DNA of 64,000 nt. It comes from Streptomyces sp. HUAS ZL42. Its GTDB lineage: Bacteria; Actinomycetota; Actinomycetes; Streptomycetales; Streptomycetaceae. The stretch spans positions 3,162,001 to 3,226,000 of the forward strand of contig NZ_CP160403.1 of assembly GCF_040782645.1 (NCBI RefSeq). The letters are read 5' to 3'. Made by a program: the position numbers and the translations under genes. This document shows, piece by piece, positions 1 to 64,000 of this stretch (position 1 is the first letter of the stretch; each line of letters opens with the position of its first letter). Below the pieces are notes generated by a model, which saw only the letters and a list, made by a program, of their open reading frames with translations, did no database searches and had not been told where the DNA came from.

Positions 1-276
1 GAGTACGGCCGCCACTTCCTGCACGAGGCGCGGACCTACGCCTCCTGGCAGTCCGGCACCGTCCGCTCGGCCGTGAAGTCGGCGGCGACCAGCGTGGAGG
101 AACTGCGCGCCGAGGGCGTGTACCGAATCCTGACGCCGGACGAGTGCGTGGCACAGGGCCTCGACAACCTCGTCCTGCATCCGCTGGCCGGCGGGATGCC
201 GGTGGACGAGGGCCGGCGCAGTCTGCAGCTGTTCTGCGAAGACGTACTGCCCCGGCTGGGTGACCTCGCGGTCTGA
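1..276 (+). CDS. LLM-class flavin-dependent oxidoreductase, C-terminal fragment
   Basis: The frame is open from the first base of the window and ends at TGA 274-276, so only the last 91 residues are visible. They resemble the end of luciferase-like (F420- or FMN-dependent) oxidoreductases: a helix-rich stretch with two short motifs, LHPLAGGMP and CEDVLPRL, that sit at the C-terminus of that family. No cofactor-binding residues fall inside the fragment, so the family call rests on the tail only. It runs convergently to smc with 49 bases between the stops. Another alpha/beta-barrel oxidoreductase is possible. Confidence 0.5.
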   Translation, partial: EYGRHFLHEARTYASWQSGTVRSAVKSAATSVEELRAEGVYRILTPDECVAQGLDNLVLHPLAGGMPVDEGRRSLQLFCEDVLPRLGDLAV

Positions 277-325
277 TCCGGCAGTACGTCTTGGGGGTGA
301 GGAGCGGCAGCGGGAGTCGGAAGAG

Positions 326-3300
326 TCAGCGAAGGCGCTGGCTGATGACCTTCGACACACCGTCGCCCTGCATGGAGACGCCGTACAGCGCGTCGGCGAC
401 CTCCATCGTTCGCTTCTGGTGCGTGATCACGATCAGCTGCGAGGCCTCCTGCAGCTCCTGCATGATGCGGATCAACCGCTGCAGGTTGGTGTCGTCGAGG
501 GCCGCCTCGACCTCGTCCATGACGTAGAACGGGCTCGGCCGGGCCTTGAAGATCGACACGAGCAGGGCGACCGCGGTCAGGGAGCGCTCGCCGCCGGAGA
601 GCAGCGACAGCCGCTTGACCTTCTTGCCCGGCGGACGCGCCTCGACGTCGACCCCCGTGGTGAGCATGTTGTCGGGATCGGTGAGGATCAGGCGGCCCTC
701 CCCGCCCGGGAACAGCCGGCTGAACACGCCCTCGAACTCGCGGGCCGTGTCCCGGTAGGCCTCGGTGAAGACCTGCTCGACCCGCTCGTCGACCTCCTTG
801 ACCACCTGGAGCAGGTCGGCGCGGGTCTTCTTCAGGTCTTCCAGCTGCTCACTGAGGAACTTGTGCCGTTCCTCCAGCGCCGCGAACTCCTCCAGCGCGA
901 GGGGGTTGACCTTGCCGAGCTGCTGGTAGGCCCGCTCGGCGGCCTTGAGCCGCTTCTCCTGTTCGGCGCGCACGAACGGCCTGGGCCGGTTGCGCGGGTG
1001 CTCGGGGTCCTCCGGCAGCTCCTCGCCCTCGGCGGGCGGGGAGGGGGGCACGAGCTGGTGCGGGCCGTACTCGGAGACGAGCCCCGCAGGCTCCACGCCC
1101 AGCTCTTCCAGCGCCTTCGACTCCAGCTGCTCGATCCGCATCCGCTTCTCGGCGCCGAGCACCTCACCGCGGTGGACGGAGTCGGTCAGCTTGTCGAGCT
1201 CGGCCTTGAGGTCGCGCCCCGCGCCCCGGGCGGCGGTCAGCTCCTGCTCGCGAAGGACCTTGGCGGCCTCCGCGGCGGCCCGCTCCTCCTCCGCACGGCC
1301 CAGCGACACCTCGACATGGGCGAGCAGCTGCCGCGCACCGGAGGCGACGGCCTCCGCGACGGCCGCCTCGTGCCGCAGCCGCGCCCGTCGCTGCTCGGCA
1401 CGCGCGCGTGCCTCGCGCTCCGCACGCGCGGCCCGGTCCAGCGAGTCGGCCCGTCCGGCGAGCCCCTTGACCCGCTCCTCGTGCGTACGGACCTGGAGGC
1501 GGGCCTCCATCTCGGTCTGCCGGGCGTTGGCCCCGTCGGCGGCGAGACGGTCCCGTACCGACGTGTCGGGCTCCTCCTCGATCGGCATCTCCTCGGCGAC
1601 GGCCAGCCGCTCGGCGAGTTCCTCGACCTCCTCCAGGGCCTTGTCGAGCGCCTCCTGCGCCCTCGCGGCCGCGGCGACGGACCGCTCGGCCTCACCGGCG
1701 GCGCCGCGCGCCTGGCCCGCGAGCCGCCCGAGCTGCTGGGCGACCGCCGACTTCTCCCGGTCGGCGGCCCGGCGCCGCTCCCCCAGCTCCTCGACTTGCG
1801 CGGCGCACTCCTTGCGCCGCTCGGCCGCCGCGTGCTGTGCCTCGGTCAGCTCCTCGCACCGCACGGCCAGCTCTTCCAGCTCGCGCGCGGCCTCGTCCAC
1901 GGACGCCTGTACCTCGAGCAGACTGGGCGCCCCCGCGGAACCGCCGTGCGCGAAGTGCGCGCCCAGCAGATCGCCCTCGGCCGTGACGGCGGTGAGGTCC
2001 GGGCGGGAGTACACCAGGTCCTCGGCGTCCTCCAGGGTGCCGACGACGACGATCCCGCGCAGCAGGCGCCGTACGGCGGGCATGAGCTCGGCGGGGCCCC
2101 GGACGAGGTCGGCGGCGTACGGCGGCCCGTCCGGCCGTGACTCCTGCGGGACGTCGTCGGGGGCGCCGCTCAGCAGCAGGGACGCGCGGCCCGCGTCCTG
2201 CTTGCGCAGCAAACGGATCGCGTCGGCGGCCGAGGACGGCGTCGCCACGGCGATGGCGTCCGCCGCCGCGCCGAAGGCGGCGGCCAGCGCGACCTCGTGG
2301 CCCGGAGTGACCGTGAGCAGTTCGGCCGCCGGACCCAGCAGACCGGTGAGACGATCCGTCGCGCCGAGCAGCGCGCCCGTGCCGTCCTTGCGGCGCAGGC
2401 CAAGGGCGAGGGCCTCGTGGCGGGCCTGGGTCGCGGCACGTCTGCGTTCCGCCGCGGTTGCCGCCTCGCGGGCAGCGCTCAGCGCGGCCTCCGCCTCGGC
2501 GAGCTGCTGCCTGGCCGCCTGGTGCCGGTCGCCCAGTTCCACGTCACCGGCGTCGAGGCCGTCGACCTCGGCCTTGAGGGCCTCGTACTCCTCCTGCGCC
2601 CGGACGGCCCGCTCCTGGGCCTCGTCCCGCGCGGCGGCCAGGCGGTCGATCTCGGCCTGGGCGGAGGCGGCGCGTGAGCGGGCGGCGTTGACCTGCCCGT
2701 TCAGCCGGGCCAGACCCTCGCGGCGGTCGGCGATGGCGCGGGCGACGTCCTTCAGGCGGCGTTCCTCGACGGCGAGCTCGCGCTCCAGTTCGGCGCGGTG
2801 GGCGACAGTGTCGTCGAGCGCCCGCTCGGCGGCCTCCAGGGCGGCCTCCAGTTCGGCCTCCTGCTCACGGATGCGGGCGGCCTCGCGTTCCATGTCCTCC
2901 GGGTCGCGGCCCCGCCGCTCCTCGGGGGGCGCGGAGGTCGCGCTCTTCACGCGCGCGTCGGCCAGCGAGATCGTGCCGCGCACCCGCTCGGCGAGCTGAG
3001 AGAGCTCGTACCAGGTCTGCTGGGCGCGCTGCAGGCGCGGCGTGAGCTGCCGTACCTCGTCCTCGAGGAGCGCCTCGCGCTGGAGCGCCTTCTTCAGCTC
3101 CTGCTCGGCGGCTTCCTTGCGCTCCTTCAGGGCGGCCTCGTCGGCGATCTCGCTCTTGAGGGCTTCGCGCAGCCGTACGAGGTCGTCGGCGAGGAGGCGG
3201 AGGCGGGCGTCGCGCAGGTCGGCCTGGATGACGGCGGCCCGCCGGGCGACCGCGGCCTGGCGGCCCAGGGGCTTGAGCTGTCTGCGCAGTTCGTCCGTCA

Positions 3301-3880
3301 GGTCCTGCACGCGCGCGAGATTGGCCTGCATCGCGTCCAGCTTCCTGAGGGCCTTCTCCTTGCGCTTGCGGTGCTTGAGGACGCCGGCCGCCTCCTCGAT
3401 GAAGGCGCGGCGGCCCATGGGATCGGCGTGCAGGACGGAGTCGAGCTGGCCCTGACCGACGATGACGTGCATCTCACGGCCGATGCCGGAGTCGGACAGG
3501 AGGTCCTGGATGTCCAGCAGGCGGCAGGTGTCGCCGTTGATCTGGTACTCGCTGCCGCCGTTGCGGAACATGATCCGCGTGATGGTGACCTCGGAGTACT
3601 CGATGGGCAGCGCACCGTCGGAGTTGTCGATGGTCAGCGACACCTCGGCGCGGCCCAGCGGCGGGCGGCCCGTGGTGCCGGCGAAGATGACGTCCTCCAT
3701 CTTGCCGCCGCGCAGCGACTTGGCACCCTGCTCACCCATCACCCAGCTCAGGGCGTCCACGACATTGGACTTGCCCGAACCGTTCGGGCCGACGACACAC
3801 GTGATGCCCGGCTCGAACCGGAGCGTGGTCGCCGAGGCGAACGACTTGAACCCGCGGAGGGTCAGGGCCTTGAGGTGCAC
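326..3880 (-). CDS. smc: Chromosome segregation ATPase Smc
   Basis: SMC ATPase of the condensin-like complex that compacts and segregates the nucleoid. Length is 1184 residues, normal for the family. The N-terminal ATPase half has Walker A GPNGSGKSN at residues 31-39. Two long coiled-coil arms rich in Ala, Glu and Arg flank a hinge (from about DGTGALLGATDRL). The C-terminal half carries the signature LLSGGERSLTA followed by the Walker B VMDEVEAALDD. The GTG start at 3880 is chosen because the family begins at the HLKALTLRGFKSF strand; an in-frame extension to 3958 has no family support. A GGAAGG lies 14 bases before the GTG, a long spacing. It is the last minus-strand gene of the acyP/small coiled-coil/smc group. 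Confidence 0.97.
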   Translation of the reverse strand: MHLKALTLRGFKSFASATTLRFEPGITCVVGPNGSGKSNVVDALSWVMGEQGAKSLRGGKMEDVIFAGTTGRPPLGRAEVSLTIDNSDGALPIEYSEVTITRIMFRNGGSEYQINGDTCRLLDIQDLLSDSGIGREMHVIVGQGQLDSVLHADPMGRRAFIEEAAGVLKHRKRKEKALRKLDAMQANLARVQDLTDELRRQLKPLGRQAAVARRAAVIQADLRDARLRLLADDLVRLREALKSEIADEAALKERKEAAEQELKKALQREALLEDEVRQLTPRLQRAQQTWYELSQLAERVRGTISLADARVKSATSAPPEERRGRDPEDMEREAARIREQEAELEAALEAAERALDDTVAHRAELERELAVEERRLKDVARAIADRREGLARLNGQVNAARSRAASAQAEIDRLAAARDEAQERAVRAQEEYEALKAEVDGLDAGDVELGDRHQAARQQLAEAEAALSAAREAATAAERRRAATQARHEALALGLRRKDGTGALLGATDRLTGLLGPAAELLTVTPGHEVALAAAFGAAADAIAVATPSSAADAIRLLRKQDAGRASLLLSGAPDDVPQESRPDGPPYAADLVRGPAELMPAVRRLLRGIVVVGTLEDAEDLVYSRPDLTAVTAEGDLLGAHFAHGGSAGAPSLLEVQASVDEAARELEELAVRCEELTEAQHAAAERRKECAAQVEELGERRRAADREKSAVAQQLGRLAGQARGAAGEAERSVAAAARAQEALDKALEEVEELAERLAVAEEMPIEEEPDTSVRDRLAADGANARQTEMEARLQVRTHEERVKGLAGRADSLDRAARAEREARARAEQRRARLRHEAAVAEAVASGARQLLAHVEVSLGRAEEERAAAEAAKVLREQELTAARGAGRDLKAELDKLTDSVHRGEVLGAEKRMRIEQLESKALEELGVEPAGLVSEYGPHQLVPPSPPAEGEELPEDPEHPRNRPRPFVRAEQEKRLKAAERAYQQLGKVNPLALEEFAALEERHKFLSEQLEDLKKTRADLLQVVKEVDERVEQVFTEAYRDTAREFEGVFSRLFPGGEGRLILTDPDNMLTTGVDVEARPPGKKVKRLSLLSGGERSLTAVALLVSIFKARPSPFYVMDEVEAALDDTNLQRLIRIMQELQEASQLIVITHQKRTMEVADALYGVSMQGDGVSKVISQRLR

Positions 3881-4032
3881 GCCGCCGGACTCTACCTTCC
3901 GCCCGTATCCCGCTCCATGAACCCGCGGTTTCACCCTTGAACGTGCAGGGCACACCAAACGTTAAAGACACTGAAAGGGTGCGCGGGAGCAAGAAACGCG
4001 GGGCGGAAAACGCGGAGGCCGGGAAGGGTCAA

Positions 4033-4061
4033 GAAAGAAGGGACGCCGAAGCGTCCCTTGC
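4033..4061 (-). terminator. Hairpin after the small coiled-coil gene
   Basis: Perfect 9-bp stem (AAGGGACGC at 4038-4046 with GCGTCCCTT at 4051-4059). Read on the minus strand the loop is TTCG and the stem is followed by a pyrimidine-rich CTTTCTTG. It sits 74 bases past the stop of the 67-residue gene, as expected of an intrinsic terminator. Confidence 0.7.
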
Positions 4062-4133
4062 AACTTCTGACAACTTAGCGGTTGATACGGGCAGCCCAAC
4101 CACTGCGTGTGCTGTCGTGGAGCGATGCAGTGA

Positions 4134-4337
4134 TCAGGTGAGCGCAGGCTCCGCCTGGTGTGCGTCGATGCTCTCCATGATCCTGTCGTGAGAAGCGGCA
4201 GCCGTCAGCGCGTCGTTCTCCGCCTGGATCCGTACGAGCTCGGATTCCAGGTCCTGTACGCGCTGCTGGAGCCGTCGCATCTCGGCGAGGAGTCGAGGGT
4301 CGGAGCCGCCGACGTAACCGAGAAGCGCCTTTGCCAT
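4134..4337 (-). CDS. Small conserved coiled-coil protein (function unknown)
   Basis: Protein of 67 residues that starts MAKALLGYVGGSDPRLLAEM and continues as one amphipathic coiled coil (RRLQQRVQDLESELVRIQAE). I recognise it as a small protein widespread in actinomycetes but know no function for it. The ATG at 4337 is preferred over a further upstream ATG at 4448 because GTGGAGG lies 10 bases before it and the upstream extension reads as noise. It stands between acyP and smc on the same strand, with its own terminator. Its leader, 4338-4455, contains a tRNA-like sequence (see separate entry). Confidence 0.8.
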   Translation of the reverse strand: MAKALLGYVGGSDPRLLAEMRRLQQRVQDLESELVRIQAENDALTAAASHDRIMESIDAHQAEPALT

Positions 4338-4379
4338 GATGGATGGTCCTCCACACTGAGTGACCGACCGAAGCGGTGT

Positions 4380-4455
4380 GGGTCGTGAGGGATTCGCACC
4401 CGCGGTGCTTGACAGGCCTGGAGTTGTGCTGCCGTTCAGCCATGCCAAACAGCTA
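4380..4455 (-). other. tRNA-like sequence in the leader of the small coiled-coil gene
   Basis: On the minus strand this stretch has a D-arm-like hairpin (GCTG, loop AACGG, CAGC) and a T-arm-like segment GCGGGTGCGAATCCCTC, whose stem has one mismatch and whose loop is close to the TTCGAAT of real tRNAs. The expected acceptor halves do not pair and no good anticodon stem can be drawn, so it is not an ordinary functional tRNA. It ends about 40 bases before the ATG at 4337. It could be a decayed tRNA gene or a tRNA-mimicking leader RNA. Confidence 0.4.
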
Positions 4456-4641
4456 AGGTGCGCGGGGCTTTCAGCGTCTCACCAAAAAGTTTGACGGTCA
4501 ACACGATCACGCCCCGTATCGGCGGGCAAACCCGGTGGCGCGCGGCCGGAAGCGGCGGCGCGGCGGCTGCTGCGGGGCCCTCAGGGCGTGACGATCATCC
4601 TTGCGTGCGGAGCTTGCCACGACAAGCGATTCTTGGCAACC

Positions 4642-4668
4642 ACCTGCCCATTTCCGCTCCGGGCAGGT
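4642..4668 (-). terminator. Hairpin after acyP
   Basis: Perfect 8-bp inverted repeat ACCTGCCC/GGGCAGGT with an 11-base loop, starting 50 bases past the acyP stop. There is no T-tract, which is common for Streptomyces terminators. The rest of 4451-4641 shows no gene that I can support. Confidence 0.5.
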
Positions 4669-4718
4669 ACCGGTGGCATCTTTCTCCGCTTCTACCGGCG
4701 CCGTTTCGCGGAGGTGGC

Positions 4719-5000
4719 TCAGCGGATGGCGAAGCCGTCGTACCCCCCGCGAGGTGTGTCCCAGATCTCGGTGACACCGTCCACATGCCCGGGCGTGTCG
4801 TCGCCCTGGAGCCAGTCGAGGAGGCCCTGGCAGTCCTCGCGTGAGCCCTCCGCGACCACCTGGACGCGTCCGTCCGCCAAATTGAGAGCAAAACCACTCA
4901 GGCTCCCGATCTCGAGGGCCTTGGCCCGCGTGAACCAGCGGAAACCCACACCTTGGACGCGCCCACGCACCCAGGCGACCAGTCGCACATCCTCGCTCAT
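4719..5000 (-). CDS. acyP: Acylphosphatase
   Basis: Hydrolyses carboxyl-phosphate bonds of acyl phosphates. The 93-residue length is normal. The signature [20 protein letters not shown] near residues 9-28 contains the phosphate-binding loop and the catalytic Arg (in GFRWF), and [19 protein letters not shown] supplies the catalytic Asn (NLADG). The ATG at 5000 opens directly into the first beta strand. In actinobacteria this gene commonly sits between fpg and smc, as here, though a CAP-domain gene and a flavodoxin/HxlR pair are interposed. Confidence 0.95.
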
Positions 5001-5114
5001 GGGTGCAACCTAACCGGCCAATGTCACACGGGGCACTCCCTCCCCCGGCGCCATGCGGTACCGTCCCCACCCAATGAATCTCATATGAAACTCACTCGAT
5101 CGAGTGAGTCCGGT

Positions 5115-5235
5115 CGACCACAGGGCTCAGGCACCACTCCGGTTCGTCCGCAGGGACCCGGGACGGCTCCGGGTCGACTGCAGTGACTCGGGAAGGCCCC
5201 CGGGTCGACCGCGAGGACCGCAAGGACGAGGAAGG
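5115..5235. repeat. Four-unit 30-bp degenerate tandem repeat upstream of the CAP-domain gene
   Basis: Units begin CGACCACAG (5115), CGTCCGCAG (5145), CGACTGCAG (5175) and CGACCGCGA (5206), a strict 30/30/31-base spacing. The repeated core is GGTCGACYGCAG followed by a GACYCGGGA-like half. The array ends within about 10 bases of the start codon at 5243, so it lies in the promoter/leader rather than in coding sequence. Confidence 0.7.
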
Positions 5236-5242
5236 CCAGGAC

Positions 5243-6421
5243 ATGGGACGCCACCGACGCTCCGCCGCCGGCCGCGCCGCCACGGGCCGCGCCACGGGGG
5301 TCATACAGACGGACGGCTCGTATACGGGGAGCCGCGACCCGCAGGACTCGTACGCGGGTGACCACTCCACGATGGGCATAGCGCCCTACCTGAACCCCGA
5401 GGCGTACGCCGACTCCTACTCGAGGAGCCAGGAGTACCTCTTCGCGACGGACGACGAGTACGCCCGGGACACCGGCTCCTACGCCCGGGACACGGACGCC
5501 TACACGTGGGACACCGGCGCCTACACCTGGGACACCGACGCCTCCGCCCGAAACACGGACACCGCGGTCTTCGCGTCCGAGGGCTTCACGCCCTCCGGCG
5601 GGCGTGGCCGGAGCGGGAGCTCGCACCGCCGCCGCAAGAAGAAGGCCGCCACGCCGGTCCGTACGGGCCTGCTGGGCGTCTCCGCCGCTGTCGCCCTCGG
5701 CACGGTCGCGGTCGCCACGGGCGCGGTGCCCGGCCTCGAGAACTACAAGATCGGCGGCGGCAGCGGCCCGGGCGACAGCGTGCAGGCGGGGGACGCGCCG
5801 ACGAACTCCGAGTCTCAGCAGGGCGGCACGTCCGGCGCCGCCGAGAGCCGCGACTCCACATCGACCAGCCGCGATGCCGAGCGGTCCACCACACCGTCGC
5901 CCTCCCCCTCGACCTCCTCCGCGGCGCCCACGCAGACACCGTCGAAGAAGCCGACGCCCACTGCCTCCAAGGAACCGGAGACGACGCCGTCCAAGGCCGC
6001 CACGAAGGCGCCGGAGAAGTCCGGCGCCGTGACGGTCTCGGAGGAGGCCGCCGCGGCTGCGCAGGTGCTGAAGCTCGTCAACGAGGAGCGGGCGAAGGTC
6101 GGCTGCAGCGCGGTCGCCGCGAACAGCTCGCTGGCCGAGCTGGCCCAGGCCTTCAGCGAGGACATGGCCGAGCGGGGCTTCTTCGACCACACCGACCCGG
6201 ACGGGGCGAGCCCGTGGGACCGGGCCGCGAAGGCCGGCATCACCGACCTCGGCGGCGAGAACATCGCCCGCGGGCAGGCCGACGCGGCGGCGGTCATGGA
6301 GGCGTGGATGAACAGCCCGGGGCACCGGGCGAACATACTGAACTGCGACTTCAAGACGCTGGGCGTCGGTGTGCACTTCGGGTCCGGCGGTCCCTGGTGG
6401 ACGCAGGACTTCGGCTACTAG
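5243..6421 (+). CDS. Membrane-anchored CAP-domain (SCP/PR-1) protein
   Basis: Protein of 392 residues with three parts. Residues 1-140 are hydrophilic and include five 7-residue repeats (73-107). A single hydrophobic segment, about 141-163, follows an Arg/Lys-rich stretch and can act as signal anchor. A Ser/Thr/Pro-rich linker leads to a C-terminal CAP domain (about 275-392) with HTDPDG, GENIARGQ and MNSPGHRANIL, the usual metal-site His/Glu/His motifs; such domains are extracytoplasmic. The activity is unknown. The ATG at 5243 is chosen for its GAGGAAGG Shine-Dalgarno; an in-frame GTG at 5183 would translate the leader repeat. Transcribed alone, convergent to the flavodoxin gene. Confidence 0.85.
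   Translation: MGRHRRSAAGRAATGRATGVIQTDGSYTGSRDPQDSYAGDHSTMGIAPYLNPEAYADSYSRSQEYLFATDDEYARDTGSYARDTDAYTWDTGAYTWDTDASARNTDTAVFASEGFTPSGGRGRSGSSHRRRKKKAATPVRTGLLGVSAAVALGTVAVATGAVPGLENYKIGGGSGPGDSVQAGDAPTNSESQQGGTSGAAESRDSTSTSRDAERSTTPSPSPSTSSAAPTQTPSKKPTPTASKEPETTPSKAATKAPEKSGAVTVSEEAAAAAQVLKLVNEERAKVGCSAVAANSSLAELAQAFSEDMAERGFFDHTDPDGASPWDRAAKAGITDLGGENIARGQADAAAVMEAWMNSPGHRANILNCDFKTLGVGVHFGSGGPWWTQDFGY
5459..5563 (+). repeat. Five in-frame 21-bp repeats in the CAP-domain gene
   Basis: Units start at 5459, 5480, 5501, 5522 and 5543 and encode YARDTGS, YARDTDA, YTWDTGA, YTWDTDA and SARNTDT. They lie on the N-terminal, predicted cytoplasmic side of the anchor. Unit number is likely to vary between strains, as for other short coding repeats. 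Confidence 0.85.
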
Positions 6422-6438
6422 CAGCCGAGAAGGGCGAA

Positions 6439-6510
6439 GGGGCTGCTACCGGTCGCCGGTGGGAGCCCCTGAGTCGTTCCTGGCTCGTAAACGCTTGCGC
6501 GAGCGTTTAC
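6439..6510. terminator. Two hairpins between convergent genes
   Basis: First hairpin 6439-6469: GGGGCT/AGCCCC enclosing ACCGG-TCG-CCGGT. Second hairpin 6487-6510: perfect 9-bp GTAAACGCT/AGCGTTTAC around a 6-base loop. They separate the stop of the CAP gene from the stop of the flavodoxin gene and can serve either strand. Confidence 0.7.
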
Positions 6511-6518
6511 GCACGCAC

Positions 6519-7106
6519 TTACGCAGCCGCCGCGCGTCCCTGCACGAACACCCGCGCCGTCTCCGCCACGCGGCGCCCCAGGTGCTCCGCCGTCGCCACG
6601 TCGGCCTTGTGGACGGCCTCGGGACCCTCGTCGACGTTGGTCTGGGCGGCCGCGCCCGCGAAGACGCCGAGGCGGTTGAGGTCGTGCTCGGAACCCTCGC
6701 TGTTGTTCCAGCCCGGATGCAGGCCGAGGTTGACCCAGTTCATGCCGTGCTGCGCGGCGAGGATCTGAAAGAACTGCAGGGTGTGCAGCTTGTCGCCGCT
6801 CTTGGAGCCCGAGTTGGTGAAGCCGGCGGCCAGCTTGTCCTTCCATGCCTGCCCGAACCAGCGCTTCGAGGACGCCTCGGCGAAGACATGGAAGGCGCCG
6901 GTCGCGGTGCCCATGTAGGTCGGAGAGCCGAACACGATCGCGTCCGACGCATCGAGGGCCGCCCACTGCTCCTCGGTGATCTCGTCGACCTTGATCAGGT
7001 GCACCTCGGCACCGGCATCGGCGGCTCCGGCGCGGACGGCCTCGGCGAGGACGGCGGTGTGGCCGTGGCCGGAGTGGTAGGCGATGGAGACAACAGGGGT
7101 GGTCAC
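6519..7106 (-). CDS. Flavodoxin-family (WrbA-like) FMN-binding oxidoreductase
   Basis: Protein of 195 residues with a flavodoxin-like fold. The N-terminus has the FMN phosphate loop SIAYHSGHGHTAVLAE (about 7-22). The second FMN loop FGSPTYMGT and the later FTNSGSKSGD match NAD(P)H:quinone oxidoreductase and flavodoxin families. Likely a cytoplasmic quinone or flavin reductase. It is divergent from an HxlR-type repressor gene, with 108 bases and a perfect 21-bp palindrome between them, so control by that regulator, perhaps in response to electrophiles or quinones, is an inference from context. Confidence 0.88.
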   Translation of the reverse strand: MTTPVVSIAYHSGHGHTAVLAEAVRAGAADAGAEVHLIKVDEITEEQWAALDASDAIVFGSPTYMGTATGAFHVFAEASSKRWFGQAWKDKLAAGFTNSGSKSGDKLHTLQFFQILAAQHGMNWVNLGLHPGWNNSEGSEHDLNRLGVFAGAAAQTNVDEGPEAVHKADVATAEHLGRRVAETARVFVQGRAAAA

Positions 7107-7154
7107 GGTGCGTACTCCTGGAATGAGCAGTTCACTGACAATGACGAAAGGAAA

Positions 7155-7175
7155 GCACTAACTCTTAGTTAGTGC
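7155..7175. promoter_or_regulatory. Perfect palindromic operator between flavodoxin and HxlR genes
   Basis: GCACTAACT-CTT-AGTTAGTGC: 9-bp arms with no mismatch and a 3-base centre, AT-richer than the surroundings. It lies between two divergent start codons (7106 and 7215), typical for an HxlR-family dimer site that represses both promoters. Confidence 0.85.
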
Positions 7176-7214
7176 AACCTCCCGGTTAGCGCTGCCTGCG
7201 AGTACGCTTGAGAC

Positions 7215-7616
7215 ATGGACAACACGCAGGAGCTCTCGGAGGAGCAGGAACTCCCGTTCAACGTGTTCGCCAAGGCCTGCCCCTCGCGCGGCACGCTGGA
7301 GCACGTCACGGGACGCTGGGGCGCACTCACGCTCGGCGCGCTCCACGAGGGCTCCCTGCGCTTCAACGAGCTGCGCCGACGCGTCGACGGCGTGAGCGAG
7401 AAGATGCTGTCCCAGACCCTGCACGCGCTGGAGCGCGACGGTCTTGTGCACCGCGAGGCCCAGCCGACCAATCCGCCCCGCGTGGACTACGAGCTGACGC
7501 CGCTGGGACGCCAGGTGGCGGAACGGCTGCTGACCCTCATCCACTTCCTCGAGGGCAGCATGGGCGACGTGCTGGAGGCACGTGAGCGCTACGACGAGAC
7601 ACGCGGCGTGCGCTGA
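7215..7616 (+). CDS. HxlR-family winged-helix transcriptional regulator
   Basis: Protein of 133 residues with one HxlR domain: [40 protein letters not shown] (recognition helix region) and the wing segment [13 protein letters not shown] single Cys (Cys22, in [12 protein letters not shown]) precedes the domain, where redox-sensing HxlR proteins such as HypR and QorR keep their reactive Cys; a redox role is therefore plausible but inferred. Divergent from the flavodoxin gene. Its last 28 bases overlap the 3' end of fpg on the other strand. Confidence 0.93.
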
Positions 7617-8449
7617 CAGCGCGGGCAGAAGTAGCTGGAACGGTTCATCCACGGGCGCCGGCGCATCGGTGTGCCGCACCTCTTGCACGGCAGTCCCTCG
7701 CGGCCGTACGCGTCGAGGCTCCGGTCGAAGTAGCCCGACTCGCCGTTGACATTGACGTACAGGCTGTCGAAGCTCGTGCCGCCGACGGCGAGCGCGGCGT
7801 TCATCACGTCCCGTATGTGGCCCAGGAGTTCGGCCGTGCGCGGGCGTGTGAAGGTCGCGGTGGGGCGGTCGTAGTGGAGGCGGGCACGCCAGAGGGCCTC
7901 GTCCGCGTAGATGTTGCCGACGCCGCTGATCAACGACTGGTCGAGCAGGGCCCGTTTGATGGTGGTGCGCCTGCGGCGCAGGGCGAGATGGAAGGCCTCG
8001 TCGTCGAACAGCGGGTCGAGGGGGTCGCGGGCGATGTGCGCGATGACGTCGGGCAGGCCGTCGGGGGTGTTGTCGTGCAACGACAGGCCGCCGAACGTGC
8101 GTTGGTCGACGAAGCGCAGTTCGGTGTTCAGGCTGTCGGCGAACCGGACGCGGATGCGCAGGTGCTTCTCGTCCGGCGCCTCGTGCGGCTGGACCAGGAG
8201 CTGTCCGCTCATGCCGAGGTGGGCCAGGATCGACTGGCCGGTGTCCTCCAACGGCAGCCAGAGGTACTTGCCGCGGCGGCTGGGGGTGCCGATGCGGTGG
8301 CCCTTGAGGCGGTATGCGAAATCGTCCGCACCGGCGATGTGACGCCGTACGGCCCGCGGGTGCAGCACCTCGGCGTCGGCGACGGTCCGGTGGGCGACCC
8401 ACCGCGCCAGGCCGCGCCGTACGACCTCGACCTCGGGCAACTCGGGCAT
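7589..8449 (-). CDS. mutM: Formamidopyrimidine-DNA glycosylase (8-oxoguanine repair)
   Basis: Removes 8-oxoguanine and formamidopyrimidines and nicks the abasic site. Length is 286 residues. After Met removal the protein starts PELPEVE, giving the catalytic Pro1 and Glu2. The conserved Lys (in [10 protein letters not shown]), the helix-two-turn-helix region ([13 protein letters not shown], with Asn) and the C-terminal zinc finger with four Cys (CKRCG and CPRCQ) are all present. ATG at 8449 is preceded by GGGGGGTCCTC. Downstream of rnc, as in other actinobacteria. Confidence 0.97.
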
Positions 8450-8485
8450 GAGGACCCCCCGTGACGAACCGTGTGGGAAGCCGAG

Positions 8486-8511
8486 CGCCCGCCCCGGGAC
8501 AGGAGCGGGCG
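8486..8511 (-). terminator. Short hairpin between rnc and mutM
   Basis: Perfect CGCCCGC/GCGGGCG 7-bp stem with a 12-base loop, located between the rnc stop and the mutM start. It may be a weak terminator, or an RNA structure processed by RNase III itself; the sequence does not decide. Confidence 0.4.
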
Positions 8512-8528
8512 GTCAGCCGTGCTGTCGG

Positions 8529-9347
8529 TCAGGCGGATGTGGACGACTGGTCGTGGTGGTCGCCCTTGGCGGCCTGCTCGGCCGCGTCGACGACCTCCTT
8601 GGCCTCCTTGGCAGCCTTGGCGCGCTCGTCCGCCGCGGCCCGGATGGACCGCCACGCGGACTCCGCCGCCTGCTGCTCCGCCTCCTTCTTGCTGCGGCCG
8701 GTGCCGGTGCCGTACGAGACGCCTCCGACGCGGGCGGCAGCAGTGAAGGTCTTCTCGTGGTCGGGGCCGGTCTCCGTGACCAGGTACTCGGGCACACCGA
8801 GCCCCTCGGTCGCGGTGAGCTCCTGGAGGCTGGTCTTCCAGTCCAGGCCGGCTCCGAGGTTCGAGGACTTCTCGATCAACGGGTCGAACAGGCGGTGCAC
8901 CAGTTCGGAGGCCGCGTCGAGGCCCTGGTCGAGATAGACCGCGCCGATCACCGCTTCCAGGGTGTCGGCAAGGATGGACGCCTTGTCCCGGCCGCCCGTG
9001 CCCTCTTCACCACGGCCGAGCCGGATGAAGGAGCCCAGGTCGAGACCGCGACCGACCTCCGCCAGCGCACGCGAGTTGACCACCGCGGCCCGCAGCTTGG
9101 CCAGCTGGCCTTCGGGCAGGTCGGGGTGGGTGCGGTACAGCGTGTCCGTGACGACGAGGCCGAGGACGGAGTCCCCGAGGAACTCCAGCCGCTCGTTCGT
9201 CGGCAGACCGCCGTTCTCGTACGCATAGGAACGGTGGGTCAGCGCACGCACCAGAAGGGCGGACTCGAGCTGGTAGCCGAGCCGCCCTTCCAGAAGCGTG
9301 TGGGACGAGGCCGTGTTGTCCGCTGAGTTCTTCTTCGGCGTGGACAC
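8529..9347 (-). CDS. rnc: Ribonuclease III
   Basis: Double-strand-specific endoribonuclease for rRNA processing and antisense turnover; its Streptomyces orthologue (AbsB) globally affects antibiotic production. Length is 272 residues. The RNase III signature [14 protein letters not shown] holds the catalytic Glu and Asp; the second acidic cluster is in [14 protein letters not shown] double-strand RNA-binding domain (about residues 175-250) has [20 protein letters not shown], followed by an acidic/Ala tail. The GTG at 9347 is chosen: it lies 19 bases past the rpmF stop and gives the usual length; the longer frame to 9458 runs through rpmF. Confidence 0.97.
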
Positions 9348-9366
9348 AGTGCCTCTCACCAGCCGC

Positions 9367-9540
9367 TCAGACCTCGAGGACCTGGCGCTTGTTGTAGGTG
9401 CCGCACGACGGGCACGCGATGTGCTGCTGCTTGGGCTCGTGGCAGCGCTCGCACGCAACCAGAGTGGGGACCGCAGCCTTCCACTGCGACCGGCGGTGGC
9501 GCGTGTTGCTGCGCGACATCTTCCGCTTCGGAACAGCCAC
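9367..9540 (-). CDS. rpmF: 50S ribosomal protein L32
   Basis: Protein of 57 residues, [19 protein letters not shown] at the start, then a zinc ribbon (CERC and CPSC) and the end NKRQVLEV. The four Cys mark a zinc-containing (C+) L32. GTG start at 9540, two bases after the DUF177 stop, so the two are almost certainly co-translated. Confidence 0.97.
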
Positions 9541-9542
9541 GG

Positions 9543-10187
9543 CTACTTCTCCTGCTTCTCGTCGACGCCCGCTTCGGCGCCGCTCATCTCGTCCTTATCG
9601 CCGTCTTCGAGTGAATCGGCGAGTCCCTGCAGTGCCGCCCAACGGATGTCGACGGCGTCGTGGTGGTGGTCCGGGTCGTCCGCCAGCCGGGCTCCGCACT
9701 CGGAGCACAGGCCGGGGCAGTCGTCCTGGCACACCGGCTGCATCGGCAGTGCGAGCACCACCGCATCGCGCAGCACGGGTTCGAGGTCGAACAGGCCGTC
9801 CTCGAGAAAGAGCCTGTCCTCGTCTTCCTCGGCGTCGTCGGCCGGTTCCGCCTTCACGCGGCCACGGTCATCGGCGTCAGGGTACGAGAACATCTCCTGG
9901 AAGTCCGCTTCGAGACCGAGCTCGAGCGGCTCCAGACACCTTACGCACTCCCCCTCGGCCTGTGCACGGGCGGTGCCTGTGACGAGCACACCTTCCATGA
10001 CCGACTCGAGCCGGAGCTCGAGCTCCACCGGGGCGCCTTCCGGCACTCCGATGACTCCCTGGATACCGAAGTCCTTGGGAGCGTCGACCGTGCGGGTCAG
10101 GCGCTGCAGCGCACCAGGCCGCCGCCCCAGCTCGTGCGTGTCGAACACGAGAGGGTTGCGGTGGTCGAGGCGGGCGTTCAGGGCCAT
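9543..10187 (-). CDS. DUF177 (YceD-family) protein
   Basis: Protein of 214 residues of the family that precedes rpmF in most bacteria and is linked to 23S rRNA or ribosome biogenesis. Visible features are the start [19 protein letters not shown], a CVRCLEPL motif in the middle, a strongly acidic insert ([11 protein letters not shown]) and a second Cys group CPGLCSECG with two CxxC motifs that may bind zinc. The ATG at 10187 is chosen over 10307 because family homology begins there and AGCAGGA precedes it. Confidence 0.93.
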
Positions 10188-10337
10188 TCCTGCTTTCGAT
10201 CTTCTGAGCTCAGGGGACGCCGCCCTTTGGTGTTCCCGGGCAGCGCTGATCGCGGACGTACACGCGACCGAAGAGCCAGGATACTGGACCTTTCGCTCTC
10301 GGCCCAATCCGGTGCTCTCCAGGACGGTGCCCGGGGT

Positions 10338-11402
10338 TCAGCCGTTGCCGCGTCCCTGCTCGTAGGCCCGCAACTGCTCGGCGCTGATCATGCTGGTGTC
10401 GAAGAGGCTGGTCTCGTCGAGGGCGTATCCCGGCTGCCCCTGGTGCGCTTGCTGTCCCTGGTGCGTCTGATGCGCCTGGTTCGGGTCGTAAGCGGTCTGC
10501 TGGGCGTCGTAGCCCTGGTAGCCGCCGTACGGGTCCGCCTGCTGCTGATAGCCGTACGCGTCCTGCCCGCCGTAGGCGGGCTGCTGCTGGTAGCCGCCGT
10601 ACGGGTCCGGCTGCTGCTGGTAGCCGTACACCGGCTGCTGGTCGTACTGCTGCTGCGCCGGCTGCGCGGCCGGGGCGTCCTGCTCCGCCAGGGCGGCGAG
10701 GTCGGCCAGGTAGTCGGCGTCGCTGGAGTGCTGGACGGTGGAGGTGTCGTCGGCGAGGGCGCCGAGGTCGTCGGTGGCGATCCGGCCGTGCAGCTTCTGG
10801 CGACCGCGGCCGACCGCCTCGAGGGTCTTGGCGAGGACCGCCTCGAAGGCGCCGAGCTTGACGTCGACGTACTCGTCGGCGGTGCGGCGCAGGGTCTCCG
10901 GGTCGTGGCTGCGCTCGGGGGCGTCCTCGTCCTCGTAGCCCTGCTCGTCGAGGCCGGGTCCGGTGCCGAGGAGCTTCTCGCGGCCACGGCCGACCGAGCC
11001 GAGGGTCTTGGTGAGGACGACCTCGAAGTTGGCGAGCTTGGAGTCGACGTAGTCGTCGGCCTCCGCGCGGACGTCCTCGGCCTCCTTGCGGGCCTCGGCG
11101 AGGATCCGGTCGGCCTCGGCCCGGGAGCGGCGGGCGACCTCGGTGTCGGAGACCAGGGAGCCGCGCTCGGCATGCGCTGTCTCGATGATCCGCTCGGCCT
11201 CCTGGCGGGCCTGCTCGACCATCTGCTCGCGGCCGCCGATCAGCTCCTGCGCCTGGGCGAGGGAGCCGGGCAGCGCCGCGCGCACCTCTTCCAGCATCGA
11301 GAGCAGTTCCGCGCGGTTGATCACGCACGAGGCCGACATGGGCATGGCCCGGGCACTGGAGACCGCCGAGACGATCTCGTCGAGCTTCTTCTGCACGTCC
11401 AC
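10338..11402 (-). CDS. SepIVA-like DivIVA-type coiled-coil protein
   Basis: Protein of 354 residues. Residues 1-120 form a long Glu/Ala/Arg coiled coil typical of DivIVA-like or stalk-like proteins. Next comes an internal duplication of about 30 residues (YVDSKLANFEVVLTKTLGSV and YVDVKLGAFEAVLAKTLEAV, each ending VGRGR-KL). The C-terminal third is low-complexity, rich in Gln, Tyr and Gly. In mycobacteria the same locus, just before DUF177 and rnc, encodes SepIVA, an essential septal/polar growth factor, so a role in wall growth is inferred. Likely transcribed with DUF177-rpmF-rnc (150-base gap). Confidence 0.8.
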   Translation of the reverse strand: MDVQKKLDEIVSAVSSARAMPMSASCVINRAELLSMLEEVRAALPGSLAQAQELIGGREQMVEQARQEAERIIETAHAERGSLVSDTEVARRSRAEADRILAEARKEAEDVRAEADDYVDSKLANFEVVLTKTLGSVGRGREKLLGTGPGLDEQGYEDEDAPERSHDPETLRRTADEYVDVKLGAFEAVLAKTLEAVGRGRQKLHGRIATDDLGALADDTSTVQHSSDADYLADLAALAEQDAPAAQPAQQQYDQQPVYGYQQQPDPYGGYQQQPAYGGQDAYGYQQQADPYGGYQGYDAQQTAYDPNQAHQTHQGQQAHQGQPGYALDETSLFDTSMISAEQLRAYEQGRGNG

Positions 11403-11501
11403 CGTGTGCTCGCCACTCTCTACAGCTGTGATGGAGACGGACGGGACGACTGTACGGCCATGTGGTGATCGCCGGACACCGGGTGACGCACCGTCAGGCG
11501 C

Positions 11502-11981
11502 TCAGTCCTTCTTCAGGCGCTGGGTGAGCGCCTCGAAGACCACCGGCGGCACCAGGTGGGAGACGTCTCCGCCCCAGGTCGCGACCTCCTTGACCAGGGA
11601 GGAGGAGAGGAAGCTGTAGGTGGGGTTGGTCGGGACGAAGAGCGTCTCGACACCCGAGAGGCCGTTGTTCATCTGGGCCATCTGCAGCTCGTAGTCGAAG
11701 TCGCTGACCGCGCGCAGGCCCTTCACGATGGCCGGGATGTCGCGTTCCTTGCAGTAGTCGACGAGGAGGCCGTGGAAGGACTCCACGATCACGTTGCCGT
11801 ACTCGGCGGTGACCTGGCGGATCAGGTCGATCCGCTCGTCGATCTCGAACAGGCCCTTCTTGGCCTTGTTGATCATGACCGCGACATAGACCTCGTCGTA
11901 CAGACGGGAGGCGCGGGAAATGATGTCGAGGTGTCCGTTGGTGATCGGGTCGAACGACCCGGGACAGACGGCGCGGCGCAC
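11502..11981 (-). CDS. coaD: Phosphopantetheine adenylyltransferase
   Basis: Penultimate step of coenzyme A synthesis: 4'-phosphopantetheine plus ATP gives dephospho-CoA. Length 159 residues. The nucleotidyltransferase motif CPGSFDPITNGHLD carries the (T/H)xGH-like ATP site, and YSFLSSSLVKEVA is the second nucleotide-binding motif. The GTG at 11981 is chosen over an ATG at 12011: it has GAGGGA 6 bases upstream and gives the family length, whereas the ATG would overlap rsmD. Confidence 0.96.
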   Translation of the reverse strand: MRRAVCPGSFDPITNGHLDIISRASRLYDEVYVAVMINKAKKGLFEIDERIDLIRQVTAEYGNVIVESFHGLLVDYCKERDIPAIVKGLRAVSDFDYELQMAQMNNGLSGVETLFVPTNPTYSFLSSSLVKEVATWGGDVSHLVPPVVFEALTQRLKKD

Positions 11982-12007
11982 TTGAGATCCCTCGCTCTCC
12001 GGTCCGG

Positions 12008-12592
12008 TCATCGTGCGTCTTCGCACGTAGAGGCGGCGCGACCGTACCAAAACGTCCCCTCGCCGTAGCGCCGGGCCCGGATCGCGTCGAAGCCGGGCGG
12101 CCATCTGAACTCGCCGCCTCTGGTGCTGCGCTCCACGGTGACGAGGGCTTCGCCCGCGAGCCAGCCCTCAGTGCGGAGTGTGAGCAGAATCTCCCGAAGA
12201 TCGTCGTCCGGGACGGCGTACGGGGGGTCGAGGAAGACGAGGTCGTACGGTTCGGCCGGTGGCGTCTGGATGATCTGGTGGGCCTTGCCCGCCCTGACCT
12301 CGGCGCCGGGGAGGCGGAGGCTCTTCACGTTCTCCCGGAGGGTGCGGGTCGCTCGCGCGTCGGCCTCGACGAGGAGGACGTGGCCGGCGCCGCGGGACAG
12401 GGCCTCCAGACCGACGGCGCCGGAGCCGGCGTACAGGTCCAGGACCCGCTCGCCGTCCAGGGGGCCGCCGAGGAGGGACTGCCAGGTGGAGAACAGGCCC
12501 TCGCGTGCGCGGTCGGAGGTGGGGCGAGTTCCGTTTCCCGGCGGAACGGCCAGGCGGCGTCCGCCGGCCGTGCCGGCGATCACGCGGGTCAT
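12008..12592 (-). CDS. rsmD: 16S rRNA (guanine966-N2)-methyltransferase
   Basis: Methylates G966 of 16S rRNA using S-adenosylmethionine. Length 194 residues. N-terminal IAGTAGGRRLAVPPG and RPTSDRAREGLFS are RsmD hallmarks; the SAM loop is VLDLYAGSGAVGLEAL, and the catalytic motif is FLDPPY. Lies 26 bases upstream of coaD, the near-universal rsmD-coaD pair, and downstream of recG. Confidence 0.96.
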   Translation of the reverse strand: MTRVIAGTAGGRRLAVPPGNGTRPTSDRAREGLFSTWQSLLGGPLDGERVLDLYAGSGAVGLEALSRGAGHVLLVEADARATRTLRENVKSLRLPGAEVRAGKAHQIIQTPPAEPYDLVFLDPPYAVPDDDLREILLTLRTEGWLAGEALVTVERSTRGGEFRWPPGFDAIRARRYGEGTFWYGRAASTCEDAR

Positions 12593-12665
12593 GTCCTCGG
12601 TCCTTGTCAGCTGCGGGGGCCCTTTACTGGTTCCAGTCTGTCAGCCGAGGCGCCGTCCGTACCGG

Positions 12666-15600
12666 TCACCCCTTCTCCAAGTACTGCTCCCTCTCCTCAT
12701 CCAGCAAGGCGTCCAGCGCCGTCCGCAGGCCGGGAAGCCGGTCCAGCTCCGGATCTGCCGCGACCACCGCCGCCGCCTCCTCCCGGGCCTCCGCGATGAT
12801 CTCCTCGTCGTCGATGACGGCGAGGACCCGCAGGCTGGAGCGGGCGCCGGACTGGGCCTGGCCGAGGACGTCGCCCTCGCGGCGCTGTTCGAGGTCGATG
12901 CGGGAGAGCTCGAAGCCGTCGAGGGTGGAGGCTACGGCGTTGAGGCGCCGGCGGGCCGCGCTCGCCTCGGGCATCTCGGTGACCAGCAGGCACAGCCCGG
13001 CGGCCGAGCCACGCCCCACCCGCCCGCGCAGCTGGTGGAGCTGGGAGACGCCGAAGCGGTCCGCGTCCATGATCGCCATCACGGTGGCGTTCGGGACGTT
13101 GACGCCGACCTCGATGACGGTCGTGGCGACCAGCACGTCGGTCTCGCCGGCGGCGAAGCGGCGCATGACCGCGTCCTTGTCGTCCGGCGGCATCCGACCG
13201 TGCAGGACCTCCACCCCGATGCCGTTCAGCGGCCCCTTCGCAAGCTGGTCGGCCACGTCGAGTACGGCGAGGGGCGGGCGCTTCTCCGCCTCGTCCTCGG
13301 GGGACCTCTTCTTGGGATCCACGTCCTCGTCGCCGATGCGCGGGCAGACGACGTACGCCTGATGCCCCTTCGCGACCTCCTCGCGCACCCGCTCCCAGGC
13401 CCGGGTCAGGAAGTGGGGCTTGTCGGCGGCCGGGACGACATGGCTGGCGATCGGTGAGCGGCCGGCGGGGAGCTGGTCGAGGACGGAGGTCTCCAGGTCA
13501 CCGAAGACGGTCATGGCCACGGTCCGCGGAATGGGCGTGGCGGTCATGACGAGCAGATGCGGCGGCTGCTTGCCCTTGCCCCGCAGGGCGTCGCGCTGCT
13601 CGACGCCGAACCGGTGCTGCTCGTCCACGACGACCAGACCCAGGTCGTGGAACTGCACCTTGTCCTCGATCAACGCGTGCGTACCGATCACGATCCCGGC
13701 CTCGCCGGTGACCAGATCGAGCAGCGCCTGCCGCCGGGCCGCGGCGCCCATGGACCCGGTGAGCAGCACCACCTTGGTGGCCTGCTCGGCCCCGCCCAGC
13801 ATCCCGCCCTCGGCCAGCTCGCCCATCATCTCGACGATCGACCGGTGGTGCTGCTGGGCGAGCACCTCGGTGGGCGCGAGCATGGCGGCCTGCCCACCGG
13901 CGTCGACCACGGCGAGCATGGCGCGCAGGGCCACCATCGTGTTGTGGGTCACCGTGAAGTTGTCGGTGACGTAGGCATGGCTGGGGTGCGCGACGCTGAT
14001 GCATTGGGCCGGCTTCCGCCCCACATACTCCACAGCCCGGATTCCGCGCCGGAAAGCGTCGTACTTCGGCCGCGGACGTACCCGTTGCGCCTTGCGGGCG
14101 AGCCGGAAGGGTGCGTACTCGTCGGGCAGTGCCACCGAGACGTTGAAGGCGGACCTCTTCCTCTTGGGCAGCACACGCGCCCGGCCACCCAGCGACCGCA
14201 CGAGCCATGCGACGTCGTCCGCAAGCCTGCGCGAGGCCGAGCACAGAGAAATGGCCATTCCGTCCCGGTGAACGGTGCCATCGATGTCCAGGAGTCCTTG
14301 AAGGAGAGCCAGACGGTTCTTGATCGACGTGTTCTTGAACTCGACAGGGATGAATGTGTCGTGTGAGGTCAAGCCCCACAGGCCCAGATCCCGCAGGGTC
14401 TGGATGATCGGATTGCGCATGCCGCCCGAACGATGAGTCAGCTGGATCGTGAAGTCGCACCGAGAGCCCGTCACCGGGACAACGCGACAGTCGGGGGCCA
14501 CGAAAGCCTCCACCGCGTCGCGGATCTCGGCATCGATGGTGGACAGCCGCAGGTTGTGCCGGAACGAGCCGTCTCCGAGCAGCAGGCCGAACAGGTAGGG
14601 GTCGAGCGGAAGCCCTGAATCGTCTCCGAGGTCGACAGGAGTCGCAGCCGGGAGGTACCACTTCGACGATCCACTGGCTTTGAACAGGTCGTGCCGGATT
14701 TCCCGTGTGGTCAGCACCTTGGGCTGCTGACCGCGATGCCGGCCACCACTCGTGCCTACGATCCAAAGGTGTTCGTCGTCGCATTCCACGGAGCTTCCGT
14801 CGGAGAGCACGATGCGCCACACATCGCGCTCACCTTGCGGAAAGACTCCGTCCACCAGAGCGATCTCTCCGGCGGGAACGACAATCTCGTCTCCCACCCG
14901 CATATCCCCCATGGGGCGAAAACCCGACGGCGTCAGAACGAGCGAGTCCAACGGCTGAGCCTTCCCCGAACCCACCTCCCCCTGCAGCAACCGGTGCATC
15001 GGATGCTCCGTCGCAAGGTCGTCGAAGATCTCCTTGGAGACCTTTTGCTGGCCCTCGGTGAGGGTGAAGGGGAGGCGGTCGTCGAAGGCCGTCAGGAGGC
15101 CGTGCGGCTTGGGTTTGCGGGCGACCGCCGGGAGTTGGGCGTCGGCGTGGCGGCGGCGGGCGAGGGCGATCTGGAGGACGAAGGCCTCGTCCCACTTGAG
15201 GCGGTCGCGGGCGTCGGAGATGTCCGCCTTGGTGTGCGGGCGGTGGATCTTGAGGAGGGCCTCGGGGAGGGAGACCAGGCCGCGGCCCTCGCGGAGGGAG
15301 CCGGGCAGCGGGTCGACGGCCTCCTGGGCGCTGGGCAGGACCGTCTGGACGGCCTTGCCGATCTTCCAGGACTCCAGTTTGGCGGTGGCCGGGTAGATGG
15401 GGATCAGGGCGCCCGCCCAGGTCTCGACGGCTTCCTCGGTGTCGCCGCGCAGCAACTCGTACGCCGGGTGCGCCAGTTGGAGGCGGCGGTTGAAGACGGA
15501 GACCTTGCCCGCGAACATCGCGCGTGTGCCCGGCAGCAGCTCCTTGTGGGGCTTGTGGACGCCGTGGCCGAAGAAGACCAGTTGGAGACGGCCGCTGCCG

Positions 15601-15881
15601 TCGGTGATGGTGACTTCGAGGCGCTGGCCCTTGCCGCGGGGCGCCTTGGACGAGGCGAAGGTGTGCAGTCGGGCGTCGGCGACCTGGGCGACCACCGTGA
15701 CGTGTTCGTCCATGGGGAGGTCGGCGAGGTGCGTGAGCTGGCCCCGCTCCTCGTATCTGCGCGGGTAGTGGTGGAGGAGATCGCCGACGGTGTGCAGGCC
15801 GAGGTGCTCGGCCATCACCTTCGCGGTGGCGGGGCCGAGCACCTTCTTCAGTGGTTCTTCCAGTGCGGGCACGAGATCCAT
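12666..15881 (-). CDS. recG: ATP-dependent DNA helicase RecG containing an intein
   Basis: Branched-DNA helicase that reverses stalled replication forks. The precursor is 1071 residues: N-extein 1-307, intein 308-647, C-extein 648-1071, giving a 731-residue mature helicase. The wedge/OB part includes VADARLHTFAS. The Walker A is GEVGSGK, interrupted by the intein, then T. Later motifs are VVVDEQHRFGV (DExH), MTATPIPRT, GRMPPDDKD and RGRVGRG. The ATG at 15881 (MDLVPALEEPLKK) is chosen over 15935 on family similarity. Since the split lies in Walker A, ATPase activity must depend on splicing. Starts 190 bases from the divergent Hsp90-like gene. Confidence 0.97.
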   Translation of the reverse strand: MDLVPALEEPLKKVLGPATAKVMAEHLGLHTVGDLLHHYPRRYEERGQLTHLADLPMDEHVTVVAQVADARLHTFASSKAPRGKGQRLEVTITDGSGRLQLVFFGHGVHKPHKELLPGTRAMFAGKVSVFNRRLQLAHPAYELLRGDTEEAVETWAGALIPIYPATAKLESWKIGKAVQTVLPSAQEAVDPLPGSLREGRGLVSLPEALLKIHRPHTKADISDARDRLKWDEAFVLQIALARRRHADAQLPAVARKPKPHGLLTAFDDRLPFTLTEGQQKVSKEIFDDLATEHPMHRLLQGEVGSGKAQPLDSLVLTPSGFRPMGDMRVGDEIVVPAGEIALVDGVFPQGERDVWRIVLSDGSSVECDDEHLWIVGTSGGRHRGQQPKVLTTREIRHDLFKASGSSKWYLPAATPVDLGDDSGLPLDPYLFGLLLGDGSFRHNLRLSTIDAEIRDAVEAFVAPDCRVVPVTGSRCDFTIQLTHRSGGMRNPIIQTLRDLGLWGLTSHDTFIPVEFKNTSIKNRLALLQGLLDIDGTVHRDGMAISLCSASRRLADDVAWLVRSLGGRARVLPKRKRSAFNVSVALPDEYAPFRLARKAQRVRPRPKYDAFRRGIRAVEYVGRKPAQCISVAHPSHAYVTDNFTVTHNTMVALRAMLAVVDAGGQAAMLAPTEVLAQQHHRSIVEMMGELAEGGMLGGAEQATKVVLLTGSMGAAARRQALLDLVTGEAGIVIGTHALIEDKVQFHDLGLVVVDEQHRFGVEQRDALRGKGKQPPHLLVMTATPIPRTVAMTVFGDLETSVLDQLPAGRSPIASHVVPAADKPHFLTRAWERVREEVAKGHQAYVVCPRIGDEDVDPKKRSPEDEAEKRPPLAVLDVADQLAKGPLNGIGVEVLHGRMPPDDKDAVMRRFAAGETDVLVATTVIEVGVNVPNATVMAIMDADRFGVSQLHQLRGRVGRGSAAGLCLLVTEMPEASAARRRLNAVASTLDGFELSRIDLEQRREGDVLGQAQSGARSSLRVLAVIDDEEIIAEAREEAAAVVAADPELDRLPGLRTALDALLDEEREQYLEKG
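13941..14960 (-). mobile_element. Class 3 intein with LAGLIDADG endonuclease in RecG
   Basis: In-frame insertion of 340 codons directly after the Walker A lysine of RecG, before its Thr. Splicing block A reads AQPLDSLVLTPSG, so residue 1 is Ala instead of Cys or Ser. Block B ends CDDEHLWIV with the His and Trp66; block F reads PAQCISVAHP with Cys at the position of the usual Asp; block G is NFTVTHN followed by Thr+1. Trp (B:12), Cys (F:4) and Thr (G:5) form the triad that defines class 3 inteins, which use the F-block Cys in place of an N-terminal nucleophile. The centre has two dodecapeptide motifs, LFGLLLGDGS and LLQGLLDIDGT, with both catalytic Asp residues kept, so the homing endonuclease looks intact. 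Confidence 0.93.
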
Positions 15882-16071
15882 TGCACACCACGGCACTGAC
15901 AATCCCGTAGAGGTCCGGGCACCCGCGCTGGACAAGTCTCGGGAAATTCCTGGTCAGACGGGCTGTTCGGGCTCTAGGATGACGCGCTCCGGCCATCCCC
16001 CGCGGTCACCGCCCCACCGGGACCGCCCGACCCCGCGCCGTCGAACGTTCCCCACCCACGGCGCCGTGACG

Positions 16072-17913
16072 ATGGACTCCCAGACCTCACAGTCATCCCA
16101 GGTACCCCAGTCACCTCATACGTTCCAGGTCGACCTGCGCGGTTTGGTGGACCTGCTCTCCCATCACCTCTACTCGAGTCCCAAGGTCTACCTGCGCGAG
16201 CTGCTGCAGAACGCCGTGGACGCCATCACCGCCCGCCGGGCGGAGGAGCCCGACGCCCCGGCGCGGGTGCGGTTGTACGCCGAGGGCGGCGGGCTGCGGG
16301 TGGAGGACTCCGGTGTCGGTCTCACCGAGGCCGACGTGCACAGCCTGCTGGCGACCATCGGGCGCAGTTCAAAGCGCGCCGACGGGCTGCAGGAGGCCCG
16401 GTCCGATTTCCTCGGGCAGTTCGGCATCGGTCTGCTGGCCTGTTTCGTGGTCGCCGAGCGGATCCGTGTCGTCAGCCGCAGCGCCCGTACGCCGGACGCG
16501 GCGCCCGTGGAGTGGACGGCCCGGGACGACGGTTCGTACACCGTGCGGACGCTGCCGGGCGACGCCCGCCCCGAACCGGGCACGACCGTGCACCTGGTGG
16601 CGCGGGCCGGCGCCGGGGAGTGGCTGGCCGAGCAGCGGGTGCTGGCGCTGGCGCGGGACTTCGGCTCCCTGCTGCCGTACGACGTCCGGGTCGGGGAGGA
16701 GGCGGTCACCGACCTCCCCGCGCCCTGGGACCGGTCGTACCCCTCCCCCGCCACCCGGAGGGTGGCTCTCGCACGCCACTGCCACGGCCTCTTCGGCTTC
16801 ACACCCCTGGACTCCGTCGAACTCGACATACCGCTCGCCGGGATCCGCGGCGTGGCGTACGTGCTTCCTTCGGCGGTCAGCCCGGCTCAGCGGGCGGGGC
16901 ACCGGGTGCATCTGAAGGGCATGCTGCTGACGGAGCGGGCCGAACAGCTTCTGCCCGACTGGGCGTTCTTCGTGCGCTGCGTCCTGGACACCGACAGTCT
17001 GCGGCCCACGGCCTCGCGGGAGTCGCTGTACGAGGACGAGACGCTTGCGGCCGTAAGGGAGGCGCTGGGCGAAAGGATTCGGTCCTGGCTGACGGGGCTC
17101 GCGGCGGGTGATCCGGAACGGCTCGCGGCCTTCCTGTCGGTGCACCACCTGGGGGTGAAGTCCCTCGCGCGGCACGACAAGGAGATGCTGCGCACGATGC
17201 TGCCGTGGCTCCCCTTCGAGACGACGGACGGGCGGCTGTCCCTGGAGGAGTTCGCGCAGCGGCACCCCGTGGTGCACTTCACACGGACCGTCGAGGAGTA
17301 CCGCCAGGTAGCGCCGATCGCGTCCGCGCAGGGCGTCGGCGTCATCAACGGCGGTTACACGTACGACAGCGAACTCGTCGAGGCGCTGCCGTCGGTGCGG
17401 CCGGGGACGGTCGTCGCCGAGCTGGACGCCGACACCGTGACCGCCCACCTGGACGCGGTGCACCCGGACGAGGAACTGGCGCTGGCCGGCTTCCTTGCGG
17501 CCGCGCGGGCCAAACTCGACCCGCTGGCCTGTGACGTCGTCCTGCGGGCCTTCCATCCGCTCTCCGTGCCCGCGCTGCACCTGGACGACCGGGCGGCCCG
17601 GCACGAGCAGGCCCGGGCGGAGGCCGAGGCGCAGGCCGACGACCTGTGGGCGGGCATCCTCGGTTCGCTGCGGGGCGGCGCCCCGCGCGCGCGGCTGGTG
17701 CTCAACCACCTCAACCCGCTGATCCGGCGGATCAGCTCCCTCAAGGACCCGGAACTGATCGGCACCGCCACGGAGTCCCTGTACGGGCAGGCGCTGCTGA
17801 TGGCGCAGCGCCCGCTGCGGCCCGCGGACTCGGCGCTGCTGAACCGGGCGTTCCTGGGCCTGCTGGAATGGGCCACCCACGGCGACTCCGACTCCACGGG
17901 GGGCGGTCACTGA
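16072..17913 (+). CDS. Hsp90-family (HtpG-like) ATPase
   Basis: Protein of 613 residues. The N-terminal GHKL ATPase fold is complete: N-box ELLQNAVDAI (Glu43, Asn47, Asp50), G1 box DSGVGL near 80, and G2 box GQFGIGLL near 116-123. A middle domain follows (VHLKGMLLTERAEQLLPDW, RPTASRESLYEDE), where the RE-SL pair matches the catalytic Arg loop of Hsp90. The C-terminal part is shorter and divergent, and the end (GDSDSTGGGH) lacks the MEEVD peptide that binds TPR cofactors in eukaryotes. The start ATG at 16072 opens just before FQVDLRGLVDLL. TGATG overlap with the TPR gene implies a fixed protein pair. Confidence 0.93.
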   Translation: MDSQTSQSSQVPQSPHTFQVDLRGLVDLLSHHLYSSPKVYLRELLQNAVDAITARRAEEPDAPARVRLYAEGGGLRVEDSGVGLTEADVHSLLATIGRSSKRADGLQEARSDFLGQFGIGLLACFVVAERIRVVSRSARTPDAAPVEWTARDDGSYTVRTLPGDARPEPGTTVHLVARAGAGEWLAEQRVLALARDFGSLLPYDVRVGEEAVTDLPAPWDRSYPSPATRRVALARHCHGLFGFTPLDSVELDIPLAGIRGVAYVLPSAVSPAQRAGHRVHLKGMLLTERAEQLLPDWAFFVRCVLDTDSLRPTASRESLYEDETLAAVREALGERIRSWLTGLAAGDPERLAAFLSVHHLGVKSLARHDKEMLRTMLPWLPFETTDGRLSLEEFAQRHPVVHFTRTVEEYRQVAPIASAQGVGVINGGYTYDSELVEALPSVRPGTVVAELDADTVTAHLDAVHPDEELALAGFLAAARAKLDPLACDVVLRAFHPLSVPALHLDDRAARHEQARAEAEAQADDLWAGILGSLRGGAPRARLVLNHLNPLIRRISSLKDPELIGTATESLYGQALLMAQRPLRPADSALLNRAFLGLLEWATHGDSDSTGGGH

Positions 17914-20837
17914 TGACCGAGATCACGGACTTCGACTCCCTGCGCCGGGCGATGGCGGAGAACGGCGAGCAGCCGGAGGGGCCGGCCCGCAACGCGCGCG
18001 CGGAGCAACTGCTCGTCGAGGCCGAGAAGCTGAACATCCCGCTCGCCGTGATCGAGGCGCTCGGGCACCAGCTGAAGGTCTACAACTACAGCTCCGAGAA
18101 GGACAAGATGTTCGTCCCGTTCGCGCGGCTGCTGCGCATGTGGGACGAGCGGCCCGAGGACTTCGACGAGTACGAGACGCACTCGCTGCACTGGGTCTTC
18201 AAGTGGATGTCGTCCGGCATGCTCGACCAGCCGCACGTTCCGCTGGCGTCCATCGAGAAGTGGCTCGGCGAGATGGAGCACCGCTACCGGCTCGCCGGTC
18301 ACTCCGAACGTGCGGTGCGCAGCGCGGAGTTCAGCGTCGCCGCGCACATCGGTGATGTCCGGCGGGCGGAGCGGGCGTTCACCGCCTGGCTCGCCGCCGA
18401 CCGGGACAGCATGGCCGACTGCCATGCCTGCGAACTGCACGGGCAGGGCTGGTGGCGGGCCGAGCAGGGCCGGGACGCCGAGGCACTCGACCTGTGGCGG
18501 CCCGTCCTGGACGGCGAGTTCACGTGCGCCCACGAGCCGCACACGGCGCTCGCGTCCTCCCTCGTGCCCCTGCTGCGGCTGGGCCGCGTCGACGAGGCGC
18601 GCGCCAACCATCTGCGCGGCTTCCGGCTCGTCCGGCCGATGGAGAGCATGCGCGGGGCGTACGCCGATCACGTCGAGTTCTGCGCGCTGACCGGCAACGA
18701 GGCGCGCGCGCTGGAGCTGCTCGCGGAGCGGCCGGCGTACTTCACCGACGACGGACATCCGCGCAGCAAGCTGGAGTTCATGAGCGTGGTGGCCCTGCTG
18801 ATGGACCGCCTGACCGAACTGGGGCTGGGCGAGCAGCGGGTGCCCGGACCGTCGGGGCGCGCCTGGACCGCGCGCGAACTCGCCACCCACGCGCGCGCGG
18901 AGGCCCTGACGCTGGCCGAGCGCTTCGACGGGCGCAACGGCACGTCGCACGTAAGTGGGCGGGCACGCGCGCGTATGGCGCAGCGGCCGCTGGTGGAGCG
19001 GCTGCCGCTGGGTGTGCGCGCGGTACGGCCGCCGGTCACGGCGCCCGTACCGCCGCCTCCCGCGGAGCCGTCCGCGGAACCGGATCTGCCGGCTCTGATC
19101 GCCGAGGCCCGGGGCCTGTCGGACACGCTGCGGCCGAACGCCGTCGAGGCGTGGGCGGCGGTGGCGCACGCCGCCGAGGACGTCGAGCTGGACCCGCGTG
19201 ACCGTGCGGAGATCGCCGACCACGAGGCGATGGGCCTGGGCCCCGAGGGCGCCGAGTTGTTCGAGCGGGCCGCGCAGCTGTACGCGGAGGCGGGCGACCC
19301 CGGTGAGGCGCTTGCGGCACGCGCGCGTGGCGCGTACGTCCGTGCTCTGGCGGGCGACACGGAAGGGGCGCTCGCGGCGGTCGCCGGGCCCTACGACGAG
19401 GTCCTCGCGCTCTACGCCGACGACGCCACCGGCGTACGGCAGACGGCGTCCGTGCTGATGGCGCGGGCGCGGACCCTGATGCGGCAGGTGCACGAGGCCG
19501 AGGACGCGGTGCCGGAGACGGTCCTGGCCGACGCCGAGGCGGGCGTGCGCGAGGTACTGGCGCTCGTCGAGGGGCACACCGGGGACGACGTACGGCTGGC
19601 CGCACGGGCCGCCGAGGGACTGGCGATGCTCGCCGAGCTGGCGGCGCTCACGGGGGACGCGCAGGCGGGTGCGGAGCTGTTCGCGCGGGCCGCCTCGGGG
19701 TTCGTCGAGGCGGGGCTGCCTTGGTTCGCGGTGGAGTACGAGGCCCGGCTGGCCGGTCTCTCGCACCATCTGGGGGACATGGCCGGGGCGGAGCGGGCGC
19801 TGCGGGCCGCCCTGGAGCACGGCGGGCCGTATCTGGAGGCGATGGGGCGTGCTCAGCTGCACCTCCAGCTCGCCGAGGTGGTCGGGGGCCGGGGACAGAC
19901 CGACGAGGCCGCGGAGTACGCCCTGGAGGCGGCGCACTGGGCCGACGAGGCGGGCGCGGGCCCGACGCTCGGCGCCTGGGCCCGGCACCAGCTGGGCGGG
20001 TTCCTGCTGCAGCGGGGGAGGTTCGCCGAGGCCGCGGAGGTCCTGGAGTCGGCGCTGCCCGACCTGAGCGCCGAGACGCACGGCGACGGGGCCGTCGTCC
20101 AGACGCAGTGGTGGCTCGGCGACTGTCTGAGCGAGCTCGGGGAGCACCGCGCGGCCGCCGAGCGCCGGCTGCAGGCGGCCGAGATCGCCCGCCACTGGCC
20201 CGAGCAGCAGGACCACGCCACGCTCGCTCACCTCGCCGCCGAGTCCCTCGGCGCCGCGGGGCTCCCCGCGGAGGCGGACCGGGCCTACGCGCGTGCGGGC
20301 GACCTGTGGCGAGCCCTCGGCAACGTCCACGGACTCGTCCGCTCCCTGCGCGCCCGCGCCTGGCTGGCGCTGCGCACGGAGGACGGGACGGACGGGGCCC
20401 GGGACCTGATGGGGGGTGCCGTCGCGGAGTGCGCGGACGCGCTGGACGCGGCGGAGGACGCCGAGGCGCGCTACCGGCTCACCGAAGAACTCGCCCACAC
20501 CCACCGCCAGTTCGGCGACCTCTTGGCCCGGTCCGCGTCCGAGGACGCCGAGGACGACTCGATCCGGGACGCGCTGGAGGAGGCCCTGTCCCAGACGGCG
20601 CAGGCGGTCGTGGTGTTCGCCGCGCTCGGGGACGACGTGCTGGACCACCGCACCGGTGCCGAGCTCGCCGCCGGCTGGCTGGAGACGGACCTGGGACGCC
20701 CGGCGGACGCGGCGGCACGCGCGCGTGCCGTGCTGGCGGCCTACACCGACGCGGCCGAGGAGGACGGGACGGTGGCGGCGCGGCGCGCGGAGGCGGGGCA
20801 GCTGCTCTCAGCCGCGACCGAGCAGTCGGTGGAGTAG
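17913..20837 (+). CDS. Large tetratricopeptide-repeat protein coupled to the Hsp90-like gene
   Basis: Protein of 974 residues built almost entirely of helical hairpins of TPR type (for example QLYAEAGDPGEALAARARGA, HLQLAEVVGGRGQTDEAAEY and LLQRGRFAEAAEVLESALP). No enzymatic motif and no membrane segment are visible. The ATG overlaps the stop of the Hsp90-like gene in ATGA fashion, so the two are translationally coupled, and a role as client-recruiting partner is inferred. Its 3' end converges with the DAK2 gene, leaving 14 bases between the stops. Confidence 0.85.
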   Translation: MTEITDFDSLRRAMAENGEQPEGPARNARAEQLLVEAEKLNIPLAVIEALGHQLKVYNYSSEKDKMFVPFARLLRMWDERPEDFDEYETHSLHWVFKWMSSGMLDQPHVPLASIEKWLGEMEHRYRLAGHSERAVRSAEFSVAAHIGDVRRAERAFTAWLAADRDSMADCHACELHGQGWWRAEQGRDAEALDLWRPVLDGEFTCAHEPHTALASSLVPLLRLGRVDEARANHLRGFRLVRPMESMRGAYADHVEFCALTGNEARALELLAERPAYFTDDGHPRSKLEFMSVVALLMDRLTELGLGEQRVPGPSGRAWTARELATHARAEALTLAERFDGRNGTSHVSGRARARMAQRPLVERLPLGVRAVRPPVTAPVPPPPAEPSAEPDLPALIAEARGLSDTLRPNAVEAWAAVAHAAEDVELDPRDRAEIADHEAMGLGPEGAELFERAAQLYAEAGDPGEALAARARGAYVRALAGDTEGALAAVAGPYDEVLALYADDATGVRQTASVLMARARTLMRQVHEAEDAVPETVLADAEAGVREVLALVEGHTGDDVRLAARAAEGLAMLAELAALTGDAQAGAELFARAASGFVEAGLPWFAVEYEARLAGLSHHLGDMAGAERALRAALEHGGPYLEAMGRAQLHLQLAEVVGGRGQTDEAAEYALEAAHWADEAGAGPTLGAWARHQLGGFLLQRGRFAEAAEVLESALPDLSAETHGDGAVVQTQWWLGDCLSELGEHRAAAERRLQAAEIARHWPEQQDHATLAHLAAESLGAAGLPAEADRAYARAGDLWRALGNVHGLVRSLRARAWLALRTEDGTDGARDLMGGAVAECADALDAAEDAEARYRLTEELAHTHRQFGDLLARSASEDAEDDSIRDALEEALSQTAQAVVVFAALGDDVLDHRTGAELAAGWLETDLGRPADAAARARAVLAAYTDAAEEDGTVAARRAEAGQLLSAATEQSVE

Positions 20838-20851
20838 CCGGAACTGCGCCG

Positions 20852-22585
20852 CTACTCGACTCCGATCAGCAGCAACGCTCCTTGCCGCCCGCCCCGGTAC
20901 ACCACCGTGTCGACGGCGAGGTACGCCCGCACCCGCGCCTCCAGGCGCTCGGCGATGGACTCGGGGGCCTCGTCACCGAGCACGAGGGTGACGAGTTCTC
21001 CGCCCGCCGCCAGCATGCGGTCGAGGACGGTCTCGGCGGTGGCGGTGACGTCCGTCCCGATCACTGCGACATCCCCCTCGATGAGGCCGAGGACGTCGCC
21101 GGCCTGGCAGATGCCGGCCATGGTCCAGGACTGGCGTTCCGCGACGGCGACCTCGGCGTAGCGAGTCGCGCCCGCCGCCGAGGTCATCGAGACGACGTCC
21201 TCGTCGAAGCGGCGCTCCGGCTCGTGCACGGCGAGCGCCGCGATGCCCTGGACCGCGGAGCGGGTCGGGATCAGGGCCACGCGGATGCCCTCCGCGCGGG
21301 CCTGTTCGGCCGCCGCGGCCGCGGTGTGGCGCAGTTCGGCGTCGTTGGGCAGCAGCACGATCTCGCGCGCGTGGGCGCGTCGTACGGCCTCGACGAGTTC
21401 CCCGCTCGCGGGCGGCTTGCCGGGGCGCGCGAGGACGGTCGTGGCGCCTGCCTCGGTGTACAGGCCGGCCAGGCCCTCGCCGGGCACGACGGCGACGACG
21501 GCCCGCTGGGCCCGCTCCCGCCGCGGCCGCTCGCCGCTCTGCGTGTGCACGTCGCCGACCGCGAAGTGCGTGATCCGGATCCGGTACGGCCGCCCGGCCT
21601 CGACGCCGGCCTCCACGGCCGCGCCCGCGTCGTCCACGTGCACGTGGACATTCCACAGCCCGTCCCCGCCGACCACGACGAGCGAGTCCCCGAGTTCGTC
21701 GAGACGCTCCCGCAGCCGTGCCACGGCGGCGTCCTCGGCCTCCAGGAGATAGATCACCTCGAAGGCGGGCCCGCCGTCCTCCGCGGCGTCGGCGCAGCCT
21801 TCCCCTTCGGCGGGTTCCACGCGCGCGGGGGGTACGACGGCTTCGGCACCGTACGGCGCGCCGGCCCCGGGGACCTCCACGCGCGCGTGAACCGCGGCCA
21901 CCGCCCCCACCGACACCCGCGGCGACTCTCCCGTGAACGTCTCCACCAGCGCCCCGAGGACCGCCACCAGCCCCCGACCGCCCGCGTCGACGACCCCGGC
22001 CCGGCCCAGCACGGCCAGCTGGCCCGGAGTCGCCGCCAGCGCCCGGCACGCCCCCTCGTAGGCCGCCCGCGCGATCGTCCCGCAGTCGCCCTCCGCTCGC
22101 CCGGCCGCGTCGGCGGCGGCCGAGGCGACCGACAGGACCGTGCCCTCGACGGGGTGGGCGACGGCCTGTCGGGCGGCGTCGGCCGCGCGCCGCAGGGCAA
22201 GCCGCAGTCCCGGTCCGTCGGTGTGCGCGCTCTCGGTCCCGGCGGCGAGCACCTGCGTCATGCCGCGCAGCAGCTGCGCGAGGATCGTCCCGGAGTTCCC
22301 GCGCGCCCCTATGAGCGCGCCGTGCGCCATCGCGCGCGCGGCGTCCGCCAGAGACGGCTCGGCGGCCCGAGAAGTCCCGTCCTCCGAACCCTCGAACACC
22401 GCCTCGACGGCGGCCAGCGCCGACTCCACGGTCAGATACAGGTTCGTCCCGGTGTCCCCGTCCGCCACCGGATACACGTTGATCGCGTCGATCTCCTCGC
22501 GCGCCAGCCCCAGCGCCTGGAGCGCGTGACCGCACCAGGTGCGTACCGCGAGAGCATCGAAGAATGTCTGCGGCACCTGCGCCAC
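20852..22585 (-). CDS. DAK2-domain protein (YloV/FakA-like kinase)
   Basis: Protein of 577 residues. An N-terminal DAK2 (DhaL-like) ATP-binding domain has NVYPVADGDTGTN (the Mg-ATP-binding Asp cluster), LIGARGNSGTILAQLLRG and GRAGVVDAGGRG. The C-terminal half is the DegV-linked domain with VVVGGDGLWNVHVHVDDAG and IVLLPNDAEL. Homologues in Firmicutes act as fatty acid kinases with DegV partners and often lie beside rpmB and recG. GTG at 22585 is chosen because GGGAGG lies 5 bases upstream; much longer readings to 23485 are unsupported. Divergent from rpmB. Confidence 0.9.
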   Translation of the reverse strand: MAQVPQTFFDALAVRTWCGHALQALGLAREEIDAINVYPVADGDTGTNLYLTVESALAAVEAVFEGSEDGTSRAAEPSLADAARAMAHGALIGARGNSGTILAQLLRGMTQVLAAGTESAHTDGPGLRLALRRAADAARQAVAHPVEGTVLSVASAAADAAGRAEGDCGTIARAAYEGACRALAATPGQLAVLGRAGVVDAGGRGLVAVLGALVETFTGESPRVSVGAVAAVHARVEVPGAGAPYGAEAVVPPARVEPAEGEGCADAAEDGGPAFEVIYLLEAEDAAVARLRERLDELGDSLVVVGGDGLWNVHVHVDDAGAAVEAGVEAGRPYRIRITHFAVGDVHTQSGERPRRERAQRAVVAVVPGEGLAGLYTEAGATTVLARPGKPPASGELVEAVRRAHAREIVLLPNDAELRHTAAAAAEQARAEGIRVALIPTRSAVQGIAALAVHEPERRFDEDVVSMTSAAGATRYAEVAVAERQSWTMAGICQAGDVLGLIEGDVAVIGTDVTATAETVLDRMLAAGGELVTLVLGDEAPESIAERLEARVRAYLAVDTVVYRGGRQGALLLIGVE

Positions 22586-22840
22586 CTGCGCCTCCCTGAG
22601 CTGCTGGACTGGACGCAGCGTAGACCCCCGACCGGTGTCCGCCGGAAGAGGGCCGGGAGCGGATCCCTGATCAGCCATGGTAGTTTCGTTGCACTGGCGC
22701 AGTCGTTGTATGCTGCTCCGGTTGCCCGATCCAGATCGGGCCGTTCCCCTGGCAACGCCACTCAGATCTCTGATCCTGCGATCTCGATCCCGGCCTGCCG
22801 GGATTAACCGTAAGTGCATCTGAAGTCTTTGGAGTGACCC

Positions 22841-23026
22841 GTGGCTGCCAACTGCGACGTCTGCGGCAAGGGGCCGGGCTTCGGCAACAACATCTCGCAC
22901 TCGCACCGCCGTACGTCCCGTCGCTGGAACCCGAACATCCAGCGTGTGCGTACCGTGGTCGGCGGGACGCCGAAGCGCGTGAACGCTTGCACCTCGTGCA
23001 TCAAGGCCGGCAAGGTCTCGCGCTGA
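22841..23026 (+). CDS. rpmB: 50S ribosomal protein L28
   Basis: Protein of 61 residues starting [20 protein letters not shown] and ending [13 protein letters not shown]. The two CxxC pairs show the zinc-binding form. GTG start with GGAG 6 bases upstream. Monocistronic, followed by a terminator. Confidence 0.97.
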
Positions 23027-23067
23027 CGCACAGCTAAGCGCGCGGCCACAGCTGGTTCGCTGCACAG

Positions 23068-23100
23068 AGCCGGTCCACCTGGAGTGGGCCGGCTTTCTGC
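23068..23100 (+). terminator. Terminator of rpmB
   Basis: An 11-bp stem AGCCGGTCCAC/GTGGGCCGGCT with one G-T pair, followed by TTCTGCTGT, 42 bases past the rpmB stop. Confidence 0.75.
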
Positions 23101-23659
23101 TGTACCCAAGATCCTCGCGCCTGCCGGACTGCGGTGAATGCCCTCCGCCATCCCCGGCGCGGGCCGTGCGCTCTCCACGGACCGTCTCATCGACGGAGGG
23201 CCTGTACGGCGCCGAGCCGCCCGCCGGGGCCGCGAACGCGCCCCAGTCCCAGATCTCCCGCCCCCGCAGGCGCCTCGCCCCGCACACGGCCGCCCAGGCG
23301 ACCCCCGTCGGCCGCCGCATCGCCGTCCCGCCCGGCTCCGTGGAGCTCCACATTTCGAGCGCCTGACCCAGGAGGGACGTACGGCGCTCGCCACCCGACC
23401 TCCCGGACGCGCAGGCACTCACGGCTGGTGGCGTGCGCAGGCCCCGAAGCTCCTGCCCATGACGAACACACCCGACCGCGGCCACCTGAACGTCCTCGTC
23501 TCCGGCGCCGGCGTGCCGGACGCCCTCGCCCGCGTCACCGTCGGAGACGGTGGGCGTTGACGTGACACCCTCCGCAGCCGCGACCGCATGTGCCGGCTGC
23601 TCCGCTCGCGCCCGTCGGCCGGCTTCTCAAGCGACCGACCGAGAAGGCGGCGATCGACA
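23101..23659. other. Gap of about 560 bases without a supportable gene
   Basis: No reading frame here has a family match that I recognise. Short stretches look coding-like, for example a plus-strand [19 protein letters not shown] fragment near 23622-23680 and MTNTPDRGHLNVLVSGAGV near 23460-23516, the latter like the first strand of an FAD-binding enzyme. Both break off at once. The region may hold remains of one or two decayed genes. Confidence 0.4.
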
Positions 23660-24466
23660 TCAAGCGCCGGGAGTATCCCTTCTCAGGGCCCACCCGTGGT
23701 CCACGGGCCCGATGCCGCCGCCCAGTGCGAACCCGGCCGCGATCGCCCCGGTGACGTACTCCTTGGCCACCGTCACCGCCTCCGGCACGGACCGCCCCTT
23801 CGCCAGCTGCGACGCGATCGCGGAGGCGAGGGTGCAGCCCGTGCCGTGCGTGTGCCGGTTGTCGTGGCGGGGCGCGCGCAGCCAGTGCTCCTCGCTGCCG
23901 TCCGTCAGCAGGTCCACGGCCTCACCCGAGAGGTGACCGCCCTTGATGAGCGCCCACTCGGGCCCGTACGACAGGACGGCCTCGGCGGCCCGCCGCAGAT
24001 CCGCCTCCGACTCGACCGTGACACCGGCCAGTTGGGCCACCTCGTCGAGGTTCGGGGTGGCCACGGTGGCGACCGGGAGCAGCTTGGTGCGCACGGAGTC
24101 CAGCGCGGAGGCGGCGAGCAGCGGGTCGCCGTGCTTGGAGACGCCCACCGGGTCGACGACGGCAGGCGCGTCCGTGCCCGCGATCAACTCCGCGACCGCT
24201 TCGACGAGTTCGGCGGAGGCGAGCATGCCGGTCTTCACGGCCTGGACGCCGATGTCGTCGACGACGCTGCGGTACTGCGCGCGCACCGCCTCCACCGGCA
24301 GCTCCCAAGCACCCTGCACGCCAAGGGAGTTCTGTGCCGTGACCGCGGTGACCACGCTCATGCCGTGCACGCCCATCGCGAGCATCGTCTTCAGGTCGGC
24401 CTGAACACCGGCGCCGCCGCCCGAGTCGGACCCGGCGACCGTCAGTACCCTCGGCGGGGCGCTCAC
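23660..24466 (-). CDS. thiD: Hydroxymethylpyrimidine/phosphomethylpyrimidine kinase
   Basis: Phosphorylates HMP and then HMP-P for thiamine synthesis. Length 268 residues. N-terminal [20 protein letters not shown] is the ribokinase-like substrate loop; [19 protein letters not shown] includes the anion hole and catalytic Asp region (the family DTxxTHGTGC appears here as [11 protein letters not shown]). GTG at 24466 overlaps the thiL stop by 4 bases (GTGA), so the two are translationally coupled. Confidence 0.96.
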
Positions 24467-25428
24467 GACTCGATGTCCCCGAAGTGGTCCCAGCCGCCCT
24501 TGCTGGTCCACGGCGCCCCGTCGACCGTCACCTGGGGCAGCGCCGAGGGGTTGAGCACCTCGCCGATCACCTTCCAGCGGGCCGGCAGCTTCACGTCCGG
24601 CGGGAAGGTCGCCACGATCGCATGGTCCTCTCCCCCAGTCAGCACCCACTGGAGCGGGTCGACGCCGACGGCCTGCCCGATGTCGTTCATCTGCGAGGGA
24701 ATGTCGATCGCGCCGGAACGGATGTCGATGCGGACCTTGCTGGCCTCCGCGATGTGCCCGAGGTCGGCGATCAGCCCGTCGCTCACGTCGCACATCGAGG
24801 TCGCGCCGAGGGCGGCGGCCGCCGGGCCCGCGTGGTAGGGCGGCTCGGGGCGGCGGTGGGCCTCGACGAAGGCACGGGGCGAGCGGAAGCCGCGGGAGAG
24901 CACCGCGTACCCGGCGGCGGACCAGCCCAGCCAGCCGGTCACGGCGACGAGGTCGCCGGGCTGCGCGCCGGCCCGGGTGATGGGCTCCTGGTTGCGCAGA
25001 TCGCCGAGCGCGGTGATCGACACCATGATGGTGTCGCCCCGTACGACATCGCCGCCGACCACCGAGGCGCCCGCGACCTGGCATTCGTCGCGCAGGCCGT
25101 CCATCAGCTCGGTCGGCCAGGTCACCGGCAGCTCGGCGGGGACGACCAGGCCGAGCAGCAGCGCGGTCGGTACGGCTCCCATGGCGGCGATGTCGGCGAG
25201 GTTCTGCGCGGCCGCCTTGCGGCCCACGTCGTAGGCCGTGGACCAGTCGCGGCGGAAGTGCCGGCCTTCGAGGAGGATGTCGGTGCTGGCCACGACCCGG
25301 CGGTCCGGCGCGGACACCACCGCGGCGTCGTCGCCGGGGCCGACCCGGACCGCCGGGGTGGTGGTGAGACGGGAGGTGAGCTCCCTGATGAGCCCGAACT
25401 CCCCGAGCTCACCAACAGTGCCCTTCAT
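24463..25428 (-). CDS. thiL: Thiamine-monophosphate kinase
   Basis: Makes thiamine diphosphate from thiamine monophosphate and ATP. Length 321 residues, AIR-synthase-like fold. Start [13 protein letters not shown]; the metal/ATP loop [31 protein letters not shown]; later [16 protein letters not shown] and [13 protein letters not shown] at 25428 gives the family start; longer frames are unsupported. First gene of the thiL-thiD operon, divergent from the Lrp-like gene. Confidence 0.96.
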
Positions 25429-25634
25429 TGCCCTTGCGCCCCTTCTGTCCCTTGCCGTGCCCGCTCGCGCGTGACCAGTGTCCTCGATACGGTCGAGGTG
25501 ACCGTCAACTTCTCTCGTGCCGGCACCCCGGCGCGCAAGCCCCGGGCCCCGCAGGTCTCCCCGCGGCGAGCGGCGACGCGATACCGTGGCGTTCCTTTTC
25601 CCCACATGATCCTCGTGGCCGCCCTGGAGGTTCC

Positions 25635-25868
25635 GTGGTACAGGCGTACATCCTGATCCAGACGGAGGTCGGCAAGGCGTCGACCGTCGCCGAAACGATC
25701 AGCAAGATCCCTGGAGTCATCCAGGCCGAGGACGTGACAGGACCGTACGACGTCATCGTCCGCGCCCAGGCCGAGACGGTCGACGACCTCGGTCGCCTGG
25801 TGGTCGCGAAAGTCCAGCAGGTGGACGGCATCACCCGTACTCTGACCTGCCCGGTGGTCCATCTGTAG
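25635..25868 (+). CDS. Stand-alone Lrp/AsnC ligand-binding (RAM) domain protein
   Basis: Protein of 77 residues, all of it a RAM domain: VQAYILIQTEVGKASTVAET, GVIQAEDVTGPYDVIVRAQA and VDGITRTLTCPVVHL. The DNA-binding half of Lrp proteins is absent, and no frameshifted remnant of one lies upstream, so this is the natural stand-alone form, which can bind amino acids and modulate full-length Lrp proteins. GTG start with GGAGG 4 bases upstream. Confidence 0.92.
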   Translation: MVQAYILIQTEVGKASTVAETISKIPGVIQAEDVTGPYDVIVRAQAETVDDLGRLVVAKVQQVDGITRTLTCPVVHL

Positions 25869-25888
25869 CCCCCGTCTACCCTTGGCCG

Positions 25889-26374
25889 GTGCGAATCTTC
25901 CTCCGTCACCGGCCTTTCGGACTGCCCGCGCTCGCTCTGTTGATCGCCGCGGCGGGCTGCTCATCAGCAGACGACAGTGCGTCGGTGGCGGTTCCCGCTC
26001 CGGGCGCGAAGGTCGCCGAGCTGTGCGAGAGCCTGGACGAGGCGTTGCCGGCCAAGGTCGACGGTCAGGGTCGCCGGGATCCCGAACCCTCGTCCGCGCT
26101 GACCGCGGGCTGGGGCGACCCGGCGATCATACTGCGGTGCGGCGTGGACCGGCCCGAGAAGATGAGCGACCCGGAGGCCGACGGAGTCGAGGTCAACGGG
26201 ATCGGGTGGCTGCTGGAGAAACAGGACGACGGCTCGTTCCGCCTCACGACGACGCTGCGCAAGGCGTACGTCGAGGTGACCATCCCGAAGGACCGCGCGG
26301 GAAACGGACTGGCGCCGCTGGTCGACCTGGCGCCGGCCGTGAAGAAGGCGATCCCCGAGGGGATCGCCGACTAG
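25889..26374 (+). CDS. DUF3515 lipoprotein
   Basis: Protein of 161 residues with a lipoprotein signal: RHRPF, a hydrophobic stretch and the lipobox AAAGC near residue 24. The body has LCESLDEALPAKVDGQGRR, WGDPAIILRCGV and VEVNGIGWLLEKQDDG, the DUF3515 pattern of actinobacteria. Function unknown; exported and lipid-anchored. GTG at 25889, 20 bases after the Lrp-like gene, likely co-transcribed. Convergent to ddl with 13 bases between stops. Confidence 0.88.
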   Translation: MRIFLRHRPFGLPALALLIAAAGCSSADDSASVAVPAPGAKVAELCESLDEALPAKVDGQGRRDPEPSSALTAGWGDPAIILRCGVDRPEKMSDPEADGVEVNGIGWLLEKQDDGSFRLTTTLRKAYVEVTIPKDRAGNGLAPLVDLAPAVKKAIPEGIAD

Positions 26375-26387
26375 ACGGTACGGCCGT

Positions 26388-27545
26388 TCACCTCAGGCCG
26401 GTGGAGCGCCGCAACGCCGCCTGCACCAGCCTGTCGACCAGCTCCGGATAGCTGATCCCGCTCGCCTGCCACATCTGCGGGTACATCGAGATCGGTGTGA
26501 ACCCCGGCATCGTGTTGATCTCGTTGATCACGAACTCGCCCGCCTCCGTGAGGAAGAAGTCCGCGCGCACGAGCCCCTCGCAGGAGGCCGCCTCGAAGGC
26601 GTCGACCGCGAGCCGCTGCACCTGAGCCGTCTGCTCCGGCGTCAGGGGCGCCGGCACGATCCCCGGCGTCGAGTCGATGTACTTCGCCTCGAAGTCGTAG
26701 TACGCGTGCGCGTCCGGCGGCGGGATCTCGGCGGGGACGGAGGCGCGCGGGCCGTCCTCGAACTCGAGGACGCCGCACTCGATCTCGCGGCCGCGCACCG
26801 CGGCCTCGACGAGGATCTTCGGGTCGTGGCGCTGCGCCTCGGCGATGGCCTCGTCGAGCCCGGAGAGGTCGTCGACCTTGGTGATGCCGATCGAGGAGCC
26901 CGCGCGCGCGGGCTTCACGAACAGCGGCCAGCCGTGCTCGCCGGCGAAGTCGACGATCTTCTTGCGGGCGGCGGACTCGTCCTGCGCCCACTCGCGCGGC
27001 CGGATCACCACGTACGGCCCGACCTTGAGCCCGAAGGAGGTGAACACCCGCTTCATGTACTCCTTGTCCTGGCCGACGGCCGAGGCGAGCACACCCGCGC
27101 CCACGTACGGGACGCCGGAGAGCTCCAGGAGGCCCTGCAGGGTGCCGTCCTCGCCGTACGGGCCGTGCAGGACCGGAAAGACCACGTCGACCTCGCCGAG
27201 CGCCTTGGGCACCGATCCCGGCTCGCTGTAGACGACTTCGCGGCTCGCGGGGTCGACGGGGAGCACCACGCCGCCCTCCCGCGACTCGGCGAGCTCCTCG
27301 ACGTCGGGCGTACGGCGGTCGGTGATCGCCATGCGCTCGGGTTCGTCGGCGGTGAGTGCCCAGCGCCCTTCCCGGGTAATGCCGATCGGCAGGACCTCGT
27401 ACTTGCTCCGGTCGATGGCCTTGAGGACGGCGCCGGCGGTGACCACGGAGATCCCGTGTTCGGAGCTGCGGCCGCCGAACACGACGGCCACGCGCGGCTT
27501 GCGGGACGGCTGCTCAGGGCTCTGGGGGAGGTTCTCGGTGCTCAT
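26388..27545 (-). CDS. ddl: D-alanine--D-alanine ligase
   Basis: ATP-grasp ligase that makes the D-Ala-D-Ala dipeptide of peptidoglycan. Length 385 residues. N-terminal VAVVFGGRSSEHGISVVTA is the substrate loop. PLFVKPARAGSSIGITKV (ATP lysine and the SSxGI loop), ECGVLEFEDG, YYDFEAKYID and the metal site RADFFLTEAGEFVINEINTM are all present. The omega-loop Tyr of a D-Ala ligase is kept (AYYDFEAKY), so this is not a vancomycin-type D-lactate ligase. Last gene of plsC-gpsA-ddl, 59 bases after gpsA. Confidence 0.97.
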   Translation of the reverse strand: MSTENLPQSPEQPSRKPRVAVVFGGRSSEHGISVVTAGAVLKAIDRSKYEVLPIGITREGRWALTADEPERMAITDRRTPDVEELAESREGGVVLPVDPASREVVYSEPGSVPKALGEVDVVFPVLHGPYGEDGTLQGLLELSGVPYVGAGVLASAVGQDKEYMKRVFTSFGLKVGPYVVIRPREWAQDESAARKKIVDFAGEHGWPLFVKPARAGSSIGITKVDDLSGLDEAIAEAQRHDPKILVEAAVRGREIECGVLEFEDGPRASVPAEIPPPDAHAYYDFEAKYIDSTPGIVPAPLTPEQTAQVQRLAVDAFEAASCEGLVRADFFLTEAGEFVINEINTMPGFTPISMYPQMWQASGISYPELVDRLVQAALRRSTGLR

Positions 27546-27604
27546 ATCGCGTTGAGAGTACCCGTAGGTAGGGCCCTGAGACAGCGTGCCCCGGCCGGGG
27601 TTGC

Positions 27605-28615
27605 TCAGCGTCGTTCGGACTTCGCGCTGCGCGACATCAGTTCCTTCAGCGCCACCACGGGAGGCTTGCCCTCGTGCACGATGCCCACGACCGTCTCCGT
27701 GATGGGCATGTCGACGCCGTGCCGGCGGGCCAGATCCAGCACGGACTCACAGGACTTGACGCCCTCGGCGGTCTGCTTGGTGACCGCGATGGTCTCCTGC
27801 AGGGTCATGCCCTTGCCGAGGTTGGTGCCGAAGGTGTGGTTGCGGGACAGCGGTGAGGAGCAGGTCGCCACCAGGTCGCCCAGGCCCGCGAGTCCGGAGA
27901 AGGTGAGGGGGTCCGCGCCCATCGCCAGGCCCAGTCGGGTCGTCTCGGCGAGGCCGCGCGTGATGAGCGAGCCCTTGGCGTTGTCGCCGAGGCCCATGCC
28001 GTCCGCGATGCCGACGGCGAGGCCGATGACGTTCTTGACCGCGCCGCCGAGTTCGCAGCCGACGACGTCCGTGTTGGTGTACGGGCGGAAGTACGGCGTG
28101 TGGGAGGCGGCCTGGATCCGCTGGGCGACCGCCTCGTCGGTGCACGCGACCACGGACGCGGCCGGCATGCGGGCGGCGATCTCGCGGGCGAGGTTGGGGC
28201 CGGTGACCACGGCGACCCGGTCCGGGCCGACCTTGGCGACGTCCTCGATCACCTCGCTCATCCGCATCGTCGTACCGAGTTCGACGCCCTTCATCAGGGA
28301 GACGAGGACAGTGTTCCGGGCGAGCAACGGCGTCCACTCGGCGAGGTTGCCGCGCAGGGTCTGCGAGGGGATCGCGAGTATCGTGAAGTCGGCGTCGCGG
28401 GCGGCATCGGCGGCGTCGGTCGTGGCCCGCAGGTTCTCCGGGAGTTCGACGCCGGGGAGGTAGTCGGGGTTGGTCCGCGTGGAGTTGACCGCCTCGGCGA
28501 GGTCGGGCCTGCGGCCCCACAGGACGACGTCGCATCCGGCGTCGGCCAGCACCATGCCGAAGGCGGTGCCCCACGATCCGGTACCGAAGACGGCCGCCTT
28601 GACCGGCTTGCTCAC
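27605..28615 (-). CDS. gpsA: Glycerol-3-phosphate dehydrogenase [NAD(P)+]
   Basis: Reduces dihydroxyacetone phosphate to sn-glycerol 3-phosphate for phospholipid synthesis. Length 336 residues. Rossmann motif VFGTGSWGTAFG at residues 9-20, SLMKGVELGT, the catalytic-Lys motif VVGCELGGAVKNVIGLAVG and GLAGLGDLVATCSSPLSRN. GTG at 28615 overlaps the plsC stop by 4 bases, so both lipid genes are coupled. Confidence 0.97.
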   Translation of the reverse strand: MSKPVKAAVFGTGSWGTAFGMVLADAGCDVVLWGRRPDLAEAVNSTRTNPDYLPGVELPENLRATTDAADAARDADFTILAIPSQTLRGNLAEWTPLLARNTVLVSLMKGVELGTTMRMSEVIEDVAKVGPDRVAVVTGPNLAREIAARMPAASVVACTDEAVAQRIQAASHTPYFRPYTNTDVVGCELGGAVKNVIGLAVGIADGMGLGDNAKGSLITRGLAETTRLGLAMGADPLTFSGLAGLGDLVATCSSPLSRNHTFGTNLGKGMTLQETIAVTKQTAEGVKSCESVLDLARRHGVDMPITETVVGIVHEGKPPVVALKELMSRSAKSERR

Positions 28616-29424
28616 GTGCCCTGCCCCTCTTCCTGCGCCGAACCCTGCACCGGTTCCTGGACCGGTTCCCGCACGCCCGTGCCCTGTGTCTGCGCCTGTG
28701 TCCGGCGCCGCTGCTCGATCCGCTCCCGGCGCGGGTCGTACGCCGCCGCAGGGGCCTTCTCGCCGCGGATCTCCTCCAGCTGGCGGGTGATCGCGGCCAT
28801 GATGACCTCGGTGGCCTCCTTGAGGAGCTCCTGGGTCATCTCCCTGTCGTAGAAGCGCGAGAGGTCCACGGGCGGGCCGGCGAGCACGTGGTGGGTCTTG
28901 CGCGGCAGCAGGTCGGGCTTCTTCGCGTACGGCGGCAGCAGTTCGTTGCAGCCCCACTGGGCGACCGGGATCACCGGGCACTTGGTCTGCAGGGCGACGC
29001 GCGCCGCACCCGTCTTGCCCGTCATGGGCCAGCCGTTGGGGTCGCGGGTGAGGGTGCCCTCCGGGTAGAAGGCGACGCACTCGCCGCGCTCCACGGCGTC
29101 GATCGCGGCCCGGAAGGCGCTGAGCGCGTCCGTGCTCTCGCGGTAGACCGGGATCTGTCCGGTGCCGCGCATCGCGGCGCCGACGAATCCCTTCTTGAAA
29201 AGCCCGCTCTTCGCCAGGAATCGCGGAACCCGTCCGGTGTTGTACTGATAGTGCGCGTACGCGAAGGGATCGATGTGGGAATTGTGGTTCACCGCGGTGA
29301 TAAATCCGCCCTCGGCCGGAATGTTCTCCATTCCACGCCAGTCCCGCTTGATCAGAACCACCAGCGGCGGTTTGCAGAGCACCGCGGCGAAGCGGTACCA
29401 GAAGCCGATTCTGCGGCGGGGCAC
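28612..29424 (-). CDS. plsC: 1-acyl-sn-glycerol-3-phosphate acyltransferase
   Basis: Transfers an acyl chain to lysophosphatidate. Length 270 residues. The NHxxxxD motif is VNHNSHIDPFAY, motif III is FYPEGTLTRD, and a later CPVIPVAQWG matches block IV. The N-terminus (PRRRIGFWYRFAAVLCKPPL) gives a membrane-binding helix. The C-terminal 40 residues are hydrophilic with repeated VREPVQEPVQG-type units and are probably disordered. GTG at 29424 has GAGGAAGG 7 bases upstream; longer frames are unsupported. Confidence 0.94.
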   Translation of the reverse strand: MPRRRIGFWYRFAAVLCKPPLVVLIKRDWRGMENIPAEGGFITAVNHNSHIDPFAYAHYQYNTGRVPRFLAKSGLFKKGFVGAAMRGTGQIPVYRESTDALSAFRAAIDAVERGECVAFYPEGTLTRDPNGWPMTGKTGAARVALQTKCPVIPVAQWGCNELLPPYAKKPDLLPRKTHHVLAGPPVDLSRFYDREMTQELLKEATEVIMAAITRQLEEIRGEKAPAAAYDPRRERIEQRRRTQAQTQGTGVREPVQEPVQGSAQEEGQGT

Positions 29425-29568
29425 GCGGACACCTTCCTCTAGGGCCTGGGGGGCCGCACAAGTGTCGCTCCAGGCCGCCTGTCTGTCGAGAACACCGTAC
29501 GCCCCGACATCCGTGCCGCCAGCTGGCCCGGGTGACAATGACCGCGACAAGAGAGGGACGGTACGCCG

Positions 29569-30207
29569 GTGCAGTGGACCTTGGTCATCCCCCTGAAGCC
29601 CCTGGCGCGGGCCAAGAGCAGGCTCTCGGGCACCGCCGCCGACGGGCTGCGCCCGGGTCTGGCCCTGGCCTTCGCCCAGGACACCGTGGCGGCCGCGCTG
29701 GCCTGCCCGGCGGTCGCGGATGTGGCAGTCGTCACGGACGACGGCCTGGCCGGCCGCGAGCTGGCGGCGCTGGGGGCCCGAATCGTCCCCGACGAGCCGC
29801 GGGGCGGCCTGAACGCCGCCCTGGCGCACGGGACGGCGGCCGTACGGCGATCACGTCCCGGCACTCCGGTGGCGGCCCTGAACGCCGATCTGCCGGCCCT
29901 GCGCCCGCTGGAATTGACCCGGGTGCTGGACGCCGCGGCGGAATTCCCGCGCGCTTTTCTCCCGGACGCGGCCGCGATCGGCACCACTCTCCTGGCCGCC
30001 GCGCCGGGCCGGGAATTGCGCCCGGCATTCGGCGGGGATTCCCGTGCCCGCCATCGCGCGTCCGGCGCCGCGGAACTGTGTCTCGACGAGGTGGATTCCG
30101 TACGCCAGGACGTGGACACCGGCGAGGACCTGCGCGCCGCACTGGCCCTGGGCGTGGGCCCGTGGACGGCGGCGGCGACCACGCGCCTGCTGATACCGGA
30201 GCAGTAG
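29569..30207 (+). CDS. cofC: 2-phospho-L-lactate (phosphoenolpyruvate) guanylyltransferase
   Basis: Activates the three-carbon precursor of coenzyme F420 with GTP (CofC/FbiD). Length 212 residues. MQWTLVIPLKPLARAKSRL is the N-terminal nucleotide loop of this family, VAVVTDDG and VALNADLPAL carry the metal-binding Asp residues, and DEVDSVRQDVDTGEDL is the C-terminal motif. GTG start; divergent from plsC. The rest of the F420 pathway is not in the window. Confidence 0.93.
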   Translation: MQWTLVIPLKPLARAKSRLSGTAADGLRPGLALAFAQDTVAAALACPAVADVAVVTDDGLAGRELAALGARIVPDEPRGGLNAALAHGTAAVRRSRPGTPVAALNADLPALRPLELTRVLDAAAEFPRAFLPDAAAIGTTLLAAAPGRELRPAFGGDSRARHRASGAAELCLDEVDSVRQDVDTGEDLRAALALGVGPWTAAATTRLLIPEQ

Positions 30208-30217
30208 GGTGGCCGCC

Positions 30218-30421
30218 ATGCAGGCGACCGCATACACGTACGACCCCGAAAGCCGCAGCGGGCAGGTGCTGCTGGACGACGGCACCCCCGTGCCCTTCGA
30301 CGCGCCGGCGTTCGACGCGGGCGGGCTGCGGCTGCTGCGTCCCGGCCAGCGGGTGCGGATCGAGGTGGAGGGCGAGGGCGACGCCCGCCGGATCACCTTG
30401 GTGACGCTGCAGACGCTCTGA
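30218..30421 (+). CDS. Small cold-shock-like OB-fold protein
   Basis: Protein of 67 residues: YTYDPESRSGQVLLDDGTPV, then FDAGGLRLLRPGQRVRIEVE. The layout (strand, DDGT turn, then a G-x-V-rich barrel) resembles a cold-shock domain, but the RNA-binding aromatic motifs KGFGFI and VFVH are absent. The ATG at 30218 has AGGGTGG close upstream; a GTG at 30209 would add three residues. Ten bases after cofC, probably the same transcript. Confidence 0.7.
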   Translation: MQATAYTYDPESRSGQVLLDDGTPVPFDAPAFDAGGLRLLRPGQRVRIEVEGEGDARRITLVTLQTL

Positions 30422-30439
30422 AGGTGCCCGGACACGCCG

Positions 30440-30469
30440 CGGGCCGGGCTCCCGAGGGAGTCCGGCCCG
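30440..30469. terminator. Bidirectional hairpin between cofC unit and hupS
   Basis: A 12-bp stem with one G-T pair and a 6-base loop, no T-tract. It lies between two convergent stops, so it can end transcription from both sides. Confidence 0.65.
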
Positions 30470-30499
30470 GCGCGTGAGTGCCCCTGTGACCGCCGTCCG

Positions 30500-31141
30500 C
30501 TAGCGGGCGGTGGTCTTCTTGGCGGTCGTCTTGCGCGCGGTCGACTTCTTGGCGGGGGCCTTCTTGGCCGTCGCCTTCTTCGCCGGGGCCTTCTTGGCCG
30601 TCGCCTTCTTGGCGGTGGTCTTCTTCGCCGCGGTCGTCTTCTTGGCGGCCGCCGTGGTCTTCTTGGCGGTCGTCTTCTTCGCCGTGGTCTTCTTCGCGGC
30701 GGCGGTGGTCTTCTTCGCCGGCGCCGCCTTCCTTGCCGTGGTCTTCTTCGCGGCCGCCTTGGTGGTCTTCTTCGCGGCGGCCTTCTTGACCGTCGCCGCG
30801 GCACCGCCCGTCAGGCTGCCCTTGGGCGCCTTCTTGACGGCGACCTCGCCACCGCGCGGCAGCTTCTTCGACCCGCTCACCAGGTCCTTGAAGCCCTGGC
30901 CCGCGCGGAAGCGCGGAACGGAGGTCTTCTTGACCCGAACCCGCTCGCCCGTCTGGGGGTTGCGGGCGTAACGGGCCGGCCGGTCGACCTTCTCGAACGA
31001 ACCGAAGCCTGTGACCGAGACCCTCTCACCCGCGACGACAGCGCGGACGATGGCGTCCAGTACCTGGTCGACAGCATCGGCGGCCTGCTGGCGGCCACCC
31101 ATCTTGTCGGCAATCGCTTCTACGAGCTGCGCCTTGTTCAC
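30500..31141 (-). CDS. hupS: HU-type nucleoid protein with lysine-rich histone-like tail
   Basis: Protein of 213 residues. Residues 1-90 are a complete HU domain: [47 protein letters not shown] (the DNA-binding arm with the RNP tip). The remaining 120 residues are repeats of Lys-Lys-Thr-Thr-Ala and Lys-Lys-Ala-Pro-Ala type, like histone H1 tails, which add nonspecific DNA binding. Actinomycetes have a short HupA and this long HupS, the latter tied to sporulation and dormancy in Streptomyces. The tail is encoded by highly repetitive DNA. Confidence 0.95.
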
Positions 31142-31276
31142 GTCTTCCCCTTCGGAGACATCGCCAGAACGAAAGTGTTCAAGCTTTTCGCACGTTAGGC
31201 AGATATATACCGCAAATCAAACACGAAACGGGCTTATCACCCTTGTGCCGCAGCAGACTCGGCCCTCTTGTCCTGT

Positions 31277-31507
31277 TCAGCGTTCCTCGTCGGGGATTCG
31301 CCCCTCGTCCAGGTCCGCCATGAACCGCTCCAGACGCCTTGTCGCATCGGCGAGATCGTGCTTGGCCGCGGCCGTAATGACCAGCAGCTTCCGGGTCAGC
31401 GCCATCCGTACGCCCTCCGGGACTTGCAGTGCGCGCACCCTTGAGTGCGCTTCCTTCAGTTGGCTCGCGACCGCCGTATAGAGCTCGAGTTGGCCGTCGT
31501 GTTCCAT
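31277..31507 (-). CDS. Small conserved helical protein (function unknown)
   Basis: Protein of 76 residues: EHDGQLELYTAVASQLKEAH, RMALTRKLLVITAAAKHDLA and RRLERFMADLDEGRIPDEER. All-helical and without Cys, signal or membrane segment. I recall similar small proteins next to hupS or leuCD in Streptomyces but no function. Start ATG at 31507. It lies 135 bases upstream of hupS on the same strand. Confidence 0.75.
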   Translation of the reverse strand: MEHDGQLELYTAVASQLKEAHSRVRALQVPEGVRMALTRKLLVITAAAKHDLADATRRLERFMADLDEGRIPDEER

Positions 31508-31692
31508 GCACAGATTGTGCCATCTGGGGCGAGTTGTCGCCTGCGCAGGGGGCAACTGCCGCCGCAAACGGCCTTCCGGGAACCCGCGGGAGCCGCGTCC
31601 ATATCAGCCGCGTACCCCGGTAACCACCTTCGTAACGTGGGAAGTTGAGGTGCGGCCAGGCGGCGCGCCGGGGCCGTTCGGGTGCAGACACG

Positions 31693-31727
31693 GCTGTACC
31701 CCCGATCGGGCCGATCGGGGGTACAGC
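31693..31727 (-). terminator. Strong perfect palindrome, likely leuCD terminator
   Basis: A 35-base inverted repeat with 17-bp perfect arms (GCTGTACCCCCGATCGG and its complement) around one central base. It begins 48 bases past the leuD stop. As RNA it forms a very stable hairpin. No further gene is seen in 31508-31774. Confidence 0.75.
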
Positions 31728-31774
31728 GGGGGGTTCCGGTGGCCGAAACTGGACCCGTTTCGGGGTCCGAAGGT

Positions 31775-32368
31775 TCAGACCTGGAGGGTCCGCGGCTTGT
31801 ACGACGGGCGCTTGGCCTCGTACGCGGCGATGTCGGCCTCGTTCTGGAGGGTGATGGAGATGTCGTCGAGGCCGTTCAGCAGCCTCCAGCGGGAGTTCTC
31901 GTCCAGCTCGAAGGAGGCGGTGATGCCCTCGGCACGCACCTCACGCGCCTCAAGGTCCACAGTGACCTCAGCTGTCGGGTCCTTCTCCGTGAGCTCCCAC
32001 AGCGCGTCCACGATCTTCTGCTCGAGCACCACCGTGAGCAGGCCGTTCTTGAGCGAGTTGCCGCGGAAGATGTCGGCGAAGCGCGAGGAGATCACGGCCT
32101 TGAAGCCGTAGTTCTGCAGCGCCCAGACGGCGTGCTCACGGGAGGAGCCGGTGCCGAAGTCGGGGCCGGCGACCAGGACCGTGGCACCCTCTCGCTCGGG
32201 TCGGTTGAGCACGAACTCCGGGTCCTTGCGCCAGGCCTCGAACAGCCCGTCCTCGAACCCGTCCCGGGTCACCTTCTTGAGCCAGTGAGCAGGGATGATC
32301 TGGTCGGTGTCGACGTTGCTGCGACGCAGCGGGACGGCCCGGCCGGTGTGCTTGGTGAATGCTTCCAT
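31775..32368 (-). CDS. leuD: 3-isopropylmalate dehydratase, small subunit
   Basis: With LeuC isomerises isopropylmalate in leucine synthesis. Length 197 residues. [20 protein letters not shown] at the start (VDTDQIIPA motif), [17 protein letters not shown] (swivel-domain substrate loop) and [12 protein letters not shown] are typical. Five bases after the leuC stop. Confidence 0.97.
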
Positions 32369-32373
32369 GACTC

Positions 32374-33804
32374 TCAGACTCCAGCGGGCGTACGGGTCTC
32401 GGCGTCGGACAGGTCGGCCGGCGAGGCCAGGTGGCCCAGGACCGCGGTGGCCGCCGCGACCTGCGGCGAGACCAGGTGCGTACGACCGCCCTTGCCCTGC
32501 CGGCCCTCGAAGTTGCGGTTGGAGGTGGACGCGGAGCGCTCACCGGGGGCCAGCTGGTCGGGGTTCATGCCCAGGCACATGGAGCAGCCCGCGTGCCGCC
32601 ACTCGGCGCCGGCCTCCTTGAAGACGACGTCCAGGCCCTCGGAGACGGCCTGCAGGCCCACCCGCGCGGAACCCGGGACGACCAGCATCCGTACGCCGTC
32701 GGCGACTTTGCGGCCCTTGAGGAGTTCGGCGGCGGCGCGCAGGTCCTCGATGCGGCCGTTGGTGCAGGAGCCTACGAAGACGGTGTCCACGTTGATGGAG
32801 CGCAGCGGCTGGCCGGCCTCCAACCCCATGTACTCCAGGGCCTTTTCGGCGGCGAGGCGCTCCGAAGCGTCTTCGTACGAAGCGGGGTCGGGGACGGACG
32901 CCGAAAGCGGCGCGCCCTGGCCCGGGTTGGTGCCCCAGGTGACGAACGGCGACAGTGCGGCGGCGTCGATGACGACCTCGGCGTCGAACTCGGCGTCCTC
33001 GTCCGTCTTCAGCGTCTTCCAGTACGCGACGGCCGCGTCCCAGTCCTCGCCCTCGGGGGCGTGCGGGCGGCCCTTGAGGTACTCGAAGGTGGTCTCGTCG
33101 GGGGCGATCATGCCCGCGCGGGCGCCGGCCTCGATCGACATGTTGCAGATGGTCATCCGGGCCTCCATCGAGAGTTTCTCGATGGCGGAGCCCCGGTACT
33201 CCAGGACGTAGCCCTGGCCGCCGCCCGTACCGATCCTGGCGATGATCGCCAGGATCAGGTCCTTGGCGGTGACTCCCTCGGGCAGCTCGCCGTCGACCGT
33301 GATGGCCATGGTCTTCGGGCGGGCCAAGGGCAGGGTCTGGGTGGCCAGCACGTGCTCGACCTGGGAGGTGCCGATGCCGAACGCCAGGGCGCCGAAGGCA
33401 CCGTGCGTGGAGGTGTGCGAGTCACCGCAGACGACGGTCATGCCCGGCTGGGTCAGACCCAGCTGCGGTCCCACGACGTGGACGACGCCCTGCTCGACGT
33501 CACCGAGCGGGTGCAGGCGCACACCGAACTCGGCGGCGTTCTTGCGCAGCGTCTCCAGCTGGACACGGGAGACCGGGTCCGCGATGGGCTTGTCGATGTC
33601 GAGGGTGGGGGTGTTGTGGTCCTCGGTGGCGATGGTGAGGTCGAGACGACGCACCTTCCGCCCGCTCTTGCGGAGGCCGTCGAAGGCCTGCGGGCTGGTC
33701 ACCTCGTGCAGCAGGTGCAGATCGATGAAGAGGAGGTCGGGCTCGCCTTCGGCGCGCCGGACGACATGGTCGTCCCAGACCTTCTCCGCGAGTGTCCTAC
33801 CCAT
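32374..33804 (-). CDS. leuC: 3-isopropylmalate dehydratase, large subunit
   Basis: Aconitase-family 4Fe-4S enzyme. Length 476 residues. [36 protein letters not shown], then the cluster Cys residues in [14 protein letters not shown] and [13 protein letters not shown]. The ATG at 33804 has GGAGGGAAAGCG directly before it; the longer frame to 33954 runs into the promoter. Divergent from the IclR regulator at 34002, with an operator-like repeat between. Confidence 0.97.
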
Positions 33805-33968
33805 CGCTTTCCCTCCGGCCGGCAAGCGTCCACCGGCCCAACTAGAGATCTTGAGGAAGCGGCTGCCCGCGCCCCATGTCCGGGCGTCCGCCGCCAGGCC
33901 CTCGGTTTCACGGGCCGCTGTGATTTCGTGCTCTTCCAGGGTGGCGCGTTCCACGGAAAATTGAACTT

Positions 33969-33989
33969 GCGTTTCACAGAGTGAGACGC
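33969..33989. promoter_or_regulatory. Imperfect palindrome in the leuC/ndgR divergent promoter
   Basis: GCGTTTCAC-AGA-GTGAGACGC: 9-bp arms with one mismatch, 13 bases before the ndgR ATG. NdgR-type IclR regulators are known to bind the leuC promoter in Streptomyces, so this is the best visible candidate site. Confidence 0.65.
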
Positions 33990-34001
33990 GAGTATCGTTT
34001 C

Positions 34002-34718
34002 ATGGACAACAGTAGCGGCGTCGGCGTTCTGGACAAGGCAGCCCTTGTCCTGAGCGCTCTGGAGTCCGGTCCGGCCACCCTCGCGGGCCTGGTCACGGCC
34101 ACCGGACTGGCACGACCCACGGCCCACCGGCTGGCCGTGGCTCTGGAACACCACCGCATGGTGGCACGTGACATGCAGGGCCGTTTCATTCTCGGCCCGC
34201 GCCTGGCGGAGCTGGCCGCGGCTGCGGGCGAGGACCGCCTGCTCGCGACCGCCGGCCCGGTGCTCACCCACCTCCGTGACGTCACGGGCGAGAGCGCGCA
34301 GCTCTACCGCCGCCAGGGCGACATGCGCATCTGCGTCGCCGCGGCGGAACGCCTGTCCGGCCTTCGGGACACGGTGCCGGTCGGCTCGACCCTCACGATG
34401 AAGGCGGGCTCCTCGGCCCAGATCCTGATGGCCTGGGAGGAGCCGGAGCGCCTGCACCGGGGCCTGCAGGGCGCCCGCTTCACGGCGACGGCCCTGTCGG
34501 GCGTACGGCGCAGGGGCTGGGCCCAGTCCATCGGCGAGCGCGAGCCGGGCGTGGCGTCCGTCTCCGCGCCCGTACGCGGCCCCTCCAACCGTGTGGTGGC
34601 CGCCGTGTCGGTATCGGGCCCCATCGAGCGCCTGACGCGCCACCCGGGCCGTATGCACGCCCAGGCGGTCATCGACGCGGCCGCCCGCCTCTCCGAGGCC
34701 CTGCGCCGCTCGGGCTGA
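34002..34718 (+). CDS. ndgR: IclR-family regulator NdgR
   Basis: Protein of 238 residues. N-terminal winged helix-turn-helix LDKAALVLSALESGPATLAG and GLARPTAHRLAVALEHHRM, then an IclR effector domain with LRDVTGESAQLYRRQGDMRI and ERLSGLRDTVPVGSTLTMKA. Divergence from leuCD identifies it as NdgR (AreB), which controls leucine and amino acid genes. ATG at 34002; an in-frame GTG at 33981 would start inside the operator. Confidence 0.95.
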   Translation: MDNSSGVGVLDKAALVLSALESGPATLAGLVTATGLARPTAHRLAVALEHHRMVARDMQGRFILGPRLAELAAAAGEDRLLATAGPVLTHLRDVTGESAQLYRRQGDMRICVAAAERLSGLRDTVPVGSTLTMKAGSSAQILMAWEEPERLHRGLQGARFTATALSGVRRRGWAQSIGEREPGVASVSAPVRGPSNRVVAAVSVSGPIERLTRHPGRMHAQAVIDAAARLSEALRRSG

Positions 34719-34735
34719 CCTTCGGAAACGTCGCC

Positions 34736-34775
34736 GGGGAGGGCCGGCCTCAACGCCGCGGCAGGCCCTCCCCGT
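34736..34775. terminator. Terminator between ndgR and the DUF4188 pseudogene
   Basis: Perfect 10-bp stem GGGGAGGGCC/GGCCCTCCCC with an 18-base loop, between convergent stops. Confidence 0.65.
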
Positions 34776-34789
34776 CCCTCGTTCCCCCG

Positions 34790-35308
34790 TCACCCGGCTT
34801 CTCGGGCCGCCTTCGCCGACCGGTACGCGTACCGGTCCTTCGCGTAACGGCCCCGCCTCGCGAGGGGCGCCTGCCCGTGCGCGGCCGCGAGACCGAAGGG
34901 CGGCATGTCGGCGTAGATCGACTCGTACGACCCCTCGGGCACCACATACGCCTCGTGCCAGATCCCCACGTGGCCGCGCGTCTTCCCGGCCCGCTCCTTG
35001 CGGTTGATGATCGCCCACACCTTGTGGTGGAACATGTCGGGCGAACTCGCGTACGCGTAGAGCTACTCCTTGGACTCCCAGTACTGGACGACGTAGTACG
35101 TCCTCGGCGAGGCCGTGAGCAGGACCCGCCCCAGCAGCCCCCGGTCGCCGTCCCGCGCGAGTTCCGCGAGCATGCGGAACATCGCCGGCATGACCGGCAG
35201 CCACTGGTGCACGGCCCAGAAGTGGTTGACACGCATGCCGATCAGCAGGACCACCACTTCGCCTTCGGCATCCGCGGTGGTGCGGCCCGACACCGGCTTC
35301 GCGAACAT
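34790..35308 (-). pseudogene. DUF4188-family gene with a premature TAG
   Basis: One frame runs from ATG 35308 to TGA 34790 except for an in-frame TAG at 35063-35065. The first 81 codons (FAKPVSGRTTADAEGEVVVL, then VHQWLPVMPAMFRML, YYVVQYWESKE) and the codons after the stop (LYAYASSPDMFHHKVWAIIN, VGIWHEAYVVPEGSYESIYA) together make a complete protein of about 172 residues of the DUF4188/monooxygenase-like family. A single base change (GAG to TAG would fit) explains the break. Either a recent nonsense mutation or a sequencing error; both halves still show normal codon use. Confidence 0.85.
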
Positions 35309-35333
35309 GGTGACCCCCTGGCTCCCCGTTATC

Positions 35334-35382
35334 GGATAGCGGCACTATCCATGTCTGCGATGCTTGGATAGTGGCACTCCCC
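35334..35382. promoter_or_regulatory. Two MerR-type operator repeats
   Basis: Site 1 at 35334-35350 is the perfect palindrome GGATAG-CGGCA-CTATCC; site 2 at 35366-35382 is GGATAG-TGGCA-CTCCCC, a decayed right half. Spacing is 32 bases centre to centre. They lie between the divergent DUF4188 pseudogene and the MerR gene. Confidence 0.75.
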
Positions 35383-35399
35383 AAAGAAGGGCGCAAGAC

Positions 35400-36044
35400 A
35401 TGCGGCTGGCGGAACTGAGCGAGCGCAGCGGGGTGTCCATCGCGACGATCAAGTACTACCTGCGGGAAGGGCTGTTGACCCCGGGCCGCCGGATCAACGC
35501 GACCACGGCCGCGTACGACGAGAGCCATCTGCGCCGGCTACGGCTGGTGCGCGCGATGATCCAGGTCGGCCGGATCCCGGTGGCGACGGTGCGGGAGGTG
35601 CTGGGGCACGTCGACGACGATTCCCTGGGCCGCACGATCCGCCTCGGCGCGGCCCTGTGGGCGCTGCCGCAGGTTCCCGAGCCGGACGCGGAGGACGAGT
35701 TCGTCCGGGCCGCTCACCGCGAGGTCGAGCAACTGCTCCGGACACTGGGCTGGTCGAACGCCCAGGCCCTGGTCACCATCTCGCCGGCCTACCGCTCACT
35801 GGTGGTGGCGGTGGCCACGTTCCGGCGGCTCGGATACGACTGGGATCCCGAACTGATCGCGTCCTACGGCCGGTTGATGCATCAGGCGGCCGTCCTCGAC
35901 CTGGACTTCGTGGAGACCCGTCCGTCGGAGGCGGAGAAGGTCGAGACGGCGGTCGCGGGGGCGATTTTCGTGGAGCCGGTGCTGCAGGCTCTGCACCGGC
36001 TGGCGCAGGAGGAGGAGTCGGCGCGGAGGTACGGCTTCGAGTGA
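35400..36044 (+). CDS. MerR-family transcriptional regulator
   Basis: Protein of 214 residues. N-terminal MerR helix-turn-helix: LAELSERSGVSIATIKYYLR, the wing LLTPGRRINATTAAYDE and LVRAMIQVGRIPVATVREVL. The rest is an all-helical effector domain without the Cys pairs of metal-sensing MerR proteins. The ATG at 35400 has GAAGGG 8 bases upstream. It probably controls itself and the DUF4188 gene through the two GGATAG sites. Confidence 0.92.
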   Translation: MRLAELSERSGVSIATIKYYLREGLLTPGRRINATTAAYDESHLRRLRLVRAMIQVGRIPVATVREVLGHVDDDSLGRTIRLGAALWALPQVPEPDAEDEFVRAAHREVEQLLRTLGWSNAQALVTISPAYRSLVVAVATFRRLGYDWDPELIASYGRLMHQAAVLDLDFVETRPSEAEKVETAVAGAIFVEPVLQALHRLAQEEESARRYGFE

Positions 36045-36057
36045 ACGGGAAATGCGG

Positions 36058-36085
36058 AAGGCCCCCCACCGAAGTGGAGGGCCTT
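36058..36085. terminator. Terminator between merR-type gene and tRNA cluster
   Basis: A 12-base stem AAGGCCCCCCAC/GTGGAGGGCCTT with one mismatch and loop CGAA, 13 bases past the MerR stop and just beyond the 3' end of the last tRNA. Confidence 0.7.
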
Positions 36086-36094
36086 GCGCCTGTG

Positions 36095-36167
36095 TACCCC
36101 CGACCGGATTCGAACCGGCGCTACCGCCTTGAGAGGGCGGCGTGCTAGGCCGCTACACAACGGGGGC
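36095..36167 (-). tRNA. tRNA-Glu (CTC)
   Basis: 73 bases. Cloverleaf complete on the minus strand; the anticodon loop CTCTCAA gives CTC. T-arm CCGGTTCGAATCCGG. The first acceptor pair is a G-T wobble. CCA is not encoded. Confidence 0.97.
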
Positions 36168-36195
36168 GTGGACTCTGCGTTTCCGCAGGCCCGAG

Positions 36196-36267
36196 CTGGT
36201 CTACCTGGACTCGAACCAAGACTAACTGAACCAGAATCAGTCGTGCTGCCAATTACACCATAGACCA
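36196..36267 (-). tRNA. tRNA-Gln (CTG)
   Basis: 72 bases. Acceptor TGGTCTA/TAGACCA; anticodon loop TTCTGGT gives CTG; T-arm TTGGTTCGAGTCCAG with one G-T pair. Discriminator G. Confidence 0.97.
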
Positions 36268-36287
36268 ATGTGGTTTAGACCAGTCAG

Positions 36288-36360
36288 TACCCCCGACCGG
36301 ATTCGAACCGGCGCTACCGCCTTGAGAGGGCGGCGTGCTAGGCCGCTACACAACGGGGGC
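36288..36360 (-). tRNA. tRNA-Glu (CTC)
   Basis: 73 bases, identical in sequence to the copy at 36095-36167. Confidence 0.97.
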
Positions 36361-36389
36361 CCTAGCGATCCCGAGAAGATCGGAACCAG

Positions 36390-36462
36390 TACCCCCGACC
36401 GGATTCGAACCGGCGCTACTGCCTTGAGAGGGCAGCGTGCTAGGCCGCTACACAACGGGGGC
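36390..36462 (-). tRNA. tRNA-Glu (CTC), anticodon-stem variant
   Basis: 73 bases. Differs from the two other copies by a compensated pair in the anticodon stem (CTGCC/GGCAG instead of CCGCC/GGCGG), so the fold is kept. Confidence 0.97.
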
Positions 36463-36500
36463 TTTGCAGATGCTGTGTTTTCATTCAAAGCGTCTGCGAG

Positions 36501-36572
36501 CTGGCCTACCTGGACTCGAACCAAGACTAACTGAACCAGAATCAGTCGTGCTGCCAATTACACCATAGGCCA
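36501..36572 (-). tRNA. tRNA-Gln (CTG), acceptor variant
   Basis: 72 bases, same body as the other Gln copy but with a compensated acceptor pair (TGGCCTA/TAGGCCA). First gene of the cluster in the direction of transcription; order Gln-Glu-Glu-Gln-Glu suggests duplication of a Gln-Glu unit. Confidence 0.97.
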
Positions 36573-36663
36573 CTGGAACGCAAGCCCCTGCGGGGATCTT
36601 GTTCTAGTTCGCTCCTCCGGATCCCGGCCTCTCGGCCCGCTCCCCGGCGGCGCAGGAAGAACA

Positions 36664-37395
36664 TTACCCGAAGGTGGACGGGGCTCCAAAACGGGTATCG
36701 GCGCCGAGGAGCGCGGGGAGTTCGGCGAGGGAGGCGATCCGGTGCGGACCGGCGGGTGCGCCGGCCCCGGCGTACACACCGTCCCGGTCGATCCACACCG
36801 ACAGCAGTCCGGCGTCCGCCGCGCCCCGCCCGTCGATCTCCGGGTGGTCGCCGACGTACGCCACTTGGTGCGGGGCCAGCCCCAGGGCCTCGCAGGCCGC
36901 GTGGAAGGCGCCGGCCTCCGGTTTGGAGATGCCGAGTTCCGCGGCGCACAGGATGGCCTCGAAGCGGTCGTGCACACCGAGCACGCGCAGTTTGCGGTCC
37001 TGGACGTGAAGGCTGGAGTTGGACAGCACGGCGTGGCGGTGGCTGGTGGCCAGGGTGTCCAGGACGGGCAGGACGTCCGGGAAGAGGGCCCAGGCGGCCT
37101 CGTAGTGACGCATGTAACGGCGGAACCAGTCGTCTGCCTCGCCGTCGGTGAGGTCCAGCCCCAGGAACATCCGTACGCGGTCGCGGCGCTGCCCCTCGAA
37201 GGAGATCTCGCCGGCCGAGAAGCGCGCCCACTGCCGGTCGGTGATCTCCCGCCAGTACGCGACGGCCTGCTCCACGGTCTCGTATCCGTCGAGCAGGCCC
37301 TCGGCCAGGAGGTACTGCCCCATGCCTACGCGGTCTGCCGTGCTGTAGTCGAAGAGAGTGTCGTCGACGTCCCAGACCACGGCTCGAATGCTCAT
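36664..37395 (-). CDS. HAD-family hydrolase
   Basis: Haloacid-dehalogenase-like phosphatase of 243 residues. Motif I WDVDDTLFD (nucleophile Asp and +2 Asp), motif II VLSNSS, motif III Lys in ISKPEAGAFH and motif IV VGDHPEIDGRGA. An alpha-helical C1 cap lies between motifs I and II. The substrate cannot be read from sequence. Upstream of the tRNA cluster on the same strand; ATG at 37395 just before IRAVVWDVDD. Confidence 0.93.
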   Translation of the reverse strand: MSIRAVVWDVDDTLFDYSTADRVGMGQYLLAEGLLDGYETVEQAVAYWREITDRQWARFSAGEISFEGQRRDRVRMFLGLDLTDGEADDWFRRYMRHYEAAWALFPDVLPVLDTLATSHRHAVLSNSSLHVQDRKLRVLGVHDRFEAILCAAELGISKPEAGAFHAACEALGLAPHQVAYVGDHPEIDGRGAADAGLLSVWIDRDGVYAGAGAPAGPHRIASLAELPALLGADTRFGAPSTFG

Positions 37396-37446
37396 GATCC
37401 GACGGTAACGCCCGTGCGCGGCCGAGGGGCGGAACATGTCAGCAAG

Positions 37447-37479
37447 GAAGGGCGGCAGCCGTGTCGGCTGCCGCCCTTC
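37447..37479 (-). terminator. Terminator of gltX
   Basis: Perfect 14-bp stem GAAGGGCGGCAGCC and complement with loop GTGTC (plus strand), 11 bases past the gltX stop. Confidence 0.8.
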
Positions 37480-37489
37480 ATGTGCGCCC

Positions 37490-38974
37490 TCACGCGGTCA
37501 GTCGCGCCAGCGCCGCGTCGATCCGGGCCAGCGTCTTCTCCTTGCCCAGGACCTCCAGGGACTCGAAGAGCGGCAGGCCGACCGTGCGGCCCGTGACGGC
37601 GACGCGAACGGGGGCCTGGGCCTTGCCCAGCTTGAGGCCGTGGGCCTCACCGGCGGTCAGGACGGCCTCCTTCAGCGACTCCGCCGAGGTCCAGTCCGCC
37701 GTCTCCAGCTTCTCGCGGGCCGTGCGAAGGAGCGCGTCGCTGCCCTCCTTCATGGCCTTCGCCCAGCTCGCCTCGTCGAACACCGGCTCCGGCAGGAAAA
37801 GGAAGTCGACGTTGTCCGTGATCTCCGACAGCACCTTCAGGCGGGTCTGCGCATGCGGCGCGATCGCCTGCCACCTCGACTCGTCGAAGGCCTCCGGCGC
37901 CCACGGTGCGAACGGCGCCTTCAGCCAGGGACGGCAGCGCTCCGTGAAGTCCTTCACGTCAAGAAGGCGGATGTGGTCGGCGTTGATCGCCTCGCACTTC
38001 TTCAGGTCGAAGCGGGCCGGGTTGGGGTTCACGTCCGCGATGTCGAAGGCCGCGACCATCTCGTCCATCGTGAAGATGTCCTGGTCGGCGGAGAGCGACC
38101 AGCCCAGCAGGGAGAGGTAGTTGAGAAGGCCCTCCGGGAGGAAGCCGCGCTCGCGGTAGAGGTTGAGCGACGACTGCGGGTCGCGCTTGGAGAGCTTCTT
38201 GTTGCCCTCGCCCATGACGTAGGGGAGGTGACCGAACTGCGGGATCTGCCGGGCGATCCCGAGCTCGATCAGCGCCTTGTACAGGGCGATCTGCCGGGGG
38301 GTGGAGGAGAGCAGGTCCTCGCCCCGCAGGATGTGCGTGATCTCCATCAGGGCGTCGTCGACCGGGTTGACGAGCGTGTAGAGGGGGGCTCCGTTCGCCC
38401 GCACGATCCCGTAGTCCGGGACGTTCTCCGGGGTGAACGTGAGCTCGCCGCGGACCAGGTCGGTGAAGGTGATCGTCTCGTCGGGCATGCGGAAGCGGAC
38501 GATGGGCGTACGGCCCTGGGCCCGGTACTCCTCGACCTGCTCGGCGGTCAGATCGCGGCAGTGGCCGTCGTAGCCGGACGGCTTGCCGGCGGCGCGGGCG
38601 GCCTCACGGCGGCTGTCCAGCTCCTCCTGGGAGCAGTAGCAACGGTAGGCGTGCCCGGCGTCCAGGAGCTTCTGCGCGACGTCCTTGTAGAGGTCCATGC
38701 GCTGCGACTGGCGGTACGGCGCGTGCGGGCCGCCGATCTGCGGGCCCTCGTCCCAGTCGAAGCCCAGCCAGCGCATCGAGTCGAGCAGCTGCTCGTACGA
38801 CTCCTCGGAGTCGCGGGCCGCGTCGGTGTCCTCGATGCGGAAGACCAGAGTGCCCTGGTGGTGCCGGGCGAACGCCCAGTTGAACAGGGCGGTGCGCACC
38901 AGGCCCACATGGGGGTTACCGGTGGGCGACGGGCAGAAACGAACGCGTACGGAGGAGCCGGGTGCGCTAGCCAC
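37490..38974 (-). CDS. gltX: Glutamyl-tRNA synthetase
   Basis: Class I synthetase charging tRNA-Glu (and, in actinobacteria, tRNA-Gln for transamidation). Length 494 residues. HIGH-like motif [24 protein letters not shown], and [10 protein letters not shown] as KMSKS-like loop; Cys pair region [14 protein letters not shown] at 38974 overlaps the FAH-family gene by 8 bases; a TTG at 38983 would add three residues. Its substrate tRNAs lie 1 kb downstream, a notable but probably chance proximity. Confidence 0.96.
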
Positions 38975-39752
38975 GCTTGACAACCTTGTTGGTGAGAGTG
39001 CCGATGCCTTCGATGGTGACGGCGACCTCGTCGCCGACGTTGAGGGGGCCGACCCCTGCCGGGGTGCCCGTGAGGATCACGTCGCCGGGGAGCAGCGTCA
39101 TGGCCTCGGTGATGTTGACGATCAGGTCCTCGATGGAGTGGATCATCTCGCTGGTGCGGCCGAGCTGGCGCTGCCGGCCGTTGACCGTCAGCTGGATGGT
39201 CAGGTCGGACGCGGCGGCGATGTCGAGGTCGGTCTCCACCCAGGGGCCGAGCGGGCAGGAGGTGTCGAAGCCCTTGGCCCGCGCCCACTGCTTCTCGCGC
39301 TTCTGGACGTCCCGCGCGGTGATGTCGTTCGCGCAGGTGTAGCCGAAGATCACGTCCTTGACGCGCTCGCGCGGGACCTCGCGGCACAGGCGGCCGATCA
39401 CCACGGCCAGTTCGGCCTCGTGGTGCAGGTCCTCGGTGAAGGGCGGGTACTGGATCTCGTCGCCGGGGCCGATCACGGAGGTGGACGGCTTGAAGAAGGC
39501 GAACGGGGCGTCGGGGACCTCGTTGCCCAGCTCCCTGGCGTGCTCGGCGTAGTTGCGGCCGAAGGCCACGACCTTGTTGGGGAGCACCGGCGGCAGCAGC
39601 CTCACCTTGCTCAGCGGCACCTTCGTACCGGAGAGCTCGTAGTCCGCGAACGGGATGCCCTTGATGATGTCGAGGACGAGTTCGTCCTGCTTGTCGCCCT
39701 CGACCGCGCCGAAGGCAACATTCCCGTCGATGGAGAACCTGGCGATGCGCAC
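38967..39752 (-). CDS. Fumarylacetoacetate hydrolase-family protein
   Basis: Protein of 261 residues: [33 protein letters not shown], the metal-ligand Glu in [22 protein letters not shown], and [20 protein letters not shown]. These fit the FahA/HpaG-type acylpyruvate hydrolase or oxaloacetate decarboxylase group; the exact substrate is not decided. GTG start at 39752. Overlaps gltX, so the two are co-expressed, as in other Streptomyces. Confidence 0.92.
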
Positions 39753-39834
39753 GGGTTGCTTGGCCCCTTGACTGAGCTGGCTGGAGTCTGACGCTCCAGG
39801 CTAACGCGGGGAGGCGCTCCCGCCTCGCGCTTTG

Positions 39835-39959
39835 GGGCCTGTCCGGCGGATCAAGCCGCAGGGAAGCAGCGTCATCTGCGGAGTGGAGGAGACCGACGAC
39901 CACGCGGCAGATGTGCGTGCCAAGCCCCGCGTCCGCGGCATGATCCGCCGGGCGGGCCC
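39835..39959. repeat. MITE-like inverted-repeat element
   Basis: Outer arms GGGCCTGTCCGGCGGATCA (39835-39853) and TGATCCGCCGGGCGGGCCC (39941-39959) match at 17 of 19 positions. A nested pair CATCTGC/GCAGATG (39873-39879 and 39907-39913) sits inside. About 125 bases, no transposase gene. I recall GGCCTGTCCGGCGGATCA-type sequences as dispersed intergenic repeats of Streptomyces; copy number cannot be checked here. Confidence 0.65.
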
Positions 39960-39981
39960 TGAGGCCGTGGGGCCGTACGGC

Positions 39982-40014
39982 GAAGGGCGCCTCCGCGTCC
40001 GCAGGGCGCCCTTC
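39982..40014. terminator. Hairpin beside the MITE-like element
   Basis: Perfect 10-bp GAAGGGCGCC/GGCGCCCTTC with a 13-base loop, about 45 bases past the stop of the minus-strand ANP-motif gene. With the repeat element it fills 39753-40058, which has no other gene. Confidence 0.6.
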
Positions 40015-40058
40015 ACATTCGTACCGCCGACTTGAGCAACTGGCGGCCCGCGCGCGTA

Positions 40059-40328
40059 TTACCCGGCGACGGAGGCCGTGGCGGGGGCCTCCTCGAGGAT
40101 GGTGCGCTTGGGATTGGCGGTCTGGGTGGGAAGATCGACGGAGTGCTCCGGCTGCTGCGGGGTCTGCAGTTCGCCGGCGTCGTCGAGGTGCGCCAGCGTC
40201 GTGCGCCGCGGGTTGGCTATCGTGCGGAACATCGTCGTCGTCTTCACGGTTGTACAGACCCTGTCGTGTGCGGGCGCCGGGAGGGTCCAGCGGACCCCCG
40301 CGGGGGCGCGGGTTGTCGGATTTGCCAT
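40059..40328 (-). CDS. Small protein with repeated ANP motifs (function unknown)
   Basis: Protein of 89 residues from ATG 40328. Three short motifs recur: MANPTTRA at the start, IANPRRTTLAHLDDA in the middle and TANPKRTILEEAPA near the end. Otherwise hydrophilic, no membrane segment, one Cys. No clear Shine-Dalgarno is seen before 40328 or before a TTG at 40343; an internal GTG (about 61 residues) is possible. Conserved-looking repeats suggest a real product. It is divergent from the first conservon. Confidence 0.55.
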   Translation of the reverse strand: MANPTTRAPAGVRWTLPAPAHDRVCTTVKTTTMFRTIANPRRTTLAHLDDAGELQTPQQPEHSVDLPTQTANPKRTILEEAPATASVAG

Positions 40329-40845
40329 TTCTGTAAAGCGCAAGGCTAATCGCGCGATTCCCTGGCGAAGACGTGAAGACCCTTTGATTGCCGTGTGAGT
40401 TTGCTCACGAATGCAAGGTCAAACCGGTCAATTCAGGCCTGCAATCGACTGCGACGAAACGGATATTTGCCACCTGAAGCCATCATTCCGCTCCTGATCA
40501 TGGCGACTGGGACACCCATGCCATCTCGGCAGTTCGGGGGCTTACGTCCGGTATAAGCGGGAACGCTTTTCACTTCCGGTGACATATCCCTTACACGGGG
40601 TCACGGATGTCACAGCCTGACCAACGGGCCTTGTTGGAGATCCGGCACTGTGCTGGAATTCCACGGACCGCCGCAGGATCGAGCCGGCGCACATGGGGCG
40701 CAACGCGCGCCGAGTGGCGGCGAGAAGGGGGAGCCAGCGCCGGTCACTCACGACCATCAGGGGGCGCATTCAGGGCGCCCCCTACACGCCGACACCGTCC
40801 TTCCGTTCACGCGGAGGGGCGCCTGGTCCAGAGGTTGCGACGCTA
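40329..40845. other. Long intergenic region before conservon 1
   Basis: About 520 bases, AT-richer than the rest, between the ANP-motif gene and cvnA of the first conservon. No gene is supported. It must hold the promoters of both divergent units; no single -10/-35 pair stands out clearly enough to call. Confidence 0.5.
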
Positions 40846-43800
40846 GTGCAGGGACGTTTCAAGAGGGATGGCAGCGCTTCGGCGGAGCCGGAGGCGCACG
40901 GCGGGACCGACCGCGGTTCCTCGCCCCAGCACGCCCAGAACCCGGGCCCGGCCCCGTCCGGCGACGGCGGTGAGCGCCCGGGTCGCCCCGGCGCGTCCGC
41001 GTCGGCGACCCCCGCGCCCCCGACGGTGAAGCCGCAGCAGGGCCCCACCGGCCCCGGCCCGCGCGTCGCACTGCGCAACTGGCGCATCTCCACGCGTCTG
41101 GTGTCGCTGCTGGCGCTCCCGGTGGTCGCGGCCACCACCCTGGGCGCGCTGCGCATCAACCAGTCCATGGACGACATCCAGCAGCTCGACAACATGAAGC
41201 TGCTGACCGACATGACCCAGCAGGCCACCGAGCTGTCCGCCGCGCTCCAGGAGGAGCGCGACAAGTCGGCCGGCCCGCTGGCGCACAACGGCTCGGCGAC
41301 CGACTTCACCGTCAAGGGCCTGCGGGACAAGACCGACCGCGCCCGGGACAACTTCATCGCCGCCTCCGACGAGGTCGACAGCGCCAGCAACGAGGGCAAC
41401 CTCCAGGGCGTCCGCGACAGCCTCGTGGGCATCGTGCGCGACCTGAACAACCTCACCAAGATCCGCAAGGAGGCCTACGCCTCCGAGGACAACTCCACGC
41501 AGACGGTGGACGCCTACCACCGCCTGATCACCCACCTGCTGGACCTCTCGCAGGACATGGCCGAGGCCACCAGCAACCCGGAGATGATCCAGCGCACGCG
41601 CGCCCTGGCGGCCTTCTCCTCCGCCAAGGAGTACGCGTCCGCCCAGCGCGCGGTCCTCGCCGCGGCGCTGCCCGCGACCAACACCGATTTCGGTCAGCTC
41701 TCCCCGAACGACCGGCTGTACGCCCAGGCGTCGCTGGACAGCGAGGAGTCCGAACTCGGCACCTTCCGGAGCATCTACGGCGACGAGGGCGCCGAGGAGC
41801 TGCTCAAGCCCATCGAAGAGGGCAACCCGACCATCACCGCGACCGACACCTACGCCACCCGTGCCTTCGGCCGGGCGGACGGTCTGCAGTCGCTGGACAA
41901 GCGGTCGTACCAGGACTGGCTCGACGACAGCTCGACCAAGATCAAGGGCATGGCCCAGATCGAGCAGACGCTGCTCGAGGACATGGAGCAGAAGGCGCGC
42001 GAGCTGCGCAACGAGTCGGAGCAGGAAGCGATCATCTCCGGTGCGCTGATCCTGCTCGTGCTCGGCGTCTCGCTGGTCGGCGCCTTCGTCGTCGCCCGGT
42101 CCATGATCCGCTCGCTGCGCCGCCTGGAGGAGACCGCGACCAAGGTCGCCCAGGACCGTCTGCCCGAGCTGGTCAAGCAGCTGTCCGAGTCCGACCCGCA
42201 GGACGTCGACACGTCCGTGGAATCGGTCGGTGTGCACTCCCGGGACGAGATCGGCCGAGTGGCCGCGGCCTTCGACGACGTGCACCGCGAGGCGGTCCGC
42301 CTCGCCGCCGAGCAGGCCCTGCTGCGGGGCAACGTCAACGCGATGTTCACCAACCTCTCGCGCCGCTCCCAGGGTCTGATCCAGCGCCAGCTGTCGCTGA
42401 TCTCCGAACTCGAGTCCCGCGAGGCCGACCCGGACCAGCTGTCCTCGCTGTTCAAGCTGGACCACCTCGCCACCCGTATGCGCCGTAACGGTGAGAACCT
42501 CCTCGTTCTCGCGGGTGAAGAGCCCGGCCGCCGCTGGACCCGCCCGGTCCCGCTGGTCGACGTGCTCCGCGCCGCCGCGTCCGAGGTGGAGCAGTACGAG
42601 CGCATCGAACTGGCCGCCGTGCCGACCACCGAAGTGGCCGGCCGCGTGGTCAACGACCTCGTGCACCTCCTCGCCGAGCTGCTCGAGAACGCGACCTCCT
42701 TCTCCTCGCCGCAGACCAAGGTCAAGGTCACCGGTCACGCGCTGCCCGACGGCCGCGTCCTGATCGAGATCCACGACACCGGTATCGGCCTGTCGCCGGA
42801 GGACCTCGCCGCGATCAACGAGCGGCTCGCCTCGCCGCCCACCGTGGACGTGTCGGTCTCCCGCCGCATGGGTCTGTTCGTGGTCGGTCGTCTGTCGCAG
42901 CGCCACGGCATCCGTATCCAGCTCCGCCCGTCCGACTCCGGTGGTACGACCGCGCTGGTCATGCTGCCCGTCGACGTCGCCCAGGGCGGCAAGAAGCCGC
43001 AGCCGAAGCCCGGCCAGGGCCAGGGTGCCGTGGCCGGCGGTGCGGCCGCCGCGCAGGCCGCCGCCGGTGCGGCCGCCGCACGTCGCCAGGCCCAGGGCGG
43101 TGCCCTCGGTGGCGGCGCCCCCGGCGGCGCTCTCGGTGGCGGTGCTCCCGCGGGCGGCGGTGGCCGTCTCGGCGCCGGTCAGGGTCCCCGGGCCGCGCTG
43201 CCCGGTGCGGGCCAGGGCGGCCGTCCGGGCGCGCCGGGCGGTGCGCGCGGGCCCCAGTCTCCGTCGGCTCCCCCGCAGGGCCGTCCGGCTCCGGCCGGTG
43301 CAGGTGCCGGCTTCGGCCAGGCACCGGGCGCACCGCAGGGGTTGCCGGCCGCGGGCACCGGTATGCAGGGCCAGGACGCGTTCGGCAACAACACCCGCGG
43401 GCCCGTGCCGCCGCAGCGCGGCAACAACGAGGCCGAACAGGGCGGCCGCCGCGGGCGCCAGCCCCTGCTGCCGGGTCGCGGTGGTCCGCGGGCCGAGCTG
43501 CCGGGCGGCGACCCGCAGCCGCGCACACCCAGCTGGAGCGACGAGAACGCCCAGCCGCCGGTGCCGCGCGCCTCGCTGGACGCCCCCCGCGGCCACGAGG
43601 AGCCGGACGTCGCGCAGACCGCGCGCATGCCGCGCATCGACGACCGCCAGGGCCCCGGGGCGAACGGGCCGCAGACCACGGGCCAGTTCCCGCGACCCGA
43701 CCTCGACGCCCCGCGGCCCGGTGCGAGCGGCCAGCAGAACAGCGGCGGATTCGTCCGCTCGGACGTCTTCGGCGCCCCGAGCACCCCGGCGCCGAACAGC

Positions 43801-44580
43801 ACGGGCCAGTTCGCGGCCCCGCAGGCCTACGACAACGGCTCCACCGGCCAGTTCCCGGTCCAGGGCTACGACGGCTCGTCCACCGGACAGCACGCCGTGC
43901 CGGGCTACGACGGCTCCTCCACCGGACAGCACGCCGTGCCGGGCTACGACGGCTCCTCCACCGGGCAGCACTCCCTGCCCGGCCGCCAGAGCCCGGACTC
44001 CACGGGCCAGTTCGAACGGCCTCAGGTCAACGGCACGCGTGGTGGCTACGGCGCTCCGCAGCAGCCCCCCGTCCCGCCGCGTCCGGCGCACCGCCCCGAG
44101 CCGGAGGCGCTGCCCCCGGCCACGGGTCCCGGTGACGGTCGTACCCCGCTGTACGACACGCTGGAGACGAACTGGTTCCGCGGCGGCTCACAGGGCCGGC
44201 ACCAGAACAACGGCTCGGCTCCGGCGGCTCCGCAGCAGGCGCCGGCTCCGGCTCCGGCTCCGGCCGCTCCTCAGCGTCCCGCACCGACTGCCTGGCGCAG
44301 CTCGCCGAACGACGACCTCGTTCGGCAGGCCGAGCGCGTACGGCAGCCGGCCGCGGGCGGTGTCACCACCTCCGGCCTGCCGCGCCGGGTGCCCCGGGCG
44401 AACCTCGTTCCGGGCACGGCTCAGCAGCAACAGCACCAAAGCGGTCCGCAGGTCTCGCGTTCGCCCGACGACGTACGCGGCCGGCTGACCAATCTCCGTC
44501 GGGGCATCGCGCAGGGTCGTCAGGCCGGCACCGGCCAGACGGGCAGCTTCCCGAGCCCCACTCACCAGCAGGAGCTTTAG
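40846..44580 (+). CDS. cvnA: Conservon 1 sensor ATPase CvnA (nitrate-sensing-domain, histidine-kinase-like)
   Basis: Membrane protein of 1244 residues. TM1 is near 85-102 and TM2 near 395-418, enclosing an extracytoplasmic nitrate/nitrite-sensing-type helical domain. HAMP follows. A GHKL ATPase has N-box LLAELLENATSFSS near 608 and G1 IHDTGIGLS near 642; a normal phospho-acceptor His box is not evident. Residues from about 712 are disordered (Gly, Pro, Gln), with four 13-residue repeats (994-1045), several TGQF/TGQH motifs, and the conserved tail TSGLPRRVPRANLVPG. The GTG at 40846 fits; an upstream start at 40693 would add 51 atypical residues. Confidence 0.9.
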   Translation: MQGRFKRDGSASAEPEAHGGTDRGSSPQHAQNPGPAPSGDGGERPGRPGASASATPAPPTVKPQQGPTGPGPRVALRNWRISTRLVSLLALPVVAATTLGALRINQSMDDIQQLDNMKLLTDMTQQATELSAALQEERDKSAGPLAHNGSATDFTVKGLRDKTDRARDNFIAASDEVDSASNEGNLQGVRDSLVGIVRDLNNLTKIRKEAYASEDNSTQTVDAYHRLITHLLDLSQDMAEATSNPEMIQRTRALAAFSSAKEYASAQRAVLAAALPATNTDFGQLSPNDRLYAQASLDSEESELGTFRSIYGDEGAEELLKPIEEGNPTITATDTYATRAFGRADGLQSLDKRSYQDWLDDSSTKIKGMAQIEQTLLEDMEQKARELRNESEQEAIISGALILLVLGVSLVGAFVVARSMIRSLRRLEETATKVAQDRLPELVKQLSESDPQDVDTSVESVGVHSRDEIGRVAAAFDDVHREAVRLAAEQALLRGNVNAMFTNLSRRSQGLIQRQLSLISELESREADPDQLSSLFKLDHLATRMRRNGENLLVLAGEEPGRRWTRPVPLVDVLRAAASEVEQYERIELAAVPTTEVAGRVVNDLVHLLAELLENATSFSSPQTKVKVTGHALPDGRVLIEIHDTGIGLSPEDLAAINERLASPPTVDVSVSRRMGLFVVGRLSQRHGIRIQLRPSDSGGTTALVMLPVDVAQGGKKPQPKPGQGQGAVAGGAAAAQAAAGAAAARRQAQGGALGGGAPGGALGGGAPAGGGGRLGAGQGPRAALPGAGQGGRPGAPGGARGPQSPSAPPQGRPAPAGAGAGFGQAPGAPQGLPAAGTGMQGQDAFGNNTRGPVPPQRGNNEAEQGGRRGRQPLLPGRGGPRAELPGGDPQPRTPSWSDENAQPPVPRASLDAPRGHEEPDVAQTARMPRIDDRQGPGANGPQTTGQFPRPDLDAPRPGASGQQNSGGFVRSDVFGAPSTPAPNSTGQFAAPQAYDNGSTGQFPVQGYDGSSTGQHAVPGYDGSSTGQHAVPGYDGSSTGQHSLPGRQSPDSTGQFERPQVNGTRGGYGAPQQPPVPPRPAHRPEPEALPPATGPGDGRTPLYDTLETNWFRGGSQGRHQNNGSAPAAPQQAPAPAPAPAAPQRPAPTAWRSSPNDDLVRQAERVRQPAAGGVTTSGLPRRVPRANLVPGTAQQQQHQSGPQVSRSPDDVRGRLTNLRRGIAQGRQAGTGQTGSFPSPTHQQEL
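43825..43980 (+). repeat. Four 39-bp tandem repeats in cvnA of conservon 1
   Basis: Units start at 43825, 43864, 43903 and 43942 and encode AYDNGSTGQFPVQ, GYDGSSTGQHAVP, GYDGSSTGQHAVP and GYDGSSTGQHSLP. Units 2 and 3 are almost identical at DNA level, indicating recent expansion. Confidence 0.9.
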
Positions 44581-45003
44581 TTGAGCCAGATGAGCCAGGC
44601 GGCACAGAACCTCAACTGGTTGATCACCAACTTCGTGGACAACACGCCCGGTGTCTCCCACACCGTCGTCGTGTCCGCCGACGGTCTCCTTCTGGCGATG
44701 TCCGAAGGCTTCCCCCGCGACCGTGCGGACCAGCTCGCGGCCGTCGCGTCCGGGCTCACCTCGCTGACCGCCGGGGCCTCCCGGATCTTCGAGGGCGGCA
44801 ACGTGGCGCAGACGGTCGTCGAGATGGAGCGCGGGTTCCTCTTCCTGATGTCCGTCTCGGACGGCTCGTCCCTGGCCGTCCTCGCGCACCCGGAGTGCGA
44901 CATCGGCCTCGTCGGCTACGAGATGGCGCTGCTGGTCGACCGCGCGGGCGCCGTGCTCACGCCGGACCTGCGCGCCGAGCTCCAAGGCAGTCTGCTTCAC
45001 TAA
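44581..45003 (+). CDS. cvnB: Conservon 1 roadblock/LC7 protein CvnB
   Basis: Protein of 140 residues, single roadblock/LC7 domain: LNWLITNFVDNTPGVSHTVV, LLAMSEGFPRDRADQLAAVA and FLFLMSVSDGSSLAVLAHPE. Such proteins form dimers that regulate small GTPases like MglB. TTG at 44581 directly follows the cvnA stop and has GGAG 6 bases upstream; the ATG at 44590 is the alternative. Confidence 0.93.
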   Translation: MSQMSQAAQNLNWLITNFVDNTPGVSHTVVVSADGLLLAMSEGFPRDRADQLAAVASGLTSLTAGASRIFEGGNVAQTVVEMERGFLFLMSVSDGSSLAVLAHPECDIGLVGYEMALLVDRAGAVLTPDLRAELQGSLLH

Positions 45004-45113
45004 AGCCCCCCGGATCCACCCGCCTCACCAAATCACCGTCCGGCCGCCACAATCCCCCCACCGGCCTCGTCAGACGGCACGACTGACCGATTGCTGTCCC
45101 GCCCGGAGGATTC

Positions 45114-45512
45114 ATGACCCCGCCCACCGCCTCTCATGATCCGTACGCGGAGCCGTACGGGGACGAGGGCGACCAGCCGCTGGTACGTCCGTACGCGATG
45201 ACCGGCGGGCGGACCCGGCCGCGCTACCAGCTCGCCATCGAGGCCCTGATCAGCACCACGGCAGACCCGGCAGCCCTCATGGGGCTGCTTCCGGAGCACC
45301 AGCGGATCTGCCACCTGTGCCGCGAGGTGAAGTCGGTCGCCGAGGTGTCCGCGCTCCTGGCCATGCCGCTCGGTGTGGCCCGGATCCTCGTCGCCGACCT
45401 CGCCGAGGCCGGCCTGGTCGCCATCCACCAGCCGGGCGGCGACGAGAACAACGGCGGCGCTCCGGATGTGACGCTGCTCGAAAGGGTGCTCAGTGGACTT
45501 CGCAAGCTCTGA
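45114..45512 (+). CDS. cvnC: Conservon 1 DUF742 protein CvnC
   Basis: Protein of 132 residues: short acidic N-terminus, then LVRPYAMTGGRTRPRYQLAI, EHQRICHLCREVKSVAEVSA, and a winged-helix-like ARILVADLAEAGLVAIHQPG. DUF742 proteins are the third conservon component. Its last 20 bases encode both its C-terminus and the start of the GTPase, so the two are strictly coupled. Confidence 0.93.
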   Translation: MTPPTASHDPYAEPYGDEGDQPLVRPYAMTGGRTRPRYQLAIEALISTTADPAALMGLLPEHQRICHLCREVKSVAEVSALLAMPLGVARILVADLAEAGLVAIHQPGGDENNGGAPDVTLLERVLSGLRKL

Positions 45513-46068
45513 ACCGGGCCGGGCCACCACTTCCGCGAAGATCGTGGTGGCTGGCGGCTTCGGCGTGGGCAAGACCACGTTCGTCGGCGCCGTCTCGGAG
45601 ATCAACCCGCTGCGCACGGAGGCCGTCATGACGTCCGCCAGCGCGGGCATCGACGATCTCACCCACACCGGGGACAAGACCACCACCACGGTGGCCATGG
45701 ACTTCGGCCGTATCACCCTGGACCAGGACCTGATCCTGTACCTGTTCGGTACGCCGGGCCAGGACCGCTTCTGGTTCATGTGGGACGACCTGGTGCGCGG
45801 CGCCATCGGCGCGGTGGTCCTGGTGGACACCCGCCGTCTCGCCGACTGCTTCCCCGCGGTCGACTATTTCGAGAACAGCGGTCTGCCGTTCGTCGTGGCC
45901 CTCAACGGCTTCGACGGACAGCAGCCCTACCAGCCCGAGGAGGTCCGCGAGGCCCTTCAGATCGGGCCGGACACCCCGATCATCACGACGGACGCCCGGC
46001 ACCGCGCGGATGCCAAGAGCGCGCTGATCACGCTGGTGGAGCACGCGCTCATGGCACGGCTGCGGTAG
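45493..46068 (+). CDS. cvnD: Conservon 1 small GTPase CvnD
   Basis: MglA-related GTPase of 191 residues. P-loop VAGGFGVGKTTFVGAV, FGTPGQDRFWFMWDD (switch II with the DxxG-like TPGQ), and ALNGFDG in the NKxD position. Conservon GTPases act with the sensor ATPase, roadblock and DUF742 proteins in a membrane-associated complex likened to eukaryotic receptor-G-protein systems. Confidence 0.94.
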   Translation: MDFASSEPGRATTSAKIVVAGGFGVGKTTFVGAVSEINPLRTEAVMTSASAGIDDLTHTGDKTTTTVAMDFGRITLDQDLILYLFGTPGQDRFWFMWDDLVRGAIGAVVLVDTRRLADCFPAVDYFENSGLPFVVALNGFDGQQPYQPEEVREALQIGPDTPIITTDARHRADAKSALITLVEHALMARLR

Positions 46069-46109
46069 CACTCAAGTCGTCTGCGCAATACGGCAGTTGT
46101 CGTAGATGT

Positions 46110-46149
46110 ACCGGAGCCGGCTGTGGCCTTTGACACGGTCGGCTCCGGT
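46110..46149 (+). terminator. Terminator of conservon 1
   Basis: Perfect 10-bp stem ACCGGAGCCG/CGGCTCCGGT with a 20-base loop, 41 bases past the cvnD stop. Confidence 0.7.
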
Positions 46150-46224
46150 GTTCATAACGTTTCGGCAGAGGAATCGGGTGGTACGGCCACGCGTCGCGGT
46201 CATCCGGTGTCGCTGCGCGTACGA

Positions 46225-46256
46225 AGGCCCCGCCTTTTGGCGGGGCTCGCTCTTTA
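46225..46256 (+). terminator. Second terminator between the conservons
   Basis: Perfect 8-bp GCCCCGCC-TTTT-GGCGGGGC followed by TCGCTCTTTA. After it, 46257-46442 is AT-rich and is presumably the promoter region of conservon 2; no gene is seen in it. Confidence 0.75.
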
Positions 46257-46442
46257 TGACCGTTTTATCTGGGGTTTACATCACACGGAATCGGCGCTTC
46301 CCACTGTTTGGCCGAGTGCAGGATGACGTGCTGGAATGCCTGAACTGCCCAATAGTCAATGACGTACTTGTGGTCGATGGCTGACCGGGCTCTGAGACAG
46401 CGGCACGACGAAGGTGCCGACCGCCGAGAGGTTGTTGGTCGA

Positions 46443-49400
46443 GTGAGGCGAAGCAAGAAAAGTCCCGAGCCGGCGGCCCGGGGCAACTTCACCCCGCCGC
46501 CGCGCGGAGCGGCGCCCGCCCCCGTGCCCGGCTCGGAGCCGACGGCCGCACCCGCTCCGAGCGGCGGCCGTTTCTCCCCGCGCAACTGGCGCGTGCCGAC
46601 CCGGCTGAACGCGATCCTGCTCATACCCGTGCTCGTCGGCCTCGTCATGGGCGGCTTCCAGGTGAAGAGCTCGATCGACACCTGGCAGGAAGCCGAGGAC
46701 GCGGAGAACACCGCCGTCCTGGTGCGCGCCGCCCTCACCTACAGCAACGCGCTGCTGGTCGAGCGTGACACGACCGCCGCGCCGCTGCTCCAGGGCAAGG
46801 GCGAGGACGACGAGACCGTCGTCGCGGCGCGCAAGGCGACCGACGAGGCCGCCGACGCCTTCGACAAGGCCGCCCAGAACATGCCGGACCTGCCCAACCT
46901 GGAGCGCCGCCTCGCCCGCTTCCGCGAGGTGGAGCCGGACCTGCAGAAGCTCCGCGCGGCCGCCTACACCGACAAGCTCCCCGGCGTGAAGACCGAAGAG
47001 GGTTACGTCGGGGTCGAGCACAAGCTCCTCGAGTTCTCCAACGAGCTCGGCCTGGGTACCGGAAACATCACCAGCTACGGCCGCACCGTCTACGCCGTCT
47101 CGCTCGGCAAGGGCGCGCTCTCCCTGGAGCGCTCCATCGGCATGCACCTGCTGATCAAGCCGGGCACCAGCGAGTCCAGTCTGGCCACACAGCGCGTCGC
47201 CCTGTCCTCGTACGCCTACCTAGAGGGCATCGCCATCCAGGAGTACCAGAGCGGCGGCACCGCGCAGGACATCGCCAAGCTGAACGCGGCCCAGACGAAG
47301 ATCCAGTCCGACGGCGCCGAGATGGTCAAGCAGGCCAAGGCCAAGAACCCGGACTACGTGGCGCCGCCGTCCGACCCGACCGACATGGTCAGGGCCATCT
47401 CGACCCTGCAGACCACGGACGCCGGTGAGCGCGCCAAGCTCGCGGAGAAGGGCATCACCGCCGAGAACTGGTGGGCGATGACCACCCTGAAGTTCGACGC
47501 GTACCGCAACATCGAGTCGGACCTGGCCAACACCGCGGTGAACGAGGCGTCGAGCATCGCCGACGCCGCCAAGCGCGACGCCTTCATCACCGGTGCCGCC
47601 GTCGTGGTCGCCCTGCTCCTCGCGTTCATTCTGGCCGGTGCCGTGGCCCGCCAGATGTCCCGCGCGATGCGCCAGCTGCGCAACGCCGCCTTCGGCATCG
47701 CCGAGCAGCGCCTGCCGATGCTGGTCGACCAGCTCTCGCGCACCGACCCCGGACGGGTCGACACCCGCGTCGCCCCGATCCCGATCAACACCAAGGACGA
47801 GATCGGCGAGGTCGCCCGCGCCTTCGACCAGGTCCACCGCGAGGCGGTCCGGCTCGCCTCCGAGCAGGCCCTGCTGCGGGGCAACATCAACGCGATCTTC
47901 ACCAACCTCTCGCGTCGCAACCAGTCGCTGATCGAGGGCCAGCTGACACTGATCACCGACCTGGAGAACAACGAGGCCGACCCGGACCAGCTGGAGAACC
48001 TCTTCCGCCTGGACCACCTCGCGACCCGTATGCGCCGCAACGGCGAGAACCTCCTGGTCCTCGCGGGCGAGGAGCCCGGCCGCCGCTGGGACCAGCCGGT
48101 CCCGCTGGTCGACGTGCTGCGCGCGGCCTCCTCCGAGGTGGAGCAGTACGAGCGCATCGAGCTCTCCGGCGTCCCCGAGGCCGAGATCCACGGCCGCGCC
48201 GTGACCGACCTCGTGCACCTGCTGGCCGAGCTCCTGGAGAACGCCACCACGTTCTCCTCGCCGCAGACCAAGGTCCGCGTCACCGCGACCCGTCTCCCCG
48301 ACGGCCGCATCATGATCGAGATCCACGACAAGGGCATCGGTCTGACGGCCGAGGACTTCGCGGACATCAACCACAAGCTGGCCAACCCGCCGACCGTGGA
48401 CGCCGCGATCTCCCAGCGCATGGGCCTGTTCGTGGTCGGCCGGCTGTCCGACCGGCACGGCATCCGCGTCCAGCTGCGCCCCTCGGGCGAGCAGGCCGGC
48501 ACCACCTCGCTGGTCATGCTGCCGGACGCGATCACGCACGGCGGTGGCGGCGAACCGGCCATGGCCGGCGACGAGTTCACCGTCTCGCAGATCATCCCCG
48601 AGCAGCAGTACCAGGGCGAGGACTTCAACCAGCCCATGCGTACGGCCGCGGAGCTCGGCTTCGACGACAGCCGCTACGCCGACGTCCCGGACGACATCAG
48701 GGAGCTCGACCCCGTGGGCCGCTCACTGCTGCGCGAGGAGCGCCGCGCCCAGCTCGAGGCCCAGACGCACAACCCGCAGCTTCCTGCGCAGGCCCCCGAA
48801 ACACCGGCCTACACCGGCGAGTTCGAGGCGCAGCCCGCCTACGACAACGGCCAGGGCGGCTATCCGGAACAGCCCGCCGCGTACGACCGGCAGACGGCGT
48901 ACGAGGAGCCGCGGCAGCCGTCGTACGAGGACCCGTACTTCGCGCCGAACGGCGCCGCGCCCCAGAGCGACACCTTCTCCCCGAACGGTGGCGAGTCCTT
49001 CTCGTCGAACGGCGGCTACCCGGAACCGTCGTATGCGGAGCCGGCTCAGGAGGAGCCCGCGCCCGTGCAGGCCTCCGCCCAGGAGAGCTACGCGGCGTAC
49101 GACGAGCAGCGCTACCAGGACGACTGGCCGCAGCAGAACGGCTACCAGAACGGCTACCCGGACCAGTACGCTCCGCAAGCGGAATCCACGCAGGACCCTG
49201 ACGCAATCGAGCAGGACCGCGTAGGCTTCGACCGTCCGGGACCGGCCCCCTCCGCCGTCCACGAGCTGACCGACGCCGGGCTTCCCCGCCGCGGATCCAT
49301 CGCGAGCGGTTCGAACGGCGCACGGCCCGTGCACCAGGAAGCGCCGGCCTCCTCCAAGACCGCGGAGAGCAACGGCGACGGCGGCTTCTGGCGCTCGGCG

Positions 49401-49676
49401 AACGACGAGCGCTGGCAGCAGGCGTCGCAGCTCCGCAAGCCCAAGGCGGGTGGGGTCACCTCCTCCGGCCTGCCGCGGCGGGTTCCCAAGGCCAACCTGG
49501 TCGAGGGCGCCGCCGAGAGCACCCCTCAGGGAGGCCCACAGGTCTCCCGCGCCCCGGAGGACGTCCGAGGCAGGCTGAGCAACCTGCGTCGCGGGGTCCA
49601 ACGCGGCCGCAACGCAGGCAGTGAAACGAACGGCCAGGGCTTCGGCCCTGACAGCACCTACAACCAGGAGCGTTAG
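46443..49676 (+). CDS. cvnA: Conservon 2 sensor ATPase CvnA
   Basis: Protein of 1077 residues with the same plan as the first copy: TM1 near 52-72, nitrate-sensing-type external domain, TM2 near 384-403, HAMP, GHKL ATPase (LLAELLENATTFSS near 593, IHDKGIGLT near 626), then a disordered tail rich in Gln, Tyr, Pro and Glu that ends with the shared TSGLPRRVPKANLVEG block. ATPase domains of the two copies are very alike, sensor domains and tails are not, so they should sense different inputs. The GTG at 46443 (RRSKKSPEPAARG) is chosen over 46359. Confidence 0.9.
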   Translation: MRRSKKSPEPAARGNFTPPPRGAAPAPVPGSEPTAAPAPSGGRFSPRNWRVPTRLNAILLIPVLVGLVMGGFQVKSSIDTWQEAEDAENTAVLVRAALTYSNALLVERDTTAAPLLQGKGEDDETVVAARKATDEAADAFDKAAQNMPDLPNLERRLARFREVEPDLQKLRAAAYTDKLPGVKTEEGYVGVEHKLLEFSNELGLGTGNITSYGRTVYAVSLGKGALSLERSIGMHLLIKPGTSESSLATQRVALSSYAYLEGIAIQEYQSGGTAQDIAKLNAAQTKIQSDGAEMVKQAKAKNPDYVAPPSDPTDMVRAISTLQTTDAGERAKLAEKGITAENWWAMTTLKFDAYRNIESDLANTAVNEASSIADAAKRDAFITGAAVVVALLLAFILAGAVARQMSRAMRQLRNAAFGIAEQRLPMLVDQLSRTDPGRVDTRVAPIPINTKDEIGEVARAFDQVHREAVRLASEQALLRGNINAIFTNLSRRNQSLIEGQLTLITDLENNEADPDQLENLFRLDHLATRMRRNGENLLVLAGEEPGRRWDQPVPLVDVLRAASSEVEQYERIELSGVPEAEIHGRAVTDLVHLLAELLENATTFSSPQTKVRVTATRLPDGRIMIEIHDKGIGLTAEDFADINHKLANPPTVDAAISQRMGLFVVGRLSDRHGIRVQLRPSGEQAGTTSLVMLPDAITHGGGGEPAMAGDEFTVSQIIPEQQYQGEDFNQPMRTAAELGFDDSRYADVPDDIRELDPVGRSLLREERRAQLEAQTHNPQLPAQAPETPAYTGEFEAQPAYDNGQGGYPEQPAAYDRQTAYEEPRQPSYEDPYFAPNGAAPQSDTFSPNGGESFSSNGGYPEPSYAEPAQEEPAPVQASAQESYAAYDEQRYQDDWPQQNGYQNGYPDQYAPQAESTQDPDAIEQDRVGFDRPGPAPSAVHELTDAGLPRRGSIASGSNGARPVHQEAPASSKTAESNGDGGFWRSANDERWQQASQLRKPKAGGVTSSGLPRRVPKANLVEGAAESTPQGGPQVSRAPEDVRGRLSNLRRGVQRGRNAGSETNGQGFGPDSTYNQER

Positions 49677-49677
49677 T

Positions 49678-50100
49678 GTGAGCCCGATGAGCCAGGCGGC
49701 ACAGAACCTGAACTGGTTGATCACCAACTTCGTGGACAACACCCCGGGGGTGTCCCACACGGTGGTGGTCTCCGCCGACGGACTCCTTCTGGCGATGTCC
49801 GAAGGCTTCCCCCGCGACCGCGCCGACCAGCTCGCGGCCGTCGCCTCCGGTCTGACGTCACTGACGGCAGGCGCCTCCCGGATCTTCGAAGGGGGCGCTG
49901 TGAACCAGACGGTTGTGGAGATGGAGCGGGGATTCCTGTTCATCATGTCCGTATCCGACGGTTCGTCACTCGCTGTTCTCGCACACCCCGAGGCGGACAT
50001 CGGCCTCATCGGGTACGAGATGGCCCTTCTGGTGGACCGAGCCGGTTCGGTCCTGACGCCCGATCTTCGCGCGGAGCTCCAAGGGAGCCTTCTCAACTAA
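49678..50100 (+). CDS. cvnB: Conservon 2 roadblock/LC7 protein CvnB
   Basis: Protein of 140 residues, nearly identical to the first CvnB (same NFVDNTPGVSHTVVVSADG core). GTG at 49678 with GGAG 7 bases upstream, one base after the cvnA stop; mirrors the start arrangement of the first copy. Confidence 0.93.
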   Translation: MSPMSQAAQNLNWLITNFVDNTPGVSHTVVVSADGLLLAMSEGFPRDRADQLAAVASGLTSLTAGASRIFEGGAVNQTVVEMERGFLFIMSVSDGSSLAVLAHPEADIGLIGYEMALLVDRAGSVLTPDLRAELQGSLLN

Positions 50101-50196
50101 CAAACGGACGGTGCGTTTTGGCGTCCCGGGGCCGTAAGGTTTCGGGACGCGGCTTCCACAGCGATGGGTGCCAGCACAGTCGGAGGAGGAGAGAAA

Positions 50197-50784
50197 GTGG
50201 CAACACCCCCAGGCGGTTCGTCTGGCAACTGGTCGTACGGCCCCGGCCAGGGCCAGGGCGACGGTGCGCAGCACGCGAACCGTTACAACTTCCCCTCCGC
50301 CCCGAGCCACCGGCAGCAGCCGTACGCGCCCCAGGGTCCGCAGGGCCCCGGGCCGTCGCCGTACGACCAGCCGCCCGCTCCGCGCATCCAGCCCGTGCAG
50401 CCGCAGCGCCGCAGCCCCGAGCCGTCGCCCGCCGGGGGGTCGCACAACCCCCTGGTGCGTCCGTACGCCATGACCGGCGGCCGGACCCGCCCGCGCTACC
50501 AGCTCGCCATCGAGGCGCTGGTGCACACCACCGCGCAGCCGCACCAGATGCAGGGCCAGCTGCCCGAGCATCAGCGGATCTGCAACCTCTGCCGTGAGAT
50601 CAAGTCGGTAGCCGAAATCTCCGCGCTTCTGACGATCCCCCTCGGCGTGGCCAGGATCCTCGTCGCCGACTTGGCGGAGGCGGGACTGGTCGCCATCCAT
50701 CAGCCCGGCGGCGACGAGAACGCCGGCGGCCAGCCAGACGTGACACTGCTCGAAAGGGTGCTCAGTGGACTTCGCAAGCTCTAG
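50197..50784 (+). CDS. cvnC: Conservon 2 DUF742 protein CvnC
   Basis: Protein of 195 residues: an N-terminal extension of about 80 residues, rich in Pro, Gln and Gly and absent from the first copy, then the same DUF742 domain (LVRPYAMTGGRTRPRYQLAI, EHQRICNLCREIKSVAEISA). GTG at 50197 follows GGAGGAGAGAAA. Overlaps cvnD by 20 bases. Confidence 0.92.
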   Translation: MATPPGGSSGNWSYGPGQGQGDGAQHANRYNFPSAPSHRQQPYAPQGPQGPGPSPYDQPPAPRIQPVQPQRRSPEPSPAGGSHNPLVRPYAMTGGRTRPRYQLAIEALVHTTAQPHQMQGQLPEHQRICNLCREIKSVAEISALLTIPLGVARILVADLAEAGLVAIHQPGGDENAGGQPDVTLLERVLSGLRKL

Positions 50785-51346
50785 CGGCGGTCCTTCCCGC
50801 TCCACCACCTCCGCGAAGATCGTGGTGGCGGGCGGCTTCGGCGTGGGCAAGACCACGTTCGTCGGCGCCGTCTCGGAGATCAACCCGCTGCGCACAGAGG
50901 CCGTCATGACGTCCGCTTCGGCAGGCATCGACGACCTCACCCACACCGGAGACAAGACCACCACCACGGTGGCCATGGACTTCGGCCGTATCACCCTGGA
51001 CCAGGACCTGATCCTGTACCTGTTCGGTACGCCCGGCCAGGACCGCTTCTGGTTCATGTGGGACGACCTGGTGCGCGGCGCCATCGGCGCCATCGTCCTG
51101 GTCGACACCCGCCGTCTCGCCGACTGCTTCCCCGCGGTCGACTACTTCGAGAACAGCGGCCTCCCCTTCGTCATCGCGCTCAACGGCTTCGACGGCAACC
51201 AGCCGTACAACCCGGACGAGGTGCGCGAGGCCCTGCAGATCGGCCCGGACACCCCCATCATCACGACGGACGCCCGCCACCGCGCGGACGCGAAGTCGGC
51301 GCTCATCACGCTCGTGGAACACGCACTGATGGCGCGGCTGCGGTAG
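50765..51346 (+). CDS. cvnD: Conservon 2 small GTPase CvnD
   Basis: GTPase of 193 residues with P-loop VAGGFGVGKTTFVGAV and FGTPGQDRFWFM. It differs from the first CvnD mainly in the first ten residues and at a few sites around 130-145. Long stretches of DNA are identical between the two genes (see findings). Confidence 0.94.
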   Translation: MDFASSSGGPSRSTTSAKIVVAGGFGVGKTTFVGAVSEINPLRTEAVMTSASAGIDDLTHTGDKTTTTVAMDFGRITLDQDLILYLFGTPGQDRFWFMWDDLVRGAIGAIVLVDTRRLADCFPAVDYFENSGLPFVIALNGFDGNQPYNPDEVREALQIGPDTPIITTDARHRADAKSALITLVEHALMARLR

Positions 51347-51359
51347 ACCGACGCACGCA

Positions 51360-51406
51360 CAGGTGGGCGGCCCTCCCCGACTCGGGAAGGGCCGCCCACC
51401 TGTTTT
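51360..51406 (+). terminator. Terminator of conservon 2
   Basis: Perfect 15-bp stem CAGGTGGGCGGCCCT and complement with a 13-base loop, followed by TTTT; 13 bases past the cvnD stop. Confidence 0.9.
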
Positions 51407-51425
51407 CACCTCCGGACGGGCACAC

Positions 51426-51463
51426 GTGAAGGGGCCCCTCTCTGCAGAGAGGGGCCCCTTCAC
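51426..51463. terminator. Perfect 38-bp palindrome between convergent units
   Basis: GTGAAGGGGCCCCTCTCTG and its exact complement with no spacer. Follows the conservon terminator and precedes the stop of accE on the other strand, so it probably ends the acc transcript. Confidence 0.75.
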
Positions 51464-51493
51464 GACATGGGCGCGTGACTACGGCGGCGCGGC

Positions 51494-51691
51494 TCACCCG
51501 TGCCAGCTGTGCGGAGCGCGGAAGCCCGGCTCGCGCTCCAGGCGGCGCCAGCCCGCCTTTGCGCGGCCGCGGTGCGCCGGGGTCGGCTCGGACGTACGGG
51601 CGGCGGCGCGGGCCAGGAGGATCGCCGTGATGGCGGCGACTTCCTCGGGCTCGGCGTGGCCCTTCTCGACGCGAATGTCAGGGGTGTCCAT
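51494..51691 (-). CDS. accE: Acyl-CoA carboxylase epsilon subunit
   Basis: Protein of 65 residues: DIRVEKGHAEPEEVAAITAI, LLARAAART, then a basic Trp-containing C-terminus. Actinobacterial epsilon subunits bind the beta subunit and raise carboxylase activity. Position 57 bases downstream of the beta-subunit gene on the same strand supports the call. Confidence 0.88.
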   Translation of the reverse strand: MDTPDIRVEKGHAEPEEVAAITAILLARAAARTSEPTPAHRGRAKAGWRRLEREPGFRAPHSWHG

Positions 51692-51748
51692 GGGTGTCAG
51701 TCTCCGTGAGAGAGGTTTCCGCGGGGGTACCGCGAAGGATCCGCCGGG

Positions 51749-53356
51749 TTACTGCGGGGGGTTGCCGTGCTTGCGGGAGGGCAGATCGGCGTGCTTCGAC
51801 TGCAGCATCGCCAAGGAGCGGATGAGTACCTCGCGCGTCTCCGCCGGGTCGATGACGTCGTCGACCAGGCCGCGCTCGGCCGCGTAGTACGGGTGCATCA
51901 GCTCGGACTTGTACTCCTTGACCATGCGGGCCCGCATGGCCTCGGGGTCCTCGGCCTCGGCGATCTGACGCCGGAAGATGACGTTGGCGGCACCTTCGGC
52001 GCCCATCACGGCGATCTCGTTCGTCGGCCAGGCGTAGGTGAGGTCCGCACCGATGGACTGGCTGTCCATGACGATGTAGGCACCGCCGTACGCCTTGCGC
52101 AGGATCAGCGAAATCCGCGGCACGGTCGCGTTGCAGTAGGCGTAGAGCAGCTTCGCGCCGTGGCGGATGATGCCGCCGTGCTCCTGGTCGACACCGGGAA
52201 GGAACCCCGGTACGTCCAGGAAAGTGACGATCGGGATGTTAAAAGCATCACACATCTGGACAAAGCGTGCAGCTTTTTCCGAAGCCTCGATGTCCAGCAC
52301 GCCCGCGAGGGTCTGCGGCTGGTTCGCCACGATGCCGACCACCTGACCGTCGAGGCGGGCCAGCGCGCAGATGATGTTGCGCGCCCAGCGCTCGTGGACC
52401 TCCAGGTACTCGCCGTCGTCGACGATCTCCTCGATGACCTTGGCCATGTCGTACGGACGGTTGCCGTCCGCCGGGACCAGGTCCAGCAGTACGTCGCTGC
52501 GGCGCTCGACGGCGTCCGTGGACTCCACCCGCGGCGGGTTCTCGCGGTTGTTCTGGGGCAGCAGCGACAGGAGGTAGCGCACCTCGGCGATGCACGTCTC
52601 CTCGTCGTCGTAGGCGAAGTGGCAGACGCCGCTGGTCTCGGCGTGCACATCCGCGCCGCCCAGGCCGTTCTGGGTGATCTCCTCGCCGGTGACCGCCTTC
52701 ACCACGTCAGGCCCGGTGATGAACATCTGGGACGTGTCGCGGACCATGAACACGAAGTCCGTCAGGGCGGGGCTGTACGCCGCACCGCCCGCGCACGGGC
52801 CGAGCATGACGCTGATCTGCGGGATGACGCCACTCGCCTTGGTGTTGCGCTGGAAGATGCCGCCGTAGCCGGCGAGGGCGGAGACGCCCTCCTGGATACG
52901 GGCACCGGCACCGTCGTTCAGGGACACCAGGGGGGCACCGGCCGCGATGGCCATGTCCATGATCTTGTGGATCTTGGTGGCGTGCGCCTCGCCCAGCGCG
53001 CCGCCGAAGATGCGGAAGTCGTGGGCGTAGACGAAGACCGTGCGGCCCTCCACCGTGCCCCAGCCGGTGATGACACCGTCGGTGTACGGCTTCTTGGCCT
53101 CCAGACCGAAACCGGTGGCCCGGTGCCGGCGCAGCTGCTCGACCTCACGGAAGGACCCCGGGTCCAGGAGCAGCTCGATGCGCTCCCGGGCGGTCAGCTT
53201 GCCCTTGGCGTGCTGCGCCTGGGTCGCCTTCTCGCTCGGACCCGCCAGGGCCTGCGCGCGGATCCCGTGCAGCTCGGCGACCCGGCCGCGCGCGTCGGTC
53301 GGCTCCCCGCTGGGCTCCTCGGTCGACTCACCCGTCGTCTCTTCCAAAACGGTCAT
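51749..53356 (-). CDS. accB: Acyl-CoA (acetyl/propionyl-CoA) carboxylase beta subunit
   Basis: Carboxyltransferase of 535 residues that makes malonyl- or methylmalonyl-CoA. ELLLDPGSFREVEQLRRHRA, FGGALGEAHATKIHKIMDMA, the oxyanion-hole glycines in DGAGARIQEGVSAL and CAGGAAYSPALTDF, and FLDVPGFLPGVDQEH with the second AYGGAYIVM loop. The residue after FLPG (DVPGFLPGVDQEH) is in the region that sets acyl preference, but I do not call specificity from it. The locus with accE matches AccB of S. coelicolor. The biotinylated alpha subunit is not in the window. Confidence 0.94.
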   Translation of the reverse strand: MTVLEETTGESTEEPSGEPTDARGRVAELHGIRAQALAGPSEKATQAQHAKGKLTARERIELLLDPGSFREVEQLRRHRATGFGLEAKKPYTDGVITGWGTVEGRTVFVYAHDFRIFGGALGEAHATKIHKIMDMAIAAGAPLVSLNDGAGARIQEGVSALAGYGGIFQRNTKASGVIPQISVMLGPCAGGAAYSPALTDFVFMVRDTSQMFITGPDVVKAVTGEEITQNGLGGADVHAETSGVCHFAYDDEETCIAEVRYLLSLLPQNNRENPPRVESTDAVERRSDVLLDLVPADGNRPYDMAKVIEEIVDDGEYLEVHERWARNIICALARLDGQVVGIVANQPQTLAGVLDIEASEKAARFVQMCDAFNIPIVTFLDVPGFLPGVDQEHGGIIRHGAKLLYAYCNATVPRISLILRKAYGGAYIVMDSQSIGADLTYAWPTNEIAVMGAEGAANVIFRRQIAEAEDPEAMRARMVKEYKSELMHPYYAAERGLVDDVIDPAETREVLIRSLAMLQSKHADLPSRKHGNPPQ

Positions 53357-53701
53357 GTAGCGACCTTACGAAGCCCGCCAAGGAAAGCGAGCCGTCGACT
53401 CCGTACAGTCTCCGGACCGTTTTCCTGGTACCACTGAACAGAACCTGAGCGGCATGCAGGCGTTCCAACTGCTCAGGGGGCGTGTGGCTTGTGGAGGTCA
53501 CACAAAGCGGGGGCGGCTGAGAGCCGATTCACATTGGGGTGGCGGATGCCATCGGTGGGGTGAACGCCGAGCACAGAGTAAGGCCCTCGCGGGGTGCCCG
53601 GAACACACCCTCAGACGATGTTGAATTTTCAACGGAATAGGACTACGGTCTCTCCTGTTGGACTCGTTGAAGATTAAACATCCCCTCCCAAGGAGCACGC
53701 C
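53357..53701. promoter_or_regulatory. Intergenic region with two GTTGAA repeats before yceI-like gene
   Basis: GTTGAA-TT-TTCAAC at 53620-53633 is a perfect inverted repeat; GTTGAAGATTAAAC at 53666-53679 is a close, imperfect copy, centres 46 bases apart. Both lie upstream of the YceI-family ATG (53702, AAGGAG upstream) and are AT-rich, like MarR-type operator sites. No gene is seen in the rest of the gap. Confidence 0.6.
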
Positions 53702-54307
53702 ATGGGCATCTTCGGCCGCAAGAACACCACCGAGACCGCCGCCGTCCCCGCCGCCGTGAACCCGGACCTCGCCGCCCTGACCGGTGAGTACGCGATCGAC
53801 GCGTCCCACACCACGATCGGGTTCGTCGCGCGCCACGCGATGGTCACCAACGTCAAGGGCAAGTTCCTCGACTTCACCGGTTCGCTGTACCTCGACGGCA
53901 CCGACCCGGCCCGGTCCACGGCCTCCATCGACGTCAAGATGGACAGCATCGACACGGGTTCCGCGGACCGCGACGGCCATCTGAAGAGCGCGGACTTCTT
54001 CAAGATCGAGGAGTTCCCGACGATGACCTTCCGCTCCACCGGGGCGGAGGCCCTCGGCGGCGACGACTACCGGATCACCGGAGACCTGACCATCCTCGGC
54101 GTCACCAAGCCCCTCACCATCGACCTGGAGTTCAACGGCGCCGCGAAGGACCCCTTCGGCAACGAGCGCGTCGGCTTCGAGGGCAAGGCGGAGATCCTGC
54201 GCTCCGAGTGGGGCCTGACCTGGAACGCGGCCCTGGAGACGGGCGGCGTCCTGATCTCCGACAAGATCAAGCTGAACTTCGACATCTCGGCGATCAAGAA
54301 CGCGTGA
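53702..54307 (+). CDS. YceI-family lipid-binding-type protein
   Basis: Lipocalin-like protein of 201 residues that binds isoprenoid-like lipids in characterised relatives. After a 20-residue leader: LTGEYAIDASHTTIGFVARH, GKFLDFTGSLYLDG, HLKSADFFKIEEFPTMTFRS and FGNERVGFEGKAEILRSEWG. No export signal, so it is cytoplasmic, unlike the periplasmic proteobacterial YceI. Confidence 0.93.
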   Translation: MGIFGRKNTTETAAVPAAVNPDLAALTGEYAIDASHTTIGFVARHAMVTNVKGKFLDFTGSLYLDGTDPARSTASIDVKMDSIDTGSADRDGHLKSADFFKIEEFPTMTFRSTGAEALGGDDYRITGDLTILGVTKPLTIDLEFNGAAKDPFGNERVGFEGKAEILRSEWGLTWNAALETGGVLISDKIKLNFDISAIKNA

Positions 54308-54353
54308 CCCCGCGGCACCGGCTCCACTGACGCCCCCTGAGCGCGCCCGCCCT

Positions 54354-54959
54354 CTACTCCCCCGTGCCGGAGAGCGGGCGCTCGGCGTGTCCGGCGGCGG
54401 TGGCCTCCAGCTTCGCGACCGCAGCCGCGAGCTGCGCCGCCCGACTCTGCGGGGTCCGGGCCCGGAGCAGGCCCAACATCGCAAGGTACCGATCGGTCCG
54501 CCCGAGCCCGTCGAAGACGGCCTTGGCGCGCGGCCTGCCCGCCAGCGCCGCGGCGAGGTCCTCTGGGACGTCGGCGTCCTTCTGCGACACGTACGCCGCC
54601 GCCCACCGCCCGTCCGCCCGCGCGGCCGCGACCTCCGCGAGCCCGCCGGGCCGCATCCGGCCGGCCGCGGTCAGCTCCTCGACCCTCCGCACATTGACCA
54701 TCGACCAGAGGCTGCCGGGCCTGCGCGGAGTGATCTTCTGCAGGAAGTACGAGTCGTCGACCCCCTTGCGCTGACCGGTGATCCACCCGTGGCACAGGGC
54801 CAGGTCATTGACCTCTGCGGCGGTGACGGAGGCGATGCCCGACCCCTTCCTGGCCACCTTGACCCAGAGGCCGGGACGGGAAGCGGGGTGGGCGGTCAGC
54901 CACGCGTCCAGGTGGGCCGCGGTCTCGAAGGCGACGGCGTGCGGGGTGCCCAGTGTCAT
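54354..54959 (-). CDS. YdeI/OmpD-associated-family protein
   Basis: Protein of 201 residues: LDAWLTAHPASRPGLWVKVA, the YdeI motif ALCHGWITGQRKGVDDSYFL, RRPGSLWSMVNVRRVEELTA, and a C-terminal helical region with DVPEDLAAALAGRPRAKAVF. These proteins are common in actinobacteria; their biochemical role is unknown. The ATG at 54959 fits the family length; the long upstream extension is unsupported. Convergent to the YceI gene. Confidence 0.87.
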   Translation of the reverse strand: MTLGTPHAVAFETAAHLDAWLTAHPASRPGLWVKVARKGSGIASVTAAEVNDLALCHGWITGQRKGVDDSYFLQKITPRRPGSLWSMVNVRRVEELTAAGRMRPGGLAEVAAARADGRWAAAYVSQKDADVPEDLAAALAGRPRAKAVFDGLGRTDRYLAMLGLLRARTPQSRAAQLAAAVAKLEATAAGHAERPLSGTGE

Positions 54960-55070
54960 GAGGCCACCGTAGGAGGCAAATAGGTCTGGAACCGTCCTCA
55001 TTGGACCCCTCGGGCAACCGCACGCCCACCCCTGTCGTCTCACCTGCCGACACCGATGGGGGAGGCGCCA

Positions 55071-55574
55071 ATGGCCATGGTCGGCCTGTTCTGGATCACC
55101 GAGGACTGCGTGTACGTGGGAGCCGAGCCGGTCGGCACCGCGTCGGCGGTACGTCTGACGGAACAGGGCGTCGAGGCCCTGGGGATCAATCACGGCATGT
55201 CCTGGAGCTGGAGCGAGGTGGGGCTCCTCGACGTCCGTGACGTGGCCGTGCGGTCCGCCGCCCGGCGCCTCGCGTCCATGGCCTTCGACTCCCTCCTCGT
55301 GGCGGTGACCGGCGACGGGGAGCTCCCGCCCGCGTACACGGTGCGTGTGGAGCCGGTGGCCGGCGACGCGGTGGACGTCAGCGTCCTGTCCGCCGTCACC
55401 GGCGGGATCTACACGCCGGAGGAGTACGTCCTCTCCCGCACGCTCCTGGAACGCCTCACCGACGGGCGGGCGACCGTCGCCGACCTGCTGGCGTGGCGCC
55501 GCGACCACGCCGCCGAGGGCACCCCGTCCCGGGAGGAGCGGGAGGCGCTGCTGCGGAAGTGGACCAGCGAATAA
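55071..55574 (+). CDS. Hypothetical protein, Streptomyces type
   Basis: Protein of 167 residues, no family recognised. MVGLFWITEDCVYVGAEPVG opens a beta-rich N-terminal half; the C-terminal part is helical (TLLERLTDGRATVADLLAWR, then REEREALLRKW). No signal or membrane segment. ATG at 55071 has GGGGAGG 5 bases upstream, and codon use is normal, so the gene is real. Confidence 0.8.
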   Translation: MAMVGLFWITEDCVYVGAEPVGTASAVRLTEQGVEALGINHGMSWSWSEVGLLDVRDVAVRSAARRLASMAFDSLLVAVTGDGELPPAYTVRVEPVAGDAVDVSVLSAVTGGIYTPEEYVLSRTLLERLTDGRATVADLLAWRRDHAAEGTPSREEREALLRKWTSE

Positions 55575-56724
<1,150 letters not shown>

Positions 56725-56753
56725 CGCTCAGCTCGTCTCGCTCGTCTCTTACG

Positions 56754-56798
56754 GCGTACACGGGTCCGGCGCAGAAATGGTGCCGGGCCTGTGTACGC
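56754..56798. terminator. Bidirectional terminator between trypsin and TPM genes
   Basis: A 19-base arm GCGTACACGGGTCCGGCGC pairs with GTGCCGGGCCTGTGTACGC (a few G-T pairs), loop AGAAATG, between convergent stops. Confidence 0.75.
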
Positions 56799-56841
56799 AC
56801 CGTCCCGGGTGGCTCCGGCCCGAGAAGGGACCTCCACCCGT

Positions 56842-58209
56842 TCAGAACCCTCCCCCGAAGTCCCCGCCTCCGCCGAAGTCCCCTCCCCCTCCCCCGTCGA
56901 AGCCGCCCCCGAAGTCGCCGAAGTCGCCCGAGTCGAAGTCGGCCCCGGAGACGTCGCCGCCCTCGTAGCCGCCGAAGTCGCCGTAGCCGGCACCGTAGTC
57001 GGCGGCGTAGGACGGGGTGGCCATCATGCTGCCGAGCAGCGTGCCGATGAGGAGACCGGGGAGGATGCCGCCGCCGAAGTAGCCGCCGGCCCAGGGGCCG
57101 TAGGCCGGGCCCGCGTCCCAGTACGGGCGGCGGCCGTAGTCCGTGTCGACCTCGCGGATCACCGGGTCGCGGCCGTCGGCCAGGCGGGTGCGGTCGGCCG
57201 CGCACACCGGGACCTCGCGCGGGGCACCGGCCGGGGGCGTCCATGTGGCGTCGGCGACGGACGGGCCGTGGCGGGGGTCGAAGAAGCAGGGCGGGCGGCG
57301 TTCGGGCAGCGGCCTGCGCTCCCGGCGGGCGGCGAGCTGGGCGAGGGAGAAGCGGCCGTCCTCCAGGGCCTCGGTGACCGCACGGACGTCCTCCGGTTTG
57401 CGTGCCTCCGCCATGAACGTCTTCGCCTGTTCGTAGGCGTCCAGCGCGCGTTCGTAGTCCGCCCGCATCGCGTCGTCGGCGCCCGGTTCGGCCGGGTGGA
57501 AGTCGAGGCGGTCCAGTTCCTCGCCGAAGGCGGTGATGTCCTCGTCGACCACGACCCGGAGCCTGTCCAGTGCGGCCCGCTGCTCCTCCTCGTGACGGCG
57601 CCGGTTGCGCCGTACCAGCGCGTACGCGCCCGCGCCGCCCGCGACCAGCACCGCTCCCGCGGTGATCAGCCCGGTGTACGACACCCCGCCGCCGTCGCCG
57701 GAGCTCCAGCTCGCAGGAGCCGAGCCGCCCATGTTGGCCAGGGCGCGGTCGGTGAAGTCGTTCAGCTGGGCCGCGGTGCCTTTCTCGTCCTCGACGCTGG
57801 TGACGAGGTTCCGTACGGCCGTGGGGGGCAGGACCGAGGAGTCGGCCCGGGCGTCGAAGCGGTCGCCCAGGCGGACCGCGTACAGGCCGGTGATGCCCGT
57901 GGCGGTGCGCAGGTCGGTGAAGAGGTTCTCCGTGGGGTAGCCGGCGGGCAGGACGGCGATGAAGAGGGGCTTGTCGGCGTCCTCGATCTGCCGCTCCAGC
58001 GCGTTCTCGTCCGCGTCCGACAGTTCGGCGGCAGCGGCCGGGTCGACGTAGACCGGGTTCTCGCGGAGGGCCGCGGCGATCGCGGAGATACTCGTGGCCG
58101 CCTCGGCGCGCGGGGCGCCCGCCGACAGGACGGCCAGGGCCGTCAGGACGGCGAGCGCCAACGCGATCAGCAGTCCGGCGGGGCCTCGGGTGGGAAGCAC
58201 GGCCTTCAT
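56842..58209 (-). CDS. TPM-domain membrane protein with Gly/Phe/Asp tail
   Basis: Protein of 455 residues: signal peptide (residues 1-38, ending APRAEAA), an extracytoplasmic TPM domain (VYVDPAAAAELSDADENALE, LFIAVLPAGYPTENLFTDLR), a transmembrane helix near 176-196, a helical cytoplasmic part with RRNRRRHEEEQRAALDRLRV, then an acidic and glycine-rich tail built of GGDFGGGF-like units. A short hydrophobic stretch GGGILPGLLIGTLLGSMM may be a second membrane segment. TPM proteins are tied to photosystem repair in plants; the bacterial role is unknown. Confidence 0.85.
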   Translation of the reverse strand: MKAVLPTRGPAGLLIALALAVLTALAVLSAGAPRAEAATSISAIAAALRENPVYVDPAAAAELSDADENALERQIEDADKPLFIAVLPAGYPTENLFTDLRTATGITGLYAVRLGDRFDARADSSVLPPTAVRNLVTSVEDEKGTAAQLNDFTDRALANMGGSAPASWSSGDGGGVSYTGLITAGAVLVAGGAGAYALVRRNRRRHEEEQRAALDRLRVVVDEDITAFGEELDRLDFHPAEPGADDAMRADYERALDAYEQAKTFMAEARKPEDVRAVTEALEDGRFSLAQLAARRERRPLPERRPPCFFDPRHGPSVADATWTPPAGAPREVPVCAADRTRLADGRDPVIREVDTDYGRRPYWDAGPAYGPWAGGYFGGGILPGLLIGTLLGSMMATPSYAADYGAGYGDFGGYEGGDVSGADFDSGDFGDFGGGFDGGGGGDFGGGGDFGGGF

Positions 58210-58360
58210 ACTTCGAAGCTACCCGAAGGCGCTCAAATCCGGTCATTCTCGGTGGCGGAAATGCGATGCCTGAGGTCCTCCGGCCGGCCGCGGTCGGCTC
58301 CCGCGACCGGCCCGGGCGGTCTTCGTGCAACCCTGCGACCAGTGATGTGGTCAAGGTGAC

Positions 58361-58843
58361 ATGAGAAATGCGGGAGCGGCCGTGGCGGGTGTGGTGGCCG
58401 GGGCAATGCTGTTGAGCGGGTGCGGCGCGGAGCTGCTGCCGCTGGTCGCTGTTCGGCTGGGTGCGTCTGGCGCGCCGGAGGCCGTGCTGCGGCCCTGCGG
58501 CGACGATCTGATCCAGGGGCTCTCGCTCCGAGGAGCACCGGCGGGCTCCGACCGGGTCCTCTCCGGCTGGAGGGTGCCCGGCAAGCGGCACGGCGCCGAC
58601 GCGGAGTTCCCCTTGTTCTCGCCGCCGGCCGCATGGCATGCGCGGCCGACCGGAGAGCAGCGGCTGGTGCCCGGGTACACGTACGAACTCGTCTTCGGCA
58701 AGGCCGAGTTCAACTACGAGTACACGGGCATCGTCACCTTCCGCGCGGCCGACCTCACCGCCCTGAAGCCGGGCCAGGTCTGGGCCGACGACCGCGCGAT
58801 GAGCCTCGGCGAGTTCGAGGAGCTCGCCGAGGACTCGTGCTGA
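58361..58843 (+). CDS. Putative lipoprotein
   Basis: Protein of 160 residues with lipoprotein signal and lipobox LLSGC at about residue 21. Mature part: LRPCGDDLIQGLSLRGAP, LVPGYTYELVFGKAEFNYEY and VWADDRAMSLGEFEELAEDS. Family not recognised; probably a Streptomyces-type surface protein. Convergent to cimA with 7 bases between the stops. Confidence 0.75.
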   Translation: MRNAGAAVAGVVAGAMLLSGCGAELLPLVAVRLGASGAPEAVLRPCGDDLIQGLSLRGAPAGSDRVLSGWRVPGKRHGADAEFPLFSPPAAWHARPTGEQRLVPGYTYELVFGKAEFNYEYTGIVTFRAADLTALKPGQVWADDRAMSLGEFEELAEDSC

Positions 58844-58850
58844 GCGCCGG

Positions 58851-60458
58851 TCACTCGGCCGGCTCCACTCCCGCCCGCAGCAGCCCGTACGTGTACGCGT
58901 CCTCCAGCGCCTGCCACGACGCCGCGATCACGTTCTCCGCCACGCCGACCGTGGACCACTCGCCGCTGCCGTCCGTGGTGGAGATCAGGACCCGGGTGGT
59001 GGACTGGGTGCCGTGCACGCCCTCCAGGATGCGGACCTTGTAGTCGACGAGGTCCAGCTTGGCGAGCTGGGGATAGATCTTCTCCAGGGCCACCCGGAGC
59101 GCGCGGTCGAGGGCGTTGACGGGGCCGTTGCCCTCCGCCGTCGCCACGATGCGCTCGCCCTTCGCCCACAGTTTGACCGTGGCCTCGTTGGCGTGGGTGC
59201 CGTCGGGGCGGTCCTCGACGATGGCCCGCCAGGACTCGACCTCGAAGTAGCGCAGGGGCTTGCCGCCCTGCACCTCCGTGCGCAGCAGCAGCTCGAACGA
59301 CGCGTCCGCCGCCTCGTACGTGTAGCCCTTGAGCTCGCGCTCCTTGACGCGCTCCACGACCCGGCCGACCAACTCGCGGTCGCCGCCCAGGTCGATGCCG
59401 AGTTCCTTGCCCTTGAGCTCGACGGAGGCCCGGCCCGCCATGTCCGACACCAGCATGCGCATGGTGTTGCCGACCAGCTCCGGGTCGATGTGCTGGTACA
59501 GGTCCGGGTCGACCTTGATGGCGGAGGCGTGCAGGCCCGCCTTGTGGGCGAAGGCGGACACGCCCACGTACGGCTGGTGCGTGGACGGCGTGAGGTTCAC
59601 GACCTCCGCGATCGCGTGCGAGATCCTCGTCATCTCGCGGAGCTTGCCCTCGGGCAGGACCTTCTTGCCGTACTTCAGCTCGAGTGCCGCGACCACCGGG
59701 AACAGGTTGGCGTTGCCGACCCGCTCGCCGTAGCCGTTGGCCGTGCACTGGACGTGGGTGGCGCCCGCGTCCACCGCGGCGAGGGTGTTGGCGACCGCGC
59801 AGCCCGTGTCGTCCTGGGCGTGGATGCCGAGGCGGGCGCCGGTGTCCGCCAGGACCGTGGAGACGACCGCCTGGACCTGTGCCGGCAGCATGCCGCCGTT
59901 GGTGTCGCAGAGGATCACCACGTCCGCGCCGGCCTCCGAGGCCGTCCGTACGACCGCCTTCGCGTACTCCGGGTTGGCCCGGTAGCCGTCGAAGAAGTGC
60001 TCGCAGTCCACGAAGACCCGGCGGCCCTCTCCCTTCAGGAAGGACACCGTGTCGCGGACCATCTCGAGGTTCTCGTCCAGCGTCGTGCGCAGGGCCAGCT
60101 CGACATGGCGGTCGTGCGACTTCGCGACGAGGGTGATCACCGGGGCGCCCGAGTCCAGGAGCGCCTTGACCTGCGGGTCCTCGGAGGCCTTGGCACCGGC
60201 GCGCCGGGTGGCGCCGAAGGCGACCAACTGGGCGTGCTGGAAGTCGATCTCCTGCTGCGCGCGGGCGAAGAACTCGGTGTCCCGCGGGTTGGCGCCGGGC
60301 CAGCCGCCCTCGATGAAGCCCACGCCGAAGTCGTCCAGGTGCCGTGCGATGGCGAGCTTGTCGGCGACGGTGAGGTTGATGCCCTCCCGCTGGGCGCCGT
60401 CGCGCAGAGTGGTGTCGAAGACGTGAAACGAATCGTCGAGCTCGCTGGATGCGGTCAT
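58851..60458 (-). CDS. cimA: Citramalate synthase
   Basis: Condenses pyruvate and acetyl-CoA to (R)-citramalate, an isoleucine precursor route. Length 535 residues. FHVFDTTLRDGAQREGINLT (catalytic Arg/Asp, DTTLRDG motif), GFIEGGWPGANPRD, HAQDDTGCAVANTLAAV (metal His) and NGYGERVGNANLFPVVAALE, then a regulatory LeuA dimer domain. The GWPGANP and NANLFPV features point to CimA rather than isopropylmalate synthase. The ATG at 60458 has AGGAG 10 bases upstream. Confidence 0.92.
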   Translation of the reverse strand: MTASSELDDSFHVFDTTLRDGAQREGINLTVADKLAIARHLDDFGVGFIEGGWPGANPRDTEFFARAQQEIDFQHAQLVAFGATRRAGAKASEDPQVKALLDSGAPVITLVAKSHDRHVELALRTTLDENLEMVRDTVSFLKGEGRRVFVDCEHFFDGYRANPEYAKAVVRTASEAGADVVILCDTNGGMLPAQVQAVVSTVLADTGARLGIHAQDDTGCAVANTLAAVDAGATHVQCTANGYGERVGNANLFPVVAALELKYGKKVLPEGKLREMTRISHAIAEVVNLTPSTHQPYVGVSAFAHKAGLHASAIKVDPDLYQHIDPELVGNTMRMLVSDMAGRASVELKGKELGIDLGGDRELVGRVVERVKERELKGYTYEAADASFELLLRTEVQGGKPLRYFEVESWRAIVEDRPDGTHANEATVKLWAKGERIVATAEGNGPVNALDRALRVALEKIYPQLAKLDLVDYKVRILEGVHGTQSTTRVLISTTDGSGEWSTVGVAENVIAASWQALEDAYTYGLLRAGVEPAE

Positions 60459-60559
60459 GGTGTCAAGGCTCCTGTGTTGGATCTCGGTCTGTACCGGAAT
60501 GACCGGCTCCACCGTCCCCCCATGGTCCCTCGCGCTCTCGCTCCCGGCTGTGGGTGGGC

Positions 60560-60597
60560 CAGAAAAGCGAAAAACCTCTCGCGGGTGCGAGAGGTCT
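60560..60597 (-). terminator. Intrinsic terminator or attenuator upstream of cimA
   Basis: On the minus strand ACCTCTCGC-ACCC-GCGAGAGGT, perfect 9-bp stem, then TTTTTCGCTTTT: a classic terminator. It lies 116 bases before the cimA ATG and 208 bases after the stop of the 68-residue membrane gene. It can end the upstream operon or attenuate cimA. A small ATG ORF with two Ile codons begins at 60685 but lacks a Shine-Dalgarno. Nothing else is seen in 60459-60802. Confidence 0.75.
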
Positions 60598-60802
60598 GCG
60601 CGCGGGTCGAGGACGACGGTGGCCGCCCGTACCTGGTCGTACGTGGCGGTCACTGCGGACCGGCGCGCCTGCTGCCAATAATCATGGCGAACGAGAGCAC
60701 GGGGGCAGTGTGGCACAAGCCGCCCGGGCGCTCACCGCCCGTCTCAGTATGCGAACCCAGTGCTTCAGCGGGGTCGGCGTACGAAACCGTCGCCCGGCGC
60801 TG

Positions 60803-61009
60803 CTACAGCAGGCCCGCGGCAGTGAAGGTGGGCAGGCACAGCGCCATCGTCCCGGCGAACGCCACGGCGGCCGACGGCAGAGCCGCGCCCAGGCCCTCGC
60901 CCTGGGTGACCTTGAGGATCACGGCGAGCAGAGCGACGACGAGGGAGAGGAGCACCGCGACCAGGAGCCAGGCAGCCGTGAGCGCCGGCTGGGCAGGTGA
61001 GGGGTTCAC
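60803..61009 (-). CDS. Small two-helix membrane protein
   Basis: Protein of 68 residues: AAWLLVAVLLSLVVALLAVI and a second helix PSAAVAFAGTMALCLPTFTA. No family recognised. The GTG at 61009 lies 3 bases after the KamA stop, so it belongs to that operon; a KamA partner or membrane anchor is only a guess. Confidence 0.75.
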   Translation of the reverse strand: MNPSPAQPALTAAWLLVAVLLSLVVALLAVILKVTQGEGLGAALPSAAVAFAGTMALCLPTFTAAGLL

Positions 61010-61012
61010 GGC

Positions 61013-62332
61013 TCAGCCCACCTCCAGCCCCGGGAGGAACCGGCTCGCGCCGAACGCCGGCTTCAGGTCCGTGAACCAGGTGGCGCCCTCGTCGTACGCG
61101 GCGAAGAACGGCCGGTCGACCAGTTGCGGGTCGCGCGCCTGGATCAGGTGCAGCACGAAGACCTTCTCCCCGGCCACTTCGGCGACGCCGTCCACACAGA
61201 CCTTGCCGGGCATCGCCGACATGACCGGTCCGCGCACGGTGCGCGCGAGGCCGGACACCCGGGCGTAGGCATCGCGGAAGATCGCATGGCCGCGGGCCAG
61301 CGGCACCGCGAAGTAGCCCTGGGGCCCCGTGTCCCGCTCCACGAACTGGTAGTACGGCACCGCCCCCAGCGTGGTCGTCTCGTCCCACAGTTCGGCCCAG
61401 GCGTCCGCGCTGTCGTTGATACCGGCGACGAGAGGACCCTGACAGCGGATCACGGCCCCCGTGTCGCGCACGCGTCGCACTGCCTGGCGTACGACCGGCG
61501 GCCGCAGTTCCCGCGGATGCGTGACATGGGCCATCAGCGCGAGGTGACGGCCGCTCGCCACCACCTTCTCGAAGAGCCTGAGCAGATCGTCGGCGTCCCG
61601 GTCGGAGACGAAGCGGTACGGCCAGAAGGCGAGCGACTTGGTACCGATGCGCACCGAGCGGATCGTGTCGATCTCCAGCAGCGGTTCGACGTAACCGCGC
61701 AGCACGTCCGTGCTCATGACCATCGGGTCCCCGCCCGTGATCAGCGCGCTGGTGACCTCCGGGTGGGCGCGCAGATAGTTGGCGGTGGCGGCGGTGTCGT
61801 CGGTGGCGATGCGCAGGTCGGACTCCCCGACGAACTGCGGCCAGCGGAAGCAGTACGTGCAGTAGGCGTGGCAGGTCTGCCCCTGGCGCGGGAAGATCAG
61901 CACCGTCTCGGGGTACTTGTGCTGCAGCCCGGTCAGGCGCCGGCCCTCGTGCACGGGGACGTTGGCGTCGAGCTGGCCCGAGGGGTGCGGGTTGAGCCTC
62001 ATCCGGATCTCGTGGGCCGCGCGCTGGATCTCGGCCCTGGGCGCCTCCCGCCCCAGCAGATCCGTCATGCGGCGCAGATCGGGCGCGGGCAGCATGCCGG
62101 ACTGCGGGAAGGTGAGCCGGAAGATCGGATCGTCGAGCCCGGCCGACCAGTCGATCAGCTCGTCGACGACGTACGTGTTCGTGCGGAACGGCAGGACCAC
62201 CGACACCGCCCGCAGGGCGAGGCGATCGGTGGCGGACAGGGGCACGCGCCGCAGCAGACCGTCCAGATCACGGGGCAGGAAGGCGCGGAAGCGGGGGCTC
62301 CCGGGGGGAGCGGGGTGGTGCGCTGAACTCAT
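61013..62332 (-). CDS. KamA-family radical SAM protein
   Basis: Protein of 439 residues related to lysine 2,3-aminomutase. The radical SAM cluster is CHAYCTYCFRW (CxxxCxxC). GGDPMVMS matches the GGD substrate/SAM loop, and GPVMSAMPGKVCVDGV holds a Lys at the place of the PLP-binding Lys of aminomutases. PSGQLDANVPVHEGRRLTGL replaces the usual EDP-rich stretch, so the substrate probably differs from lysine. Sits 15 bases after the membrane-protein gene and 3 before the 68-residue gene. Function unassigned. Confidence 0.9.
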   Translation of the reverse strand: MSSAHHPAPPGSPRFRAFLPRDLDGLLRRVPLSATDRLALRAVSVVLPFRTNTYVVDELIDWSAGLDDPIFRLTFPQSGMLPAPDLRRMTDLLGREAPRAEIQRAAHEIRMRLNPHPSGQLDANVPVHEGRRLTGLQHKYPETVLIFPRQGQTCHAYCTYCFRWPQFVGESDLRIATDDTAATANYLRAHPEVTSALITGGDPMVMSTDVLRGYVEPLLEIDTIRSVRIGTKSLAFWPYRFVSDRDADDLLRLFEKVVASGRHLALMAHVTHPRELRPPVVRQAVRRVRDTGAVIRCQGPLVAGINDSADAWAELWDETTTLGAVPYYQFVERDTGPQGYFAVPLARGHAIFRDAYARVSGLARTVRGPVMSAMPGKVCVDGVAEVAGEKVFVLHLIQARDPQLVDRPFFAAYDEGATWFTDLKPAFGASRFLPGLEVG

Positions 62333-62347
62333 GTGTGCCAGGGCCCT

Positions 62348-63418
62348 CTATTCCGTGACCAGGACCGGCGGCCGCAGTTCGACGAAGGCGGTCGCCGACG
62401 CATCGTACTTCTCCGTGAAGTGCTGGATGAGTTGCTCGTGCAGCGCGCTCTCGTCGTCGACGACGAACAGCTCGTGCGCGCCCGCGGCACTCAGGGCCTC
62501 GCTGTATGCGGAGAGTTGGTCGAGACGGTGGCGGGCGAGGTAGGTGACGAGGTCGGGGGCGGAGACGTACAGGCAGTCGTCGACGAAGACGAAGTGGCAC
62601 GTGAACTCGCGTCGTCCGTCCTCCGTGTCGACGAGGGTGACCGGCATCCGGGTGAACCGTTCCATCGGCTTGCCCTGCTGCCACAGCTCGTCGAACCGCT
62701 GCTCCACGAACGTGCCGAGCGGGGAGCGGGCGGCGACCTCCAGCTGGACGCCCTCGCCCGAGAGCCGGCCGACGGTCAGGAAGGAGACCAGGCAGCGCTC
62801 GTCCCAGCGGTAGAGCGTCACTCCGGGGGAGGTGGAGCACAGCCGTACTTCGAGCAGTTGCCTCGCGTTCTCGTCGAGGCGCTGGGCGAACCGGTCCAGG
62901 GTGCGCAGGTTGCGCAGGATGTCTCGGCGGATGTCGGCGCTGCGCTCGCCCAGTTCGCGGCCGCGCAGGATGACGGCGAGGGAGTCCGGGTCGAGGAGCA
63001 GGATCTGCACGCGCGTGCCGTGCGCGGTGGCCGACTTGACGCCCCGGAAGAGGCGTTCGGAGAACTGGGGGCCGAAGAGGTTGGAGAAGGTGTCGAGGAC
63101 CTTCACGTTGGAGGTGGCGCCGTGGACCTGGGCGGCGAACCACTCGTAGTCCAGCCGGGTGTGCTCGCGGACCCGGCCCTCCTGGGCGCGGGAGATCAGC
63201 GGGCCGATCACGAAGATGGTGACGACGACGCCGACGATGTCGGTGCCGAGGTTGAGGGCGAAGTTCTGGCCGTAGGCGGCCATGCTGTGGGAGCTCCACA
63301 ACAGGAACCCGGCGCAGGCCGTGAGCAGCACGAGCACAGTGAGGCTCTGGGGGCGGCGCGGGGTGCGTAACGTCCGCGCCAGCCAGCGCAGCCGAGGTAT
63401 CGGCGACCGTCCGCTCAC
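62348..63418 (-). CDS. Membrane protein with possible PLD-like domain
   Basis: Protein of 356 residues. Two hydrophobic segments near the N-terminus (LTVLVLLTACAGFLLWSS and a second around DIVGVVVTIFVIGPLI) are followed by a cytoplasmic domain: ARVQIL-type strand VQILLLDPDSLAVILRGREL, then ERCLVSFLTVGRL and ECHFVFVD-like FTCHFVFVDDCLYVSAP. This layout resembles phosphatidyltransferase-like (PLD-type) domains of unknown-function membrane proteins, but no HKD pair is seen, so it may be catalytically inactive. GTG at 63418 follows GGGAGGGAG. First gene of the KamA operon. Confidence 0.7.
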   Translation of the reverse strand: MSGRSPIPRLRWLARTLRTPRRPQSLTVLVLLTACAGFLLWSSHSMAAYGQNFALNLGTDIVGVVVTIFVIGPLISRAQEGRVREHTRLDYEWFAAQVHGATSNVKVLDTFSNLFGPQFSERLFRGVKSATAHGTRVQILLLDPDSLAVILRGRELGERSADIRRDILRNLRTLDRFAQRLDENARQLLEVRLCSTSPGVTLYRWDERCLVSFLTVGRLSGEGVQLEVAARSPLGTFVEQRFDELWQQGKPMERFTRMPVTLVDTEDGRREFTCHFVFVDDCLYVSAPDLVTYLARHRLDQLSAYSEALSAAGAHELFVVDDESALHEQLIQHFTEKYDASATAFVELRPPVLVTE

Positions 63419-63514
63419 CCGTGCTCCCTCCCCCGGCCGTGGACACACGGGAGAGCACGCTCCCCCCGCGGAATCAGTCAATACCCGCGCGGGGGAAGCG
63501 CTACGCGTCGAACG

Positions 63515-63541
63515 AACGGGCCCGTGTCCGTATGCCCGTTT
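63515..63541 (-). terminator. Hairpin after ilvE
   Basis: AACGGGC/GCCCGTT 7-bp stem with a 12-base loop, 9 bases past the ilvE stop. Confidence 0.5.
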
Positions 63542-63549
63542 GGGGTTGC

Positions 63550-64000
63550 TCAGCCCAGCTCGTGCATCCAGCCGTGCTTGTCCTCGGCCGTGCCGCGCTG
63601 GATGTCCAGCAGCGCCTGGCGCAGCTTCAGTGTGACCTCGCCGGGCTCGCCGCCCGACTGCTTCCACTCGGCGCCCTCTCGCTTGACCGTGCCGACGGGG
63701 GTGATCACGGCCGCCGTGCCGCAGGCGAAGACCTCGGTCAGCGTGCCGTTCTCGGAGTCCCGCTGCCACTGGTCGATGGAGACGCGGCCCTCCTCGGCCT
63801 CGTAGCCGAGGTCGCGGGCGACGCTGAGGAGGGAGTCACGGGTGACGCCCTCGAGGATGGAGCCGGTCAGCGACGGGGTGACGATCTTGTTGTCGTACAC
63901 GAAGTACAGGTTCATGCCGCCGAGTTCCTCGACCCACGTGTGCTCGACCGCGTCGAGGTAGCAGACCTGGTCGCAGCCCTTGCCGGCGGCCTCGGCCTGG
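63550..64000 (-). CDS. ilvE: Branched-chain amino acid aminotransferase, C-terminal part
   Basis: Open at the right edge; 149 residues visible. CYLDAVEHTWVEELGGMNLY (the EELGGMN PLP-domain motif), TPSLTGSILEGVTRDSLLSV and EVFACGTAAVITPVG are typical of fold-type IV IlvE. It makes leucine, isoleucine and valine from their keto acids and fits the leuCD and cimA genes of this window. The catalytic Lys lies outside the window. Confidence 0.95.
   Translation of the reverse strand, partial: QAEAAGKGCDQVCYLDAVEHTWVEELGGMNLYFVYDNKIVTPSLTGSILEGVTRDSLLSVARDLGYEAEEGRVSIDQWQRDSENGTLTEVFACGTAAVITPVGTVKREGAEWKQSGGEPGEVTLKLRQALLDIQRGTAEDKHGWMHELG

Follow-up and report, generated by a model that had tools for sequence, protein, structure and literature searches.

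Within its ATP-binding loop, the RecG helicase encoded in Streptomyces sp. HUAS ZL42 is interrupted by an in-frame insert of 1020 nt, which raises the question of what this element is, how it came to the recG gene and whether it can still spread. The window, that is the whole stretch of DNA that was analysed, comprises 64,000 nucleotides of contig NZ_CP160403.1. Here we present the features of the insert, its distribution and relatives, and the readings that were weighed.

Insertion site and class of the insert

The genome is a single contig, 99.96% complete, and its recG is chromosomal and single-copy. The open frame continues 5' of the ATG given in Table 1, up to a TTG at 15935. The exteins pass the NCBIfam RecG equivalog NF008167 with 1126.3 bits (cut-off 995), and in a search of the own genome the N-extein part matches at query residues 1-309. 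The insertion point is the Lys-Thr bond between GEVGSGK and TMVALR. A first-pass annotation had placed the insert inside the Walker A motif at this very bond, with Thr as the +1 residue; the translation bears out the coordinates, the length of the insert and the lengths of precursor and spliced protein, and the exact site and the +1 residue are as described there. The insert is genuine and far beyond chance, since a further 108 distinct RecG inteins are related inserts at this Lys-Thr bond and 164 of the 196 congeners with a RecG match lack one. Downstream of recG (11502-12592) lie a cytidylyltransferase-like gene (coaD-like by reading) and a gene for a Cons_hypoth95 methyltransferase (rsmD-like); the neighbourhood is an ordinary housekeeping context.

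Table 1. Features of the interrupted recG gene in the window
Feature	Position	Strand	Basis
recG precursor gene, 1071 aa; spliced RecG 731 aa	12666..15881	minus	in-frame ATG at 15881
RecG N-extein, 307 aa, ending ...LLQGEVGSGK	14961..15881	minus	NCBIfam RecG
Class 3 intein (class by signature and fold), 340 aa, Ala1 to Asn340	13941..14960	minus	translation, alignment; model pLDDT 93.8
Block B core EHLW, residues 63-66, with His64 (B:10) and Trp66 (B:12)	14763..14774	minus	H and W invariant in 109/109
LAGLIDADG endonuclease region, about residues 119-227, borders approximate	14280..14606	minus	Pfam matches and Asp columns
Block F/G end CISVAHPSHAYVTDNFTVTHN, residues 320-340, with Cys320 (F:4), Thr338 (G:5), His339 and Asn340	13941..14003	minus	C, T, H and N invariant in 109/109
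RecG C-extein, 424 aa and stop, starting TMVALR (Thr +1, remainder of Walker A motif)	12666..13940	minus	NCBIfam RecG

By their splicing chemistry, class 3 inteins are a minority among inteins. Class 3 is defined in PMC5222942 by the triplet of Trp at B:12, Cys at F:4 and Thr at G:5. This WCT triplet corresponds to W66, C320 and T338 of the window intein and is present in all 109 distinct RecG inteins compared (108 collected by pattern, and L239), as are Ala1, a first residue without nucleophile, the block B His64, the penultimate His339, the terminal Asn340 and Thr at +1. All eight splicing positions are invariant across the 109, and three further copies outside this count also carry the signature. 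The class 3 signature named in the first-pass annotation is thereby confirmed, with the block B Trp and the block F Cys both in their class 3 positions in the alignment.

None of the splicing-domain models of Pfam and NCBIfam reaches its cut-off on the insert, and the NCBIfam intein N-terminal model has no match in the whole genome. In the Pfam search LAGLIDADG_3 matches the insert (5.6e-07), and the matches of LAGLIDADG_3 and Hom_end extend to about residue 270. D130 (block C, LLGDG) and D227 (block E, LLDIDG), which we take to be the catalytic pair of the LAGLIDADG endonuclease, are both kept, as had been claimed. The predicted structure has a Hint fold resembling known class 3 inteins, and the top-scoring mini-intein structure in the comparison is a class 3 intein. 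By signature and predicted fold the RecG insert classifies as a bipartite class 3 intein.

Distribution and relatives

The genus sample comprised 199 genomes, of which 196 gave a RecG match. The intein is present in 32 of these (about one sixth), 18 of the 32 copies having at least 330 residues. The intein-free alleles looked for in related strains were found in the remaining 164; among the matches listed, 148 of these show a single match, 6 a strong match with a second one, and 10 a split match. The matches of the 148 and the 6 all have E = 0, whereas a RecG split by an intein yields weaker scores for its two halves. The split matches of the 10 were rejected as other insertions, the gaps being short linkers located elsewhere. 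In G001, G050 and G099, the three genomes of the sample with no RecG match, re-examination gave only a distant helicase and no RecG. At codon +2 of recG, Met stands in 107 of 108 occupied alleles; empty alleles have Met in 25 of 39 and Leu in 14 of 39 (kinship ignored), a bias that may reflect co-conversion or target-site preference.

The named scan yielded 138 relatives, and the 80 kept are all from Streptomyces recG. Judged by their flanks, RecG inteins at the same bond also occur in two other genera of the family (L225 and L343), and one genome of another class of the phylum has such an intein with 56% identity (L239). The class and phylum samples comprised 394 and 396 genomes, and the stronger of their other matches outside the genus, as far as read, lie in other hosts, mainly PhoH. 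An intein 46% identical to that of the window occurs in a RecG-like protein encoded on the Rhodococcus plasmid NZ_CP120357.1 (L337:2603-6280, Rhodococcus rhodochrous). It shares the bond between GSGK and T, the WCT triplet and the clade with the window intein, but is plasmid-borne, and its host, although its best NCBIfam matches are RecG models, does not reach the RecG cut-offs (647.7 of 718 bits at best). Two tyrosine recombinase genes come after the plasmid gene. That a related intein occupies this bond in a RecG on a plasmid suggests a vehicle.

In a tree of 64 inteins, all of WCT type and chosen from those available, the RecG inteins (25 of the 64) group together (99/95); outside those of the Streptomycetaceae branches the Rhodococcus plasmid copy, followed by L239. 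The Walker A intein of a helicase-like protein (L193) stands next to the RecG group (97/80), the deep branches being weak. The most economical account has recG acquire a P-loop class 3 intein a single time, followed by homing from recG to recG.

The statement that class 3 inteins are known mostly from phages and DnaB-type helicases proved too narrow: WCT inteins occur in PhoH, in a T2SS/T4SS-type ATPase, in helicase-like proteins and, judged by the flanks, in a RecA-like protein. A PhoH-like ATPase intein between MRGR and TLND is frequent in actinobacteria, with 38 distinct copies (L194-L216, L232-L246, various loci). The PhoH inteins (L194, L204 and others) resemble that of RecG in the WCT triplet, in Ala1 (34 of 38) and in about 40% identity, but differ in host, site and clade. 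Another genus of the family has a class 3 intein in a host unlike an ATPase, between TVEGN and TNDTGSTEGDGVY (L228-L231). The frames of 1447-1454 and 1711-1715 aa at L110 (G090) and at G128:C2 ~10107000-10117500 (partly L108) contain at least two intein-like matches each, perhaps several inteins within one host protein.

Viral contigs scanned with the window intein gave no relative. Scanned with an alignment of distant inteins, they gave at least 585, of which 80 were kept, with at most 43% identity in the best segment. Matches were further found in 703 phage records and 42 plasmid records, all below 60% identity. A virus carrying the RecG intein itself was sought in viral contigs and phage records and rejected, as only distant relatives appeared. 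The viral-contig class 3 inteins share the WCT triplet, Ala1 in most, and THN followed by Thr with the RecG intein; they differ in having other helicase- or ATPase-like hosts and only 37-45% identity among the 28 aligned. The Lys-Thr site is present in all 20 flanks read, in 16 of them after GxGK. WCT inteins starting with Ser are found in PhoH (L027, L028, L216, L255) and on a viral contig (L317), and one starting with Cys on a viral contig (L282); these may possibly be hybrids of class 1 and class 3. The first residue of L282 may have reverted, since this intein adjoins the Ala1 inteins L270 and L293 in the tree (100/100). In Mycobacterium phage Phrappuccino (L338:2501-3559) a related intein lies in a DarB-like gene and is followed by Cys rather than Ser or Thr at +1.

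Mobility, decay and alternative readings

Intein and extein trees were compared for 39 of the 75 named full-length copies, 9 chosen mostly for odd distances and 30 at random, a choice that may inflate the contrast. The intein data reject the extein tree by 1394 lnL units (AU p 1.6e-13), and the extein data reject the intein tree by 1348. As a control, the N- and C-extein halves were set against each other and also reject each other's trees, by 264 and 160 units; recG therefore recombines regardless of the intein, and ordinary recombination within the gene accounts for some of the discordance. The conflict between the intein and the halves is three to eight times that between the halves: with the data of the halves the intein tree is rejected by 849 and 575 units, with the intein data the trees of the halves by 1235 and 1296. 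The contrast is smaller in shared splits, with 5 of 36 between intein and extein and 8 of 36 between the two halves.

Decay is visible in the endonuclease. Asp130 is kept in 82 of the 109 RecG inteins, Asp227 in 89 and both in 74, and 19 are shortened to 247-316 residues with every splicing residue retained. Among 87 full-length copies the splicing part has the lowest median pairwise dN/dS (0.087), against 0.145 in the nearby extein and 0.153 in the endonuclease, rough values at a median intein dS of about 1.05. Median GC3, uncorrected for kinship, is lowest in full inteins (0.81, n=89), higher in shortened ones (0.90, n=19) and highest in exteins (0.93), the order that would follow from amelioration of foreign elements and loss of their endonuclease over time. 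LAGLIDADG_3 still matches a 302-aa copy, Hint_2 stays below cut-off in two scanned copies, and one 247-aa copy goes unmatched by Pfam and NCBIfam models at E up to 1, so that class 3 mini-inteins are probably under-counted.

We are highly confident that the window holds a selfish, presumably homing element: a class 3 intein of bipartite build, its LAGLIDADG endonuclease probably intact, in the Walker A loop of a chromosomal single-copy RecG. Following established class 3 chemistry, Cys320 would attack the bond between Lys307 and Ala1, the N-extein would be transferred to Thr+1, and cyclisation of Asn340 would allow the exteins to join, restoring GEVGSGKT. Because the intein interrupts the ATP loop, RecG is presumably inactive before splicing. 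From the patchy distribution and the tree conflict we infer homing, in which the endonuclease would cut other, intein-free recG alleles at their conserved P-loop codons, where repair would then insert a copy of the intein; the alleles may meet through plasmids or ordinary recombination. Selection for RecG function would maintain splicing, and the endonuclease would decay once unselected. To judge by its kept motifs, the window intein still looks able to spread.

Co-option as a stress switch, in which oxidised Cys320 (e.g. paired with Cys60) slows RecG splicing and delays fork rescue until better conditions, is unlikely. It would fit the start of class 3 splicing at an internal Cys, the H2O2 inhibition of the class 3 P-loop intein of Mycobacterium smegmatis DnaB1 through a disulfide with the catalytic Cys (PMC6195587), the presence of Cys60 in 106 of 109 RecG inteins, and the full set of splicing residues in shortened copies. 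The DnaB1 partner Cys48, however, aligns to Val47 here (Val in 107, Ile in 1 and Thr in 1 of 109), so that the DnaB1 toggle is not transferable and was rejected. Cys60 stands four residues ahead of the block B His, where its conservation may be structural, and it is missing from 3 of 109 copies, at least two of them shortened (L024, L096), in which a switch should persist; moreover, presence in 32 of 196 congeners suits a selfish element better than a required switch. A domesticated, redox-sensitive delay of fork repair confined to endonuclease-free lineages, based on Cys320 and the near-invariant Cys60 instead of the DnaB1 pair, is very unlikely, and slightly weaker for the two shortened copies without Cys60.

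That the insert is a dead intein, with the strain surviving in the absence of RecG, is highly improbable. In its favour, recG is deletable in E. coli. Published abstracts mention recG deletion, and with Arth_1007 a dead class 3 intein is on record (PMC3196547); against it, all eight splicing residues are intact in the window intein and 108 other copies, the reading frame is uninterrupted, the two extein halves show conservation, and dN/dS is lower in the splicing part than in the endonuclease or the nearby extein. That the insert is a class 1 or class 2 intein with only a likeness to class 3 is hardly credible: Cys at F:4 does occur in some class 1 inteins, but Ala1 could not form the class 1 (thio)ester, the WCT triplet is invariant and the best-scoring mini-intein structure is of class 3, on which grounds the class 1 look-alike was rejected, and class 2 had been reported only from KlbA as of 2011 (PMC3196547). 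A sequencing or assembly artefact, for which no supporting point was found, has a negligible probability and was rejected in view of the nearly complete single-contig genome and the same-bond insert in 108 other distinct copies from many assemblies.

Relation to known inteins

With the homing class 3 intein as the preferred reading, the element is of a known kind, since RecG is already a listed host, the P-loop site is termed a 'classic' intein site and a phage origin of class 3 inteins is an existing proposal (both PMC5050341). The intein hosts listed in Table 1 of a 2018 review include RecG; this entry, which is silent on class, site and species, agrees with the window in that a bacterial RecG contains an intein (PMC5874633). 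The novelty first supposed for an intein in a chromosomal RecG falls with this entry and with the 32 of 196 congeners that carry the same intein, as does that of the Lys-Thr site with its 'classic' standing. A literature search that covered mostly journals open without subscription, with InBase outside its scope, gave no account of a class 3 or Streptomyces RecG intein. InBase reportedly lists a RecG intein of Streptomyces avermitilis ('Sav RecG').

New here are a data set of this size and inner structure, the copy on a plasmid and a shortest form that, in the one copy scanned, is invisible to annotation models. In one host gene, at one site and mostly in one genus, successive stages in the life of an intein can be seen side by side, from empty sites and intact endonuclease motifs to point losses of an endonuclease Asp and deletions that leave as few as 247 aa, while the splicing residues stay intact; because these stages coexist at one recG site, homing, decay and loss become countable.

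The yeast VMA intein PI-SceI, a class 1 intein with Cys1, differs from the RecG intein with its Ala1. The DnaB-1 intein of M. smegmatis (6bs8), a class 3 mini-intein in a P-loop, is like that of RecG in class and type of site, but has a DnaB host, lacks the endonuclease and carries the redox-active Cys48 where the RecG intein has Val47.
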